64,000 nucleotides of DNA from Tachypleus tridentatus (Eukaryota > Arthropoda > Merostomata > Xiphosura > Limulidae), in contig NC_134834.1 in assembly GCF_004210375.1 (NCBI RefSeq), positions 92,756,170 through 92,820,169 of the forward strand. The letters run 5' to 3'. A program made the position numbers and the translations under genes. Positions within the stretch are counted from its first letter, which is position 1; every line of letters begins with the position of its first letter. Of this stretch, positions 1 to 64,000 are shown in pieces. Under the pieces are notes generated by a model that searched no databases, was not told where the DNA came from, and saw only the letters and a list, made by a program, of their open reading frames with translations.

Positions 1-390
1 GTATCTGTAGAAGTAACATAAAATTTAAATAAAGGAAACGAGGTATTCGAAAATGTGTGTTAGTATGTATTCTAAAAATGATACAAGTGAAATAGTTTAA
101 TATGTTAGAGGTAAAGGTTTATTAACTTTTGTTTTGTAAGACATTCTGAAGGTACTAGTTATTCAGTTCATTTATTAGCGTTTTAATGATGAAATAGCGG
201 GCGGGGCGGATTCCCACGTGTTTACTACACATTAGTTTATGTGTTTTTCATCTTGGTTTCCTAACACCACTTTCATAGGCTATGACCGATATCTCTAGGC
301 AAACAGTTTGTTAGTATAGAAACCTCCGTTAGAACTACACATTTCACTACTACAATATTATGCGAAACCAGTTAGTAATATAATATTGTT

Positions 391-522
391 GCCCCCCCCA
401 GTGGCTCAGCGGTATGTCTGTGGACTTACAACGCTAAGAAACGAGTTTCGATACCCGTGTTGGGCAGAGCACAGATAGTCCATTGTGTAGCTTTGTGGTT
501 AATTCAGAACAACAAGAACAAC
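391..522 (+). mobile_element. SINE-B copy
   Basis: Full-length SINE-B: a tRNA-like head starting CCCCAGTGGCTCAGCGGTA, a B-box-like GGTTTCGA-type segment, the CAGATAG...TGTGTAGCTTTG tail core and an AAC-rich 3' end. A short direct repeat AATATTG flanks it (382-388 and 523-529). Confidence 0.85.
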
Positions 523-549
523 AATATTGGCGTAAATAAATTTAAAATG

Positions 550-717
550 TTTGTTTGTTTTTCATTTCACGCAAAGCTACACGTGGGCTATCTGTTATTT
601 AGCAGCGTAAGACTAAAAGGAAGACAACTAGTCATCACCACCCACCGACAACTTTTGGGCCTTGAGCTACGCTTTTAACAACGAATGTTGGAATTACCCG
701 CACATAATAACGCTCCC
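550..717 (-). mobile_element. SINE-A copy, 5'-truncated
   Basis: The (GTTT)n-rich end, AAAGCTACACG tail core and SINE-A body are present on the minus strand, but the tRNA-like head is missing. A perfect 12-bp target-site duplication AAATTTAAAATG flanks it (538-549 and 718-729), so this is a 5'-truncated retroposition event rather than later decay. Confidence 0.9.
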
Positions 718-1150
718 AAATTTAAAATGAAAATGTTTCTTAACCTAGAAATATCAGCTGTATTACGTAATTAACTCTAAGAAGAAATAGTTAATAAAAT
801 ATTACAATATAATTCAAAGAATTCCTTGCACATTATCAGCACGTAATATACATAAAAACAAATTAAAGTGTTATTCTTGGAAGAAAGGAAAGATTTGTCA
901 TGTAAATTCCATAAAGGTTTATTATTTAACCTAAATATTATGAACATTAATATATCCTGTTTCGAAGTTTATTAAGTACCTTTATGCAGACTTACAAAAT
1001 TTCATTGGGTAGGAAGTACCGTCTCTAAAATATAACTTATCTGTTTGTTTATTTTCTTAACTGTTTGTCTTATAAAGTTTACGTGCATAATAAAAAAACA
1101 GTAGAAGTTTTATTTTGGAGATTGTTATCTTATACCATTCATAAAATATA

Positions 1151-1416
1151 GGCCCCGCATGGCCAGGTGATTAAGGCACTCGACTCGAAATCTGAGGGTC
1201 GTGGGTTCGAATCCCTGTCACCCCAAACACGCTTTTCAGCCGAGGGAGCATTATAATGTGACGGTCAATTCGACTATTCGTTGGTAAAAGAGTGGCCCAA
1301 GAGTTGGTGGTGGGTGGTGATGATTAGCTGCCTTCTCGCTAGTCTTACACTGCTAAATTAGGGACGGCTTGCGCAGATAGTCCTCGTGTAACTTTGCGCG
1401 AAATTCAAATCAAATC
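1151..1416 (+). mobile_element. SINE-A copy, full length
   Basis: Complete head (GGCCCCGCATGGCCAGG, then a B box GGTTCGAATCC), body and tail. TSD TAAAATATA occurs at 1142-1150 and 1417-1425. It belongs to the GGTTCGAATCC head type. Confidence 0.92.
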
Positions 1417-1429
1417 TAAAATATAATGT

Positions 1430-2570
1430 TCTTTTCTTTACTCTTGTTTGTGTGATTTTTTTCTTTCTCACCTTTGTCATTTCTTTTTCGATTACTTTTT
1501 TCTTTGTCTTTCTTCCGTTCTCTTTTTTACTATTGTCTTTATTACCGCTACTGAGTTTATTGTATTACTATTTGTATTTAAAATTGTGAATAAGAACACG
1601 TGAGGTTTATGAACGCTACGCTTTTTTTAAACTTTCGATAATTTTTACCTTTCGTAACAATACTTTGTATAATTTCAGGTCATTAGTGGCAAACATAAGT
1701 AAGATTATTGTTTATACAATTAAGGGAGTTGATGTGTTTTTTTACTTCATTAATCTACGTGAGGCATTTAATAATGGCTATTCTGATTTTCCACAAACTT
1801 CAAATGTAGGTTTCGAATAACATGGACTCGTTAGGTATAGTAAGAGCAGATTTAAACTAAGGGCCAGTAACGTTTGGTAGTTTTTGTCAGTTTGGAATTA
1901 TAACAAATTACAACTATTGTGGACTGACGTATTCATTTGGCTTTCTTAACTGGATTGTAGCCGATTTTAAAAAGAGAATTAGCCTTCTGGTTACTACATT
2001 AAGACTGAGGTCATGTAGGAAGTTCTATAATATGTTGTAGCGAATACGATAGAAAGTTTCTGTTCTAAATTCGACACTGTAGTTTGTTTGTAGTTAAGCA
2101 CATAGCTACATAAAGGACCATCTGTGTTCTGCCCAACAACAGTATCGAAACCCTGTTGCGCTACTGGGAGGCTCGATAGTTGGAGTCAGTTAAAAATATT
2201 GCGAAGTGAACTAAAATTTGTGTATTTTTTCTTTTGTAAGTAACGTAAAGTGTAAGATGATTTCTATCACATTCGGTATATATACGGTATTAATACCCTC
2301 TAAAATTCTGTACAGTTTTTGTTATGTTACCTTAAGTAAATACTGTGTTAAACTTCAATACATTAATCTAGATATTCGAAATACAGATTATGAATAGTTT
2401 TAACAAGGTATAACACAAAAGTTTCTCGTGTATAATGTCAATACTATAGTGTTCAGTTTCTTTTAACCTATCAAAATGTGCAATCATGTGAAAGACGAGG
2501 ATATGAAAATATAAAATGTCTTTTTCAAGTGCACTGTTTTAAAAATAATCAAAATCAAGTTCTTTTTCCT
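1430..2570. other. Unassigned AT-rich sequence
   Basis: About 1.1 kb of AT-rich DNA with pyrimidine-rich stretches near 1440-1520. I see no gene, no recognisable transposon protein and no tandem array. Confidence 0.5.
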
Positions 2571-2572
2571 TT

Positions 2573-2695
2573 TCCCCCTCGCAGACTCAGCGGTAAATGG
2601 ACTAATTACACTAAAAATCGGATTTCGATACCCGCAGTGGGCAAATCACAAATAGTCTATTCTGTGGCTTTATTCTTTGCAATACACAAAAAATA
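2573..2695 (+). mobile_element. SINE-B copy, diverged
   Basis: Recognisable CTCAGCGGTAAATG head, GATTTCGATACCCGCAGTGG B-box region and a degraded TCTGTGGCTTTATTC tail. It is clearly older than the copy at 391. Confidence 0.7.
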
Positions 2696-2939
2696 ATTGT
2701 AATATAACAATACAGATGTGCACTATAAATTAATTAATCTCGACATCAAAATTAAAGACAATATTTAACTATAAATGGTACCCAATCTATGTATTATTTG
2801 ATGAAACTGAACAGTAGCACTAAAAACAAAACAAATTTAAAACATTATTATAGAAATTTACGCCTGTCGCTCTGATGGTGAGTTTGAATATTTTTTTACT
2901 ACATTTCGACGTTAAGTACAAAGCTATACAGTTGTTACT

Positions 2940-3214
2940 GGGCCCGGCATCGCCAGGTGGGTTAAGGCATTCGACCAGTAATCAGAGAGTCGCGGTTTCG
3001 AATTCCCGTCGCACCAAACATGCTCGCCCCTTCTGTAATGGGGTGTTATAATGTAACGGTTCATCCCCCTATTCGTTGGTAAGAGAGTAGCTCAAGAGTT
3101 GGCGACGGGTGGTGATGACTAACTGCCTTCCCTCATGTCTTAAACTGCTAAATTAGGAACGGCTAGCGCAGATATCCCTCGTGTAGCTTTGCTCGAAATT
3201 CAAAAAGCAAACAA
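2940..3214 (+). mobile_element. SINE-A copy, full length
   Basis: Head GGGCCCGGCATCGCCAGG through to a tail of CAAAAAGCAAACAAAC. A perfect 12-bp TSD ACAGTTGTTACT lies at 2928-2939 and 3215-3226, which defines both ends exactly. Confidence 0.93.
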
Positions 3215-3229
3215 ACAGTTGTTACTTTG

Positions 3230-3880
3230 TACTCTATTAACCAGGGGTATCGAAAGCCGGCCTATACCTTTTTAAACCCGCAGACTGGGAAGGGAAGATA
3301 ATTTAAATATGTTTACTTTGATAATCTACTGCCGTTTTTACCTTGGCGAGGATCACTGTTGGTCGAGAGTACATACGAAGGTTAATTTCGACAACGTGTT
3401 TTGTTTACAGGTTCAAGATAACGAAAGATGTGTGTTTTGCAACGTTTAAAAGAGCAAGGCCAGTAAAATTTTACCATAAAGTAGGTAATGCAGAAAAATA
3501 GGCACATTCAATCTTAATATATTTGAAAGGAATAACACTGTCTCTTTAAGAGCAACCCATATAAGACAACACACAAATCATAGAAAAGGATGTATCATGA
3601 CAAATATTAAAATCATTGTGAATAATTATGAATACTTTTACTGCAGACGTTTTTAATAGAAATCTTATATATGCGTGTGTTTATATATATATATTGTAAA
3701 ATTATAGTGATATATTCTAGTGAACTTTGTTACAGTGCGGCAGTATACATACTTAATATTTCCTGGACTTAACAATAAAGCAGCCGTTAATAATATAAAC
3801 TATTTTTGTGGTTAAGACTATCAGGGTTAATAAGACGAAGTTTAATTACTCTCCCTACAAATTTGGTGGAAGACTGGAGG
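3230..3880. other. Unassigned AT-rich sequence
   Basis: No coding sequence, array or recognisable element is visible. A short TA-rich run occurs near 3680-3695. Confidence 0.45.
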
Positions 3881-4030
3881 AAGATAGTCAGTGATGTCGA
3901 GAAAACCCACTTGTAGAGAAATTTATATGCAAAAACGGCTCGTTTGGGTTGAGAAAATATTTTACATAGAAGAGCGAACAACGTTTCGACCTTCTTCGGT
4001 CATCGTCAGGTTCGTAAAAAAAGAAAGAGG

Positions 4031-4215
4031 TAACTAAAATAGCGCAATTAAAACATTTACGAGATGTACAATTTGAATCAGATAACACGCGTGGATATAA
4101 CAAAGACCAAAACTGTGGTACGTAAGACAAATGAGCATTTAGTAGGTACTTTACATAAAAGAAATCGGGAAGTAAAACTAACAGAAAATGCGTTGCGTTA
4201 AATAAGAGAAACATG
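4031..4215. repeat. Dispersed direct repeat, copy 1
   Basis: About 185 bp, from TAACTAAAATAGC to AATAAGAGAAACATGA, reappears in the same orientation at 6465-6653 with only about a dozen differences. The flanks differ immediately outside these points, so this is a discrete mobile or segmental unit. There are no obvious inverted termini. The minus-strand reading frames over it are not conserved as a protein, and the family is unidentified. Confidence 0.8.
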
Positions 4216-4674
4216 ATTTAACCATGGTAACATCTTGTTACTGTATGAATACTGTCAATAAGCTAACGATATATAATTATAATCAATTGCACTTGTAAGA
4301 TATTATGTTAGACCTATTATATTTTTAATACCACATTCATAGCTTTCAGGGATTTTTTAGAATTAGAAAAAATGCATAATAATAGTAGTTAAATAACACG
4401 ATATTTGTTATATTCATTGCCGACGACGCGTTTCGCTCAATTCAGAGCTCTTCAAAACGGATGAGACACAATTAACACAGTTGTGGTCGGAACACCATTC
4501 ACATCGGCCGTTTGATATAAGAAAAATATTTGAAGCGTGAAATCACAGGCTAGCGAGGGAAGGGAATAATCATTTCGACAATGGATATCACAAACACAGT
4601 TCGGTTGAAATACTATTATTATACACGACTATAATTCTTAAAACCACTAATTAAATACGTTAAGAAATTAAGAT

Positions 4675-4900
4675 CTGGCATGGCCTGGAGGTTAGGGCAC
4701 TCGACTCGCAATAACAGAGTCACGGGTTCGATTCCGAATATGCTCGCCCTTTTAGCTGCGGAGGCACTATTATGTTAAGACCAATTCCGCTATTCGTTGG
4801 TAGAAGAGTGGCCCAGGAGTTGATAGTAAGGTTTGTTGACTATCTGCCTTCCTTCTAGGTAATTACTGCTAAATTAGAGATGGATAGCAAAGATATTCAA
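4675..4900 (+). mobile_element. SINE-A copy, diverged
   Basis: Head CTGGCATGGCCTGGAGGTTAG, B box GGTTCGATTCC and body are recognisable. An internal deletion removes the bases after the B box, and the tail is degraded. Confidence 0.8.
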
Positions 4901-5162
4901 AGAAAGAACATTAATAATTTAGTTTTAAAAACAATTATATACAATAGGCCTAACACAATATCTTATGAAAAGTATCATATATTATTGGTTTTACTTATGG
5001 TAATTTCTTTCTTTTAATTCCTCTCTTAAATTAAATAAACTAACAAATGTTAAATATTATAATATTAAATAAACCAAAAAATTGCTTCTGCTACTTTAAA
5101 TATGATTTTGTATTTTCTACCTTTTAACATTTTATAAAAAAGTTGTTATTTATTTTACAACC

Positions 5163-5429
5163 AGGCCCGGCATGGCCAAGCGTGTTAAGACCTGCGACTC
5201 GTAATCTGAGGTTCGCGCGTTCGCATCCCCGTCGCACCAAACAGACTCGCCTTTTCAGCCGTGAGTGTGTTATAATGTGACGGTCAATCCCACTATGCGT
5301 TGGTAAAAAAGTAGCCTAAGAGTTTGCGGTAGATGGTGATGACTAGCTGTCTTATACTCCTAAATTATGGACGGTTAGCACAGGCAGCCCTCGAGTAACT
5401 TTGTGCGAAATTCCAAAAACAAACAAACA
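5163..5429 (+). mobile_element. SINE-A copy, full length
   Basis: Belongs to the head type with AAGCGTGTTAAG and GTTCGCATCCCC, with the matching TCGAGTAACTTTGTGCG tail. Imperfect TSD ATTTTACAACC (5152-5162) / ATTTTATAACC (5430-5440). It has a deletion in the body before CTGTCTTATACT. Confidence 0.9.
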
Positions 5430-5439
5430 ATTTTATAAC

Positions 5440-6430
5440 CATTCCATGTTTGTTTTACGTCATAAAAGAGTCAGTGAATCCTATTATTGTGGTTAAAGTT
5501 ACTGTGGCAGAGGATGTTGATAGCTGTATGTTTTTCCTCTGGTCAGTAGTTTAAAATCAAGGATGGTTATAAGCGCGGACTGCACGTGCTTCTTATCGGA
5601 CCACTAGTTCATTTTCACGCATAAAATAAAAAAAATTCACGTGCAACGGTTTAGCGCAGCTTCAAGATAGGCAAACGTGTCATTAAAATAAACTTAAATT
5701 TCGCGTTTATAAAAACTAGTACAACTTAATATAAGAGCAAAACATCAATACTAGCACGAAAATATTAATTATTATTTGTTAAAAGTTGTATCTTATTAAC
5801 TCATTTATTGTTCGATATATTTTGAATCATTAATAGCACGAAGGAGTTGAAATAATACTGTATTTAAATCACATAGAAAATTTAATTCAACATAGATTGT
5901 AGTAGATTTTTGCTTCAATATGTTCTTATGGTGGTTCAATAATTCTTGTTTATTAAAAAGCACAATCTGCAAAAACAAACATTCGCTTCAGAATATAAAT
6001 GTTTTCTAAAATTATTAATTAGCAAATCAGAGCCGGTTAAACAAACAAAAAAATAATATTACAATCTGCCTGAATTTCAGACACTGAAACGAACAGGTGT
6101 AAATATGACTGAAGTGAGTTTGGTAAATAAGTAACAATTTTCAAAATTCAGAAAAAGAGTTGAAGTTGTAGGGAAAACACCATATATAAAACGTGACGTC
6201 ATCACGCGCGAAACGACGTGTCAGTTGAGATTTATTACAATCATTTGGCCGTTTTCTGATTTTTAAAAATTTTGTAATGTGTAGAACACCTACGGCATCT
6301 GTAAATAAGCAGAACTATAGTAAAATTCATAAGTGTTAGCATTAATAAAGTTTTATATAAAAACAACCTTCCTGATTAACAGAATAAACTATTATAAAAA
6401 TTCCTTTATGAAGTAACTATGTTTTAACGC
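5440..6430. other. Unassigned AT-rich sequence
   Basis: About 1 kb without a supported gene, array or element. Confidence 0.45.
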
Positions 6431-6464
6431 TAGGTGGGAGTAGCTTGATTAAGTAGTTTTTCAT

Positions 6465-6653
6465 GATAACTAAAATAGCACAATTAAAACATTTACGAGA
6501 TGTACAATTTGAATCAGATAACACGTGTGGATATAACAAAGACCAAAACTGTGGTGCGTAAGACAAAAGAACATTTAGTAGGTACTTTACATAAAAGAGA
6601 TCGGGTAGTAAAACTAACATAAAATGCGTTGCGTTAAATAAGAGAAACATGAA
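6465..6653. repeat. Dispersed direct repeat, copy 2
   Basis: Second copy of the unit at 4031-4215, same orientation, about 2.4 kb downstream. Differences are scattered substitutions such as ACGCGTGG against ACGTGTGG. Left and right flanks are unrelated to those of copy 1. Confidence 0.8.
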
Positions 6654-6934
6654 ACGCATACATGAAAAAGTAAGTAAAAGAGAATTACATTTTTGAAGAA
6701 CGAGGTATATATGAATTGTGTTAAGTGAGGCGAAGAGAGAAATACTACTGAACAAAAAAATAGATAAAAAGGTGGAAAACATATTCGGAGGCAGAATGAC
6801 AAGCTACATCAAAGCTAAAACTAGCGAAAGTCAGAATTTTTAATCCAAAGTGTCCCCCATTGCGAACGCTCATCACTATAAACTTGAGGCAAGTAAACAA
6901 AACCTAAAGTAAAAACGCAAAAAAATGTAACTTT

Positions 6935-7056
6935 TGTTTGTTTATAATTAAGCGCAAAGATACACAATGGGCTGTATGTGCTCTGCCCATCACGGTATCG
7001 AAACGCGGATTCCAGGGTTGTAAGTCCACAGAAATACCGCTGTATCCCTAATGGGC
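6935..7056 (-). mobile_element. SINE-B copy
   Basis: Minus-strand SINE-B: a TTAAGCGCAAAGATACACAA tail, CTCTGCCCATCACGGTATCG middle and TAAGTCCACAGAAATACCGC head. The head end is diverged. Confidence 0.8.
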
Positions 7057-7079
7057 AAACATGTAGATAAGACATATTA

Positions 7080-7720
7080 AAACTATAGTCAAATATAGCT
7101 GGTAACTATAATACATATAAAACAGTGGTAAATAAACCTGTGATAAATTTCACGTATAAAAATAATTAATAATACAGTTAAAAACTTTGTTAAATATGCT
7201 AAGTAAGACACATGAAGTAAATACATACGTATAAGAGTTGTGAATAAAATGTTATTACAAAAAGTAACAGTATGGTTAACAAGATAGTTAAAATGTGTGA
7301 TGAATAGAATGATTAATAACTCTGTTATAAATGTGCATAAGAACCTTGTTATGTAAGATAGGTGAAACTGATGATAAAATATTGTTAAGTAATGCAGTTC
7401 TGACGTTAAGAGAGACAAAAAATATAATAAATACATGAATAAACATTGTTGAGGTAAAACAGGTAAAACTCTAGTAACTAAGACAGGTGAAATATATTTA
7501 CAAAATAACTATTGTTTACTTAGTGCTATTTGGATTCTATTTAGTGAAGGTTCGAGACTCGAATTTTGCCTTGTAAGTCCATAAACTGCAGCTGATCCAC
7601 CTTAGGACTTACTAAATAAGTCAATAAACATTAGTTATATAAGACAAAGTTGTGATGGATGAAACAAATAAATAAAACCTTGTCAAACATCATAGTTAAA
7701 ACTTTGGTGCATATCATATT
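7080..7720. repeat. Degenerate A-rich minisatellite
   Basis: Imperfect recurrences of motifs like AAGACAGGTGAAA and ATAAAACATTGTTA at intervals of roughly 35-45 bp. A degraded tRNA-like SINE-head remnant (near 7545-7610, TAAGTCCATAAACTGCAGCTG) interrupts it. The period is too decayed to state precisely. Confidence 0.45.
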
Positions 7721-8004
7721 TTAATAAGAGTTATAAAAATTGTACTAAATAAAACAAAAAAATGTTATAAACCGATGTAAAACATAATGAATAGAATTAT
7801 ATTTTGCACAACTTTAAGGATGGGAAAGAACGATTTAAAGATTTGTGAGTTCGACCTACTGTTCTAGGCTTAAATATTCTCAGTTGATCTGAACTAGGCC
7901 AAAGCGTTGTTAATGAAGCAGTGGGTTGTATTCATATCATGATGTTATTAATGTGTTGTTTTTTTCTTTACTGCTAGGTTACGACTTATTTTGACTTGAT
8001 TCTG

Positions 8005-8055
8005 GGAACGTAGCAGATAATCAATTGTGGCTTTGCTCTAAATGAAATAAAGAAA
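8005..8055 (+). mobile_element. SINE-C tail fragment
   Basis: GTAGCAGATAATCAATTGTGG followed by CTTTGCTCTAAAT matches the SINE-C 3' region. The head is not recognisable. Confidence 0.5.
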
Positions 8056-8334
8056 GCTTCCGGAGACAAGCAAACGACTTTTCTCCAAACAAATTTTTTT
8101 TTAACACTAGAACACAGTGCGTTATAATTACCTTATCAAAACACACTAGAACACAGAGCGTTGTAATTACCTTACCAAAACGTTGAGGATTTAGATATCA
8201 CAAAAGAAAAGTGGAAACAGACCACGCAAAATATCATGTATTCTGTGTTAAAAAGGAAGAAAAGACAGAGGCCATGATAATTAAGAAGACGATACGGACC
8301 ATGATGAATATGCGTAAGATGTAACTGTAATAAC

Positions 8335-9346
8335 CAGTGGCAGCGCCAGGATATTTTCGATGGGGGGGGGGGGCTGAGGTAAACTGTGGAGGGGCTTCCC
8401 AAAATGTCATCAATATGAAGTATAGATGGTAAATTATAATAATGTGAACACCAAGGTACATTTCAGAAAAGTGTGCTATTTTGAACTGCGTTTTAAATGC
8501 AGTTTTCATTGGAAACTCATACTCTGATTAATAATTCATTATTACAAATTAGAAATAATCTGTTTATGAAAATATGCGTATATGTAAAAGAGGAAGCTCA
8601 CCTAAATTCCACCCAAGGTAATACATAACAATAAAGAAAATCAAGATTAGCTTAGATTGAACATTTAATATACCATTAAGAGTAAAGCTACAAATCAAAA
8701 GAAATATAACATAAAGACATAGTTTACATAGCAGAAACGAATTATCCCATGTGAAGTTAATACACTCTGAGGAAAAGTAAGGTCACTATCAGGCTAACTA
8801 TCTTTCATCATGTTGTGTTTATAGTTAATATTACTTCAAAACAATGCGCCTGTTCTGGTGATTGGCAGCAAATGTGTCTATAACAGTATTAATATCGAGT
8901 TGTTTTGCCCTCCTGGAGTTTACTGATATGACAGCAAGGTTGCTCGTGCGGTTGTTACCACTGCTGTTTCACTACCTGTGAAACCTTTGGTTTATCAAGT
9001 AAAATCCCTGATGATCTTTTGTAACTTGAAATCAACGTGGTTGTCTAATCTTCGTCGAAGCTCAAGATAGAATAGCAGTACACAGGGAGCGGCAATACAA
9101 CGCATGAGTTTCAGTGCATTCAGTACGTTGCTATGGGATGCATGACACATACTTCTGTCTTAATGAAGACGTTGAGTTATACAGATCTATGTCTCTTTGA
9201 TGTTAATTGTTAAGCAAGAACGACGATTGTGTTTTCCATATTTTATGAATATATGTAGGTAACAATATTGGGGGACTGAGGGGGACTTGGCTCATTTTGG
9301 GAGGAGGGGGCTCAAGCCCCCCGAAGCCCCCTTGGCGCCGCCACTG
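8335..9346. mobile_element. Non-autonomous hAT-type DNA element
   Basis: A 1,012-bp element bounded by 14-bp inverted termini: CAGTGGCAGCGCCA on the left and, read inward from the right, CAGTGGCGGCGCCA. It is flanked by a perfect 8-bp duplication GTAATAAC (8327-8334 and 9347-9354). An 8-bp target duplication with CAGTGG-type ends is the hAT superfamily signature. No transposase reading frame is present, so it must have been moved in trans. Both sub-terminal regions are strongly G-rich on the + strand (a G run near 8361-8371; several G tracts at 9271-9312). Its right-hand part has a truncated inverted copy at about 27022-27315. Confidence 0.9.
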
Positions 9347-9361
9347 GTAATAACTATAGAA

Positions 9362-9606
9362 GGTTTGGTTTGTTTTGAATTTCGCGCAAAGCTACACTAG
9401 GCCTATCTGCTCTAGTCGTCCTTAATTTAGGATTGTAAGACTAGAGGGAAGGCAGCTAGTCATCACCACCCACTGCTAACTCTTGGGCTACTCTTTTACC
9501 AACGTCTCCACGGCTGAAAGGACGGGCATGTTTTGTGTGAAGGGGATTCGAACCCGCGACCCTTGGATTACGATTCGAGTGCCTTAACCACGTGACCATG
9601 TCGGGT
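9362..9606 (-). mobile_element. SINE-A copy
   Basis: Minus-strand SINE-A with a complete head (minus-strand reading begins at GACCCGACATGGTCACG). A deletion removes part of the body after GGGCTACTCTTTTACCAACG. Its tail lies 8 bp outside the hAT TSD; the same SINE-tail/hAT junction recurs, inverted, at 27 kb. Confidence 0.85.
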
Positions 9607-9659
9607 CAAAAATGTAAAAGGACAAGGCCCGTGATAAATATAAATAAGATATGGATTGG

Positions 9660-9702
9660 GATATATATACACACACACACACACATACACACATATATAA
9701 GA
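9660..9702. repeat. TA/CA microsatellite
   Basis: Alternating (TA)n and (CA)n runs. Confidence 0.9.
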
Positions 9703-10014
9703 TACGTAAAGGTTTATACATGAAAAGAGGTCAAACAGTTGTAGTAAATACACATTAACCTTGTTAGACAGTAATAATAAAATATTTCAGATAGATGCTA
9801 CCTATGTTTTACACTCAAGGCATTTCTTGTTAATTTTAAATACTAACAGAAACTACGACAACTCATAAAAGTTTCATCAAAACATTTCTTCAGCAGCGAT
9901 TATAGCCTATACAGTTTTCACACCATATTTACGAAATATACAGTTAACAGTATTTCACCAGTTAATTTTTTTTTATTTTGGGGTTATATTATGATACTTA
10001 GTACCTACAGCAAG

Positions 10015-10265
10015 AATTAAGGCAAAGAACAAGAGTGCTAAACGAGAAAAAAACACATGCGAAGAAAACAGGTGTTAGATGAAAAAACATGCGAAAAAAA
10101 AGGTGTTCGATAAAAAACTTGCCATGAACAAGGATATTAAGTAAAAAAGATTATTAAATACAAAATAACATGGTGTTGAAGAAAAAAAATATGCTATGAG
10201 TAAGGTTTTAAAGCATGTAAAAGTCAACAAAACATATGGTTAAAAAAGGGCTTTAAACAAAAATT
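10015..10265. repeat. Degenerate A-rich minisatellite
   Basis: Recurring GAAAAAACATGCGAAGAAAA / AGGTGTTAGATGAAAAAAC blocks at about 35-40 bp intervals, about six imperfect copies. Confidence 0.55.
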
Positions 10266-10285
10266 AATATTACTAAATAGCTACC

Positions 10286-10388
10286 ACCCCCTAGTGGCAC
10301 AGCAGAATGTCTGAGGACTTATGACGTGGTGGGAAGATCAAAGATAGTCCATGGTGTAGTTTTGTGCTTAATTACAAACAAACAAGCT
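10286..10388 (+). mobile_element. SINE-B copy, internally deleted
   Basis: Head CCCCCTAGTGGCACAGCAG, then a jump to GGTGGGAAGATCAAAGATAG and the tail GTAGTTTTGTGCTTAATT with an AAAC-rich end. The B-box region is missing. Confidence 0.8.
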
Positions 10389-10399
10389 GAATAACATTT

Positions 10400-10960
10400 T
10401 TTCATAATTTTCAAATAAATGCTTAAACTTGAGAATAATTTGTTGTGCCTCAATGGACACAAACACACTCTGTAGGACTGGTAATGATATTTATATCAAT
10501 ATAGCAAATAATATCATAGTAATGGCTTGTTTATTTATTTAATATTTTTTATTGTTTTCCATAAGAGCAAACACCATAATTAAGATATGTTGGTAAGCAA
10601 ACAACAGACGAATGTCTTCTGTGATATTTAAATAATGTGTAGACGTAGTTTATTATATAAGTAAATACTGGCATTTCCAACGGGAGAGCTTTAGATGTTG
10701 TAAGTTTTGTAACTGTCTTTAGAGGGCGTGGTACAGTTGAAGTAAGTGGAACGGTCTTTCACCTGGGTAAAATAAAAAACTAAAAACAACAATTTCATGG
10801 GCGTTTTCGCTTCATATTAATACATTGAAACATGTGACAAAAAACCCTATGTAACTAACTTTTTTGCAGGGTCACAACGTGGGGTAAACCTGGAAAAGTA
10901 AAATGTAACTTTCAGAAATAAACAATTCTGCTAAAAAAATTAAAATGTTTTAATATTTTC
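10400..10960. other. Unassigned AT-rich sequence
   Basis: No gene, array or mobile element recognised. Confidence 0.45.
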
Positions 10961-10973
10961 TTACAGTGTATTT

Positions 10974-11253
10974 GGCACGAGATGGCCAGGTGGATTAAGG
11001 CGTACGACTCGTAATCTGCGGGTCGCGGGTTTGCATCCCCGTTACACCAAACATGCTCGCCTTTTCAGACGTGGGGGCGTTATAATGTTACGATCAATCC
11101 CACTATTCGTTGGCAAAAGAGTAGCGAGTAGCCCAAGAGTTGACGTGATGACTAGCTGCCTTCCCTCTAGTCTTACACTGCTAAATTTGGAACGGCTAGC
11201 GCAGATAGTCCTCGAGTACCTTTGCGCAAAATTCAAAAACAAATAAACAAACA
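10974..11253 (+). mobile_element. SINE-A copy, full length
   Basis: Head GGCACGAGATGGCCAGGTGG to tail AAACAAATAAACAAAC. Near-perfect TSD ACAGTGTATTT (10963-10973) / ACTGTGTATTT (11254-11264). The 71- and 70-codon frames here, on either strand, are SINE translations. Confidence 0.92.
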
Positions 11254-11718
11254 TACTGTGTATTTAAAAGGCACAGTATTACGCTAATACTCTTTTCATT
11301 GACTTCTGATAAATTTCATTTTCCTTACACAATCATTTCTCGTGTCAGAAAGTTTAAGCACTATATTCTTATTTCCATAGTTAGCATGCTATAATATTTA
11401 CTTGTACAGCTATAATAAAATCTTCAATGTTAATTTTATAAGATTATTCAATAATTTGAAATTACCAACTTATTAATTTTTAAAAATCTACATAATTTTG
11501 AAATGCGTTTAAGTGTTACAAAATATATGAAATTTAAAGAAGTATTTTTTCAATTATACACATATATATTAATTTAATGCAAAGTTTCCATATCTGATTC
11601 GTTTTTACCATTTTATTTAAAAAAAAACAACGCTGTAACTAGCACCTAAATCTCTCCAAACATGTAACTTTATTTTATTATAAACAAATGATTTATAAGA
11701 AATAAAACGCTGAAGCTA

Positions 11719-11992
11719 GCCCGGCATGACTAGGCGGTTAAGGCACTCGACTCGTAATACGAGAGTCGCGGGCTTGACTCTCCATCGCACCAAACAGACT
11801 CGCCCTGTTAGCCGTGGGGTCGTTATAAGGTGACGTTCAAATCCCAATATTTGTTGGTAAAAGAGTAGCCCAAGAGATGGCGATGGGTGGTGATGACTAG
11901 CCGCCTTCCATCTAGTCTTATACTGCTAAAGTAGGGACGGCTGGCTAGCGTAGATAGCCCTCGTGTAACTTTGCCAGAAATTCAAAACAAAC
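11719..11992 (+). mobile_element. SINE-A copy
   Basis: Head CCCGGCATGACTAGGCGG to tail GAAATTCAAAACAAACC. Imperfect flanking repeat ACGCTGAAGCTAG / ACGTTGTAGCTGG. Confidence 0.88.
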
Positions 11993-11999
11993 CACGTTG

Positions 12000-12700
12000 T
12001 AGCTGGAACCTGAACTTCCCCAAACGTAATTTTCGTTTAAAAAATGTATTATAAGAGATGAAACCTTTGTAATTAATATCCTCACTTCATCAAACACATT
12101 TTTAAAATAATTATATTCATACCAAGTAGAAGGCGTAAAATGTAAATTAAAACAAAAGTAAAACACTAAAATTCATGCTTCCTGTGAATTTTATTAAAGA
12201 TTTAATTATAATATTTTAAGGTATCGCTTTTTTTTTCTTTGTGGAAGTGAAAATAATTTGTTTTAACAATTTTTTATATAAATGTATATATTATTTTTAA
12301 ATCATTAGCTATACATTCTTATATTTCGAAATAATAAATGTTATTTTCAGAGATAATTTTCATCTAATAGTGCAGTATTAAAATATCTTTAGATTACGTT
12401 TCTGCTGAGGAAACAGCTGAGTAAAAGCTAGAGTAGAAGCCAACAAATACAAACATTCAAATAGTGAAGTGATTCAAGGCCTAATACGTAAGAGACCCTG
12501 TCGAAAAGATAACACACCAGACTTACATCAGGAAGCCCCAGAATCAAGTCCCAGCTATTATTAACACAGGATTAGTCCTTTTCAGAACTTTTCTGGAGAC
12601 GGAAGATGGCTGTCACTGAAAATGGGTTACAAAAGTATTAAGAAATGATTAATTTATATTTAGACTTAAGTGATTGTGTAGGCATCCGATGTCATAGTCT
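12000..12700. other. Unassigned sequence
   Basis: AT-rich up to about 12390, then more mixed composition. No protein family or repeat family recognised. Confidence 0.45.
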
Positions 12701-12718
12701 TACTTTAAGTACATATTG

Positions 12719-12840
12719 TCCCTTGTTGGTACAGCGGTAAGTCTACGGAGTTACGGACTAAAATCAGGAATTCGATTCCCCTTGGTGACTTAGCAGATAG
12801 CCCCCATGTGTTTTTTTTTATAAGAAAACACGCACCCTCA
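12719..12840 (+). mobile_element. SINE-C copy
   Basis: CCTTGTTGGTACAGCGGTAA head, AATTCGATTCCCCTTGGTGA B-box region and AGCAGATAGCC tail. The GTGGCTTTGC core is partly replaced by a T run. Confidence 0.85.
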
Positions 12841-12899
12841 TACGCTAAAATAAATAAAATACTTGTTCCCACTGAAATTAACGTATAACCTTATGGTTG

Positions 12900-13258
12900 A
12901 AAACAAAGAAGAATATGATATAATATGTTCACCACACTACATCTACTTTATTTTGTACCAAAGAGGCCTTTAGCACCATTCCATGAATTCCCAAGCTGCC
13001 TGAGATACAACAGACGTAGGAATGGTTTTGGTAGTACTTATATAAACAGTTTTAATGTATAACTACTGTTATGGTGGGAACCAGATTAACAAAGTGAACT
13101 GTATTTATTATAAAGTTCATTTAAGGCATTTACTAATCAGATTTATAGGGTAAGAGTTAATAACACAATATTATTTATTTATTTTACTTTTAAAACTGAT
13201 GATTTATTTATTTATTTATTATTATTATTTTTACTTTAATTAATTTTACTATATTTTA
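12900..13258. other. Unassigned AT-rich sequence with TTTA/TTA microsatellite
   Basis: No gene visible. A (TTTA)n/(TTA)n run lies at about 13198-13235, just ahead of the Penelope-like remnant. Confidence 0.5.
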
Positions 13259-13766
13259 GAAGAACTGGCAAACGAGCAAGTTATTCTTCTGAAACTGGTA
13301 AAGTAACCACAAACTAAAGAAAACTACGTTAATAATTCTAAGAATTTATAGGTAAGAGCAAAGAGAAACATATCAACCACAATATATCTGCAATACCTAG
13401 TTCAGACATGATTTCATTCGTCCTAACACATTATGATATTCCTACTTTTGAAACATCTAAAGATTGGAAAATATACAGCCTATCAGAAGAGGAAAAATGA
13501 AAACATTAACTTGTAAAGACAATAGCTCATAATGTCTTGAAATATCAGCACCTTTATAGTACCACTACATCAGAGAAACAATAATGGATCTAACAGCAGA
13601 CAAAGGGAATACTACTGTAATAACATAGAGAGAGGGATACAGTATCAATTCTAAATTCTGATCGAACATGTTAACTACACTAAACATAACTCAACGTCTA
13701 AACACGAAGAAAAATTGACCATGTCCTGAAGAAACATCTTTAAACATTTGGAAGAGAAAGAGCCAA

Positions 13767-14418
13767 ACAACAAACAATACACAACAACCTCAGTCTACAC
13801 TTCTGTGGTAAACAATACACAACAACCTCAGTCTACACTTCTGTGGTAAACAATACACAACAACCTCAGTCTACATTTCTGTGGTAAACAATACACAACA
13901 ACCTCAGTCTACATTTCTGTGGTAAACAATACACAACAACCTCAGTCTACACTTCTGTGGTAAACAATACACAATAACCTCAGTCTACACTTCTGTGGTA
14001 AACCACACACAACAACCTCAGTCTACATTTCTGTGGTAAACAATACACAACAACCTCAGTCTACACTTCTGTGGTAAACAATACACAACAACCTCAGTCT
14101 ACACTTTTGTGGTAAACAATACACAACAACCTTAGTCTACACTTCTGTGGTAAACAATACACAACAACCTCAGTCTACACTTCTGTGGTAAACACTACAC
14201 AACAACCTCAGCCAACACTTCTGTGGTAAACAATACACAACATCTTCAGTCTACACTTCTGTGGTAAACAATACACAATAACCTCAGTCTACATTTCTGT
14301 GGTAAACAATACACAACAACCTCAGTCTACATTTCTGTGGTAAACAATACACAACAACCTCAGTCTACATTTCTGTGGTAAACAATACACTACAACATCA
14401 GCCTACATTTCTGTGGCT
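13767..14418. repeat. 38-bp minisatellite inside the PLE reverse transcriptase
   Basis: About 17 copies of a 38-bp unit containing GGTAAACAATACACAACAAC and CTCAGTCTACACTTCTGT. The GTGG junctions fall at exact 38-bp steps from 13805 to 14413. Copies differ mainly at ACACTT/ACATTT. It lies exactly where the LYGLPKIHK block of a PLE should be; the last unit leads into TTCTGTGGCTTACATCAAC, the diverged remains of that block. The array therefore seems to have expanded from element sequence. Confidence 0.95.
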
Positions 14419-14747
14419 TACATCAACAAAACTCCTACTTAAGTGCAGATATTCACAATGCCATCCTTTACACACATATCTTGTAGATACAATACGATTA
14501 TATTAAATAGAATATCTTCATATTTTAAGAACTCGGCCTGCTACAGAGATCGTAAAAAAACAACCACGGTAACCTCAAAAGACACAATGAGCAACTATAC
14601 AATATTCAACCTCTTCTCTAAAGTGCCAACTCCTGGCTCACTGTATATAGTCCGCCATTAGCTTGACAACGATAACACTCTTTAGGAATACACCAATCAG
14701 ACAGTCTCCTTATGAACAGAACTCAAAACCACGTGTGTTTCTGCACA

Positions 14748-14817
14748 GTCTAGTTCCACTATGAAGATATATATACCACTACACAGTCTAGTTCCACTAT
14801 GAAGATATATATACCAA
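14748..14817. repeat. 35-bp tandem duplication within the PLE remnant
   Basis: CAGTCTAGTTCCACTATGAA plus the following ATATATA segment occurs twice in direct succession. Confidence 0.85.
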
Positions 14818-15922
14818 CAAGGATATCTAGCTGTGGGCTCATCGCAACCGTCAGAACTCGATAATCTCCACATGAACATTTCGGAATCAACACCTTCATA
14901 CCATTGGTTATATGTTCCAACCCTTGACTGAGATAGGTTGATGGTACGTTCGAGATATGGCCATACACCACAGACATCATTGTTCAAGAATCAATGAAAC
15001 ACCTGAGTAAACAACATCTTACAAAATAATTCACGACGAGAAAAACAACCTAACAAAAGTCCCATTCTTTGACGCGATGGTTACATAGATAACTCATATA
15101 ATACAGAAGTTTACAGGAAACCAACAGATGAAGATAAATATTTAGACTATAAGTCAAATCGCCTCAAGAGTGCACATAAGCGTCACATACTGTCAAGTTT
15201 CTAGAGTGAAAATATGTGTAATACCGGAGAAGCGAAGAACATGGAAAAACCAAACACACCATTACAACCACATTTAACAATGACAAGCCGGATACTTGAT
15301 AAAGAATAAAATTGTGAAGATTGAAGACAAGAACATACGGAAAGAAAATAATAGATATACAGACATATTCCCCTAAGCCAGAGTTTCTGTAAGCATACAG
15401 TTAAATAACATTTAAACAAGACAACATGGTAACAGCTTTCATTTAGCACGCATCAAACCACCGTAAAAATCCAATTGGAAAACAGAAACACCATTTACAG
15501 CATCAATTTTCAAAGCGTATTCCAATACAAATACAAAAACACCACTTACATAATCGACTGTCAAAGTGTATTCCAATACAAATACAAAAACGCGATATAC
15601 ATAATCGACTGTCGATGTGGATTCCAATACAAAAAGATCAGGAAAAGCTAGTATTGAGGAACATGAAAGACACAGAAGACTTTCATACCGATATATCTGC
15701 ATTCGATTATTGCACCAGAGAAGAAAAATCATACGATATGTTGGAATAATGTTAAAACAACAGGATAGTAAACATACATGAGAAACAGAGAAAGGATAAA
15801 ACAAGCTTTATACACCCATCAACTGATTATACATTCGTTTTGCTAAACACTGAAACCGGCGAAACCTGAATCACCACCTCAAAATAATTAGATAGTTAGT
15901 TGATTCAATATTTAATAAGGCC

Positions 15923-16335
15923 TATAATGGCCCGCTGGTTAAGGTGCTCGACTCGTAATCTGAGAGTCACGGGCTTGAATTCCCGTCACCGAACATGCTT
16001 GTTCTTTCAGCTGCGAGTGATCAATTTTAGTATTCTTTAATAAACGAGTAGCCCAAGAGTTGGCGGTGGGTGATAATGACTAGCTTCCTTCCCTACTAAA
16101 TTAGGGGCGCCTAGCCCAAGAGTTGGCGGTGGGTGATAATGACTAGCTTCCTTCCCTACTAAATTAGGGGCGCCTAGCCCATATACCCTCGTATAAATTT
16201 GTGGATAATGTAAATCACACCAATTAAATAACCAAGTTGTAACACGGAAGACCCAACTCGAATGGATGTCGAACGAGCTTCCCACAAAGAACACCGAAGA
16301 TAAAATTAAGCTTCATACCAACATATATATATACA
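15923..16335 (+). repeat. Divergent first unit of the SINE-A satellite
   Basis: Starts with a diverged SINE-A head (GGCCCGCTGGTTAAGGTG). It carries a perfect 63-bp internal tandem duplication (16051-16113 / 16114-16176, beginning GCCCAAGAGTTGGCGG) and then the same 3' flank as the 362-bp units that follow. Confidence 0.85.
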
Positions 16336-17501
16336 GACCCGGCATGGCCAGGCGTTCGACTCGTAATCTTAGGGTCGCGGGTTCAAATCCCCGTCGCATC
16401 AAACATGCTCGCCCTTTCAGCCGTGGGGGCGCTATAAAGTGACGGTCAATCTCACTATTCGTTGGTAAAAGAGTAGTCCAAGAGTTGGCGATGGGTGATG
16501 ATGACTAGCTTCCTTCCCTACTAAATTAGGGGCGCCTAACCCAGATACTCTCGTATAAATTTGTGCATAATGTAAATCACACCAATTAAATAACCAAGTT
16601 GTAACACGGAAGACCCAACTCGAATGGATGTCGAACGAGCTTCCCACAAAGAACACCGAAGATAAAATTAAGCTTCATACCAACATATATATATACAGAC
16701 CCGGCATGGCCAGGCGTTCGACTCGTAATCTTAGGGTCGCGGGTTCAAATCCCCGTCGCATCAAACATGCTCGCCCTTTCAGCCGTGGGGGCGCTATAAA
16801 GTGACGGTCAATCTCACTATTCGTTAGTAAAAGAGTAGTCCAAGAGTTGGCGGTGGGTGATGATGACTAGCTTCCTTCCCTACTAAATTAGGGGCGCCTA
16901 GCCCAGATACTCTCGTATAAATTTGTGCATAATGTAAATCACACCAATTAAATAACCAAGTTGTAACACGGAAGACCCAACTCGAATGGATGTCGAACGA
17001 GCTTCCCACAAAGAACACCGAAGATAAAATTAAGCTTCATACCAACATATATATATACAGACCCGGCATGGCCAGGCGTTCGACTCGTAATCTTAGGGTC
17101 GCGGGTTCAAATCCCCGTCGCATCAAACATGCTCGCCCTTTCAGCCGTGGGGGCGCTATAAAGTGACGGTCAATCTCACTATTCGTTGGTAAAAGAGTAG
17201 TCCAAGAGTTGGCGGTGGGTGATGATGACTAGCTTCCTTCCCTACTAAATTAGGGGCGCCTAGCCCAGATACTCTCGTATAAATTTGTGCATAATGTAAA
17301 TCACACCAATTAAATAACCAAGTTGTAACACGGAAGACCCAACTCGAATGGATGTCGAACGAGCTTCTCACAAAGAACACCGAAGATAAAATTAAGCTTC
17401 ATACCAACATGTATATATATACACATAAATATGGGGTTAATACCAACATATATATATATATATATACATAAATATAGGGTTAACACCAACATATATATAC
17501 A
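16336..17501 (+). repeat. 362-bp satellite built from SINE-A plus flank
   Basis: Three tandem units start at 16336, 16698 and 17060 (exact 362-bp steps). Each holds a SINE-A with an A-box deletion (GGCCAGGCGTTCGACTCG), a diverged SINE tail, and about 130 bp of non-SINE flank ending in a (TA)n run. Units differ at only a few bases (GGCGATGGG against GGCGGTGGG, CCTAACCC against CCTAGCCC, TTCGTTAG against TTCGTTGG). The third unit ends in an extra TA/ACATAAATATGGGGTTAAT expansion. Identical 64-85 codon minus-strand frames in every unit are artefacts of the repetition. Confidence 0.95.
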
Positions 17502-17756
17502 GGCTCGGCATGGCCAGGTGGGTTAAGGCGTTCGACTCGCAATCTTAGGGTCGCATCAAACATGCTCGCCCTTTCAGCCGTGGGGGCGCTATAATGTGAC
17601 GGTCAATTCCCCTATTCGTTGATTAAAGATTAGCCCAAAGGTTGGCGGTGGGTGGTGATGACTAGCTGCCTTCCCGCTAGTCTTACACTGCTAAATTAGG
17701 GGCGGCTAGCGCAGATTGCTCTCGCGTAGCTTTGCGCGAAATTCAAAAACAAGTAA
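17502..17756 (+). mobile_element. SINE-A copy capping the satellite
   Basis: Unlike the satellite units, this copy has the GGTGGGTTAAGG A-box segment and a standard tail (GCGTAGCTTTGCGCGAAATT). It lacks about 20 bases around the B box (GGGTCGCATCAAAC). It is either the least-rearranged member or an independent insertion. Confidence 0.85.
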
Positions 17757-17799
17757 ATATATATATAAATATGGGATTAATACCAACATCATATATATA

Positions 17800-18775
17800 T
17801 ATAATAGTTTTTATCCGAACCTCCATAAAGAAATCAGTCAATTAACAGGCGAAACGTAAGATAAAGACGTATTGGCACTTGGCATCTATTTACGAAAAAT
17901 AACAAAACAGTTATTAAGCAGCAAAGAGGCTTAGGTGGTCTTCTAAGTGTTGTAATAAGTGTTTAGATTCTATCATCACAATGTTATAGTAAGTATTTGA
18001 AAAATGTGGATGTGTTTCTTGTGTTCAAAATTTTCGTCCATATGGCATAGGTTTTGTTGAATCGATTTTTTGTCTCAGACGTATTTTTCTCGACGTAAAA
18101 GCTTGAAATAAATGAAAGGAGAACGTTCACTAGAAACACTTATTGTTTGTGATGTGTGGAAAGCAAGAAGGGCAAAAAATAAATACAGATTAGTAACAAC
18201 AGGTGGACGTTGAAACCTGTAACTTGTAAATTTTTGGCTGTTTCTAAAGAAAGCAAACAGCCCGAGTGTTTTTGGAAAGTTTACCTTTTTTTCTTAATTG
18301 GTGGACAGAGAAGTCTACTTTATGACTAGTAAAGTTTTGTTAAAGCTTTAGGTTGGCTACTTTTTAAAGTTGCAACACAGAATGTAGTAGGCTGCCACAT
18401 ACATACATAGAAATTTGTATTTCGACTCAATTGAGTTTATTTTCTTATTTGATCACTCAAAAAAAAACAACAACATCAAAGTAATATATTACTTAATCAT
18501 GTTCATTGTCAAAACTATGTGCTTATTTTTAAATATTACCACATGAAACATGGCGGGATATCATTTAAACACATACACGTTGATTCACCGACTTTTAAAA
18601 GTGTATGTTGCTGTCGATTCACATATTTAGTACGAAAGTTTAATCGAAGTAAAACACCATGAATACTTTAACTGTTGCAAGTAATTTTTCGAGTTTGTAT
18701 CAGTTCGGTACTTATCAATACATACCGGCTGTATAACCAGCTTCAAACGTAAAATCATTAATTGTCAAACTGTAT
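17800..18775. other. Unassigned AT-rich sequence
   Basis: About 1 kb, no gene, array or element recognised. Confidence 0.45.
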
Positions 18776-18780
18776 TACGT

Positions 18781-18906
18781 CCCCCAGTGGCTCAGCGGTA
18801 TGTCTGTGGACTTAAAAACGCTAAAAACCGGGTTTTGATACCCGTGGTGGGCAGAGCACAAATAACTTGTGTAGCTTTGTGCTTACTTCAAAACAACAAC
18901 AACAGA
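18781..18906 (+). mobile_element. SINE-B copy
   Basis: Well-preserved head, GGGTTTTGATACCCGTGGTG middle, shortened tail core (AAATAACTTGTGTAGCTTTG) and AACAACAACAAC end. Confidence 0.9.
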
Positions 18907-19502
18907 CTGTGTTACACCTGGGGACACAACGTTAGCAGTTTTAATAAACCTTTCATTGTATGAAATTAACTGACAGAAAAACATTATTCGAAGACGAAAT
19001 CGGTAATTTCAGGTATATTAAATCAGTTATTTCATATAGACCAAAACATAAGTCATAACAGGACAAAAAACACTGTGAAACAGTAATTCTAAAACTTAGC
19101 TGATACAATCGAAAACTGGATTGGTTCGACAGTTAGGAAAGAAGGGGTTGGTCGGGAAGTAAAGGGGTGTGAAGCAATCGTGTTCGAGTTCTGATGCCTC
19201 CGGTGATGTTACCTAACGCTTAATTAAAAGGACAGATGTGTAGTAACTTCTTGTCTGAAGATCCATCAAAAGCAGCACGAATAATATTAGTGTAACTAGC
19301 CCTAAAAGGGCAGATTTGGGAAATGCCCCAGATTCTTGCCCGATGATCGCTGGAGGGACGGGAGGATGCCGAAGTGATATCAGGGAAGATACCATAGAAC
19401 AGTGAAAGTAGATCGGCCACACCACGAGAAAAGGTCGATTACTACAATGTTCCCTCCTATATGGAATGTAACACTTTCTCTAACAGAGGAGCCACCTCAA
19501 CC

Positions 19503-19535
19503 TATAAAAGCTGGTATCATCCCAGCTAGATATGT
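19503..19535 (+). promoter_or_regulatory. TATA box and probable start site of the 19.5 kb cuticle-type gene
   Basis: TATAAAAG at 19503-19510 lies 50 bp upstream of the ATG at 19560, which puts the expected transcription start near 19530-19538 and leaves a 5'UTR of about 20-30 nt. No other core element is clear. The placement is inferred from spacing. Confidence 0.7.
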
Positions 19536-19559
19536 AGTTTTCTTAGAACATAATAAACC

Positions 19560-20778
19560 ATGAAATTTCAGGTGAGTATCGGGAAAATGTAGACGAAACA
19601 ACTCGAACTATAACGTTTTCTGATTATTTCATGTTTAATTATAATTCTGCTTTAAAACTCAAGTCTGACATTATATTGATTTGTACGGGTGAAATAACGA
19701 TTAATGAAATTTGAAACACAACTAGACAGTGACCTCGTTTTCTTTGTCTAGTGGGTAGCGTTACATGCAAACGCTAAACTTACAACAAACTTGCGATGTA
19801 ATCTCGTGAAAGACAATTTTTTCGATATATATGAAATGGTTTACACAATTTTATACTAATAACTTCTCATTTTTCTCATAGTTTTTTTTCTTAACTTGCT
19901 TTTTTCACACGATAAACAAATATGATCTATTCAGCTGTAAGATGTCTTATGTAAAATTATCGAATTTTGGTAAAGCCTCAAAAGTTACCATAAGCGTATA
20001 TATATATAATCTTTTAAAATTCAACAATGTGCGTTTTAAATTCAACAATGTATATTTTATAGTCAACAATGCATGTTCTATATTCAACAATATATGTGTT
20101 TATTTTCAGATCGCAGTTCTTCTTTTCACGGCCACCCTGGCCTACGCTGGTACCTACAAAGCAACTCCTCTTACTATTGTTCAAAACGTTCCCGCTGTCC
20201 AGAGCGATAATGCCTACGGTACTGGTCACTCAACCTATGGTCACTTGAACAAAGCTTCTGGCGCTCACGGCTTTGGTGCCTACGGTGACCGAGCTGCCTA
20301 CGGAGCCTATGCCCACGGTAACGCAGGTGTGAAGGCTAACGCTGCCTCTAGAGACCTGAAAGCTGGCGGTGCCGTCGGAGCTGCACACAGCGACTATAAG
20401 AATCGGGGAGTCTACGGTCGTGACCGTGGCTACGGATACCAGAAGGCTTACGGTTACGATAAAGAGATCTCCTTACACGACGTCGGTGCAAATTCTGGAG
20501 CTTATGGAAGCACATTCGGCCTCAAAGACAAATACGGCCATAGCGATTTGAAGGCTCACAATCGCTACGCTCATGGTGGTCACGCCGGACACGACCGCTA
20601 CGGAGCTTCCGGATACGGGCGCTACGGTCATCTGAACAGCGGTTACGGTAACGCCGGATACGCTCACGGAGCCCACACCTACGCACGTCAACCCGAACCC
20701 ACTTACATCGTCGCTCACCATGCCCCTGCACCTGCTTACACCTATGGCAGCCCATACACCAAGATTGTTTACCACTAA
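19560..20778 (+). CDS. Secreted Gly/Tyr/His-rich cuticle-type protein (intact)
   Basis: Spliced CDS of two coding exons, 19560-19571 (ATG AAA TTT CAG) and 20110-20778, giving 226 aa. The donor is CAG|GTGAGT and the acceptor TTTTCAG|ATCGCA, phase 0. I chose this start because the uninterrupted frame running back to 19942 would begin in intron sequence and lack a signal peptide, whereas splicing gives MKFQIAVLLFTATLAYA, a clean 17-residue secretion signal. The mature chain has no cysteine and is dominated by Gly, Ala, Tyr and His, with repeated GAYG / YGHGG-like motifs, a block GVKANAASRDLKAGGA at about residues 82-97, GYGYQKAYGYDK at about 118-129, and a C-terminal AHHAPAPAYTYG segment recalling the AAPA-type motifs of arthropod cuticle proteins. 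Such proteins are thought to be secreted by epidermis and to interact with chitin or each other. It is a paralogue of the gene at 55609. No Rebers-Riddiford chitin-binding motif is seen, so the role is inferred from composition. Confidence 0.9.
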
Positions 20779-20924
20779 AAACATACCTCAGGTAAGTCAG
20801 ATAATTTCATATACTACTTTCCTTTTAGAGAAGTAAGTCAGATAATCCTATACATTACTTACCTTGTAGAGAGCATCCATGAAAATATCCAAACAATTAA
20901 ATTAATCAGAATGCTAATTCGTGT

Positions 20925-21120
20925 AAGGTTTATCAGAGTGCCCTGTAAGGTTTACCAGAGTGCCCTGTAAGGTTTACCAGAGTGCCCTGTAAGGTTTATC
21001 AGAGTGTCCTGTAAGGTTTATCAGAGTGCCCTGTAAGGTTTATCAGAGTGTCCTGTAAGGTTTACCAGAGTGCCCTGTAAGGTTTACCAGAGTGCCCTAT
21101 AAGGTTTTTCAGAGTGTCCT
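20925..21120. repeat. 22-bp minisatellite in the 3'UTR intron
   Basis: Nine tandem copies of GTAAGGTTTACCAGAGTGCC plus CT, with ACC/ATC and GCC/GTC variants. Confidence 0.95.
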
Positions 21121-21404
21121 GCTTATACATGAACAAATAAAAACGTTCAATTCTTGTGACATTATCACACAGTCATAGCTGTATTGTGTTTGACACACGC
21201 ACTTTGGGGGAGGAGGCGCGTCTGTGAAACAAACAGTGGAATTACAACGGATACGAGAAATATAACAACGCTAAAAGTTTCATTCACGTTGTAAAAAAGG
21301 TAAGTAGGGTGAGGATTAAAGGATAGATATTGAAGTTTTAAACCGAAAGGGATTTTTTTTTTAATGTTAAATAAAGTGTAGTATAAAACATCCATTTATA
21401 TGAT

Positions 21405-21635
21405 TACAGAAACACATCTTACTTAAGAATACATAGCTTATCTTAATTATGATTACATAATCACATGTTAATTATGAGTACATAACATATGTTAATTATG
21501 ATTATATAAACATATGTTAATTATGAGTGCAATACAATATGTTAATTATGATTATATACACATGTTAATTACGAATACATAACTTACATTAGTTATGATT
21601 ATATGAACATATTTTAATTATGAATACCTAAATAT
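21405..21635. repeat. Degenerate 35-45 bp array (TTAATTATGATTACATAA type)
   Basis: About six imperfect copies of ATGTTAATTATGATTATATA-like sequence, just upstream of the 3'UTR intron acceptor. Confidence 0.75.
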
Positions 21636-21655
21636 ATATTATTTTTATTTTTCAG

Positions 21656-21945
21656 AGTTTAAGACAAACAAGATTAGCTGATTAAGACTCGTCTCCTGAA
21701 ATTCGTCTCAAAACCAGGTGTCGCTAGTGAAAAGTTACTCGGTTATTTCCTTTCAAACTTCTGTTTCTTCTGCAGTTATTTATTTGTATGAAAACGTTAT
21801 ATTGTTGACGTGATGTTGTTGATATAAAAATGAATCTGTTATTAGATTATTCTTTTCTTCGTGTAAATTGATAACTCTGCACTTGTGTTTTCTTCTCTTG
21901 TTTGTAAATAAAAACAAACAGAATAAAGATTGTCATACTTTTGTC
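21656..21945 (+). terminator. Last (non-coding) exon and polyadenylation signals of the 19.5 kb gene
   Basis: Non-coding exon after the acceptor at 21655. AATAAA occurs at 21907-21912 and again at 21922-21927, so cleavage is expected near 21935-21950. The exact end is inferred. Confidence 0.65.
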
Positions 21946-21949
21946 CTTC

Positions 21950-23300
21950 GCATTATTACTTCATGTAAACAGAAAGTGATCAGTTATATATTGTTATAGT
22001 TTAAATTTCTTAGCCAAACCTTAACTTTTGCTCGTTAATTAGAACAAAAACATCGAATACGCATAAAGAAAATGCAGACCTTGCTTTGACAGTGTAAGTC
22101 GTGTAATGAAACCTTAATAGATTCACTCTTATATCTTCTGGTATAATTCGTAAAGTAATGAACTATTTAAGACGCATTTACTTGTTACTGGCAGAAGCAA
22201 AGACATTTTGATATGTGTTTGACTACATTTGTTCCAGTCATCATGACTAGAACAACACGGAGGAAAATTAATAATTAATTGTGGTTTAAATGATCTATTA
22301 TTTTTATTAGTGAATGAAAACTTTGTTTTATTAGAAACGTTTTGTTAGATCGTTTGGTAATGGGTTCTTCAGTAAAATCAATGGTTACACAGTAATAGGC
22401 TCTTTGGTAAAAACGACAACCTTACAAAGGTTATTTCGTTGATGACAACAATAGCTACTTAATGGTATATATTACTGATTTACTACAGCTGGGGTGCTGT
22501 AAAACCTCGGAAGCCATAATTTTGATTAATATAACGCTTACTAATCGGGAACTTCATATATTTGACGAGGAACGTTTATAAATAATAAACCATTTAACTT
22601 TAGCAGGTTCACATCAGACACTAGTACTTTTACGAACATGTTATATAGCTTCATTGGTGAAATAACTCGGTGTGTGGTCGGCGAAATTAGACGAGTACAG
22701 AACTAGCTAGCTGCCCGTTGAGTAATAATTACCTACATCAACTAGAAATTAACTCTCTCATCGTGAACCCTTGATAAGACATCAAGGAAGTTCGAGACCA
22801 GAAAAAAAACACTCAATATTGTTTATAGGGTTGAAACTTTTGTACACAGATCATTATTTGAAATAACTATTATTGTAAATAATATTATTATTAAAATGTA
22901 TTGTCTTAAAAAAACTATGTATATCAATCTTCTTGACAAATTGGATACATATCGACACTTATTTAACTTCAAAGTATAAATTACAATTTAACTCGGTTTT
23001 AGGCTATATGAAATTGCAATGTGTAAAACTGGTAATGGCTGTAGCTACGTAATTATAGGTTCTTTGGTAACAGCAATTACCTTAGAGCAATAATTTATTT
23101 TATAAAAACAATGCCAGTTTCTTTTGAGTTTTGTTACTGATTATAGATATTATTTTACTACAAATTACAACTTTTACAGCAAGGAAGATTTAATTTTACA
23201 ACAGATACGACGTTTCGATGACAAGTAATCATTACCAACTTCACAAATTTTAAAGGTCGACAAAGAAGGTTTTCATACTAAAATGGAACTTTTGCTTATA
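21950..23300. other. Unassigned AT-rich sequence
   Basis: No gene recognised. Two weakly similar stretches (22350-22440 and 23030-23080, sharing GGTAATGG and GGYTCTTTGGTAA) may be an old duplication. Confidence 0.4.
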
Positions 23301-23429
23301 TGATACTGCAAAAACCTTTTTATGACACAACGTGCAATCCCCAACTTCGCAATTTTTTTATTATGTTTGCATGTAAATTTGCACTAGGGGTCACGATTTT
23401 CCCATTTTGCCTTCGTTTCTTCTCAGGAA

Positions 23430-23918
23430 TAACTTTATTTTTCTCCATTCTCAGGGTGTAGATATAATGTCAAGAATATGTCACATGTTGATCTAATGCA
23501 CTGGCGCCATCTACATAAATATAATAGTACTGTCTATTGTATGTCCATGCAAATACTTCGTAGGGTGTGGATGGATATTCATCAAAACTGGTACGGAGAT
23601 TCATTAAGTCCATGGAGAAATACGCATAAATTTTCAATTTTGCATTTTGCGGTTTTATGACTATTTTTGCGGGGTTTTCTTACCACTACTTTTCCCCTAT
23701 TAATGTATCATCACCACTTGGACATAAAGATTTTGTTGTGTCCATGAGAAGACATTTGCAAACTTGCGATTTCACATTTTAGTGTTTTGCTATTTTTATG
23801 GATGTTTTGGTTTTGTTTTTTAATTATATATAAAGGAAACAACTTTTCATGTCCAAAAATGACGTTTCATTAATCATGAATTTACACAACTTCCGTTCAA
23901 AGTGCGAGGACCCCAGCT
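23430..23918. repeat. Unclassified dispersed repeat, copy 1
   Basis: Similar in layout and sequence to 57890-58470: a segment near ATTGGTAYSGATATTCA, a T-rich stretch around TTTTGCGG/TTTTTATGG, ATATATAAAGGAAACAACTT against ACATATAAGGGAAGTAACTT, and a shared end ACTTCCGTTCAAAGTGCGAG...CCAGCTAG. No protein is encoded. It looks like the 3' part of an unidentified element. Confidence 0.6.
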
Positions 23919-23924
23919 AGGAGT

Positions 23925-24050
23925 TCCCCGCTAGTACATCGGTGAGTCTATGGATTTACAACGCTAAAATCAGGGATTCGATTCCCCTCGGTTGGCTCAG
24001 CAGATAACCAGCTGTGGCTTTGCTATAAAACGCACCCACAACACACCCTA
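23925..24050 (+). mobile_element. SINE-C copy
   Basis: CCCCGCTAGTACATCGGTGA head, GATTCGATTCCCCTCGGTTG B-box region, CAGCAGATAACC tail and GTGGCTTTGCTATAAAA end. It abuts the unclassified repeat ending near 23918. Confidence 0.85.
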
Positions 24051-24059
24051 GCTAGAAAT

Positions 24060-24370
24060 ATTTGCATATGATTAAGAATGTTCGGGGAAATAGTGATTAA
24101 AGATATACAGAGATGTATCTGAATATTTGATAATTGTGGGATTGTTTGATTTCATTAATGAAGCTTCTATGACTTTTCTCCTGTTAGTGTCAGGTTCATG
24201 TTTTAGTATTGTAATATTCCGTTCAAAAACAACTGTTTGTTTTTGTTTATATATATTCATGGACTTGGAAAGGAGTTTCCATGTGTTTTTTCTGCCTGAT
24301 CTTTAAGTTATGTTTTGTTTCACGTGTGTAAAAGGCTGCGCAATTGTTACATTGTATTTTTTTTTAGGTT
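24060..24370 (-). pseudogene. Penelope-like element 3' end (GIY-YIG endonuclease), decayed
   Basis: On the minus strand CNNCAAFYTRETKHNLKIRQ (about 24352-24290) matches the C..C..FYIGET.R.LKTR core of the PLE GIY-YIG endonuclease. Downstream, ILKHEPDTNRRKVIEASLMK (about 24205-24145) matches the E...R...EAL.I end of the domain. Stops and a frameshift separate the two. The 97-codon + strand frame over 24379-24672 is antisense to the presumed linker region and is not a gene. The element may extend to about 25160, but I could not match that part. Confidence 0.72.
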
Positions 24371-25178
24371 AAGAGGGATTGTCGTGTAATTTTCTTAATA
24401 TAGGTTTAATTTACATTCCAGGCGAGAAAACGAGTCTGTGCATTACGATAAGTTTATATTTATTTGCAGACTTTTCAAAATTTGTGTTAAAGTTAAATTA
24501 CTCTTTGCTATATGAGACAGTGAAAGTGATCGGGTTTCCTTTATTGTGGATGTGGAGTGTATTTTACGTTTGTTCATTTGTTCAGTGTCTCTTTTCTGTG
24601 TTTCAATTTGGGAATAGTTTTGGTAACTTCTTTAGTTTGAAACTGGTTAACATTAATAAATCATTGAGTTAAGTACGTAACTTATTCGTCCATGTTTTAT
24701 GTAGTGTATACTAAATTTAATAGGCCTTCTAGAGTGCTTAGTTTCTGGTGATTTACGTGATTAGAAAACCAGTTTATGTAGCTTCCGTTCTACGTGTGTT
24801 TTATTCTTCTACGAATCTGATGGTGTAGCCTTATCGGGGGTCATGTAACGATAAAGTTTTTTTTTAAAATTATAATGTTGTTGTTTTCTTTGTTCACTGT
24901 GAACGTTATGTTGGTTGTTTATGTGATGAATAATTTTTATTGTTCATCTTGACAAGTAAAGTCGTTATCTACGTGGAAGTGTCACTTTACTTATCAAAGT
25001 CACTATGAGATGTTTTTCTATGTGGTATAAGAAAAGAGCAGTTAGAGTACCTGATAATGAATTTCTCATGGCAAGTTAGTCTTACTGGAGGAAATAACAA
25101 TTTCTCTATAAAAAGGAAATAAGTATGGCTAGTTGTTCGATTAGGTCTTCTTGTTTTGTATTGATACTCATTTTGAGA

Positions 25179-25440
25179 GCCCCGCATGGCCAGATAGGTT
25201 AAGGTACTCGACTCGTAATCTGAGGGTCGCGGGTTAGAATCCCCTGTCGCAACAAACATGCTCGCCCTTTTAATCGTTAAGGCACTATAATGTGACGATC
25301 AATCCCACTATTCGTTGTTAAAAGAGTAGCGGTGGGTGGTGATGACTAGCTGCCTTCCCTCTTGTCTTACACTGCTAAATTAGGGACGGCTAGTGCAAAT
25401 AGCCCTCGTGTAACTTTGTGCGAAATTCAAAAACAAACAA
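25179..25440 (+). mobile_element. SINE-A copy
   Basis: Head GCCCCGCATGGCCAGATAGG to tail AAATTCAAAAACAAACAAA. A deletion removes the CCCAAGAGTTGG segment (AAAGAGTAGCGGTGGG). It lies between two inverted PLE fragments. Confidence 0.92.
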
Positions 25441-25599
25441 ATATTGTTCCAAAGGAGTTTTAGAACTTTTCTTTTTGCTAATGTTAAATTTTGTTTTATA
25501 GGCTTCTCAATATTTAGTATTTTTGAAGTTTTTGTTACTAAATTTATCAAGAAAAGATTTTTTTAATGGGCCTGCTTTTGGTTTGATGGTAAATTGGCT

Positions 25600-25815
25600 T
25601 AATAAACTAAGTCTTGTTTACTGGGATGTTGAAAATTCAAACATAGTTTTTCCCAATATGATACACTAATGCTGAAACATGAATCTGACATAAAGTGAAG
25701 AAACATCAGAGAAGCTTTGCTGATGAAACCAAATAATCCCACAGTTATCAAATATCCAGATACATCTCTGTATGTCTTCCCAGACATTCTTAATATTATG
25801 CAAATATTTTTCTTA
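25600..25815 (+). pseudogene. Second Penelope-like endonuclease fragment, inverted to the first
   Basis: The + strand reads KHSFSQYDTLMLKHESDIK, a stop, then RNIREALLMKPNNPTVIKYP, the same end of the GIY-YIG domain found on the minus strand at 24060-24210 (shared NNPT.IKY.DTSLY.F). The two fragments are inverted, with 5'-truncated ends facing each other. Inverted and tandem partial copies are commonly reported for Penelope-like elements. Confidence 0.72.
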
Positions 25816-25849
25816 ACATTTTTCATATTTTTATATTCATTTTTTGTTT

Positions 25850-26460
25850 GTTTTTATCTTCAGCCATAAATAAACAATCTGCCGATCAAGCGTATTGATA
25901 TGCACGCGCATAAGTAACCATTATCAATTCTAATATTTAAATACATTGTTCGATTGTTGAATGTTGATTTAAGTACTAAAACTTTCTTTACAGACCGTTA
26001 AAACTCGTGTATGGTGAACACGTCTTACCTGTTATAAAACTGTAACTTGAAATACAATAACAACAACGGTAATTTATCAATGACCATTTAATGATAGGAT
26101 TTTTGATACTATTATAGACTATGCAACAATAGTATTTTTGTTACAACAATGATCACGTAAAGCCGGTTTTGTTACATTTTGTTTATTTTAGAGCAAAGCT
26201 ACGCAACGGACATTCTGGACTCTTGTTTATCGAGAATAATCGAGTCGTGGATTTTAACGTTTTTGTAATTCTGTAAACTCGTGGTTTTTCCACTGAAGAC
26301 TAGAAAATAAATAACGAGTGATTTGTATTCTGTAACTATTGTTACCTGAACTGAGTCGTTGTAATCTTACTTTCATCAAATGTACAATATTAAAATACAG
26401 TGTTCATTTTTAGTCCCGTTTGTTATTTTGTTCTTGAAATTAAATTTAACTTTATGAAAA
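25850..26460. other. Unassigned AT-rich sequence
   Basis: Contains a possible highly degraded SINE tail around 26185-26215 (TTTTAGAGCAAAGCTACGCA). Nothing else recognised. Confidence 0.4.
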
Positions 26461-26464
26461 AAAA

Positions 26465-26741
26465 TTGTTTGTTTGTTTTTGAATTTCGCACAAAGCTACA
26501 CGAGGGCTATCTGTGCTAACCGTCCCTAATTTAGTAGTGTAAGACTAGAGGAAAGGCAGCTAGTCATCACCACCCAGCGCCAACTCTTGGGCTACTCTTT
26601 TACCAACGAATAGTGGGATTGACCGTCACATTATACGCCCCCACGGCTGGGAGGGCGAGCATGTTTAGCGCGACGCGGGCGCGAACCCGCGACCCTCGGA
26701 TTACGAGTCACACGCCTTACGCACTTGGCCATGCCAGGCCT
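26465..26741 (-). mobile_element. SINE-A copy, full length
   Basis: Minus-strand copy with a complete head (GGCCTGGCATGGCCAAGTGC read on the minus strand). Flanked by TTATGAAAAAAAA on both sides. The 65-codon frame at 26613-26810 is SINE translation. Confidence 0.93.
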
Positions 26742-26898
26742 TATGAAAAAAAAAAAACAAAAAAAAACTCCCAAAACGTTCCTTATAGACAAACTACTCC
26801 AGAAGGATAATTAAAATATCTCACAAGTTTGATAACAGTAAATAAATAAACCCAGTGTATTGTTCTAGTAGACCCATATGTCCTGACCCTCATCTAAA

Positions 26899-27003
26899 TT
26901 CTCGGTGGATGGTGATGACTAGCTGCCTTCCCTCTCGTCTTACACTCCTAAATTAAGGACGACTATTGCAGATAGGCTTAGTGTAGCTTTGCGCGAAATT
27001 CAA
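26899..27003 (+). mobile_element. SINE-A tail fragment, 5'-truncated
   Basis: Starts in mid-body (CGGTGGATGGTGATGACTAG) and ends AAATTCAAAACAAACC. Together with the next feature it forms an inverted copy of the SINE/hAT junction at 9355-9450. Confidence 0.88.
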
Positions 27004-27021
27004 AACAAACCAAACCTTCTA

Positions 27022-27315
27022 CAGTTATTACCAGTGGTGGCGCCAAGGGGACTTCGGGTGGCTTGAGCCCCCTCCTCCCAAAATTAGCCAAGTCCCCCTC
27101 AGCCCCCCAATATTGTCACCTACATATATCCATAAAATATGGAAAACACAATCGTCGTTGTTGCTTAACAATTAACATCAAAGAGACATAGATCTGTAGA
27201 ACTCAACGTCTTCATTAAGACGGAGTATGTGTCATGCGTCCCATAGCAACGTGCTGAATGCACTGAAACTCATGCGCCATGTTGCCGCTCCCTGTGTAAT
27301 GCCATTCTACCTTTT
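27022..27315. mobile_element. Truncated inverted copy of the hAT-type element
   Basis: Starts at the terminal CAGTGGTGGCGCCAAGG, preceded by GTTATTAC (27014-27021), the reverse complement of the TSD of the 8.3 kb element. It runs through CCCCCTCAGCCCCCC and continues, inverted relative to 9346-9065, until homology stops near 27315. The other terminus is absent. Confidence 0.85.
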
Positions 27316-27554
27316 ATGTAGCTAGCTTATCAGAACCCTAAATTAAAACATAAAAAAATATTATTTAAAATCAGAAACCAGATGACTCTCTATAGGCATC
27401 GGCGATCACTGACAAACGTTTTGCGATAGTACACTTAGCTTTCCAAGTATTTAACAAATTTGCCGTTTCAAGTGTGGGACACGATGAAACTCAAAAATAA
27501 GATATAAATTTTTGTGTCGAATTGCACTCAATTTTCGGAATAGTTTAGTAATTT

Positions 27555-27582
27555 TGATGTACATATATATATATATATATAT
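27555..27582. repeat. (TA)n microsatellite
   Basis: Uninterrupted TA run. Confidence 0.95.
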
Positions 27583-27724
27583 AGTAATAGAAAATCCTCA
27601 CAGATAACTGAGCTAAAAGTATAAGAGATTATAAGTAGTGAACCGTTTCCAAGTAATATGAAAATACTTATTGTAAACGTAAAGATAGGGCTAGTCTTCA
27701 AGTTTGGAACATTTCTTAAATTAG

Positions 27725-28220
27725 CCAGTTGGCAACAAAACTGGGTTATCAGTAATATAGCAAAAGACAAATCAAATAAATCGTTTTCTTTAACCTTTCA
27801 TAGGTAGATAATACTTCACACGTGTCTCTCCTGTTTTACCCTAATTCAGTATGGTGCTACCTTCTATAGAGAAAGAAGAAAAGTTGACCAAAATTTCAAG
27901 TACGAATCTCAGCGTAGTCTTATAAGTTTTTTCCACTGTTTAAGTAAATAAATATTAAAACAATTCTCTCTTCTTGAAGACGTTATACATAAGTATTCTC
28001 TGTAATCTTAACTTATACTCTGTATGTGTGTGCGCACTTGCGCTTACACTAACCAGTTTGTAAGAAAGTGGGTTATCGGTAACCTAGTAAAAAATGCAAA
28101 AGAACAAATCGTTGTATTCAATCTTTTAGAGATAGTACAACACACGTGCCGTTCTCATTTTTGCCTTCCTTCAGCAAAGTGCTGCCATCTGCAGAAAAGT
28201 AGTGAAGACATGGAATAGAA
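27725..28220. repeat. Old tandem duplication, about 330 bp apart
   Basis: 27740-27880 and 28065-28195 share an ordered series of blocks: GGGTTATC.GTAA, ACAAATC, a CACACGTG run, TGCYRCCWTCT and AGAAAAGT. Divergence is high and no protein is evident; the 64-codon frame at 28024-28218 is probably spurious. Confidence 0.55.
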
Positions 28221-28532
28221 CCCTAACTAAAATATCTAAATACAGAATTACTAGTTTGTTCAAACAAATACATAACGAACATCATTACTCCCTGACTATA
28301 CAGTAGTTTACAGTATTGGTTAATATTAATCCTAATGTATTTATATGAACTGGTTTAATTTGAATCAAGAGTATCAGCTCTGAAATTCAAAGCTACATCC
28401 CTAGGGTCAACTCGCACGTCTAACAACATCAAAACAACTTTATATTGTACCTTAAACCTTCATTAAAGTTATTCATTTGTACTCAGCATTTTCTTCATTA
28501 AACAATTTAAAAGCCAGAACTTTACCGATCAG

Positions 28533-28577
28533 ATGGCCCTCGTGTAACTTAGCGCGAAATTCTAAAACAAACAAACT
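28533..28577 (+). mobile_element. SINE-A tail fragment
   Basis: GGCCCTCGTGTAACTTAGCG followed by CGAAATTC and an AAAC-rich end. Only about 45 bp survive. Confidence 0.8.
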
Positions 28578-28620
28578 TGATTGATCATGTAGTATACGAG
28601 ATTATTAGTTTTTAGGGTTT

Positions 28621-28862
28621 AATTCACTTATCACGTACTATTACAGATTATTGGATTTCATAACTTAATTACAAGCTAAATTAGGTTAAACGACAATTTT
28701 GTTTTAGTTTACTTGCAATCTCCAAGAGGTGTCAATTTTAAAAGCCAGTAATTCACTTATCACGTACTATTATAGATTATTGGATTTCATAGCTTAATTA
28801 CAAGTTAAATTAGGTTAACGACAATTTTTGTTTTTGAGTACTTGCAAACCCCAAGAGATGTC
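28621..28862. repeat. 129-bp tandem duplication
   Basis: AATTCACTTATCACGTACTA starts at 28621 and again at 28750, and the similarity continues through CTTGCAA.CYCCAAGAG.TGTCA. Differences are scattered substitutions and a one-base indel. Confidence 0.9.
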
Positions 28863-28879
28863 ACTATAAGCGCTTATCG

Positions 28880-31740
28880 ACTCCAACCCTGAACAACACA
28901 ATGAACAACTACTACAAAAACTTTGTATTTTTGCTATTAAGGCCGTGGGTTATTCGTGAAAAGGAAGAGAAAGGAAAACAAAGAAACAAATAATTTGAGA
29001 AGATGCGCACTGTGTTTGATAGCAGCTATGCTACTCTCTGCTAACACTTTAACATCAATTGACACAAATTAATTTGGTTTTATCATTATATTGTGTCGTG
29101 TTTCTATTCCCAACATGCTTTAAAAATGATTAACTTAGTTTATCAGATAAAGCTACGGTAGCTGCCTTTGCCGCTACTTAGAACAATACCTTGCGTTTAA
29201 GTATTTTGCGTTCTGTCCATAATTTAAGTAGGGCGGGACTGTAATTGTTTGTATTGTTATATATACACGAGGCCCTTTATAAGGTGTGTTAGTAATCTAG
29301 AGAAATAAACCTGAATTTACTTTGCGTGTCATTGAAACTTCCACAAAATTAAAAAGAATGCGGTAAATATTTTGCCTCAGATGATGTAGAACTACAATTT
29401 TGCTACAAAATGACAATATCACCATTAGTAATTTCAACGCACTCACGTTTCAAAGGAAACTGCAAGAAGATGAAATTACCTGTAAGTAACCTTTCCTCCC
29501 TCAACAAACGGTGACCTGCTATGTCCGTCTCTCTTAACATCTCAGTTCATCATCCTTTTTGAATTAACATCAATTGTTTTGCTTCTGGATTTTAATTGTA
29601 GTGTGTGTGACGAGCTGAAGGCCACCTAAAAGCCAATTATTTTCTCTTATTAGGATTTTCTGGTGAAACTGTACGTTGGAAATTTGGAAATGTACAATGG
29701 TGGATTAGTTACCGGTGAATGATGTAAGCTAACTTGCAAAGTGATTTATAGAATTTATATATAATAATCTATCTTTGAATGACCCTATTAGCCGCTTTGT
29801 TTAAAAGCAAAACTATAAATAAACAGGATATAAGCAGTATTGGTTCCTCTGACAAAACTAAGGTAATGTTCGTAAGACAATTCACCAAGTCAATTTTGAA
29901 CTTATTTTATCAATGGATATTTATTAAAACTTGTATACAATAAAACTACTGTGAAACAAAAGTGCTCTGAGCAGCGAAGTGTGCTTTTTGTACGTGTTTA
30001 ATATTACGTGTAAATGTTTCAAAATAATAAAGTGTTTAATCAGCTGATTCTTCATGTTTGTGGTTCGTCGATGTGAAAAGTTTTGTCTTTTAATGGACTA
30101 TCTTATTTATACAATATAGAAAAGTTGTGTTATAAATAAACTTAAACATTGAGTTATTTCACAACAACAACAAAAAACGTGTTTCGTAAACACAAACCTG
30201 TGTGAACTACAACACAACTGACTTTTGCAACGAAAGTAATGCACACATTTTAGGTGTTTCTGACAAACCAAAACTTACGTTGTTTAAATCCGAAACTATA
30301 TTTAATTTTTAGTACGTTATTCTGATTACGTGAATTTAGCTTGGAGAAAACAAGTCAACAGAAAGACTACATCATCCAACACATATGTGCTTTGATTTGT
30401 TAGTTATTAATGGTTGTGTTTTATTCAACTTGAACTTGAGTAGTAGCCATTCAAACAGCACGTTATGAGTATATATACGTTGACACATGATATCGTGTTA
30501 CATTCTATCTATGACATTATTTATCATGTAATTATAATTAACCAAACCTGGATGGTAACAAGCGTGAAACATTGGATATTTTAACAACAAATTTGGAAAC
30601 AAAACGTGTATCTCAGACAGGTCGAGGTTTATGATTTTGATAAAACTTGTTCACTAAAGTTCGTGAGGCAGAAATCACTGATTCCTAGCATTACGTGCAA
30701 TGTTACATTTGTGTTTGAAAAATGGCAGGATATTTGCACCGTACACCAGTATGCATTAGCAACAACCATAACGAGCTCACTCACTTCCTTGCCTCGTGAC
30801 TGTGTTATTTATGAAGTAGCTCCATGTGCTGTATCGAAACAAGGTACACGTCTTAATTTACAATAACTGAACAAAATTAAAATATTGCTCAACATTCACG
30901 TGTTTGCGAACGAAGAACAGGACAAATTAAAATGGAAACCATTTCTCCATCAGGAAAACCGGTCAACATAATGACACAAATATGGAATTTTAGGTTACCT
31001 ACTGTAAGGTAACATTGTTAAATAAGTAAAGCACTTTTTTGTTTGTCTTATGAGGAACAAGTACAATATTTTCGCACCACCTTACTAAAAATGCTTGTTG
31101 TACAGTGGATCAAAGACATATTCTACTCAGAGGTATCCCTCATTCCTCATCCCCTAGACCTTAGAAGAGACCCTGCTTTTAGCTAATTGTCCCTCTATCC
31201 CTATAAATTATAGTTGATGTTACTAGCCTAGCTACATGCTTAGCTTAATTATGGGGGGGGGGTATTAAAAAGGGTGAAATAATAACTCACATTCATCTCA
31301 AACACATAATGCCATTCAAATAACCCCTTCCCGTTTTGAAGCCAGTGAGAACTTTGCTACAGATAGAAACTTAATGACAGTTTATATTTTCTTTCAAAAC
31401 AAACATGTGATTGAGAAAATAAAAAAATCGAATTTCCTAAATGATTATTGAAATATTATGGGTGTTTACAGACTACTTTAACCATTTAAACCTGAAGTAC
31501 TTTTTGAAAATAAATATACTAACCTGGGTATTAATTAATTCAAAATAATCTTGAACTGATAATAAAATCCCTGTACTTGAAGATTGAATGTGTTATGGAA
31601 TTGTCGAAATATTTTAAAATATTTCTTTTTTTCAAAGATACTTCACATAAGATAATGTCATGTGATCACATTTGTTAAAAAAAAAACGATTGAATTATTT
31701 TACCTACAGATGTTTTAATTCTAGTTCCCTCATTTCTATC
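28880..31740. other. Unassigned low-GC region
   Basis: About 2.9 kb without SINEs, the longest SINE-free non-array stretch in the window. It holds one 86-codon frame (30606-30866) of no recognisable family and an isolated start-exon-like motif at 29470 (see findings). A run of ten Gs lies at about 31253-31262. Confidence 0.45.
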
Positions 31741-31746
31741 ACAGTA

Positions 31747-32002
31747 AGCCCGGCATATTTAAGGCACTTGGCTCGTAATCTGAGAGTCGCGGGTTCGAAT
31801 CCCCTGTTGCACCAAACATGCTCTTCTTTTCAGCCGTGGGGCATTATAATGTGACGGTCAATCCCACTATTCGTTGTTAAAAGAGTCGGCGGTGGGTGGT
31901 AATGACTAGCTACCTTCCCTCTAGTCTTACATTGCTAAATTAGGGACGGCTAGCGCAGATAGCCCTCGAGTAGCTTTGCGCGAAATTCAAAACAAACCAA
32001 TC
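31747..32002 (+). mobile_element. SINE-A copy
   Basis: The head is shortened (CCCGGCATATTTAAGGCACT, most of the A box deleted), but the B box GGTTCGAATCCCCTG, body and tail are well preserved. Confidence 0.9.
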
Positions 32003-32019
32003 CAAGCCTATTACAGTGA

Positions 32020-32525
32020 TATATTACAACTCAATGGATGATTTCAAGTTGAATATTCTTATAATAGCTTGTACGAGCCTAGTTTATTTCTTTCGCTATA
32101 ATATTTACTTAGATTATTTGCTGTTTTAATTAATGATAAACTATACAGTAACAATACTATATGTATATATACATATGACTGTGTACTATGAAATTAACTG
32201 ATATATAAAATTCGACAAAGTCGAACGAATATTTTTTTTAAATATTCACGTTCTCGTGTGGTTCATCCATTTGTTTAATGATTACGTAACTTGATACACT
32301 AATTAAGGTTTTACATGAGATGTATTATTTAAGTGTGGTTATATTTATACTATCGTGTTTTCATCTTATTTAGAGAAACATGTATTACAGTTAAACTTTA
32401 CACAACAGTGACAAATTTACCCTAAAACTGTCACATTTACTGTGGAACCCCTTGATCTTGGAGACGAAACTGATGACCTCTCAACTTACGGTGTATACAT
32501 TTAATGTACAAAAGGTTGAGTATGT
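32020..32525. other. Unassigned AT-rich sequence
   Basis: No gene or element recognised. Confidence 0.4.
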
Positions 32526-32535
32526 TGCATTAATG

Positions 32536-32783
32536 GGGCCCGGCGTGCGACTCGTAATCTGAGGGTCGCGGGTTCGCATCCCGGTCGCGCCAAACATGCT
32601 CGCCCTTTCAGCGACGGTCAATCTCACTATTCGTTGGTAAAAGAGTAGCCCAAGAGTTGGCGGTGGGTGGTGATGACTAGCTGCCTTCCCTCTAGTCTTA
32701 CACTGCTAAATTAGGGACGGCTAGCACAGATAGCCCTCGAGTAGCTTTGTGCGAAATTCCAAAACAAACAAACAAACAAAAAA
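32536..32783 (+). mobile_element. SINE-A copy, promoter-deleted
   Basis: GGCCCGGCGTGCGACTCG shows that the entire A box is missing; a second deletion follows CCCTTTCAGC. TSD GTTGCATTAATG (32524-32535) / GTTGCATTAAAATG. The deletion probably existed in the template or followed insertion. Confidence 0.9.
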
Positions 32784-32804
32784 CGTTGCATTAAAATGAT
32801 TAAT

Positions 32805-33015
32805 GCCTCACCACATATTACAGTCCATGTCATCACGTCCAGTCATGTTCCACCTAACAACCTTGCATCTCAAAAATAGCCCTGCAGCATAGCTTCTATT
32901 GAAAAAAACCAAAACAAACTTCGTTGTAATGCTGTCATTTCCAGAATACATCAGTCATTCCTGCTTCTTTTCCATAATCTGTCTCGCATACGAAGATGAA
33001 GGTTTTCCAGCATAT
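32805..33015. repeat. Unclassified dispersed repeat 2, copy 1
   Basis: Matches 62255-62370 plus 62672-62750 in order: CACGTCC, GCCCTGCAG.R.TAG, ACTTCG.TGTAA, GTCATT, TTTCC..A, AGGTTTTCCAG. About 65-70% identity by eye. Confidence 0.65.
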
Positions 33016-33019
33016 ATTT

Positions 33020-35060
33020 GAATGGTTTTATCGCACATAAATCCACAAGTGTCTTTGTATGGAGTGGTATAAATATCAGTTTCATTCTCCAGCTGTTTAA
33101 GGTATGTAGTGGTTGAATGGGGCCTGTAACTGGAACCCCTATCTTGATGAATCCTTAACCTATTGATCTCATTTCTTGATTATATTGTATATTGTTAACT
33201 GAGACGGGTTGACACTTTTGACATTGGTATTTTTGTTCGTGAGTTATTTACTGTTACATTATATTACATTTTGAAACCAAGACTCGTGCACGAGTTGTTG
33301 TTAGTCTATTTCTAAATGGCTTTAGTGTCCCAATTTGATCCATGCTCATTTAATTTCAAATGTCATTAAATAAAGGGGTTACCTATGAGTAGAAAATTCT
33401 AAATCTACTATCCGAACACTTATTTAGCCATGTAAGAGAATTATAACTTTTACTACAAGTATTTTTTCTAACAAGAAATTTATTTAATTTATCATACGTA
33501 TCGTATCATCTCTAATTTATCACATATGTACGATAATAACCATTTACAATAACGAAATAAATATATCACACATGTTCCATAATACCCACTTACAATCACT
33601 AAATTAATCTATGACACACGTTGCTAAGTGTGCAGTAAGATGATATTCAGATGATTGTTTTCCAACATTGTTAACGGAAAGATGAGGACAAACAAAAATA
33701 AATATCGTAAGTTAATGTTTTTATTACAATTCACAGTTCATAATAAGAAACGTTAATACGCTGATTAATTTTATGTACTTTTGTAAACAAAATACGAATC
33801 AAGACGTGAAAAACTTTAATAGAGTTAAACTAATGAACAAGATATATCAGAATATCTGTACTCTATACAGCGTCTAAGTACATGATATTAAAGCTATTTT
33901 AGAGCTTCATCAATCGTTATAATTCATGTTGCAATGTTCGATCATGTTATATATGGCAACAATGCATGTTTACCTTTGCCCTGCAGAGTATATCCATTAC
34001 AAAAGACTCCTTTGTAAAACTGTCCTCCTCAAAGCACACCACTTCCTTCTTACATGATTTTCATAATCTAAATGGTGTTCTAAGACGATGGTTAATTTCA
34101 TAGCGCCTCTTTTTAACGGTTCGATCGCACAGAAATCAACAGGAGGTTCGTTAAGCGACTTAGCCAGTATGTATTCATATCGAATATTTGTTTCATTTTG
34201 AGGTGTATGACGGTTGAACTGATATGTCGTGGAACATCTTACGTACTCGTGAATTGTGTATCTTTTTCAGAAGGAAATTCTTCTTCATTATGTTATGTGT
34301 GCAGTTGCCTGCGACAAGTGGATAGTTTTTGCTACTGACCTTTGTGTTTTGGAATTCTCACCTCTTACATGACGCCGCATTACTTACCACGCCTGGGGTT
34401 AAACTTATTACAAGTCTCTTTCTGGATAGTCCTGGGTCCCCAAGTTCATTATATTACTTTGCAAAGTCATAAGTCCAACGGGTATCCCTATCTTGAAAAT
34501 TTTAAATCTCCAACCTGAATCTTTCTTTGTGATCTGAGAGTATGAATATTTTATGTTGAAAACGCGATTCGATTCCTCTCATTGAAAATTGCAGGTAACC
34601 CAATATTCCCCTCGGCATATAGCCCAATGTGACTTTGCTCGAATACAGACAAACATAATATTCATGTAAAGTCACCGACTGACATGTTTTTTTAGATATA
34701 CGTTTACTTTCAACAAATAAAATCTAGTGCACAACAGACCTAAAGGTGTGTTAAACAAAAGGCCAGCAACACTGTTTACAAATCACGTAATGATATGGCC
34801 CCAGATTCTTGCCCTAATCTGAACAAACTATTTTGAATCAGCAGTGACTCACGACACAAAACTAGTTTACTATGACGTGGATTTTTTTTTCTTACAGGTA
34901 TTTCTAGAACTGTTATTTACAGCCTATATAATGATGAATTCTACATTTAATAGTTAACTAGTAAACAAGACAAATTTTACCTGTAAAGTTAAGAGACTTT
35001 ATTTGAAAGCTTTCCAAACTATCGAACTATTTTACTTATTGTATTTCAACAAGACTATTC
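33020..35060. other. Unassigned sequence
   Basis: Mixed-composition DNA with a short 50-bp-type imperfect repeat (ATCACACATGTTCCATAAT and relatives, 33485-33620) and a very degraded SINE-C-like stretch at about 34560-34655 (GATTCGATTCCTCTC, then ATAGCCCAATGTGACTTTGC). No gene recognised. Confidence 0.4.
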
Positions 35061-35063
35061 AAA

Positions 35064-35342
35064 GAGTTTGTTTGTTTGTTTTTGAATTTCGCACAAAGCT
35101 ACTCGAGGGCTATCTGTGCTAGCCGTCCTTAATTTAGCAGTGTAAGACTAGAGGGAAGGCAACTAGTCATCACCACCCACCGCCAACATTTGAGCTACTC
35201 TTTGACAAACGAATAGTGGGATTGACCGTCACATTATACGCCCCCACGGCTGAAAGGGGGAGCATGTTTGGCGCGACGGGGATGCGAACCCGCGACCCTC
35301 AGATTACGAGTCGCACGCCTTAACACGCTTGGCCATGCCGGG
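35064..35342 (-). mobile_element. SINE-A copy, full length
   Basis: Minus-strand copy of the GCATCCCC head type with a CTCGAGTAGCTTTGTGC tail. Flanked by TATTCAAAGA on both sides. Little diverged. Confidence 0.94.
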
Positions 35343-35526
35343 CATATTCAAAGAAATGAAATAGAATTTAACTAAAATAATATATGTAATAAGAATATTA
35401 AAGGAGACATAAGGAAAGCCAGTTGAAAATATTCAATATGATTGAGTCACTGACCACTTTCTACCTTCACGTATTTTACGTGTTAATTACGAAGTTAATA
35501 AGATAAGGTTTAATTTTATTTAACAC

Positions 35527-35590
35527 AGGTTCATGTCCCACGCTGAGACAACGGTAAGTCTCCTTATTTACAACGCTTTTTTAGGTGCTC
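35527..35590 (+). mobile_element. SINE-C head fragment
   Basis: GTCCCACGCTGAGACAACGG then TAAGTCTCC..ATTTACAACGC; the 3' half is gone. Confidence 0.65.
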
Positions 35591-35599
35591 TCTCCTGGT

Positions 35600-36220
35600 G
35601 TTTATAAGCAGTAGGAATGTTGACATTTAGGAGTTGAGAAAGCAAACATATTCACGTGTTTGTTTTATATCAGAACATATTGAAAAATCGTGTAGAAAAC
35701 ATTATTTTAAATTCAACATTAAACGGTCGTTGTACGTCATGATCTTTCTTAACCGTTGGCGTGTAGTCAGCAAAAGTAAAAAAAAAAAAAAGTTTGTTGG
35801 GTATATAACCCTCATAGTTTCAGGGCTGCGTTGTCTCTTTACTGTGATACATAACTAAGTTTGTTTTTCATATACTTGATTAGAAAGCATGCGTTTATTT
35901 TTTATCGCCAGAAAGTCATAAAAAAAAACAAATTTCCCGACAGTAGAAATAAACAGGCTCACTGTTTTGGAATCTCTTTTTAAAGATGCAGGTAAATACA
36001 ACATATTGTAATGCAACTCAGGTTTCTATAAAGCATTATTATAACAGTATGATGATAGTACAATATGTAAAAATTTGTTTATGTTATAATTATTTAGCCT
36101 AATGTATAGCTGAAATTACACCGTGAAGGTAAATACACCCAAAGGTGTAGTTTCCCTTTTGACAAACTAATGACATGTTGTTTGCGTATGAAGGGTGGGT
36201 ACGTTTATCAGAAACTAGTT
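35600..36220. other. Unassigned AT-rich sequence
   Basis: Includes a 13-A run near 35778 and a 74-codon frame (35634-35858) with no family resemblance. Confidence 0.4.
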
Positions 36221-36227
36221 TGGCTTA

Positions 36228-36350
36228 ACTGTTATTAAGCGCAAAGTTACACAATGGGTTGTTTATGCTCTGCCCGCCACGGGTATCGAAACTCAAGTTT
36301 CAGCATCGTTAGCTTGCAGACTTCGCACTGAGCTAGAAGGGCAAAAACCA
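36228..36350 (-). mobile_element. SINE-B copy
   Basis: Minus-strand TTATTAAGCGCAAAGTTACA tail, CTCTGCCCGCCACGGGTATC middle and a diverged head. Confidence 0.85.
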
Positions 36351-36587
36351 GTTCTTGCTTTATTTCTAGAAAAAGCATTTTATAATTTTATGTGAAGTTT
36401 CAGATAATATTCCCCCCACCTTTCTGCCTTCCTACTTATATAAATATTTTATATTTCAACAAGGTGAATACAGTTTCGACAGTAATGTAATGATATATTA
36501 TCATTCAATTTGATTCATTCTGAGAACTCGCGACTAAAGTTAGCTTTCTGAAACCATCTGGAACTCCCGACGGTTTTATTCTCACTG

Positions 36588-36846
36588 GGTTTGTTTGTTT
36601 TGAATTTCGCGCAAAACTCCAGAAAAGCTATCTGCGCTAGCCGTCTCTAAATTAGCAGTGTAAGACTAGAGGGAGGGCAGCTAGTCATCACCACCCACCG
36701 CCAACTCTTGGGCTACTTTTTTACCAACGAATAGTGAGATTCACAGTCATATATAACGCCCCTACGGTTTGGTGTGACGAGGATTCGAATCCGTGACCCT
36801 CAGAAGACTAGTCGAACCCCCATTATCACCTTTCCATGCCGTACCG
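36588..36846 (-). mobile_element. SINE-A copy
   Basis: Complete but diverged minus-strand copy; the segment following CGCCCCTACGG is shortened. Confidence 0.88.
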
Positions 36847-36943
36847 TATGTAATAAATAATGTGTAACATTAAATGTTTATATTAAATTCTAACTGCGAT
36901 CAAAATGTATTTATTTAACAATGACAAACCTCCAAAAGAAAAG

Positions 36944-37065
36944 CCTCCTAGTGGCTCAGTGGTATGTCTGCGGACTTACAACGCTAAAAACCGGGTTTCG
37001 ATACCCGTGGTGGGCAGAGCACAGATAGCCCATTCAGTAGCCGTGTGCTTAATTCAAAACAACAA
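36944..37065 (+). mobile_element. SINE-B copy
   Basis: Well-preserved copy flanked by a perfect 12-bp direct repeat CCAAAAGAAAAG (36932-36943 and 37066-37077). The same 12-mer occurs a third time after the adjacent SINE-A fragment. Confidence 0.94.
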
Positions 37066-37077
37066 CCAAAAGAAAAG

Positions 37078-37121
37078 CGCAAATAGCCCTCGTGTAGCTT
37101 TGCGAGAAATTCCAAAACAAA
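37078..37121 (+). mobile_element. SINE-A tail fragment, 44 bp
   Basis: CGCAAATAGCCCTCGTGTAG, GCTTTGCGAGAAATTCC and an AAAC end, bounded by CCAAAAGAAAAG on both sides (37066-37077 and 37122-37133). It is a severely 5'-truncated insertion at the same target as the SINE-B beside it. Confidence 0.9.
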
Positions 37122-37239
37122 CCAAAAGAAAAGTTTTAACATAATTTATAAATACCACTAGTTGTATTAATTACTACGAAATTGTTGTGCTCTTACTTGA
37201 GGATCCTCTTGAATAGATGAGAAATAAGAACTTATGAAA

Positions 37240-37970
37240 ATCCTACGAGTAAAAAAAAAAAAGTTCATATCCATTTAACTGCCTATCTCTAACAGGCGAG
37301 AACCAAACCGTACCTTCTGTCTTTTACAAGAAAAGTTAGAATTTGACCATCCTATGGAATAAAAATTAACTTCTTTTTATACTGCAGGTTCCTAAGGGGT
37401 AATAATCTCTGAAGATCCACTCTAAAAAATAATATTGGAACCTATTTATTGTCCAATAGCAAATAACACATGAATAATCTCCCTGTAATTGGCAATTTAC
37501 TTCTTAGAAATTATTACTTGGATTTATTGGTGATTTAGTGGCAAGTAATGGCTTCTGAAGATCCATTCTATGGCGGAATATATTTACCTTCTGAACTTAC
37601 TAAAGTACCTGTTGAGACCCTGGAGCATACAAAGTGGTTACGTTTTTACTTATTTTTATTACAGGATGTCAATGGTTGAGTAAAAAGTTACAGTTACAAA
37701 ACTTCCTTTCAGTGGAATGTTGAACTCCTGTTCTTAAGAGAGTTAATTGTTGGACAAATGGCAACTGAATGCAATAGTTCCTGAAAAATCCACCAGGTAA
37801 CTATTTGTGTAGCTTTGATTCTTAATAAATACCCCTAATGGGTGTGTTTTGGAAGATCATTCCTGCTGGGGGATGTTTAATTATATCTCTATTAGATATA
37901 TTAGTTGTAAGCAGTCGATTAAGAGGATCTGTCCTGTAGGAAAATGTCTTCTCTTTACCTTTACTGAAGA
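37240..37970. repeat. Low-copy degenerate repeat region
   Basis: Motifs such as CTGAAGATCCAYTCTA recur at about 37408 and 37556, with weaker versions near 37781 and 37850 (GAAAAATCCACC, GGAAGATCATTCCTG). This suggests an old array of roughly 150-bp units. No gene. Confidence 0.35.
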
Positions 37971-37974
37971 CTTC

Positions 37975-38067
37975 TGGTGATCTGTAGTGTTCCCACCACT
38001 GGTATTTAAACTCGGTTTTGACGTTATAAGCCTTCAGACTTATATCTGAACCACTGAGGGGCTTCAA
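37975..38067 (-). mobile_element. SINE-B head fragment
   Basis: On the minus strand AAGCCCCTCAGTGGTTCAGA, TAACGTC and GTGGTGGGAAC are recognisable. The tail is lost. Confidence 0.75.
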
Positions 38068-38069
38068 AT

Positions 38070-38460
38070 TTAAGTGGGAATCTTAAAACTGATTTTGCTC
38101 TTGTTGTATTGATAGAATACAATCCACCGAACACTCAGACTGTTAGGGAAAGATTAAATTAGACTATTCTTAAATTATCTGTACCAAAGAGGAAGAAGTA
38201 CAGAAGAATGCCTAATCTGTACCGGTTTTTATTTGGAAAACTTAGTTATGTCTATTAGGGTATATTCAATGTTTCTTGTACTCTTCTTATAAGTATAAAC
38301 ATCCTTTGAGTTCACTTTTAACAAGTTTATTAGAAATACAACATAGCTAAAATTGGTCATTTTAAGTTTTATACAAAAACAAGCAACATAATTCTATGTT
38401 TAGTAACCTTCCGCTAGCGTCTGGTTACAGCTCTGATAAATAAGCCACTTTTCTGTAATA
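38070..38460. other. Unassigned AT-rich sequence
   Basis: No gene or element recognised. Confidence 0.4.
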
Positions 38461-38462
38461 TT

Positions 38463-38689
38463 AGCCCGGCATGGCCGAGCGCGTTAGGCGTGCGACTCGT
38501 AATCCGAGGGTCGCGGGTTCGCATCCCAGTCGCGCTAAACATGCTCGCCCTTTCAGCCGTGGGGGCGTTATAAGTGACGGTCAGTCCCACTATTCGTTGG
38601 TACAAGAGTAGCTCAAGAGTTGGCGGTGGGTGGTGATGACTAGCTGCCTTCCCTCTAGTCTTACACTGCTAAATTAGGGACGGCTCAGG
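38463..38689 (+). mobile_element. SINE-A copy, 3'-truncated
   Basis: Full head of the GCATCCC type (CGTGCGACTCGTAATCCGAG), body to GGGACGGCT; the tail after that point is missing. Confidence 0.9.
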
Positions 38690-39195
38690 CTGGGGGTTGT
38701 GCAGTAGGCTAACAATTTACTCACTTAAAAAACCAGCGTGTTAATGAATCCTCAAGCGATTGCGGCCCTATGTTCCTTCATGGAATCGGTTGGCATAATA
38801 ATAATAATAATATAGTATTAAATGACTCTTACATCTATACTCAAATTATAATTAACTGATCGTTTAACATTTCCAGGAAAGGGTTATGGATCTGGTGCTT
38901 CGTAATTAATTATCCACTTGAACAAAAATGTTTTTTTTCCCATTAAAACAAATGAGCTTAATATTTTTCACAGTAGAATAAATTATCTTAATTGCTACTT
39001 ATAAAACATCTGAGGAAAAAATTCATCAAATGCTGAAATTTAAAACAAAACAAATTAATATTTAAAGTAAACGCTACAACGGCACTTTATCTAGTGGCTA
39101 TTATGTGACCATTCGAAAACTAAATATTTGCAGCATTTTATTGGATATAAACGTTATACTTTTCAGAGTTACGTGGTCATAAACCAACAAATCAT
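38690..39195. other. Unassigned AT-rich sequence
   Basis: Contains an (ATA)n run near 38798-38812. No gene. Confidence 0.4.
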
Positions 39196-39199
39196 CAAG

Positions 39200-39450
39200 T
39201 CCCCTGATGGTACAGCGGTAAGTCTACGGATTTACAACGCTCCAATCAGGGGTTCGATTTCCCTCGGTGGACTCAGCAAATAGTTGTTGTTTTGAATTAA
39301 GCACAAAGCTACACAATGGGCCATTTGTACTCTGCCCACCACAAGTATCGAAACCCGGTCTTTAGCGTTGTAAGTCCGCAGACATACCGCTGAGCCACTG
39401 GGGGGCTCTCAGCAAATAGTCTGAGGTGGCTTTGCGAAATAAAAGTTCTA
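39200..39450 (+). mobile_element. SINE-C copy split by a SINE-B
   Basis: Head CCCCTGATGGTACAGCGGTA and GGTTCGATTTCCCTCGGTGG B-box region to 39283; the tail AGTCTGAGGTGGCTTTGCG resumes at 39419. The interruption is the nested SINE-B at 39284-39407. Confidence 0.92.
39284..39407 (-). mobile_element. SINE-B copy nested in a SINE-C
   Basis: Minus-strand SINE-B flanked by a perfect 12-bp TSD CTCAGCAAATAG (39272-39283 and 39408-39419) copied from the host SINE-C. SINE-B was therefore active after this SINE-C inserted. Confidence 0.96.
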
Positions 39451-39704
39451 CATCAAATGGCCAGTGTTAGAGACAAGTGTGCTGGAAACCAGAGATCGGT
39501 TACAGAATAGACTTTACTATACGTCTAAAGTTTCAGCTTTAAGAATTTAAAATACGTTTTTAAAAGATCTAAATCTTCTATTTTTCTATTCCATAACTAT
39601 AACCAAATAACTTATCCAGCGTTTCGTTCGAAGTTAAATAAAATTATCAACTTAAAAGACATATAATATCGTGAAATATATTTAACCCTAACAGTTATAA
39701 TCAC

Positions 39705-39812
39705 TTCCCACAGTAGTTCAGTTTGGGGTCTTAACAACGCTACGGGTTTCGACGGGAATAACATAGATACCCCAGCGTGTAAATTGTGTAGTTTTGTGTT
39801 TAACAACAAAGG
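39705..39812 (+). mobile_element. SINE-B copy, diverged
   Basis: CAGTAGTTCAG head relic, GGGTTTCGACGGGAATA B box, ATAGATACCCCAGCGTG and GTGTAGTTTTGTGTTTAAC tail. Confidence 0.75.
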
Positions 39813-40111
39813 AACATATATTATGAGTACCCTGAAATTTTATCTTTCGCCAACCAAATGTACTTTTATTTTCCATTTAAATAATTTTTATTTCATGGTT
39901 GAAAATATCATGCAGGTATGATGTCTAAATGTGTGTGGTGAAAATCTCGGGTTTCGTGCGATCACCTGTTGACGGAAGGGAAAATTAAAATAACATAAAG
40001 AAATAGGGTCATTTTTATTATCAGAGAAACTAAACCTACCCACGTGACCTACTCTCGCTGTCTAGAAAAGCCGTTATGTTTATTCACGTGTTTCATTTTC
40101 CACCACACCGT

Positions 40112-40229
40112 GCCCCTCAGTGGGACGCTGTTATGTCTGCCGACTTACAACGCTAGAAATTGGGCTTCGATAATCGTGATGGACATAACACAGATAGCCC
40201 ATTGTGCTTAACCTCAAACAAACAAACAA
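40112..40229 (+). mobile_element. SINE-B copy
   Basis: CCCCTCAGTGGGACGCTG head, GGGCTTCGATAATCGTGATG B box, shortened tail and (CAAA)n end. The short flanking repeat CCACACC marks the ends. Confidence 0.88.
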
Positions 40230-40393
40230 ATTGCCACACCTTAAGCACTTGCCAGTTATGAAAAATAATGCATAAAGATTCGTGCATGATATATAAGTAA
40301 ATGTAGACTTCGAATCAGAAATAACTGATTTGTAATTCGTTTTTACTTTGTTTCAAAATGTTGTATGAGTTAATCTTCTATAGTAGTTTTATT

Positions 40394-40671
40394 TTTGTTT
40401 GTTTGTTTTCGAATTTCGCGCAAAGCTACACATTAGCTATCTGCGTTAGGCGTCACTACTTTAGCACTGTAAGATTAGAGGGAAGGCAACTAGTCATCAT
40501 CACCCACCGCCAACTCTTGGGCTACTCTTTTACCAAGGGTAGTGGGATTGGTCACCACATTATAACGCATCCACATCTGAAAGGGGCGAACATAGTTGGG
40601 GTCACGGGGTTTTGAACCCGCACCCATCAGATTACAAGGCGAGCTCCTTAACCATCTGGCCATACCGAACC
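40394..40671 (-). mobile_element. SINE-A copy, full length
   Basis: Minus-strand copy, moderately diverged but complete. The 85-codon frame 40358-40615 is SINE translation. Confidence 0.92.
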
Positions 40672-40679
40672 ATAATGGT

Positions 40680-41270
40680 TCTAACTGAAAATCTGAACTT
40701 TCATCTTTTTCTATAAAAGAAAATGGGGTAGCTAGTGTTATAGCTGGAGTATCTTAAAGTATTTTGCTTGCGTCCTGTTACATTTTAAAAAATACACCCC
40801 GTACTATGGGTCAGAATGCGCGCTATAAGAATAACAGTTAAATCTCCTTATTCGATTCGAGTAGTTCAAGAATTGACAGAGGGTGTCGTTGACTAGGTAC
40901 AAATTTTGGTTTAGTCTATCAGTTTAAAATTAGGAATGTCACACTCAGATAGTTTTTGCGTAGTTTGGCTCATATATCGAAATAATATTGGAGGGCAACT
41001 TAATTTAATTTATGTTTAAAAATTATATAGACACATTCGTGAATATGTAAATTAGCATTTTACCCATTTAACTTTCTGACAGACCTCTTTATCTACATTA
41101 TTTAACGAAACATAAATGTCGTCCCGAAAATAAGAGGTTTCCGTCTACACTTCAGGGTCTAATGTATTTCGTCCATTTATATAAGAACTGGTTTAAAAAA
41201 TCATTTTAGATAAAACTCCCAATGATGCTTAGCCTCTCAAAATTATGTTATATTGTGCATTCCTTTCTTC
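40680..41270. other. Unassigned sequence
   Basis: No gene. A possible ancient SINE-A relic lies around 40800-40975 (GGGTCAGAATGCGCGCTATA, then a TTCGATTCGAGTAG stretch), too decayed to call. Confidence 0.4.
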
Positions 41271-41274
41271 CCAC

Positions 41275-42765
41275 TAGGTGTAGAACGTTATACTGGGTGA
41301 TTCCATCGGTTTACGTATCCTTAACCACCTATACTGTGTTGTTGCATCAGTTTCTCACTCAATAATTTTCTGAACGAGCTGTCAGATCAGTTTTTTTTTT
41401 TTTTTTGTCGTTAACCTTGTAAATCATGTTGTTGAATCGTTTCCCTGTCTTTAATATTCTAAACTATTCTGTCGGCTCACTTTTCTGTCCTTAACCTTCT
41501 TAACTATGCTGTTGCATCAGTTTGCTATCCTTAACCATATAAACTGTAATTGTTATAGTTTTCTGTCCTTAACCTTGTAAACTATGCTGTTGCATCGGTT
41601 TGCTATCCTTAACCATATAAACTGTAATTGTTTTAGTTTTCTGTCCTTAACCTTGTAAACTATGCTGTTGCATCAGTTTGCTATCCTTAACCATATAAAC
41701 TGTAATTGTATTAGTTTTCTGTCCTTAACCTTCTTAGCTGTGCTTTGCATCAGTTTATGTTAGTAACGTTCTAAACTATGCTGTTGCATCGGTTTGCTAT
41801 CCTTAACCCTATGAAATTTACATTTCATTAGTTTTCTATGCATCATTTTCTGATAGTAACGTTCTAAAGTATGCTGCTGCATCAGTTTTCTCTCGTTAAA
41901 ATTCCTTAACCTTCTAAACTATGATATTACATCAAATTTTCTTCCTTAACTTTCTAAGCTATGATACTTTATCAGTTTCACGTCCTCAACCTTCTACACT
42001 AAGATACTGTATCAGTTTCCCATCCTTAACCTTCTAAACTATGATACTGTATCAGTTTCCCGTCCGTAACCTTCTAAACTACGATACTGTAGCAGTTTTC
42101 TGTCGTTAAAATTCTAAACTACGATATTGTATCAGTTTCCCGTCCTTAACCTTCTAAACTATGATACTGTATCAGTTTCCCGTCCTTAACCTTCTAAACT
42201 ATGATACTGTATCATTTTCCCGTCCTTAACCTTCTAAACTATGATACTGTATCAGTTTCCCGTCCTTAACCTTCTAAACTATGATACTGTATCAGTTTCC
42301 CATCCTTAACCTGCCAAACTATGATACTGTATCAGTTTCCCGTCCGTAACCTTCTAAACTACGATACTGTAGCAGTTTTCTGTCGTTAAAATTCTAAACT
42401 ACGATATTGTATCAGTTTCCCGTCCTTAACCTTCTAAACTATGATACTGTATCAGTTTCCCGTCCTTAACCTTCTAAACTATGATACTGTATCATTTTCC
42501 CGTCCTTAACCTTCTAAACTATGATACTGTATCATTTTCCCGTCCTTAACCTTCTAAACTATGATACTGTATCAGTTTCCCGTCATTAACCTTTTGAACT
42601 AAGATACTGTACGAGTTTCCCGTCCGTAATCTTCTAAACTATGATACTGTATCAGTTTCCCGTCCTTAACCTTCTAAACTATGATATTGTATCAGTTTTC
42701 TGTCGCTAATCCTTTAAGCTGTACTTTTACATTATTTTTCTGTCCTTAACCTTCTAGTATGTGTT
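41275..42765. repeat. 40-bp minisatellite with 280-bp higher-order repeat
   Basis: Core unit of 40 bp: CCTTCTAAACTATGATACTG then TATCAGTTTCCCGTCCTTAA. The 5' part (41,410-41,800) uses a divergent GCTGTTGCATCRGTTTGCTATC variant pair with an 80-bp period. A distinctive run of variant units (CATCCTTAAC, CGTCCGTAAC, then AGCAGTTTTCTGTCGTTAAA) recurs exactly 280 bp (7 units) later: 42021 and 42301 for the first mark, 42061 and 42341 for the second. Confidence 0.96.
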
Positions 42766-42789
42766 ATTGTTGTTTCAGTTTAAAAGCGC

Positions 42790-43710
42790 AAATAAATACT
42801 GATAAAAACGAATCCCAAGTTGGGTTTATTTAGAAGCTAATTAAGCGAAGGCTGATGTCCATAAATGAACCAACTGCAACATTGCTGGAAATAAATGTCT
42901 TCACCAAATTAACTCTTGAAAAACATATAAGAAACAACAACAAGAGAGTGAAAGAGTAAGAAACCAATCTTTCATGGTTATCTTGACTGATAAACCTAAA
43001 TATTTCTTAATGTGAATCTACACGAACCTAAAGTCACACTTTAGTTTTCAATCGAAATATGCAAATTCTCTATAAAGGTAGACCGACTTTATACAGTTCA
43101 TCAACTGGACTGGATATATCTTGACCCTTGCGCAACATACTTGTATTATATTACGAAGTCTTTTAGAAAATCTGGAAAAAAATTCAAACAGGTTTTTTAG
43201 CAGATCAAAGTGATTCATGACACACAATATAGGATACATCGAATCATATTCACGTGTTGGCATTAGTGAAACCATGGACTTGAAAGAGGTCACGCTTTAA
43301 GTTACTCCCAATATCCACGAGCCACGCAGTTCACCGTACCAGTGTGTGCTCATAGTAACAAGGAACTTAACCTTTCGCACTAAGCAAATGACAACTGAGT
43401 ATCACGTTATTAACATAAATCACCTACACTGATTTGTAGGACGCGATCTCGCCTATAATGTGAAACTTATATTTATTAGATCATCTGTATATATGTTAAC
43501 CAAAATTACAGTTGTTGTTGTATGTTAACCGTTAGGGTGTAACACATAAAAGTTTATATAATTACACAGCTGATGACGAATGTTTTCCATATACCATGTG
43601 GTTCTTTGTGAAATCAACGATCTCTTCCAAAATGCAAGACTTGTTAGGCGACTATGTACAAGTCATGTTGAGAATAAAAATTAATTAATCAAATTTTGAT
43701 AATTCGTTGA
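42790..43710. other. Unassigned AT-rich sequence
   Basis: An 81-codon minus-strand frame (43048-43293) has no recognisable family. Nothing else seen. Confidence 0.4.
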
Positions 43711-43714
43711 GGTC

Positions 43715-43842
43715 CTGTCCCTCGCTGGGACAGCGGTAAATCTTCGGATTGACAAAACTAAATTCAAGATCTCGATTCCTCTCGGTGGACACAGCAGAGA
43801 ACCCGATGTGGCTTTGCTATATGAAAAATACACACACACGTT
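43715..43842 (+). mobile_element. SINE-C copy
   Basis: GTCCCTCGCTGGGACAGCGG head, TCTCGATTCCTCTCGGTGGA B box, CCGATGTGGCTTTGCTATAT tail and (CA)n end. Confidence 0.92.
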
Positions 43843-43979
43843 TAGATCCCAGAAATAACTAGATCAGACACAGACTGGAGTAGCGCTGTTAATAATCCTA
43901 AAACTTGAAAGAAACGTTAATATATGTCTTGGAAGTACTAAATCGTGAAACATAAAGACAGCTACCTACCTGATTATCG

Positions 43980-44098
43980 CCTGAGAAGGTCAGGTGGTAA
44001 TTGTACCGACTTTTAAAGCTAATATTCGGGGTCCGATTCCGTGCGGTAGACGGACCTCAGATGGTCCATTATGTGGCTTTGAGCTAAAACAAATCACA
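43980..44098 (+). mobile_element. SINE-C-like copy, divergent type
   Basis: GAGAAGGTCAGGTGGTAATT head, GGGTCCGATTCCGTGCGGTA B box, GACCTCAGATGGTCCATTAT and GTGGCTTTGAGCTAAAAC tail. The tail core is shared but the head differs from typical SINE-C. Confidence 0.75.
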
Positions 44099-44110
44099 CA
44101 GGCACGAGCT

Positions 44111-44392
44111 TGTTTGTTTGTTTGTTTTTTGAATTTCGCACAAAGCTACTCGAGGGCTATCTGTGCTAGCCGTCCCTAATTTAGCAGTGTAAGACAAGAG
44201 GAAAGGCAGCTAGTCATCACCACCCACCGCCAACTCTTAGACTACTCTTTTACCAATGAATAGTGGGATTGACCGTCACATTATAACGCCCCCACGGCTG
44301 AAAGGGCGAGCATGTTTGGTGCGACGGGGATGCGAACCCGCGACCCTCAGATTACGAGTCGCACGCCTTAACACGCTTGGCCATGTCGGGCC
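44111..44392 (-). mobile_element. SINE-A copy, full length and young
   Basis: Minus-strand copy close to the family consensus as inferred from the other copies here. Perfect 12-bp TSD CAGGCACGAGCT (44099-44110 and 44393-44404). It inserted at the 3' end of the preceding SINE-C-like element. Confidence 0.96.
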
Positions 44393-44409
44393 CAGGCACG
44401 AGCTAAATA

Positions 44410-45240
44410 GCAAGGAATATCAGTAGGTTAAATTACTTTTAGTTTCATAATCTTAGGGACCACACTTTTATTAACCTGTGATTATTCAATCCTTGCTTTA
44501 TATTTTGTTGGCTATAAATGCAAAGATTTGTCCAAGCTTTAACTTTACTGTTCTCTAAATCATAAAATATACATAACTCTTGAGAGTGTTTTTCTTTTCA
44601 AAATAGCAGTTGATCTGATACTAATTATAGTCAATGCATAGCAAAAAGCCAGTTATTACATACATATATTAAATATTTACGTCTTAGATGTCGAAAATGT
44701 TGTTTTGTGTAACTTTTAGAACATACTTGTTACAACAGTTTAGTTCTCGTCTTTTTCTTGAAACACCAGGTGGTTCAGTGATAAGTTTGTGAGCTTATAA
44801 CAATGAAAATCGAGTTTCAATCCCAGCCTGATGTGGCTTTCTTGTAACACACACAGGTCTTGTTGCTCAATAATTCACACATGCATCCTCTAAACACATA
44901 TACAGTTGCTAAAGTTAATTGTAGTGTCAAATTAACAGATTAAACGTAACTAAACATTTCGCTAAATTATCGGAAGAAATACTGAACGGCATTTAAACGT
45001 TTACTATAGCTTTTCTAACTAACAGTTGAAACACAATAAATCGTTTTTACAAATTATTATAAAAAGACAGTTAGATATAATAGTATTCAGTGTTTCAATT
45101 ACGAAAATTTTCAAAGGATTCGGTACAAAATTTCAACTAACTTTTAATTTTAAGTAACTAAGAAAGTTACAGTCCTAACATAAATAGTGATTGCGCTTAA
45201 ATTAACAGACAATTCTTCTAAAAATACCTTTGTTTTAGGG
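44410..45240. other. Unassigned AT-rich sequence with one SINE relic
   Basis: A degraded SINE-C lies at about 44766-44858 (CAGGTGGTTCAGTGATAAGT, then CCTGATGTGGCTTTCTTGTA). No gene. Confidence 0.5.
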
Positions 45241-45249
45241 GTAAAGTAA

Positions 45250-45960
45250 CGCTCAATATCAGTTTTCCCTGTCACTTCTAGAGTTGTATATTGAAGGTAA
45301 GATCCGGTGTCAATTAATCTGTGTTTTGTAACTGAATTATAAAGCTAGCCATCAAATGAAGTATTCATCAGCCCTCTTACCTCTGACGTTGTATACAAGA
45401 GAGAAGTAATAACATTCAGTATTGTTTCATCTCTGACATTGTATATTTTATTGAAGGAATTAGAGTCGAAGTTAATCAACTTTGTGATTTCTAGTGTTGT
45501 ATGTTGTAAGGATGGAATAACATTTAGATAGCTTGTAATTTCTGGTATTGTATATTGTAGAGAAGAAATAACAATCACAATCAGTTGGCCTTATATTTTC
45601 TGTTATTGTATGCTGTAGGGAAGAAACAGCACTCAGATAGCTTGTAATTTCTGGTATTGTATATTGTAGAGAAGAAATAACAATCAGAATCAGTTGGCCT
45701 TATATTTTCTGGTGTTGTATGCTGTATGGAAGAAATAGCACTCAGATGGCTTGTATTTTCTGGTGTTGTATGCTGTAGGGAAGAAATAGCACTCAGATGG
45801 CTTGTATTTTCTGGTGTTGTATGCTGTAGGGAAGAAACAGCACTCAGATGGCTTGTAATTTCTGGTATTGTATATTCTGGAGAAGAAATAACAATCAGAA
45901 TCAATAGGCCTTGTATATTCTAGTGTTGTGTGCTGTGAGGAAAGAATAGCATCCATAATC
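45250..45960. repeat. 51-bp minisatellite
   Basis: Unit of 51 bp (GAAGAAATAGCACTCAGATG, then GCTTGTATTTTCTGGTGTTG, then TATGCTGTAGG); exact step between 45729 and 45780, about 12 imperfect copies in all. The period equals 17 codons, so both strands stay open (107- and 111-codon minus-strand frames reading SSLQHTTPENTSHLSAI). These frames are not genes. Confidence 0.93.
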
Positions 45961-46404
45961 AATTTCTGCTGTTTCATATACAGTGAAAATATAAAAGTCG
46001 TTATTATGAGTCTTGGCCTCTTCAAATTTGTGCAGGAAAGCTAAGTTAACTTTATCAGCATCTAAGTCGTCTCAATCGTGCAACGTTAAGGTAGTCGTGA
46101 TATAAACCACTCTCTGAACAATCTATGTTGGCAGATTATCTGTAGAGGGCTTCTCTAAACGATAATTATAACTACGTGTACCGTGATAATAATCATATCA
46201 GTTTATGTCCAATGCAATGACAAATGTGCAGATGTGTGATTTAACCAAATAACCATTGAAAAATCTAATGAAAATTTTGAATTTAGACAAATTAGTACCA
46301 AAGTTCTTGTATTATCTGGACTTCTGAGAATATAACAACACACGAAATAAAACATTTGTTAGGATTTATGACGCTTTATATTATCACACAAAGAAAAATG
46401 TTTG

Positions 46405-46625
46405 TAATCTGTTATAGAATAAAATTATGAGAAGTTTCGTAATCTTATTGTTACAAAAGAAACTCTGACAAGTTTCGTAATCTTACTGTTTTAGATCAAA
46501 TTATGATACGTTTCATAATCTTGATGTCTTAGAGCAAGCTATGACAAATTTTCTAATCTCATCATTATAGAACAAACTGTGAGAAATTGCTTGACGTCAC
46601 TGTTATAGAACAAAATTTATAGCCC
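46405..46625. repeat. Degenerate array of about 48 bp
   Basis: About five copies around AGTTTCGTAATCTTA...TGTTATAGA.CAAA; the first two GTTTCGTAATCTTA motifs are 48 bp apart. Confidence 0.75.
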
Positions 46626-46688
46626 TATTTTTAGTAAACAATAAAATTTATTCCATGTTTCGTAGTCTTTGTATCCTCTGTTCCGTAA

Positions 46689-46817
46689 GCCCCCCAGTGA
46701 CTCAGCGGTGTGTCTACGGACTTACAACGCTAAAATCCGGGTTTCGATACCCGTGGTGGGCAGAGCACAGATAGCCCATTGTGTAGCTTTGTACTTAATT
46801 CAAAACAACAACAACAA
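46689..46817 (+). mobile_element. SINE-B copy, full length
   Basis: Nearly consensus copy with an AACAACAACAAC end and a perfect 11-bp TSD CTGTTCCGTAA (46678-46688 and 46818-46828). Confidence 0.96.
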
Positions 46818-46899
46818 CTGTTCCGTAATGTGTCTTGTAAAACAGTTATTGTATGCTAGTTTCGAGAACAAACCTTAGATCATCAAACAGGTTTAATTG

Positions 46900-47325
46900 T
46901 ATCAGCGACTTCCAGTCCAGTATTAGTCCGCATTAAAGAATTTAACGAAGTCGAACCTTATACGAGTTTGCTTGCTGCTATTTTACACCCCATATTTTTA
47001 TCCTCATAGCAAAATTTACTTCCTGATTTCCAATTTATTACTGTTCACAGGATAAACTGAGGTAGTGATGACACTAATACTATTTTCACCAGCTTTCTCA
47101 AGTGAAAGTTGTCTTATACAAAGAATATCTCACCTAATGAAAGATTAGATACCACTAAACAAAAGAGAAAACTAAACTAGAACAGCTCGTGCGTGAAAAC
47201 CAGTATCGAATTGATCATGTTATTTGTTAGAACAGGAAATGGGTGTGATATATGACGAAGGGCTTTAGTGTTCTATGGACTGGTATTATGTTATGGAGCG
47301 TTTGCATTCAAATGCTCAGCTAGAT
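46900..47325. other. Unassigned AT-rich sequence
   Basis: Between SINE-B and the 63-bp array. No gene recognised. Confidence 0.4.
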
Positions 47326-47329
47326 AAAA

Positions 47330-49065
47330 ATCATGCTAGAAACAACAAGAAAGTTGGATATGACTTATGCAGAGATAACGAAGAAGTTATATTTAACTTA
47401 CATCACACAAACAAGGAAGCAGGATGTAACGTATATCAGAGACACTGAGGAAGTTGCATTTAACTTAAATAAAGTCAGGAAGCAAGATGTAACGTATATC
47501 AGAGAGACGTTGAGAAAGTTACATTTATATCAGACAAAGCCAGGAAGCAAGATGTAAGGAATATCAGAGACGTTGGCAAAGTTACATTTATATCAGACAA
47601 AGTCAGGAAGTTAAATGTAACGTATATCAGAGACACTGAGGAAGTTGCATTTAACATATATCAGACAAAGTCAGGAAGCAAAATGTAACGTATATCAGAG
47701 ACACTGAGGAAGTTGCATTTAACTTATATCAGATGAAGTCAGGAAGCAAGATGTAACGTACATCAGAGACGTTGAGAAAGTTACATTTATATCAGACAAA
47801 GTCAGGAAGCAAGATGTAACGTATATCAGAGACGTTGAGAAAATTACATTTATATCAGACAAAGTCAGGAAGCAAGATGTAAGGAATATCAGAGACGTTG
47901 ACAAAGTTACATTTATATCAGACAAAGTCAGAAAGCAAGATGTAACGTATATCAGAGACGTTGAGAAAGTTACATTTATATCAGACTAAGTCAGGAAGCA
48001 AGATGTAAGGAATATCAGAAACGTTGACAAAGTTACATTTATGTCAGACAAAGTCAGGAAGCAAGATGTAACATATATCAGAGACGTTGAGAAAGTTACA
48101 TTTATATCAGACAAAGCCAGGAAGCAAGATGTAAGGAATATCAGAGACATTGGCAAAGTTACATTTATATCAGACAAAGTCAGGAAGTTAAATGTAACGT
48201 ATATCAGAGACACTGAGGAAGTTGCATTTAACATATATCAGACAAAGTCAGGAAGCAAAATGTAACGTATATCAGAGACACTGAGGAAGTTGCATTTAAC
48301 TTATATCAGATGAAGTCAGGAAGCAAGATGTAACGTACATCAGAGACGTTGAGAAAGTTACATTTATATCAGACAAAGTCAGGAAGCAAGATGTAACGTA
48401 TATCAGAGACGTTGAGAAAATTACATTTATATCAGACAAAGTCAGGAAGCAAGATGCAAGGAATATAGGAATATCAGAAACGTTGACAAAGTTACATTTA
48501 TATCAGACAAAGTCAGGAAGCAAAATGTAACGTATATCAAAGACGTTGAGAAAGTTATATTTATATCAGACAAAGTCAGGAAGCAAGATGTAAGGAATAT
48601 CAGAGACGTTGAGAAAGTTACATTTATATCAGACAAAGTCAGGAAGCAAGATGCAAGGAATATAGGAATATCAGAAACGTTGACAAAGTTACATTTATAT
48701 CAGACAAAGTCAGGAAGCAAGATGTAACGTATATCAAAGACGTTGAGAAAGTTATATTTATATCAGACAAAGTCAGGAAGCAAGATGTAACGTATATCAG
48801 AGACACTGAGGAAGTTGCATTTATCTTATATCAGACAAAGTCAGGAAGCAAAATGTAACGTATATCAGAGACATTGAGAAAGTTGCATTTAACTTATATC
48901 TGACAAAGTCAGGAAGCAAGATGTAACGTATATCAGAGACGTTGAGAAAGTTACATTTATATCAGACAAAGTCAGAAAGCAAGATGTAAGGTATATCATA
49001 AACATTGAGAAAGTTACATTTAAATTATATCAGACAAAATCAGAAAGATAGTTATGGTTTATACA
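47330..49065. repeat. 63-bp minisatellite with ~577-bp higher-order repeat
   Basis: About 27 copies of a 63-bp unit (some 57-66 bp): GTCAGGAAGCAAGATGTAAC, GTATATCAGAGACGTTGAGA, then AAGTTACATTTATATCAGAC plus AAA. A run of distinctive variants (GCCAGG; GTTAAATG; GCAAAATG; CAGATGAAG) in 47537-47870 recurs in the same order about 577 bp later (for example AGATGAAGTC at 47731 and 48308). The 21-codon period gives spurious open frames on both strands. Confidence 0.96.
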
Positions 49066-49735
49066 GGAGAAAGAAAGGATGATTAATTTATACCAGAGAC
49101 GACAAGAAATCTACATATTAATTATATCAGAAAGAGTGAAGATATTACTATAATTTATACCAGAGACAATGAGGACACAAAATATACTTCATTTCAATAC
49201 AATTTTATTTACGTACTGCATAATAGAGTATGTTGTAAATAATTAACAGTTTTAACTACGAAGAATGTAGTAAACCAAAATAGACCCAAAAGGCATAAAA
49301 AGATGTGGATATAAATTACGTTTGCTTTAAGATAAACAGTTAATTTAAAAATAAACATCAATATGAATACAAAAGGAAAACAACGTGTAACAACAAGCTG
49401 ATTGGCAATAGCATTATAGCATATTTTAATTGAATTTAAAAATAACTAAATAGAACATACATTTAATAAACAGTTTTTGAAACATAATTTATTTTCCCAA
49501 GAGTTCCTTTCTTTTATGTTGCGTAAGAGCAGCGTTCCAAATGTTTACCCCTACGTAAGGTATTGAATATTGATCTATTAATTTAAAAAGATTAAAGTGG
49601 TATTTTCATGGCTATGAAGGATACTCTTATCTTATTTTAAAATGTTGTAAAATGGGTATACAAATTAATTGTTTGTTTTTATCATAAACATAAGATTACG
49701 TATCGAATAACAATTAAATAACGAGATGTAAGGAA
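49066..49735. other. Decayed array edge and AT-rich spacer
   Basis: 49066-49190 holds degraded relatives of the 63-bp unit (TATACCAGAGACAATGAGGA) that also resemble the 34-bp array downstream. The rest is unassigned AT-rich DNA. Confidence 0.5.
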
Positions 49736-49739
49736 CCAA

Positions 49740-50075
49740 ATACAATCTATATCACATACAATGAGGACGCTAGATATAACTTATATCCAAAGCAACTTAT
49801 TCCAGGTACAATAACTTTTGTATAATTTACACCAGAAACAATGAGGATCTAGATATAAATTACACCAGATAAAATAAGGTCCTTGGGTACAAGTTATACC
49901 AGATACAATGAGGATACTAGATATAATATACACCAGATAAATTAAAGTCCGTAGGTACAAGTTACACCAGAAACAATGAGGATACTAGATATAATATACA
50001 CCAGATACAATAAGGATACTAGATATAATATACACCAGATACAATGAGGATACTAGATATAATCTATACCAAAGA
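49740..50075. repeat. 34-bp minisatellite
   Basis: Unit ACACCAGATACAATGAGGAT then ACTAGATATAATAT, exact 34-bp steps at 49981, 50015 and 50049; about nine copies, more diverged to the left. Confidence 0.92.
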
Positions 50076-50079
50076 AAAG

Positions 50080-51120
50080 TATGATTTTATCGTTTTATTT
50101 CCGATACTTAACAAAATACGAAGACTGTGAGTAATGTTAAAATGTGTAGGGGATTTTATTATAAGACTAGCAACGTTTTTATGGTTACTTGTGTGTTCTT
50201 GAAAAAAGTAAAGTTAAATTTTACTTTAATTAAAGACAAACTCTTTTAGAAACTATAACTTTGTATATTTTATTTCATGTCACCCATGTTTTATCTAGAG
50301 ACTTTTAAAATACAAAATAAAATTGCAGTATTGATGTTTTATTGAGCATCAATATCCCCCTCACAAAAGGAAGTAGTTGCACTTTTAATTTTAGGCTTAA
50401 ATAAACTTAACAAGTAATCACGAAATTGCGTGTTATTTTCCCACCGTGAGCAACATATAACTTTGGAAAGAATTTACCGAAGCACATACATTCAAAACAC
50501 GAAACGACATCCCTAATGTGCTAGGCAACCAAAACTTGCATGAGAATGGATTATATATATGTAACATTTTTGGTCTATCAATACCGAACAGTCACATGTG
50601 TGTGATTTCGTTGCATAACATTTCAGAAAAGTATATTATTTTCAAAATTTCTCAGAACGACCATTTTAATGGAGGTTATTGACTTTTTGTGATGTTGGCA
50701 TTTAACTGACCTCCATTTAAGCCTACTCCAGAACTTTCTGGGTGGTAGTCAAGTTTCCTACTAAACTGGATACGAAACGTTCACACCTACTCACACAGAA
50801 ACACTAGATAAAACAAAGCAGGCACAGCTCTCCCTAGACAGGTTAACAAAAATAGTAGACGCGAATTATTAGAAAGTATTCCATTTTACTTTCCACACCC
50901 ATTAGTTACTCTAGACCTAGCACTAGAAAATTCAATCAAACCAGTTGTGAAATAACTTGTTTGTTTAGTTTTATATTTACTTTCTTTACCTGTGGCTCAC
51001 CAAGAAAAAGTTTTTACTGCGACTGTGAGAGATGAGTTTAATGTGGAAAATGTAGAATTTTATATTTTGTGGCAAATATAATCATCTACTCTGAAATTTT
51101 GCACATGTCTTCTACCTATT
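50080..51120. other. Unassigned AT-rich sequence
   Basis: No gene or element recognised. Confidence 0.4.
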
Positions 51121-51129
51121 TGTTTTATA

Positions 51130-52370
51130 AGTAATGAGTTGAGCTAAAAGTTTCTTCGTATTTTGTTTCATATATAATCAGTTGAGCTAAAAGTTTCTTC
51201 GTATTTTGTTTCATATATAATCAGTTGAGCTAAAAGTTTCTTCGTATTTTGTTTCATATATAATCAGTTGAGCTAAAAGTTTCTCCGTATTTTGTTTCAT
51301 ATATAATCAGTTGAGCTAAAAGTTTCTTCGTATTTTGTTTCATATATAATCAGTTGAGCTAAAAGTTTCTTCGTATTTTGTTTCATATATAATCAGTTGA
51401 GCTAAAAGTTTCTTCGTATTTTGTTTCATATATAATCAGTTGAGCTAAAAGTTTCTTCGTATTTTGTTTCATATATAATCAGTTGAGCTAAAAGTTTCTT
51501 CGTATTTTGTTTCATATATAATCAGTTGAGCTAAAAGTTTCTTCGTATTTTGTTTCATATATAATCAGTTGAGCTAAAAGTTTCTTCGTATTTTGTTTCA
51601 TATATAATCATTTTAACTGAAAGTTTCTTCGTATTTTGTTTCATATATAATCAGTTGAGCTAAAAGTTTCTTCGTATTTTGTTTCATATATAATCAGTTG
51701 AGCTAAAAGTTTCTTCGTATTTTGTTTCATATATAATCATTTTAACTGAAAGTTTCTTCGTATTTTGTTTCATATATAATCAGTTGAGCTAAAAGTTTCT
51801 TCGTATTTTGTTTCATATATAATCATTTTAACTGAAAGTTTCTTCGTATTTTGTTTCATATATAATCAGTTGAGCTAAAAGTTTCTTCGTATTTTGTTTC
51901 ATATATAATCATTTTAACTGAAAGTTTCTTCGTATTTTGTTTCATATATAATCAGTTGAGCTAAAAGTTTCTTCGTATTTTGTTTCATATATAATCATTT
52001 TAACTGAAAGTTTTTCGTATTTTATCCCAAATGTAATTTGTTAAGCTGAAACTTTTCTTCGTATTTTATTCCAAATGGAATCAGTTGAGCTGAAATTTTA
52101 CTTCGTATTTTGTTTTCTATACAATCAGTTAAGCTGAAATTTGTCTTTATATTTTATTCCAAATGTAATCAGCTGAGGTAAAATTTTACTTCGTATTTTG
52201 TTTTCTATACAATCAGTTAAGCTGAAATTTGTCTTTGTACTTTATTCCAAATGTAATCAGTTCAGCTGAAATTTTACTTCGTATTTTGTTTCGTATATAA
52301 TCAGTTGAGCTGAAATTTTAGTCTGTATTTTATTCCAAATGAAATCAGTTGAGCTGAAAGTTGTTTCTTT
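51130..52370. repeat. 43-bp minisatellite with emerging 86-bp dimer
   Basis: Unit A (CAGTTGAGCTAAAAGTTTCT, then TCGTATTTTGTTTCATATAT plus AAT) repeats at exact 43-bp steps from 51179. Variant B has CATTTTAACTGAAAG in place of CAGTTGAGCTAAAAG. From 51179 the order is ten A, then B A A B A B A B A B, so the right-hand part is an A-B dimer. Beyond 52020 the units are decayed (TCCAAATGTAATCAGTT types). Confidence 0.97.
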
Positions 52371-52548
52371 ATTCTTTGGATTATGATTTAACTAAACCTA
52401 TAATTTTTTCCTTGTGTATGCAGATCAATATTTTTGAGTAAAATTATAATATTACGTCTGTTTGTCTGTTTAAATATCCACCACATAAACAAATATATAT
52501 TATATAAATTTATATTTCTTTTTTTGAGAACCTCTCTCTCTCAGGAAA

Positions 52549-52781
52549 TGGCCCCACATGGCCAAGCATGTTAAGGCGTGCGACTCGCAATCTGAGGGTC
52601 GCGGGTTCGCATCCCCTTCACACCAAACATGCTCGCCCTTTCAGCCGTAGGGGCGTTATAATGTGACGGTCAATCCCACTATTCGTCGGTAAAAGAGTAG
52701 CCCAAGAGTTGGCGGTGGGTGGTGACGGCTAGCACAGATAGCCCTCGAGTTGCTTTGTGCGAAATTCAAAAAACAAACAAA
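52549..52781 (+). mobile_element. SINE-A copy, internally deleted
   Basis: Full head and tail of the GCATCCCC type, with about 40 bp missing between GGTGGTGA and CGGCTAGCACAG. Perfect 11-bp TSD CTCTCAGGAAA (52538-52548 and 52782-52792). Confidence 0.95.
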
Positions 52782-52799
52782 CTCTCAGGAAAAAACTAA

Positions 52800-53540
52800 T
52801 GAAGAAATAGTATATATACATATATACAAAGATGGCGATCAGATAAATAATTATTTCAGTTTATTTTTAGTTTTCATTTTCTATCCCTTTTCAACAACAA
52901 GTAACTTACAAGTTTCGTAGTGTACTTTCTTTCAGACCCTTTACTATGAAACTAATTAACCTCTCTAAAAGCACTGGAAATAAGAAAATCGTACAAAATT
53001 AATAAGTTTGTTTATTTAGATATAAGCATCTTTTTATGCTTGAAGTGAACTGTGCGCATGCGTGACATCACCCCAAGTAAATGTTGTGTTACTTATAGTT
53101 AAGATGATCAATAGCCTAACAATGTGATTGCGTCATTGAAAGAAGGAATCTTGCATCACGCCATCAAACAGACATAAATTGGATTGACGCAAAAATGTGT
53201 TGTTGGTGCGATCCATGGTTTTTGACAATAGTGTTAGTCAAAAAATAAATCAAGTGTTGTAAACGACAGTATACTGATCTTTTATCATGCTTGTAAAACA
53301 TAAAACATAAAAGATAAGCCAGCCGTGCAGCATGTGAGGCCCGTTGCACAGGTCCTTGGACTTCTCTCCATCACAGTGTCATGGCTGGGTCGTTTTAAAT
53401 TTGCATTTCGATGATGTAGAAAAGTGTGTTGTACTAATGAAACATTAAGTTTTATCTCTAAGCACGCAAAGTCCATTTGATGTTGTTGTTTAAAAATACT
53501 CCTTGTTGAAAAATAAAAAAATAACGTTCTTTAATAAGCC
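52800..53540. other. Unassigned sequence
   Basis: No supported gene; two overlapping 61-63 codon minus-strand frames (53164-53476) lack any family resemblance. Confidence 0.4.
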
Positions 53541-53553
53541 TGTGCATAAATGA

Positions 53554-53784
53554 TTTGGATTTTTGAATTTTACGCAAAGCTACACGAGGGCTATCTGCGC
53601 TAGCCGTCCATAATTTAGCAGCGTAAGACTAGAGGGAAGGCAGCTAGTCATCACCACCCACCGCCAACTCTTGGGCTACTATTTTACCAACAAATATTGG
53701 GATTGACTTTCACTTATAACGCCCCACGGCTAAAAGGCCGAGCATGTTTGGTGTGACGGGGATTCGAACCCTTGACCCTCAGAA
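53554..53784 (-). mobile_element. SINE-A copy, 5'-truncated
   Basis: Minus-strand tail, body and B box (GGGTTCGAATCCCCGTCAC read on the minus strand) are present, but the copy stops before the A box. Perfect 11-bp TSD TGCATAAATGA (53543-53553 and 53785-53795). Confidence 0.95.
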
Positions 53785-53903
53785 TGCATAAATGAAAGAT
53801 GAAATAGCCATTGTACAACTAAGAAATCGAAAGAAGCTGTTTATTCTGTTAATAAATATTCCAAATAGAACGAAAGTCTCTTGACGTGTAAAATTTTATT
53901 AAG

Positions 53904-54173
53904 TTAAACGTCATGTTGGGTAAACACACGTTTGATATACCATTCTTTTTCAATTCGAAAGATTGTTTTACAATATTTAGCGATCAAGCTAAACTTAGCT
54001 CTCGGGGTTGCCTCAACGTTCCTCACTTTGGCTTTACCCGGTGTTTTGTTGGTATTCATTGTTACTCTACTAGAGGTTTTCCAGTTAATTTGGTTTAATT
54101 TTGCTATTTTCCTTTTAATCTTATCTAAAACACGTTTAACATATTGCTCATTGCACTTTGACACTTCTAACAT
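53904..54173 (-). other. Unidentified 89-codon Lys-rich open frame
   Basis: Encodes a basic, Lys-rich sequence (YVKRVLDKIKRKIAKLNQ near the start, GKAKVRNVEATPRAKFSL in the middle) with no signal peptide or known motif. It is less obviously artefactual than the other frames because it does not overlap a SINE or array. It could be an exon, or a fragment of a retroelement linker region. No conservation evidence is available, so I do not call it a gene. Confidence 0.25.
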
Positions 54174-54199
54174 ACAGGGATTAAAGTCCGTATATTAAA

Positions 54200-55500
54200 A
54201 CACTTTTTTAGCCTCACCATAACGTCATAAGTCCATATTGTTACGTTCGGTCCTATTATTTCTGACGACAATGCAAAGTATTTTCTAATGCAAAAAGCAC
54301 CTACACAAGGCTGTTATGGACACCAAGCACATAGGAGTAATATGAAACAAGTAAAAAATGCTATATCGTGAGCTGTGATTGACATTGAGACCACTAGATC
54401 AATATTTTAAGACTGATACCCTACTAATTAAATTAAGGCATAGTGAAGTTTCCCCTTCCTCCAAGAAAGTTCTTCAACTCGACCACGATATATTTTTATT
54501 CAATATCAAATAACACACTTGTTTAGAATAATTGCAGTAACTTTTAACTTGTGCAACATAATACACTGGCTTTAATCATCAGGCTAAGCTGGATTACTTT
54601 TAAAATCACTAGCAAAAGATGTTCACGTGCACTATGTAATAAAAAAAGAGCTCCTTCTGGAAAAGTGACACAGGTTGAGAGTACACAAGCTCTTTCCGTG
54701 ATGTATCCATTCAACCATCGCATTTTTCGCTTACCGTAATGAGGGTACGACTTTGTGGACGGTCCTGGTGCTCCAAGTAGATACAAATTTCTTTGATTTT
54801 TAATGTCATTGTGATCTGAATGCATTAATATTTTTCATTGGAAAGAATTGTTTCATACTTTACCAAAAGCAGACACTTTTTCCGGTGGCATCACATTATC
54901 AACGAAAAGCAAAATATAGTTCTGATACACTCCATTTCACACCGACTTTCTATAGAGCTTGCTTGTCACGTGACTCACTGGTTTGCATATTGATGAGCCA
55001 AAAGCGAAAATTCAGCGAAAACAGATAAGCCTCGTGGCAGGTACAGTTACACACGAGAGAGAGTAAGGTTCACAAAGTAGTGAAATATGGTTTCTTTTGC
55101 TTACGTAAAGTACGTAAAAACCACACCCAACTGGAATGTTAAATCTAGCTTTCACTTCACACAAATGTGTTCTGAAAGAAAGTGGGGGTAGAAAGCCCAA
55201 GCTATGCCTTCTATAAACAGCAGTTTGACCTGTTCTACACAAGAGGGCGATGACTTAGAAAATGAACTTGACACTTTACAATGCAGACCTCTGAAAATTC
55301 TTTCAGATAAAAGCCAATAAAAACCTGTTTTATCTTATTTATTGTTGTTACTCTTACGAAGTTTTCTTACAACCTACAAATATGTGACAGAAAAGCTTCT
55401 ATCCGGTTCTAGGGCGATACTAGGTTAAATTATTGTTTAATATGAAACCAATCAGACAGCGGAGAAACTTAGCGAATATTTTTTCTTAATATATGAATTA
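54200..55500. other. Unassigned region upstream of the 55.6 kb gene
   Basis: Less AT-rich than most spacers. Holds a 93-codon minus-strand frame (54544-54825) and others without family resemblance. May include upstream regulatory DNA of the downstream gene, but no site can be named. Confidence 0.4.
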
Positions 55501-55525
55501 CTTCTTTTTTTACAGTTAAAACAAG

Positions 55526-55560
55526 TATAAATATTTGAAAACTGTAACGAACAAGCAGAA
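55526..55560 (+). promoter_or_regulatory. TATA box and probable start site of the 55.6 kb cuticle-type gene
   Basis: TATAAATA at 55526-55533, 76 bp upstream of the ATG at 55609. The expected start near 55555-55562 would leave a 5'UTR of about 50 nt. Confidence 0.7.
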
Positions 55561-55608
55561 CTACAACTGCACCTGGAATCAGTCTGAACAACAGATCAGA
55601 AACCTAAC

Positions 55609-56387
55609 ATGAAGACTGTAAGTATGAGGTCCAATTCGTAAGAAAACAGTGTTCTATGCAGTACGTTAGGGTTGGCTCATTCGTGTCTTGTTTCATATTC
55701 ATTTATTCGAATGCATTATACCAATTATGTAAATACAATATCTCTTGTTCACATACAGTTATATTTGGTGGCCATCCTCTTCGTTGGTGTTGTCTTCGCT
55801 GAGGAGAAGGAGGAACTGAAGGAGTCTGAGAGCTACGCTTACCCTGTTGGCTACCATGGTTACGGCTACGCACCTTACTACGGTTATGGTGCCTACGGCC
55901 ACGGATATGGCGGTTACGGACATCTAGGAGCTGCTTATGGTGCTCACGGTTATGGCGGACTTGCTGCCAGCGCCCGTCACGGAGCTTATGGCTATGGTGC
56001 CCATGGTCTGAAAGCTAATGCTGCACACCGTAACCTGAACGCCTATGGTGCCCATGGCGGCTATGCTGGCCGCTACCACGATATCGGTGCCTATGCCCGC
56101 AACAAGGGATCCGGATACACTAAAGCTTACGCCTATGATAAAAGGCTGGTTACCATAACCGTGGTGGAGCTGTTGGTGGCTATGGTGCTCTATATGGTCT
56201 CCATGACAACTACGGTCGTGCTAACCTTAATGCCTATGGCAAATACGGACACGGTGCCTACGGTGCTTCTAACTTAGCTGCTGCCCACGGCTACGGTGCT
56301 TATGGACGTCTGGGAGCTGGCCACGGATACTATGGCCATGGTTACGGCCATGCTTATGCCCCTGGCGTTTACCATGTCTACCACTAA
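55609..56387 (+). CDS. Secreted Gly/Tyr-rich cuticle-type protein with a one-base frameshift
   Basis: Exon 1 is 55609-55617 (ATG AAG ACT | GTAAGT). Exon 2 starts at 55759 after ACATACAG. Splicing gives MKTLYLVAILFVGVVFA, a 17-residue signal peptide, followed by an acidic EEKEELKESE segment and then repeats of GYG, GAYG, YGHGYGGYG and AHGLKANAAHRNLNAYGAHG. In the sequence as given, the frame is lost after GYTKAYAYDK at the run of four As (56140-56143) and stops at 56275-56277 with no Gly/Tyr pattern. The family pattern resumes in another frame at GCT (56145) and runs to TAA at 56385-56387, ending in YAPGVYHVYH. One missing A (five expected) would join both parts into about 212 aa. The 19.5 kb paralogue and the 63 kb relic both have the spacing this predicts. 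Either a homopolymer sequencing error or a recent inactivating deletion is possible; the long intact second half favours error or a very recent event. Role: structural cuticle component, inferred from composition and paralogy. Confidence 0.85.
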
Positions 56388-56399
56388 ATTTAAGAAATG

Positions 56400-56711
56400 G
56401 TAAATATTGTTTCTCTTGAAGTTCACGCAACATAAGTTTAATTAATTTTCTGCAAACATCTAGGGTTGAGTTATTACATATAAAATAGATGTAAAAAATT
56501 GTATGTACATGGTGAAGTAATACGGACTCTAAACATGCAATACAAACATTATTAAAGATAAATTTTGATTTTTTATTATTTGCAAAATATTCGTAGAAAT
56601 AAATGTTATTGAGTCTTGAACAATTTAATGCGAATAATGTAAATTTTTAGTCATTAAACGTTGTAATGTGTTATTTGTGCAATGGAAAATCAACATGTAT
56701 ATCTCTTACAG
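56400..56711 (+). other. Probable 3'UTR intron of the 55.6 kb gene
   Basis: Donor ATG|GTAAAT begins 12 nt after the stop codon; acceptor TATCTCTTACAG ends at 56711. The position matches the 3'UTR intron of the 19.5 kb gene (13 nt after its stop), which is the main support. Confidence 0.6.
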
Positions 56712-57055
56712 AACGTCAGCTACTGGCCATATTCTTGCTTTTTTGAGCGAACTCTAGTTGTATAGAACCGTCTTTGAAGAAAAGAGCCAGCTATGGCCAA
56801 GTTGCATCGAAATCAGAAAACGAAGTCCTTTGCACATCGATAAATACTTCCTATTTATTGACTTCTTGGTCTTCGACTTTCACTTTAATTTTCACATTCT
56901 TTCACAAATCTTTGAACTACAAAATAACTCGACTCAGGGAAGCACATATAATGTGTTTACTTTGTTTTCTAAGTGTTTCAAGATTTTTCTGGTCTGTTGA
57001 ATCTTTTCTTTGTTATGAATTAGTATTGGAAAAATAAATATTTTTCTTTACTTCG
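56712..57055 (+). terminator. Last (non-coding) exon and polyadenylation signal of the 55.6 kb gene
   Basis: AATAAA at 57033-57038 followed by a T-rich stretch; cleavage expected near 57050-57060. The two overlapping 80-87 codon frames here are not supported as genes. Confidence 0.6.
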
Positions 57056-57082
57056 AGTTTGTTTACTTTGCTTGAAGCATAC

Positions 57083-57342
57083 TGTGTTAATTAAATATTT
57101 ACAGATGTAACATAAATATATGTTACTGTATTAATTAAATATATACAGATGTAACATAAATATATGTTACTGTATTAATTAAATATATACAGATGTAACA
57201 TAAATATATGTTACTGTATTAATGAAATATATACAGATGTAACATAAATATATGTTACTGTATTAATTAAATATATACAGATGTAACATAAATATATGTT
57301 ACTGTATTAATTAAATATATACAGATGTAACATAAATATATG
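57083..57342. repeat. 44-bp minisatellite just past the 55.6 kb gene
   Basis: Six tandem copies of TACTGTATTAATTAAATATA, TACAGATGTAACATAAATAT, ATGT, nearly identical, starting about 30 bp beyond the expected poly(A) site. Confidence 0.96.
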
Positions 57343-57885
57343 TTTTTTACTCCACCTATTCATTTAGGATAGACAAATACACACTAATTAATTGTGTGTA
57401 AACATAATATCAACACAAAGATATGCCTATCTTCAAATCTATTCATCTAAGATAGATATTCTATCACTGAGTATGCTATAAATGCCCTAATTAAATTTGT
57501 GCAAATATAACATCAGTATAAATTTACACCTATATTTTATACTATTCTAAGATATCTTCTGTCACCGATTATGCTACAAATGCACATTAATCAAATGTAT
57601 CAAAATGTAATATCAGTAAAAAACTACGCCTATCTTCCAACCTCTTTAAGACAGATATTCTATTTACTGGATTAACCATACATGATCACACACATATACG
57701 GCTATACCACTAAATTAAACAACCAAAATATTCGGTTTATAATGGAGATTAAAACAGAGAGTCAGTGAAAACGGATTAATGGTTTTTCTCTCAGCATCGG
57801 TTTACAAAAAAACAACAACAACAAAAAACTGTTTGCGGTTGAAACAACTTGTCTCCCACCCCCGAAAATGAAAATTATCCGCCTT
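57343..57885. repeat. Degenerate long-period repeat
   Basis: Blocks such as CTATCTTCAAATCTATTCAT / AAGATAGATATTCTATCACTGAGTATGCTA / CAAATGYAAYATCAGTA recur about every 110-120 bp between 57350 and 57680, three imperfect copies. The remainder is unassigned. Confidence 0.5.
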
Positions 57886-57889
57886 TTCC

Positions 57890-58470
57890 ACGATAGTGTA
57901 TACGGATCTTCAGCATAATTGGTATCGATATTCACTAGGCCCATAAATTTTTTTCAGTTTAGCGATTTTTATGGGCGTTTTTGACGGTTTCATATTTTGT
58001 GGTTTTTAGTTTTTATAAGTGCTTTTTTACAATTACATATAAGGGAAGTAACTTCTTTAGACACTTTAGTTCATCAGTTAATATTATAACATAAATTCAG
58101 GTAAAGAACTATAAATTTTTATGTAAAGTGTTCAATAATTATAATTACTTTACTTATAGATATTCAGTATATTATGTATTTGGTTGAAATGACACACAGT
58201 GTGAGTTCTTGGTCATGATGACGAGAAACCCACATTCCGTTGCAAACAATTACTTACCAATAATTTTTTTGCATTACCAAAGGACCCTCGCTAGTACAGC
58301 GGTAAGTCTACCGATTTACAATGCTACAATCAGTGGTTCGATTCCCTTTGGTGGGCTCAGCAGATAGACTGATGTGGTTTTGCTATAAGGAAAAAAACAC
58401 AAACGCACCTTTCTTTTACTACGAATTCATATAACTTCCGTCCAGAGGGCGAGGTACTCCAGCTAGTTTT
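57890..58470. repeat. Unclassified dispersed repeat, copy 2
   Basis: Partner of 23430-23918, with the same ordered blocks ending in ACTTCCGTCCAGAGGGCGAG and CCAGCTAG. A SINE-C sits inside it just before that end. Confidence 0.6.
58283..58408 (+). mobile_element. SINE-C copy
   Basis: GACCCTCGCTAGTACAGCGG head, GTGGTTCGATTCCCTTTGGT B box, CAGCAGATAGACTGATGTGG tail. Confidence 0.9.
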
Positions 58471-58822
58471 TAATAATGAAGTATATTTCTCTCTTTAAGT
58501 TAAATAATGGTACCTCAAGCTTAAAAGATAGAATAAAAAAAAAAAGTTGACAAATGTGGTTTTCACCTAGTTTATTGTGTTTGTAGTTGAGTGCATATTG
58601 GTCAATAGTGTACAAATTTGAAATTCTAAATTAAAAAATATAAACTTGTAGTAATCATATACAAAGTGAATGAATCGACTTCAACACAGCATGCTTTAAG
58701 CACATCTCACGTTATGGAGAAGAATATTAAATTGACGAATTAACTGGAGTTTAAGTGAAAATTTAATATGAGAGATGTGGTGGTTATTGACCCCTCAAAA
58801 TTACTACTTTGAATATAGAGTT

Positions 58823-58922
58823 GGCCGGCCATGGTCAGGTGGTCAATGCACCCTTCTCGTAATCTGAGGGTCGCGGATTCGAATCCCCGTCGCACCAAAC
58901 ATGCTCGCCATTTCAACCGTTT
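58823..58922 (+). mobile_element. SINE-A head fragment, 3'-truncated
   Basis: TGGCCGGCCATGGTCAGGTG head, GGATTCGAATCCCCGTCGCA B box and the start of the body (ACATGCTCGCCATTTCAACC), then unrelated sequence. Loss of the 3' end is unusual for a retroposed SINE and implies later deletion or rearrangement. Confidence 0.85.
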
Positions 58923-58924
58923 TA

Positions 58925-59410
58925 AAATTTTTAAAATCTTAGGTCAATTCCTCTTTGTCGGTCACCCCATCTAAAATCTAGATATAAAAAATCCTAATGA
59001 CCAATACTTTCTAATATCATAGATTATGAGCACCCTTACCTTTATTTGCATAGCTAACTGTTAGAACCAGAATCTTGGGGTGATCCCGAGACTAACTTAT
59101 ATGTCAGAGAACTTAGATAAATACATAATTAATTTACATACATCGTTTTAAGCGAACAACATACGTTCCTTTTATTTCTCTTATTTAAATAATGTATATT
59201 TGTTTTAATCCATAGCCATAACATTGAACAATATATACTTGTTTTAGTAGACACTCATACAATTAAGTTAAACTGTATACTAACAGAACTACTGTTCTAT
59301 GGGCGGCTATTCAGTCAGGATCTTGACAAGCTGAACGGTTTGCTTCTTTGTTACAAAATTGCCCATTCTTCCTCAATACATCTAGGGTTACGTTCGATGT
59401 GGTTCTGTGT
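58925..59410. other. Unassigned AT-rich sequence
   Basis: No gene or element recognised. Confidence 0.4.
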
Positions 59411-59416
59411 TTCATT

Positions 59417-59690
59417 GTTTGTTTGTTGTTGTTTTTTTTAAATTCGAACAAAGCTACTCGAGGGCTATCTGTGCTAGCCGTCCCTAATTTAGCAGAGTAA
59501 GATCAGAGGGAAGGCAGCTAGTCAACACCACCCACCGCCAACTCTTTTACCAACGAATAGTGGGATTGACCGTAATATTTTAACGCCCCCACAGCTGAAA
59601 GGGCGAGCATGTTTGGCGCGACGGGGATGCGAACCCGCGACCCTCAGATTACGAGTCGCAAGCCTTAACACGCTTGGCCATGCCGGGCCA
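59417..59690 (-). mobile_element. SINE-A copy, full length
   Basis: Minus-strand copy of the GCATCCCC head type with a CTCGAGTAGCTTTGT tail. Flanked by TTCTGTGTTT on both sides. A small deletion removes the GGGCTAC segment. Confidence 0.94.
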
Positions 59691-59699
59691 TTCTGTGTT

Positions 59700-60285
59700 T
59701 TATATTGAACATGTTCCTGGCTTATTCTAGTTGGATATTACACATAACTTGCTGAACAAGCCTATTTATGTTTTCTTACTTTGCTCTTGCTTTCAGTAAT
59801 TTGCATCTTGACGTTTCTTTCTCTTTCTCAAAGTCTCAGACTCTGTTAGCGATGTCTTTTTCGTTTCGCAATTTTTGGCATCGTGATTTTCGATGTTTTT
59901 CATCACTTTTCTACTCATATTGAAGTAAAAAAAAAATACTTGTGTAACTTACGAAGATCGAGTTGTTACAAACTTCCTATAAATTTGTATGCAACGACTC
60001 CGTACGAAGGACTTACGATCCTTCTTACCGTACAGTTGGATTTTCGAGCAAAAAAAAAAGCCACTTTTCTTTTTACATATCACAATGATTTTCTACCAGA
60101 GTGTTCTCTTTTAAATTCTCCATAAAACACACTTCGCCAAGTTGTAAGTATTAATTTCGTTAGTAATAATAAATGTACAAAATTAATGTACCTTATTGAA
60201 AAATGAATAAAGTACCATTTGCCTATTAAGGAAAGGATTTAGAAAAAAAATATTTTAAAATTATGTCCTTTTTTTCTAATTTAAT
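59700..60285. other. Unassigned AT-rich sequence
   Basis: An 80-codon + frame (59883-60125) has no family resemblance. Confidence 0.4.
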
Positions 60286-60289
60286 CAAG

Positions 60290-60405
60290 GGCACAGCGGT
60301 ATGTTTCCGAGCTTATAACGCTACAAACCGAGTTTCGACACCCGTTTTGGGCAGAGCACACATATCCCATGGTACAGCTTTTTGCTTAACTTCAAACAAA
60401 CTTAC
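60290..60405 (+). mobile_element. SINE-B copy
   Basis: GGGCACAGCGGTATGTTTCC head, GAGTTTCGACACCCGTTTTG B box, AGAGCACACATATCCCATGG tail, CAAAC end. Confidence 0.85.
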
Positions 60406-60494
60406 TTATTTTTTCAAAAATGAACACGTGCACTAAATAAACATTTTTCTAAGAAACTCAACTGTTATGAAACTTTGTTAGCAACTTCCCTTTA

Positions 60495-60560
60495 TGATGT
60501 GGCGCAAATAGCCTAGCTGCTTTGTGCCATAAAACACCAAATCAACCAACCAACCAACCC
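60495..60560 (+). mobile_element. Tail of a further SINE type
   Basis: GTGGCGCAAATAGCCTAGCT, GCTTTGTGCCATAAAACACC, then (AACC)n. It shares the tail core of the other SINEs but has a different 3' end and A-rich repeat. The head is absent. Confidence 0.6.
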
Positions 60561-60743
60561 TTATGATGTCGAAAAACCGCACGAAGTTTTATTCAAATTG
60601 GACTTAAATTGTGGAAGGGATTTCACAATTAATAAGACGGAGATTAGCTTCTTACATGTATATATTTATTGGTTTCTCTGAATGCATTTAAATATTGTTG
60701 ACATAAATAAAGTTGTTTTTTCATTAGTGAAAATATAATTAGG

Positions 60744-60973
60744 TCGTCGCGGGTTCGAATCCCCGTCACACCAAACATGCTTGCCCTTGCAGCCGTGGGG
60801 GCGTTATATTGTGACGGTCAATCCCACTATTCGTTGGTAAAACAGTAGCCCAACAGTTGGCGGTGGGTGGTGATGACGAGCTGCCTTCCCTCTAGTTTTA
60901 CACTGCAAAATAAGGGGGAGCTAGCGCAGATAGCCCTCGTGTAGCTTTGCGCGAAATTCAAAGCAAAGCAAAC
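60744..60973 (+). mobile_element. SINE-A copy, 5'-truncated
   Basis: Begins just before the B box (GTCGCGGGTTCGAATCCCCG) and runs to the tail. Flanked by ATAATTAG on both sides. Confidence 0.93.
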
Positions 60974-60984
60974 CAAATAATTAG

Positions 60985-62250
60985 ATCAACGTAATGTACT
61001 TTTGATGATATCCTAATATTTTTTTTATTTTTAATAATATACGAGTATACGAACCTCACTTCTTGGAATCTACATTTAAATTACAGTGAATGCAAATTAT
61101 TTGTGTCATATTTCTTGGAATCTACACTTAAAAGACACTAAATGCAATTATTTGCGTTCCGTGGTTTAGTCCTAAGAAAAATAGCCCCAAATACATTTGA
61201 AACAAGCTGGTAATTATTTAAATAGAACAAACAGGTCGCGTACTGTACCACACCTTTTTTCTTAACTGTGTTTTGTTCTATATGGTATCAAAACTGCCAA
61301 GCGCTGTAAGATCGAGAAACATAGTTTGCACCTTAAAATTCTTTATGATTTCGTAGCGTAATTTTGTTGGAAGTTTCAGAAATTATGCAGGTAATAATTT
61401 AATTATTTTGCAAGCGACATTATATTATGAAAACTACTGTGCTTTTCTCTTTATTTATCCAATGATACCAAAAGTCCATTTTACTAGTCCACTAAAATCA
61501 GATAACAATTTTTTTTCTGTAAATTGTGTGTATTTTTACAGATGAAATGTTAACATTAGGTATATAAAAATTTTAGTTGAGATCAAATTTTACTATAGCA
61601 TATCTTGCAGACTTACAGACCAATTCAGCACAACAAGGTATAAAACTTTAAAGACTCAATTGCGTAATATCAATTGGCTGTCTTTTATACACAGTAATTT
61701 AAACGATGCTTTAAGGGTTGAACGTAGTTTGTTTGTAACTCACTTGTTTTTGCAACCTTTCTCCGTTTGTTACTGAAACCTTTACAACAGATGCAGAAAA
61801 TGTTTATAATTTTTTTAAATCTATTGTTATACATCAAAACCCAAATTAGTGTAAAAATTCTTAATTATTTGTTGTAGGGTACTAATACTTTTTAATACTT
61901 TAAGACGCTTTACGACACAAAATATCAGATTAAACTGATGAATGTATAAGCAATGAAGAACTTTCCAAGCGTTATGTGTACACACAGATCAGTCACTAAC
62001 CCTCCATTAATTATACCTTTTTCAAAACATTATAAATGATATAAAATTCAGATATACAAATTGTTTTTTTACAAGAATATTTGTATATCGCTTAATAAAT
62101 TAAAAGGAGTCCAAAATATTTCAGATTTAAATAACTCTGAGTTAATAAACTGCGTAAAGCTTAACAGTAGAGCAAACGAGAAGAGACGTAAGTAAACAGA
62201 TTTAGAAACGTCTAAGCTGCATGAAAGCTACGTCCGCTTTATTAAAACGA
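60985..62250. other. Unassigned AT-rich sequence
   Basis: A small direct duplication occurs at about 61065-61150 (CTTGGAATCTACAYTTAAA...AATGCAA). No gene or element recognised. Confidence 0.45.
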
Positions 62251-62254
62251 GTTT

Positions 62255-62750
62255 GAAGCTTCACCACGCCGATGTCATCTCATTCGTCACGTCCGACCAT
62301 GGTTTATTACCTGACATACGACTATCGTGACAAGAGCCCTGCAGTGTAGTGTTAACTGCAAAATACTTCGCTGTAACATTGTCTTGTTTGTTTGTTTTGG
62401 AATTTCGCACAAAGCTACTCGAGGGCTATCTGTGCTAGCCGTCCCTAATTTTGCAGTGTAAGACTAGAGGGAAGGCAGCTAGTCATCACCACCCACCGCC
62501 AACTCTTGGGCTACTCTTTTACCAACGAATAGTGGGATTGACCATCACATTATACGCTCCCACGGCTGGGAGGGCGAGCATGTTTAGCGCGACGCGGGCA
62601 CGAACCCGCGACCCTCGGATTACGAGTCGCACGCCTTACGCGCTTGGCCATGCCGGGCCAGTAACATTGTCATTGTCAAAGGAAACCTTTCTTCCTTGAG
62701 TGTTTTCTATAGTCTATCTAATACACGAGGAAAACAGTTTTCCGTTACTT
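62255..62750. repeat. Unclassified dispersed repeat 2, copy 2, split by a SINE-A
   Basis: 62255-62383 and 62672-62750 together match 32805-33015. The interruption is the SINE-A inserted at GTAACATTGTC. Confidence 0.65.
62384..62660 (-). mobile_element. SINE-A copy, full length
   Basis: Minus-strand copy with a perfect 11-bp TSD GTAACATTGTC (62373-62383 and 62661-62671). It shares the ACGCGGGC change before the B box with the copy at 26465, suggesting a common source. The 82-codon frame over it is SINE translation. Confidence 0.96.
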
Positions 62751-62854
62751 CGTTATAGTTAAAAACAACAACAAACAAACGTAATTTTAGACTCTCCCAC
62801 CCCACCATTTAGCTGTGTTCTTTACTGTTAAAATGATGAGAAACATGTTTACTA

Positions 62855-63225
62855 TGTATTTCTACTGCCAACGTTCGTTGCTGATCTGCCCATAACCTCA
62901 GAGGTAAAACTGTTCGTCATAGTCCTGAATGTTTATGTATTCATGCTGGTTATAAAGATATATTTTGGATTATTTCTGTAACATAGGAGCTAAATAAATA
63001 CGATATTGTGTGCTTGATAATCAGGCAGATTATAGAAACTGTTGTGGAGCTGCTATTGGGTGAAGTATCCATACCGACTACGACCATAGTAACTTTTAAT
63101 ACCTAAAGCAAACACGAACAGGGGAATCTACTGTGTTGCTTAGCCGCTGCTCACGGCATCTTGGAACCACGCAGGACAGTCACGGTGACGTATACAGCTG
63201 TGCTCTCTATGTATGGCGGATACTT
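62855..63225 (+). pseudogene. Decayed third member of the Gly/Tyr-rich cuticle-type family
   Basis: Not visible as an open frame, but aligns in order with exon 2 of the 55.6 kb gene. CTGCCAACGTTCG matches its CTGCCAGCGCCCG. CCTGAATGTTTATG...CATGCTGGTTAT matches the LNAYGAHGGY codons. At 63016-63039 it reads DNQADYRN against DKKAGYHN, then CCGAAIG against RGGAVGG. SIHTDYDHSNF (63064-63096) matches GLHDNYGRANL. LAAAHG (63140-63157) is identical. In-frame stops fall at 63061-63063 (TGA) and 63097-63099 (TAA), and frameshifts are needed. No exon 1, signal peptide or TATA box is seen upstream, where the DNA is repeat 2 and a SINE, so the 5' end is lost. Same strand as the two genes. Confidence 0.78.
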
Positions 63226-63239
63226 TTCAATATATGTAT

Positions 63240-63585
63240 GTTTTGCATTAAATACTACCTTAAAATTCAAATATATTAATAACTTTCACTTTTATCATTA
63301 ACAATGATAAATAATTACCATGTTTCTGTTTTTCACTCTTGATGCTACCATGACATAAAGCGGTTTTCAAACTAGGCCTGACATTTACGAATTTATTGGT
63401 GTCTGCCACTCAAAGTTCTTAGACAGTTACTGACATATTTCATTCTTAAAATTGAAGAAACTTAATAATTACTATTCTTTAACTATGTACTATAACTAAA
63501 TATAGTTGTGTTCTTCTCCTTGTTTGTACAGATGTGGGAAAAAATATGCTATTAATATTTCTAGCTATAAAAAAGTGTTAATATT
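63240..63585. other. Unassigned AT-rich sequence
   Basis: No gene or element recognised. Confidence 0.4.
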
Positions 63586-63589
63586 CCAG

Positions 63590-63690
63590 ATAGTTCAGCA
63601 ATAAACTTCAGACTATAACGCTAAAATACAGGACCAGATTCTCTCAGCACAAATAGCCTAGTAACTTTCCGCTAAGAAAACAACAGAAAC
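63590..63690 (+). mobile_element. SINE-C copy, strongly diverged
   Basis: ATAGTTCAGCAATAAACTTC, CTATAACGCTAAAATACAGG, AGCACAAATAGCCTAGTAAC and a CGCTAAGAAAA end follow the SINE-C order. Confidence 0.6.
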
Positions 63691-63909
63691 GACTTATCTT
63701 TTACTCGTGAAATATATTATTATTATTGTTTTGTTTCTGTCATGTCATAACAAATATTTTCTAATTAAATCTCGATTTTTAATTCACATGTATTTAGAAA
63801 ATTTTGATAAATTGCAAATGTATTCCTCGTTTAAATTCGATTATTTTAAAGGTAATTCAGGGAAATCTTTTGTATCCATTTCACAAAGTATAACTTCCCG
63901 TGTATTCAG

Positions 63910-64000
63910 GCCCAGCATGGGCAGGTGATTAAGGCGCTCGACTCGTAATCCGAGAGTGGCGGGTTCGAATCCCCGTTGCACCAAACAGGCTCACCCCTTC
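63910..64000 (+). mobile_element. SINE-A copy, cut by the window edge
   Basis: Head GGCCCAGCATGGGCAGGTGA, B box GGGTTCGAATCCCCGTTGCA, start of the body; it continues beyond 64000. Confidence 0.93.

Follow-up and report, generated by a model that had tools for sequence, protein, structure and literature searches.

A putative exon 2 pseudogene relic within a tandem cluster of Gly/Tyr/His-rich, secreted-looking genes of the horseshoe crab Tachypleus tridentatus

We analyzed a stretch of 64,000 nucleotides of the Tachypleus tridentatus genome (C10:92756170-92820169; genome of 2.17 Gb in 205 contigs), referred to below as the window, and found two members of a gene family, gene A and gene B, together with a frame-broken stretch that resembles their second exon, which we call the relic (Table 1). 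Coagulin (PF02035), a family not known outside horseshoe crabs, gave 19 matches in this genome and none in 14 control genomes. Just upstream of the relic lies a repeat that we take to be a SINE.

Table 1. Positions of the family members, the relic and the neighboring repeat within the window.
Feature	Position	Strand	Details
Gene A, closest relative of the relic by DNA among those compared	55609..56387	+	exon 1 55609-55617, exon 2 55759-56387
Gene B, more distant member, exon 2 open	19560..20778	+	exon 1 19560-19571, exon 2 20110-20778
Relic (putative pseudogene), derived from exon 2 of a gene for a Gly/Tyr/His-rich, secreted-looking protein	62855..63164	+	strongest stretch 63015-63157
SINE-like repeat of tRNA origin, immediately upstream of the relic	62384..62660	-	flanked by 11-base direct repeats, 62373-62383 and 62661-62671

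The proteins of the parent family are short, begin with a hydrophobic, signal-like stretch and are rich in Gly, Tyr and His. Pfam returned 0 families for both halves of gene A exon 2, for gene B exon 2 and for L002, a member beyond the window end, a PDB sequence search with family proteins gave no match, and scanning the window for tRNAs and against Rfam (gathering scores) found nothing. The original prediction had spoken of a cuticle-type gene, which fits the Gly/Tyr-rich composition but found no curated Pfam counterpart; "cuticle" stays a label by composition, and the family possibly encodes cuticle or shell-forming proteins. Two described horseshoe crab cuticle proteins are leads only, likened by description: a carapace protein of Limulus (Ditzel et al. 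2003, as cited in PMC6535216), for which a high tyrosine content is stated, and caraxin from Tachypleus (PMC2956697). When an open paper library was searched for cuticle genes and pseudogenes of horseshoe crabs, no title returned dealt with such a gene cluster.

In this assembly, gene A has a single one-base frameshift near 56136-56145, a site that other family copies cross in an open frame. As the differences between gene A and L003, a related copy in the same genome, are still constrained, gene A would be either freshly broken or misassembled at this site. The frameshift also means that the peptide DKKAGYHN, which the original prediction had quoted from gene A, is split over frames there and is not encoded in one.

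Upon aligning gene A exon 2 to the whole window at the DNA level (+1/-1 scoring), we obtained matches at gene A itself, at gene B (~20.2-20.7 kb) and at the relic, where 63015-63157 matched 56136-56291 of gene A with 64.2% identity over 159 columns (E 4.1e-8); the match was absent with the stricter +2/-3 blastn scoring. Smith-Waterman alignment of the relic with gene A scored 33, compared to a mean of 11.1 and a maximum of 22 among 2000 dinucleotide shuffles of 62800-63260, none of which reached 33. Among 554 real window tiles on both strands, the relic tiles (scores 33 and 31) ranked 8 and 9, outranked only by tiles of the gene A and gene B loci, while the top tile outside these three loci scored 17. 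The score against gene B was 11, a value reached by 943 of the 2000 shuffles and thus not above chance. When seven family members (the relic, L007 and gene B excluded) were combined into a DNA profile, this likewise detected the relic across the window and 18 fetched stretches (E 8.1e-6). Over the aligned columns, identity amounted to 170/282 with gene A, 162/283 with L002, 156/283 with L003 and 149/283 with L004, all from the same genome and all sharing with the relic the order of exon 2, whereas the relic differs from these four in its lost frame, its unrecognizable exon 1 and its flat substitutions. Homology of exon 2 beyond chance places the relic in the Gly/Tyr-rich tandem family of gene A, and the existence of such a relic, as predicted, is confirmed by both the E value and the shuffles.

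The homology extends upstream of its strongest stretch. Aligning 62855-63014 with its end fixed at 63014 and its 5' end free, we obtained scores that 0 of 1000 shuffles reached for gene A, L007, L005 and L004, 1 of 1000 for L002 and 2 of 1000 for L003, with anchors that were exact for gene A only and one base off the multiple alignment in five of the six members. When the anchored alignment was begun at 62780, the corresponding counts per 1000 shuffles were 3 (A), 0 (L007), 1 (L005), 8 (L004), 7 (L002) and 37 (L003), and without an anchor 62855-63014 was weak, being reached by 2 (A) up to 154 (L003) of 500 shuffles across the six members. On the downstream side, homology of 63158-63260 was unsupported, as 845 (A), 201 (L002) and 141 (L003, with an estimated anchor) of 1000 shuffles reached its score. 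The alignments support a putative colinear relic reaching upstream to about 62855, ~300 bases in total, which corresponds to the middle of gene A exon 2 (about 55991-56314). Of the interval 62855..63225 originally proposed, 62855-63157 is hence colinear while the last ~60 bases have no detectable homology, and the alignment runs in order, as had been claimed, but along the middle of exon 2 rather than strictly the second half of the gene. Exon 1, the promoter and the first part of exon 2 went unrecognized around the relic: its upstream sequence, with the flanks of the SINE joined, scored against gene A with flanks at a level reached by 27 of 200 shuffles, and the downstream sequence at a level reached by 7 of 200, the latter through AT-rich sequence before gene A and out of order. 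The two-exon start and the open frame of the family are lacking in the relic; given its stops and frame changes and no convincing upstream match, it is a relic and not a working family member.

The reading frame of the relic has decayed. Residues of the family can be followed along it in shifting frames with stops interspersed: DNQADYRN and SIHTDYDHSNF are separated by a stop within a single frame, and LAAAHG is read in another. The three peptides quoted from the relic were accordingly readable, and the predicted stops and indels were borne out by frame changes, several stops and gaps. Quantifying mismatches at codon positions 1, 2 and 3, we found a flat distribution between the relic and gene A (32/92, 40/96 and 40/94), compared to a strong third-position skew between related copies, namely gene A and L003 (24/207, 23/208 and 89/208) and L002 and L004 (28/211, 19/210 and 93/210), which indicates that the relic decayed without protein-level constraint. 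The slight third-position excess of the relic against L002 (34/93, 38/96 and 49/94) and L003 (35/93, 41/96 and 51/94) is expected, because it reflects change on the other branch. The relic thus holds no visible trace of protein-level selection since the death of the copy. Two marks of a pseudogene, a disrupted frame and a lost codon-position bias, are present, and the putative pseudogene is most likely functionless.

At the protein level, frameshift-aware protein-to-DNA alignment of the relic scored 62 with L002, where none of 500 shuffles came above 44, 41 with L003 (1/500 shuffles reaching), 36 with the second half of gene A (6/500) and 32 with its first half (43/500). Ranked by the same test with L003 or the gene A second half as queries, the relic was not outstanding among the 554 real tiles. 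The frameshift-aware comparison proposed in the original prediction therefore favored homology with L002 and gave a modest result with the gene A second half, weaker than the DNA test; at the protein level the case is clear for L002 and modest for gene A, and at the DNA level it is strong.

The relic sits between two family members that share its strand and cluster, gene A ~6.5 kb away and L002 ~10.3 kb away, the latter with an open exon 2 at C10:92829654-92830253, 9.5 kb beyond the window end. A genome search with the L002 protein gave at least 38 matching places, with pieces of one gene counted apart, and the genome-wide search with gene A exon 2 gave 15 places among the matches listed; the relic was missing from both. 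The description as a third gene on one strand therefore holds in that the relic is a frame-broken member of a same-strand tandem family, supported by homology and by the shared strand of gene A and L002, but that family is larger than three.

The C10 cluster has an inverted partner on C1: of 26 listed low-copy matches, 10 fall in one order, and the 16 others, out of order, are probably repeats. Among those in order, 93.1410-93.1392 Mb corresponds to the gene B region, L003 (93.1052-93.1030 Mb) to gene A and L004 (93.0785-93.0761 Mb) to L002; the gene B counterpart contains one stop in its listed match. Between L003 and L004 lie two members that are decayed like the relic and sit between the counterparts of its neighbors: L007 (about C1:93089148-93089711), with two stops within its match, and an old family fragment at C1:93086388-93086303; an inverted family fragment lies between L003 and L004 as well, near 93097857-93098057. 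Mismatches of L007 against L003 were flat over codon positions (31/194, 23/192 and 29/192), and L007 is less decayed than the relic, with a distance of 0.155 to L003 at positions 1 and 2. Two reports place horseshoe crab whole-genome duplications about 135 million years ago (PMC7815833) and between 135 and 500 million years ago (PMC7210998), and we infer that the C10 and C1 clusters descend from such a duplication.

We consider the relic to be an old, non-functional duplicate, that is, a pseudogene, of a Gly/Tyr/His-rich, secreted-looking gene in the tandem cluster, with a probability of roughly 0.92. A gene lying between gene A and the next open member would have lost selection, would then have gained frameshifts, stops and deletions, and would from there on have decayed at a rate that ignored codons; that its parent was a working gene, and when it died, we infer. 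An ordinary pseudogene in a tandem family is suggested by the homology, the decay, the cluster context and the lack of a close second copy, which also bears on the idea that the relic lies within a dispersed repeat or a transposable element that happens to carry gene-like sequence. SINE heads are abundant nearby (16 occurrences of the head motif in the window with at most 2 mismatches), and one SINE ends ~195 bases upstream of the relic. Yet when the whole genome was searched at the DNA level with 62664-63300 (E up to 10), the only match was its own place, and what homology the relic has leads to exon 2 of the gene family of this cluster. As the search missed gene A too, it excludes close copies only, and old diverged copies could have escaped it; overall, we judge a dispersed repeat highly improbable. 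That the relic arose as a processed pseudogene, copied from RNA, and not by tandem duplication is likewise improbable, albeit a little less so: exon 2 sequence alone is recognizable, exon 1 and the intron region being beyond recognition, while the location between two same-strand members is as expected of a tandem duplicate.

A chance resemblance to a stretch of similar composition could draw on the protein scores against both gene A halves lying within reach of the shuffles, on the ordinary rank among real tiles with two of the queries and on the failure of the stricter blastn scoring, but it would have to account for a DNA score far above the shuffle maximum, for colinearity over ~300 bases and for the L002 protein result, and is extremely improbable. 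Hardly conceivable is a living gene that merely appears broken through assembly errors: the lone frameshift of gene A may be such an error, but errors cannot yield ~40% mismatches spread evenly over codon positions along with several stops and gaps. The tandem pseudogene, as we read it, is one more dead copy in a horseshoe crab family of tandem genes in which the birth and death of genes and, probably, exchange of sequence can be seen, and its detection illustrates that reading raw sequence can reveal a dead gene without an open frame; the understanding of pseudogenes or of cuticle genes is unchanged by it.

The distance between the relic and gene A at codon positions 1 and 2 was 0.54 (0.41-0.69), near the values of 0.63 and 0.67 that the partner pairs show at the third position, which suggests that the death of the gene and the separation of the clusters are of the same order of age. 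On this rough basis of 282 aligned columns, subject to possible saturation and to exchange between copies, the death of the relic may be about as old as the C10/C1 cluster parting. Its placement in the tree had weak support (34), and topology tests gave p-AU values of 0.46 for a sister of gene A, 0.78 for a sister of L002, 0.23 for a sister of both, 0.46 for a position basal to the class and a borderline 0.051 for a sister of L003 and L007. Rejected were the relic as sister of L007 (p-AU 0.0024) and its grouping with L008 or gene B (0.0026 and 0.0027). The relic hence groups with the class of gene A to L006, either inside it or at its base, and apart from L008 and gene B. That the gene died at or before the C10-C1 split, leaving the relic and C1:93086388-93086303 as two copies of one dead gene, we regard as doubtful: 61 of 108 columns agree between the two in the multiple alignment, and direct alignment of the two regions scored only 14, at 62798-62838, outside the relic. 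If true, a dead gene would still be recognizable in two copies after a very long time.

Further observations concern exchange and repeats in the cluster. Four 80-column blocks in mid exon 2 are 90-94% alike between gene A and L002 and 75-86% alike between gene A and L003, whereas in the flanks gene A pairs with L003 and L002 with L004. The exon ends follow the flanks only mildly, with one end block reversed; this pattern makes gene conversion between tandem copies probable. Downstream of gene A, 57080-57340 contains, by eye, a tandem repeat with a period of ~44 bases in several near-identical copies. At 45345-48858, short tandem repeats (e.g., repeated DKVRKQDVTYIRDVEKVTFIS) give rise to open frames on both strands; these are most likely minisatellites, not genes.
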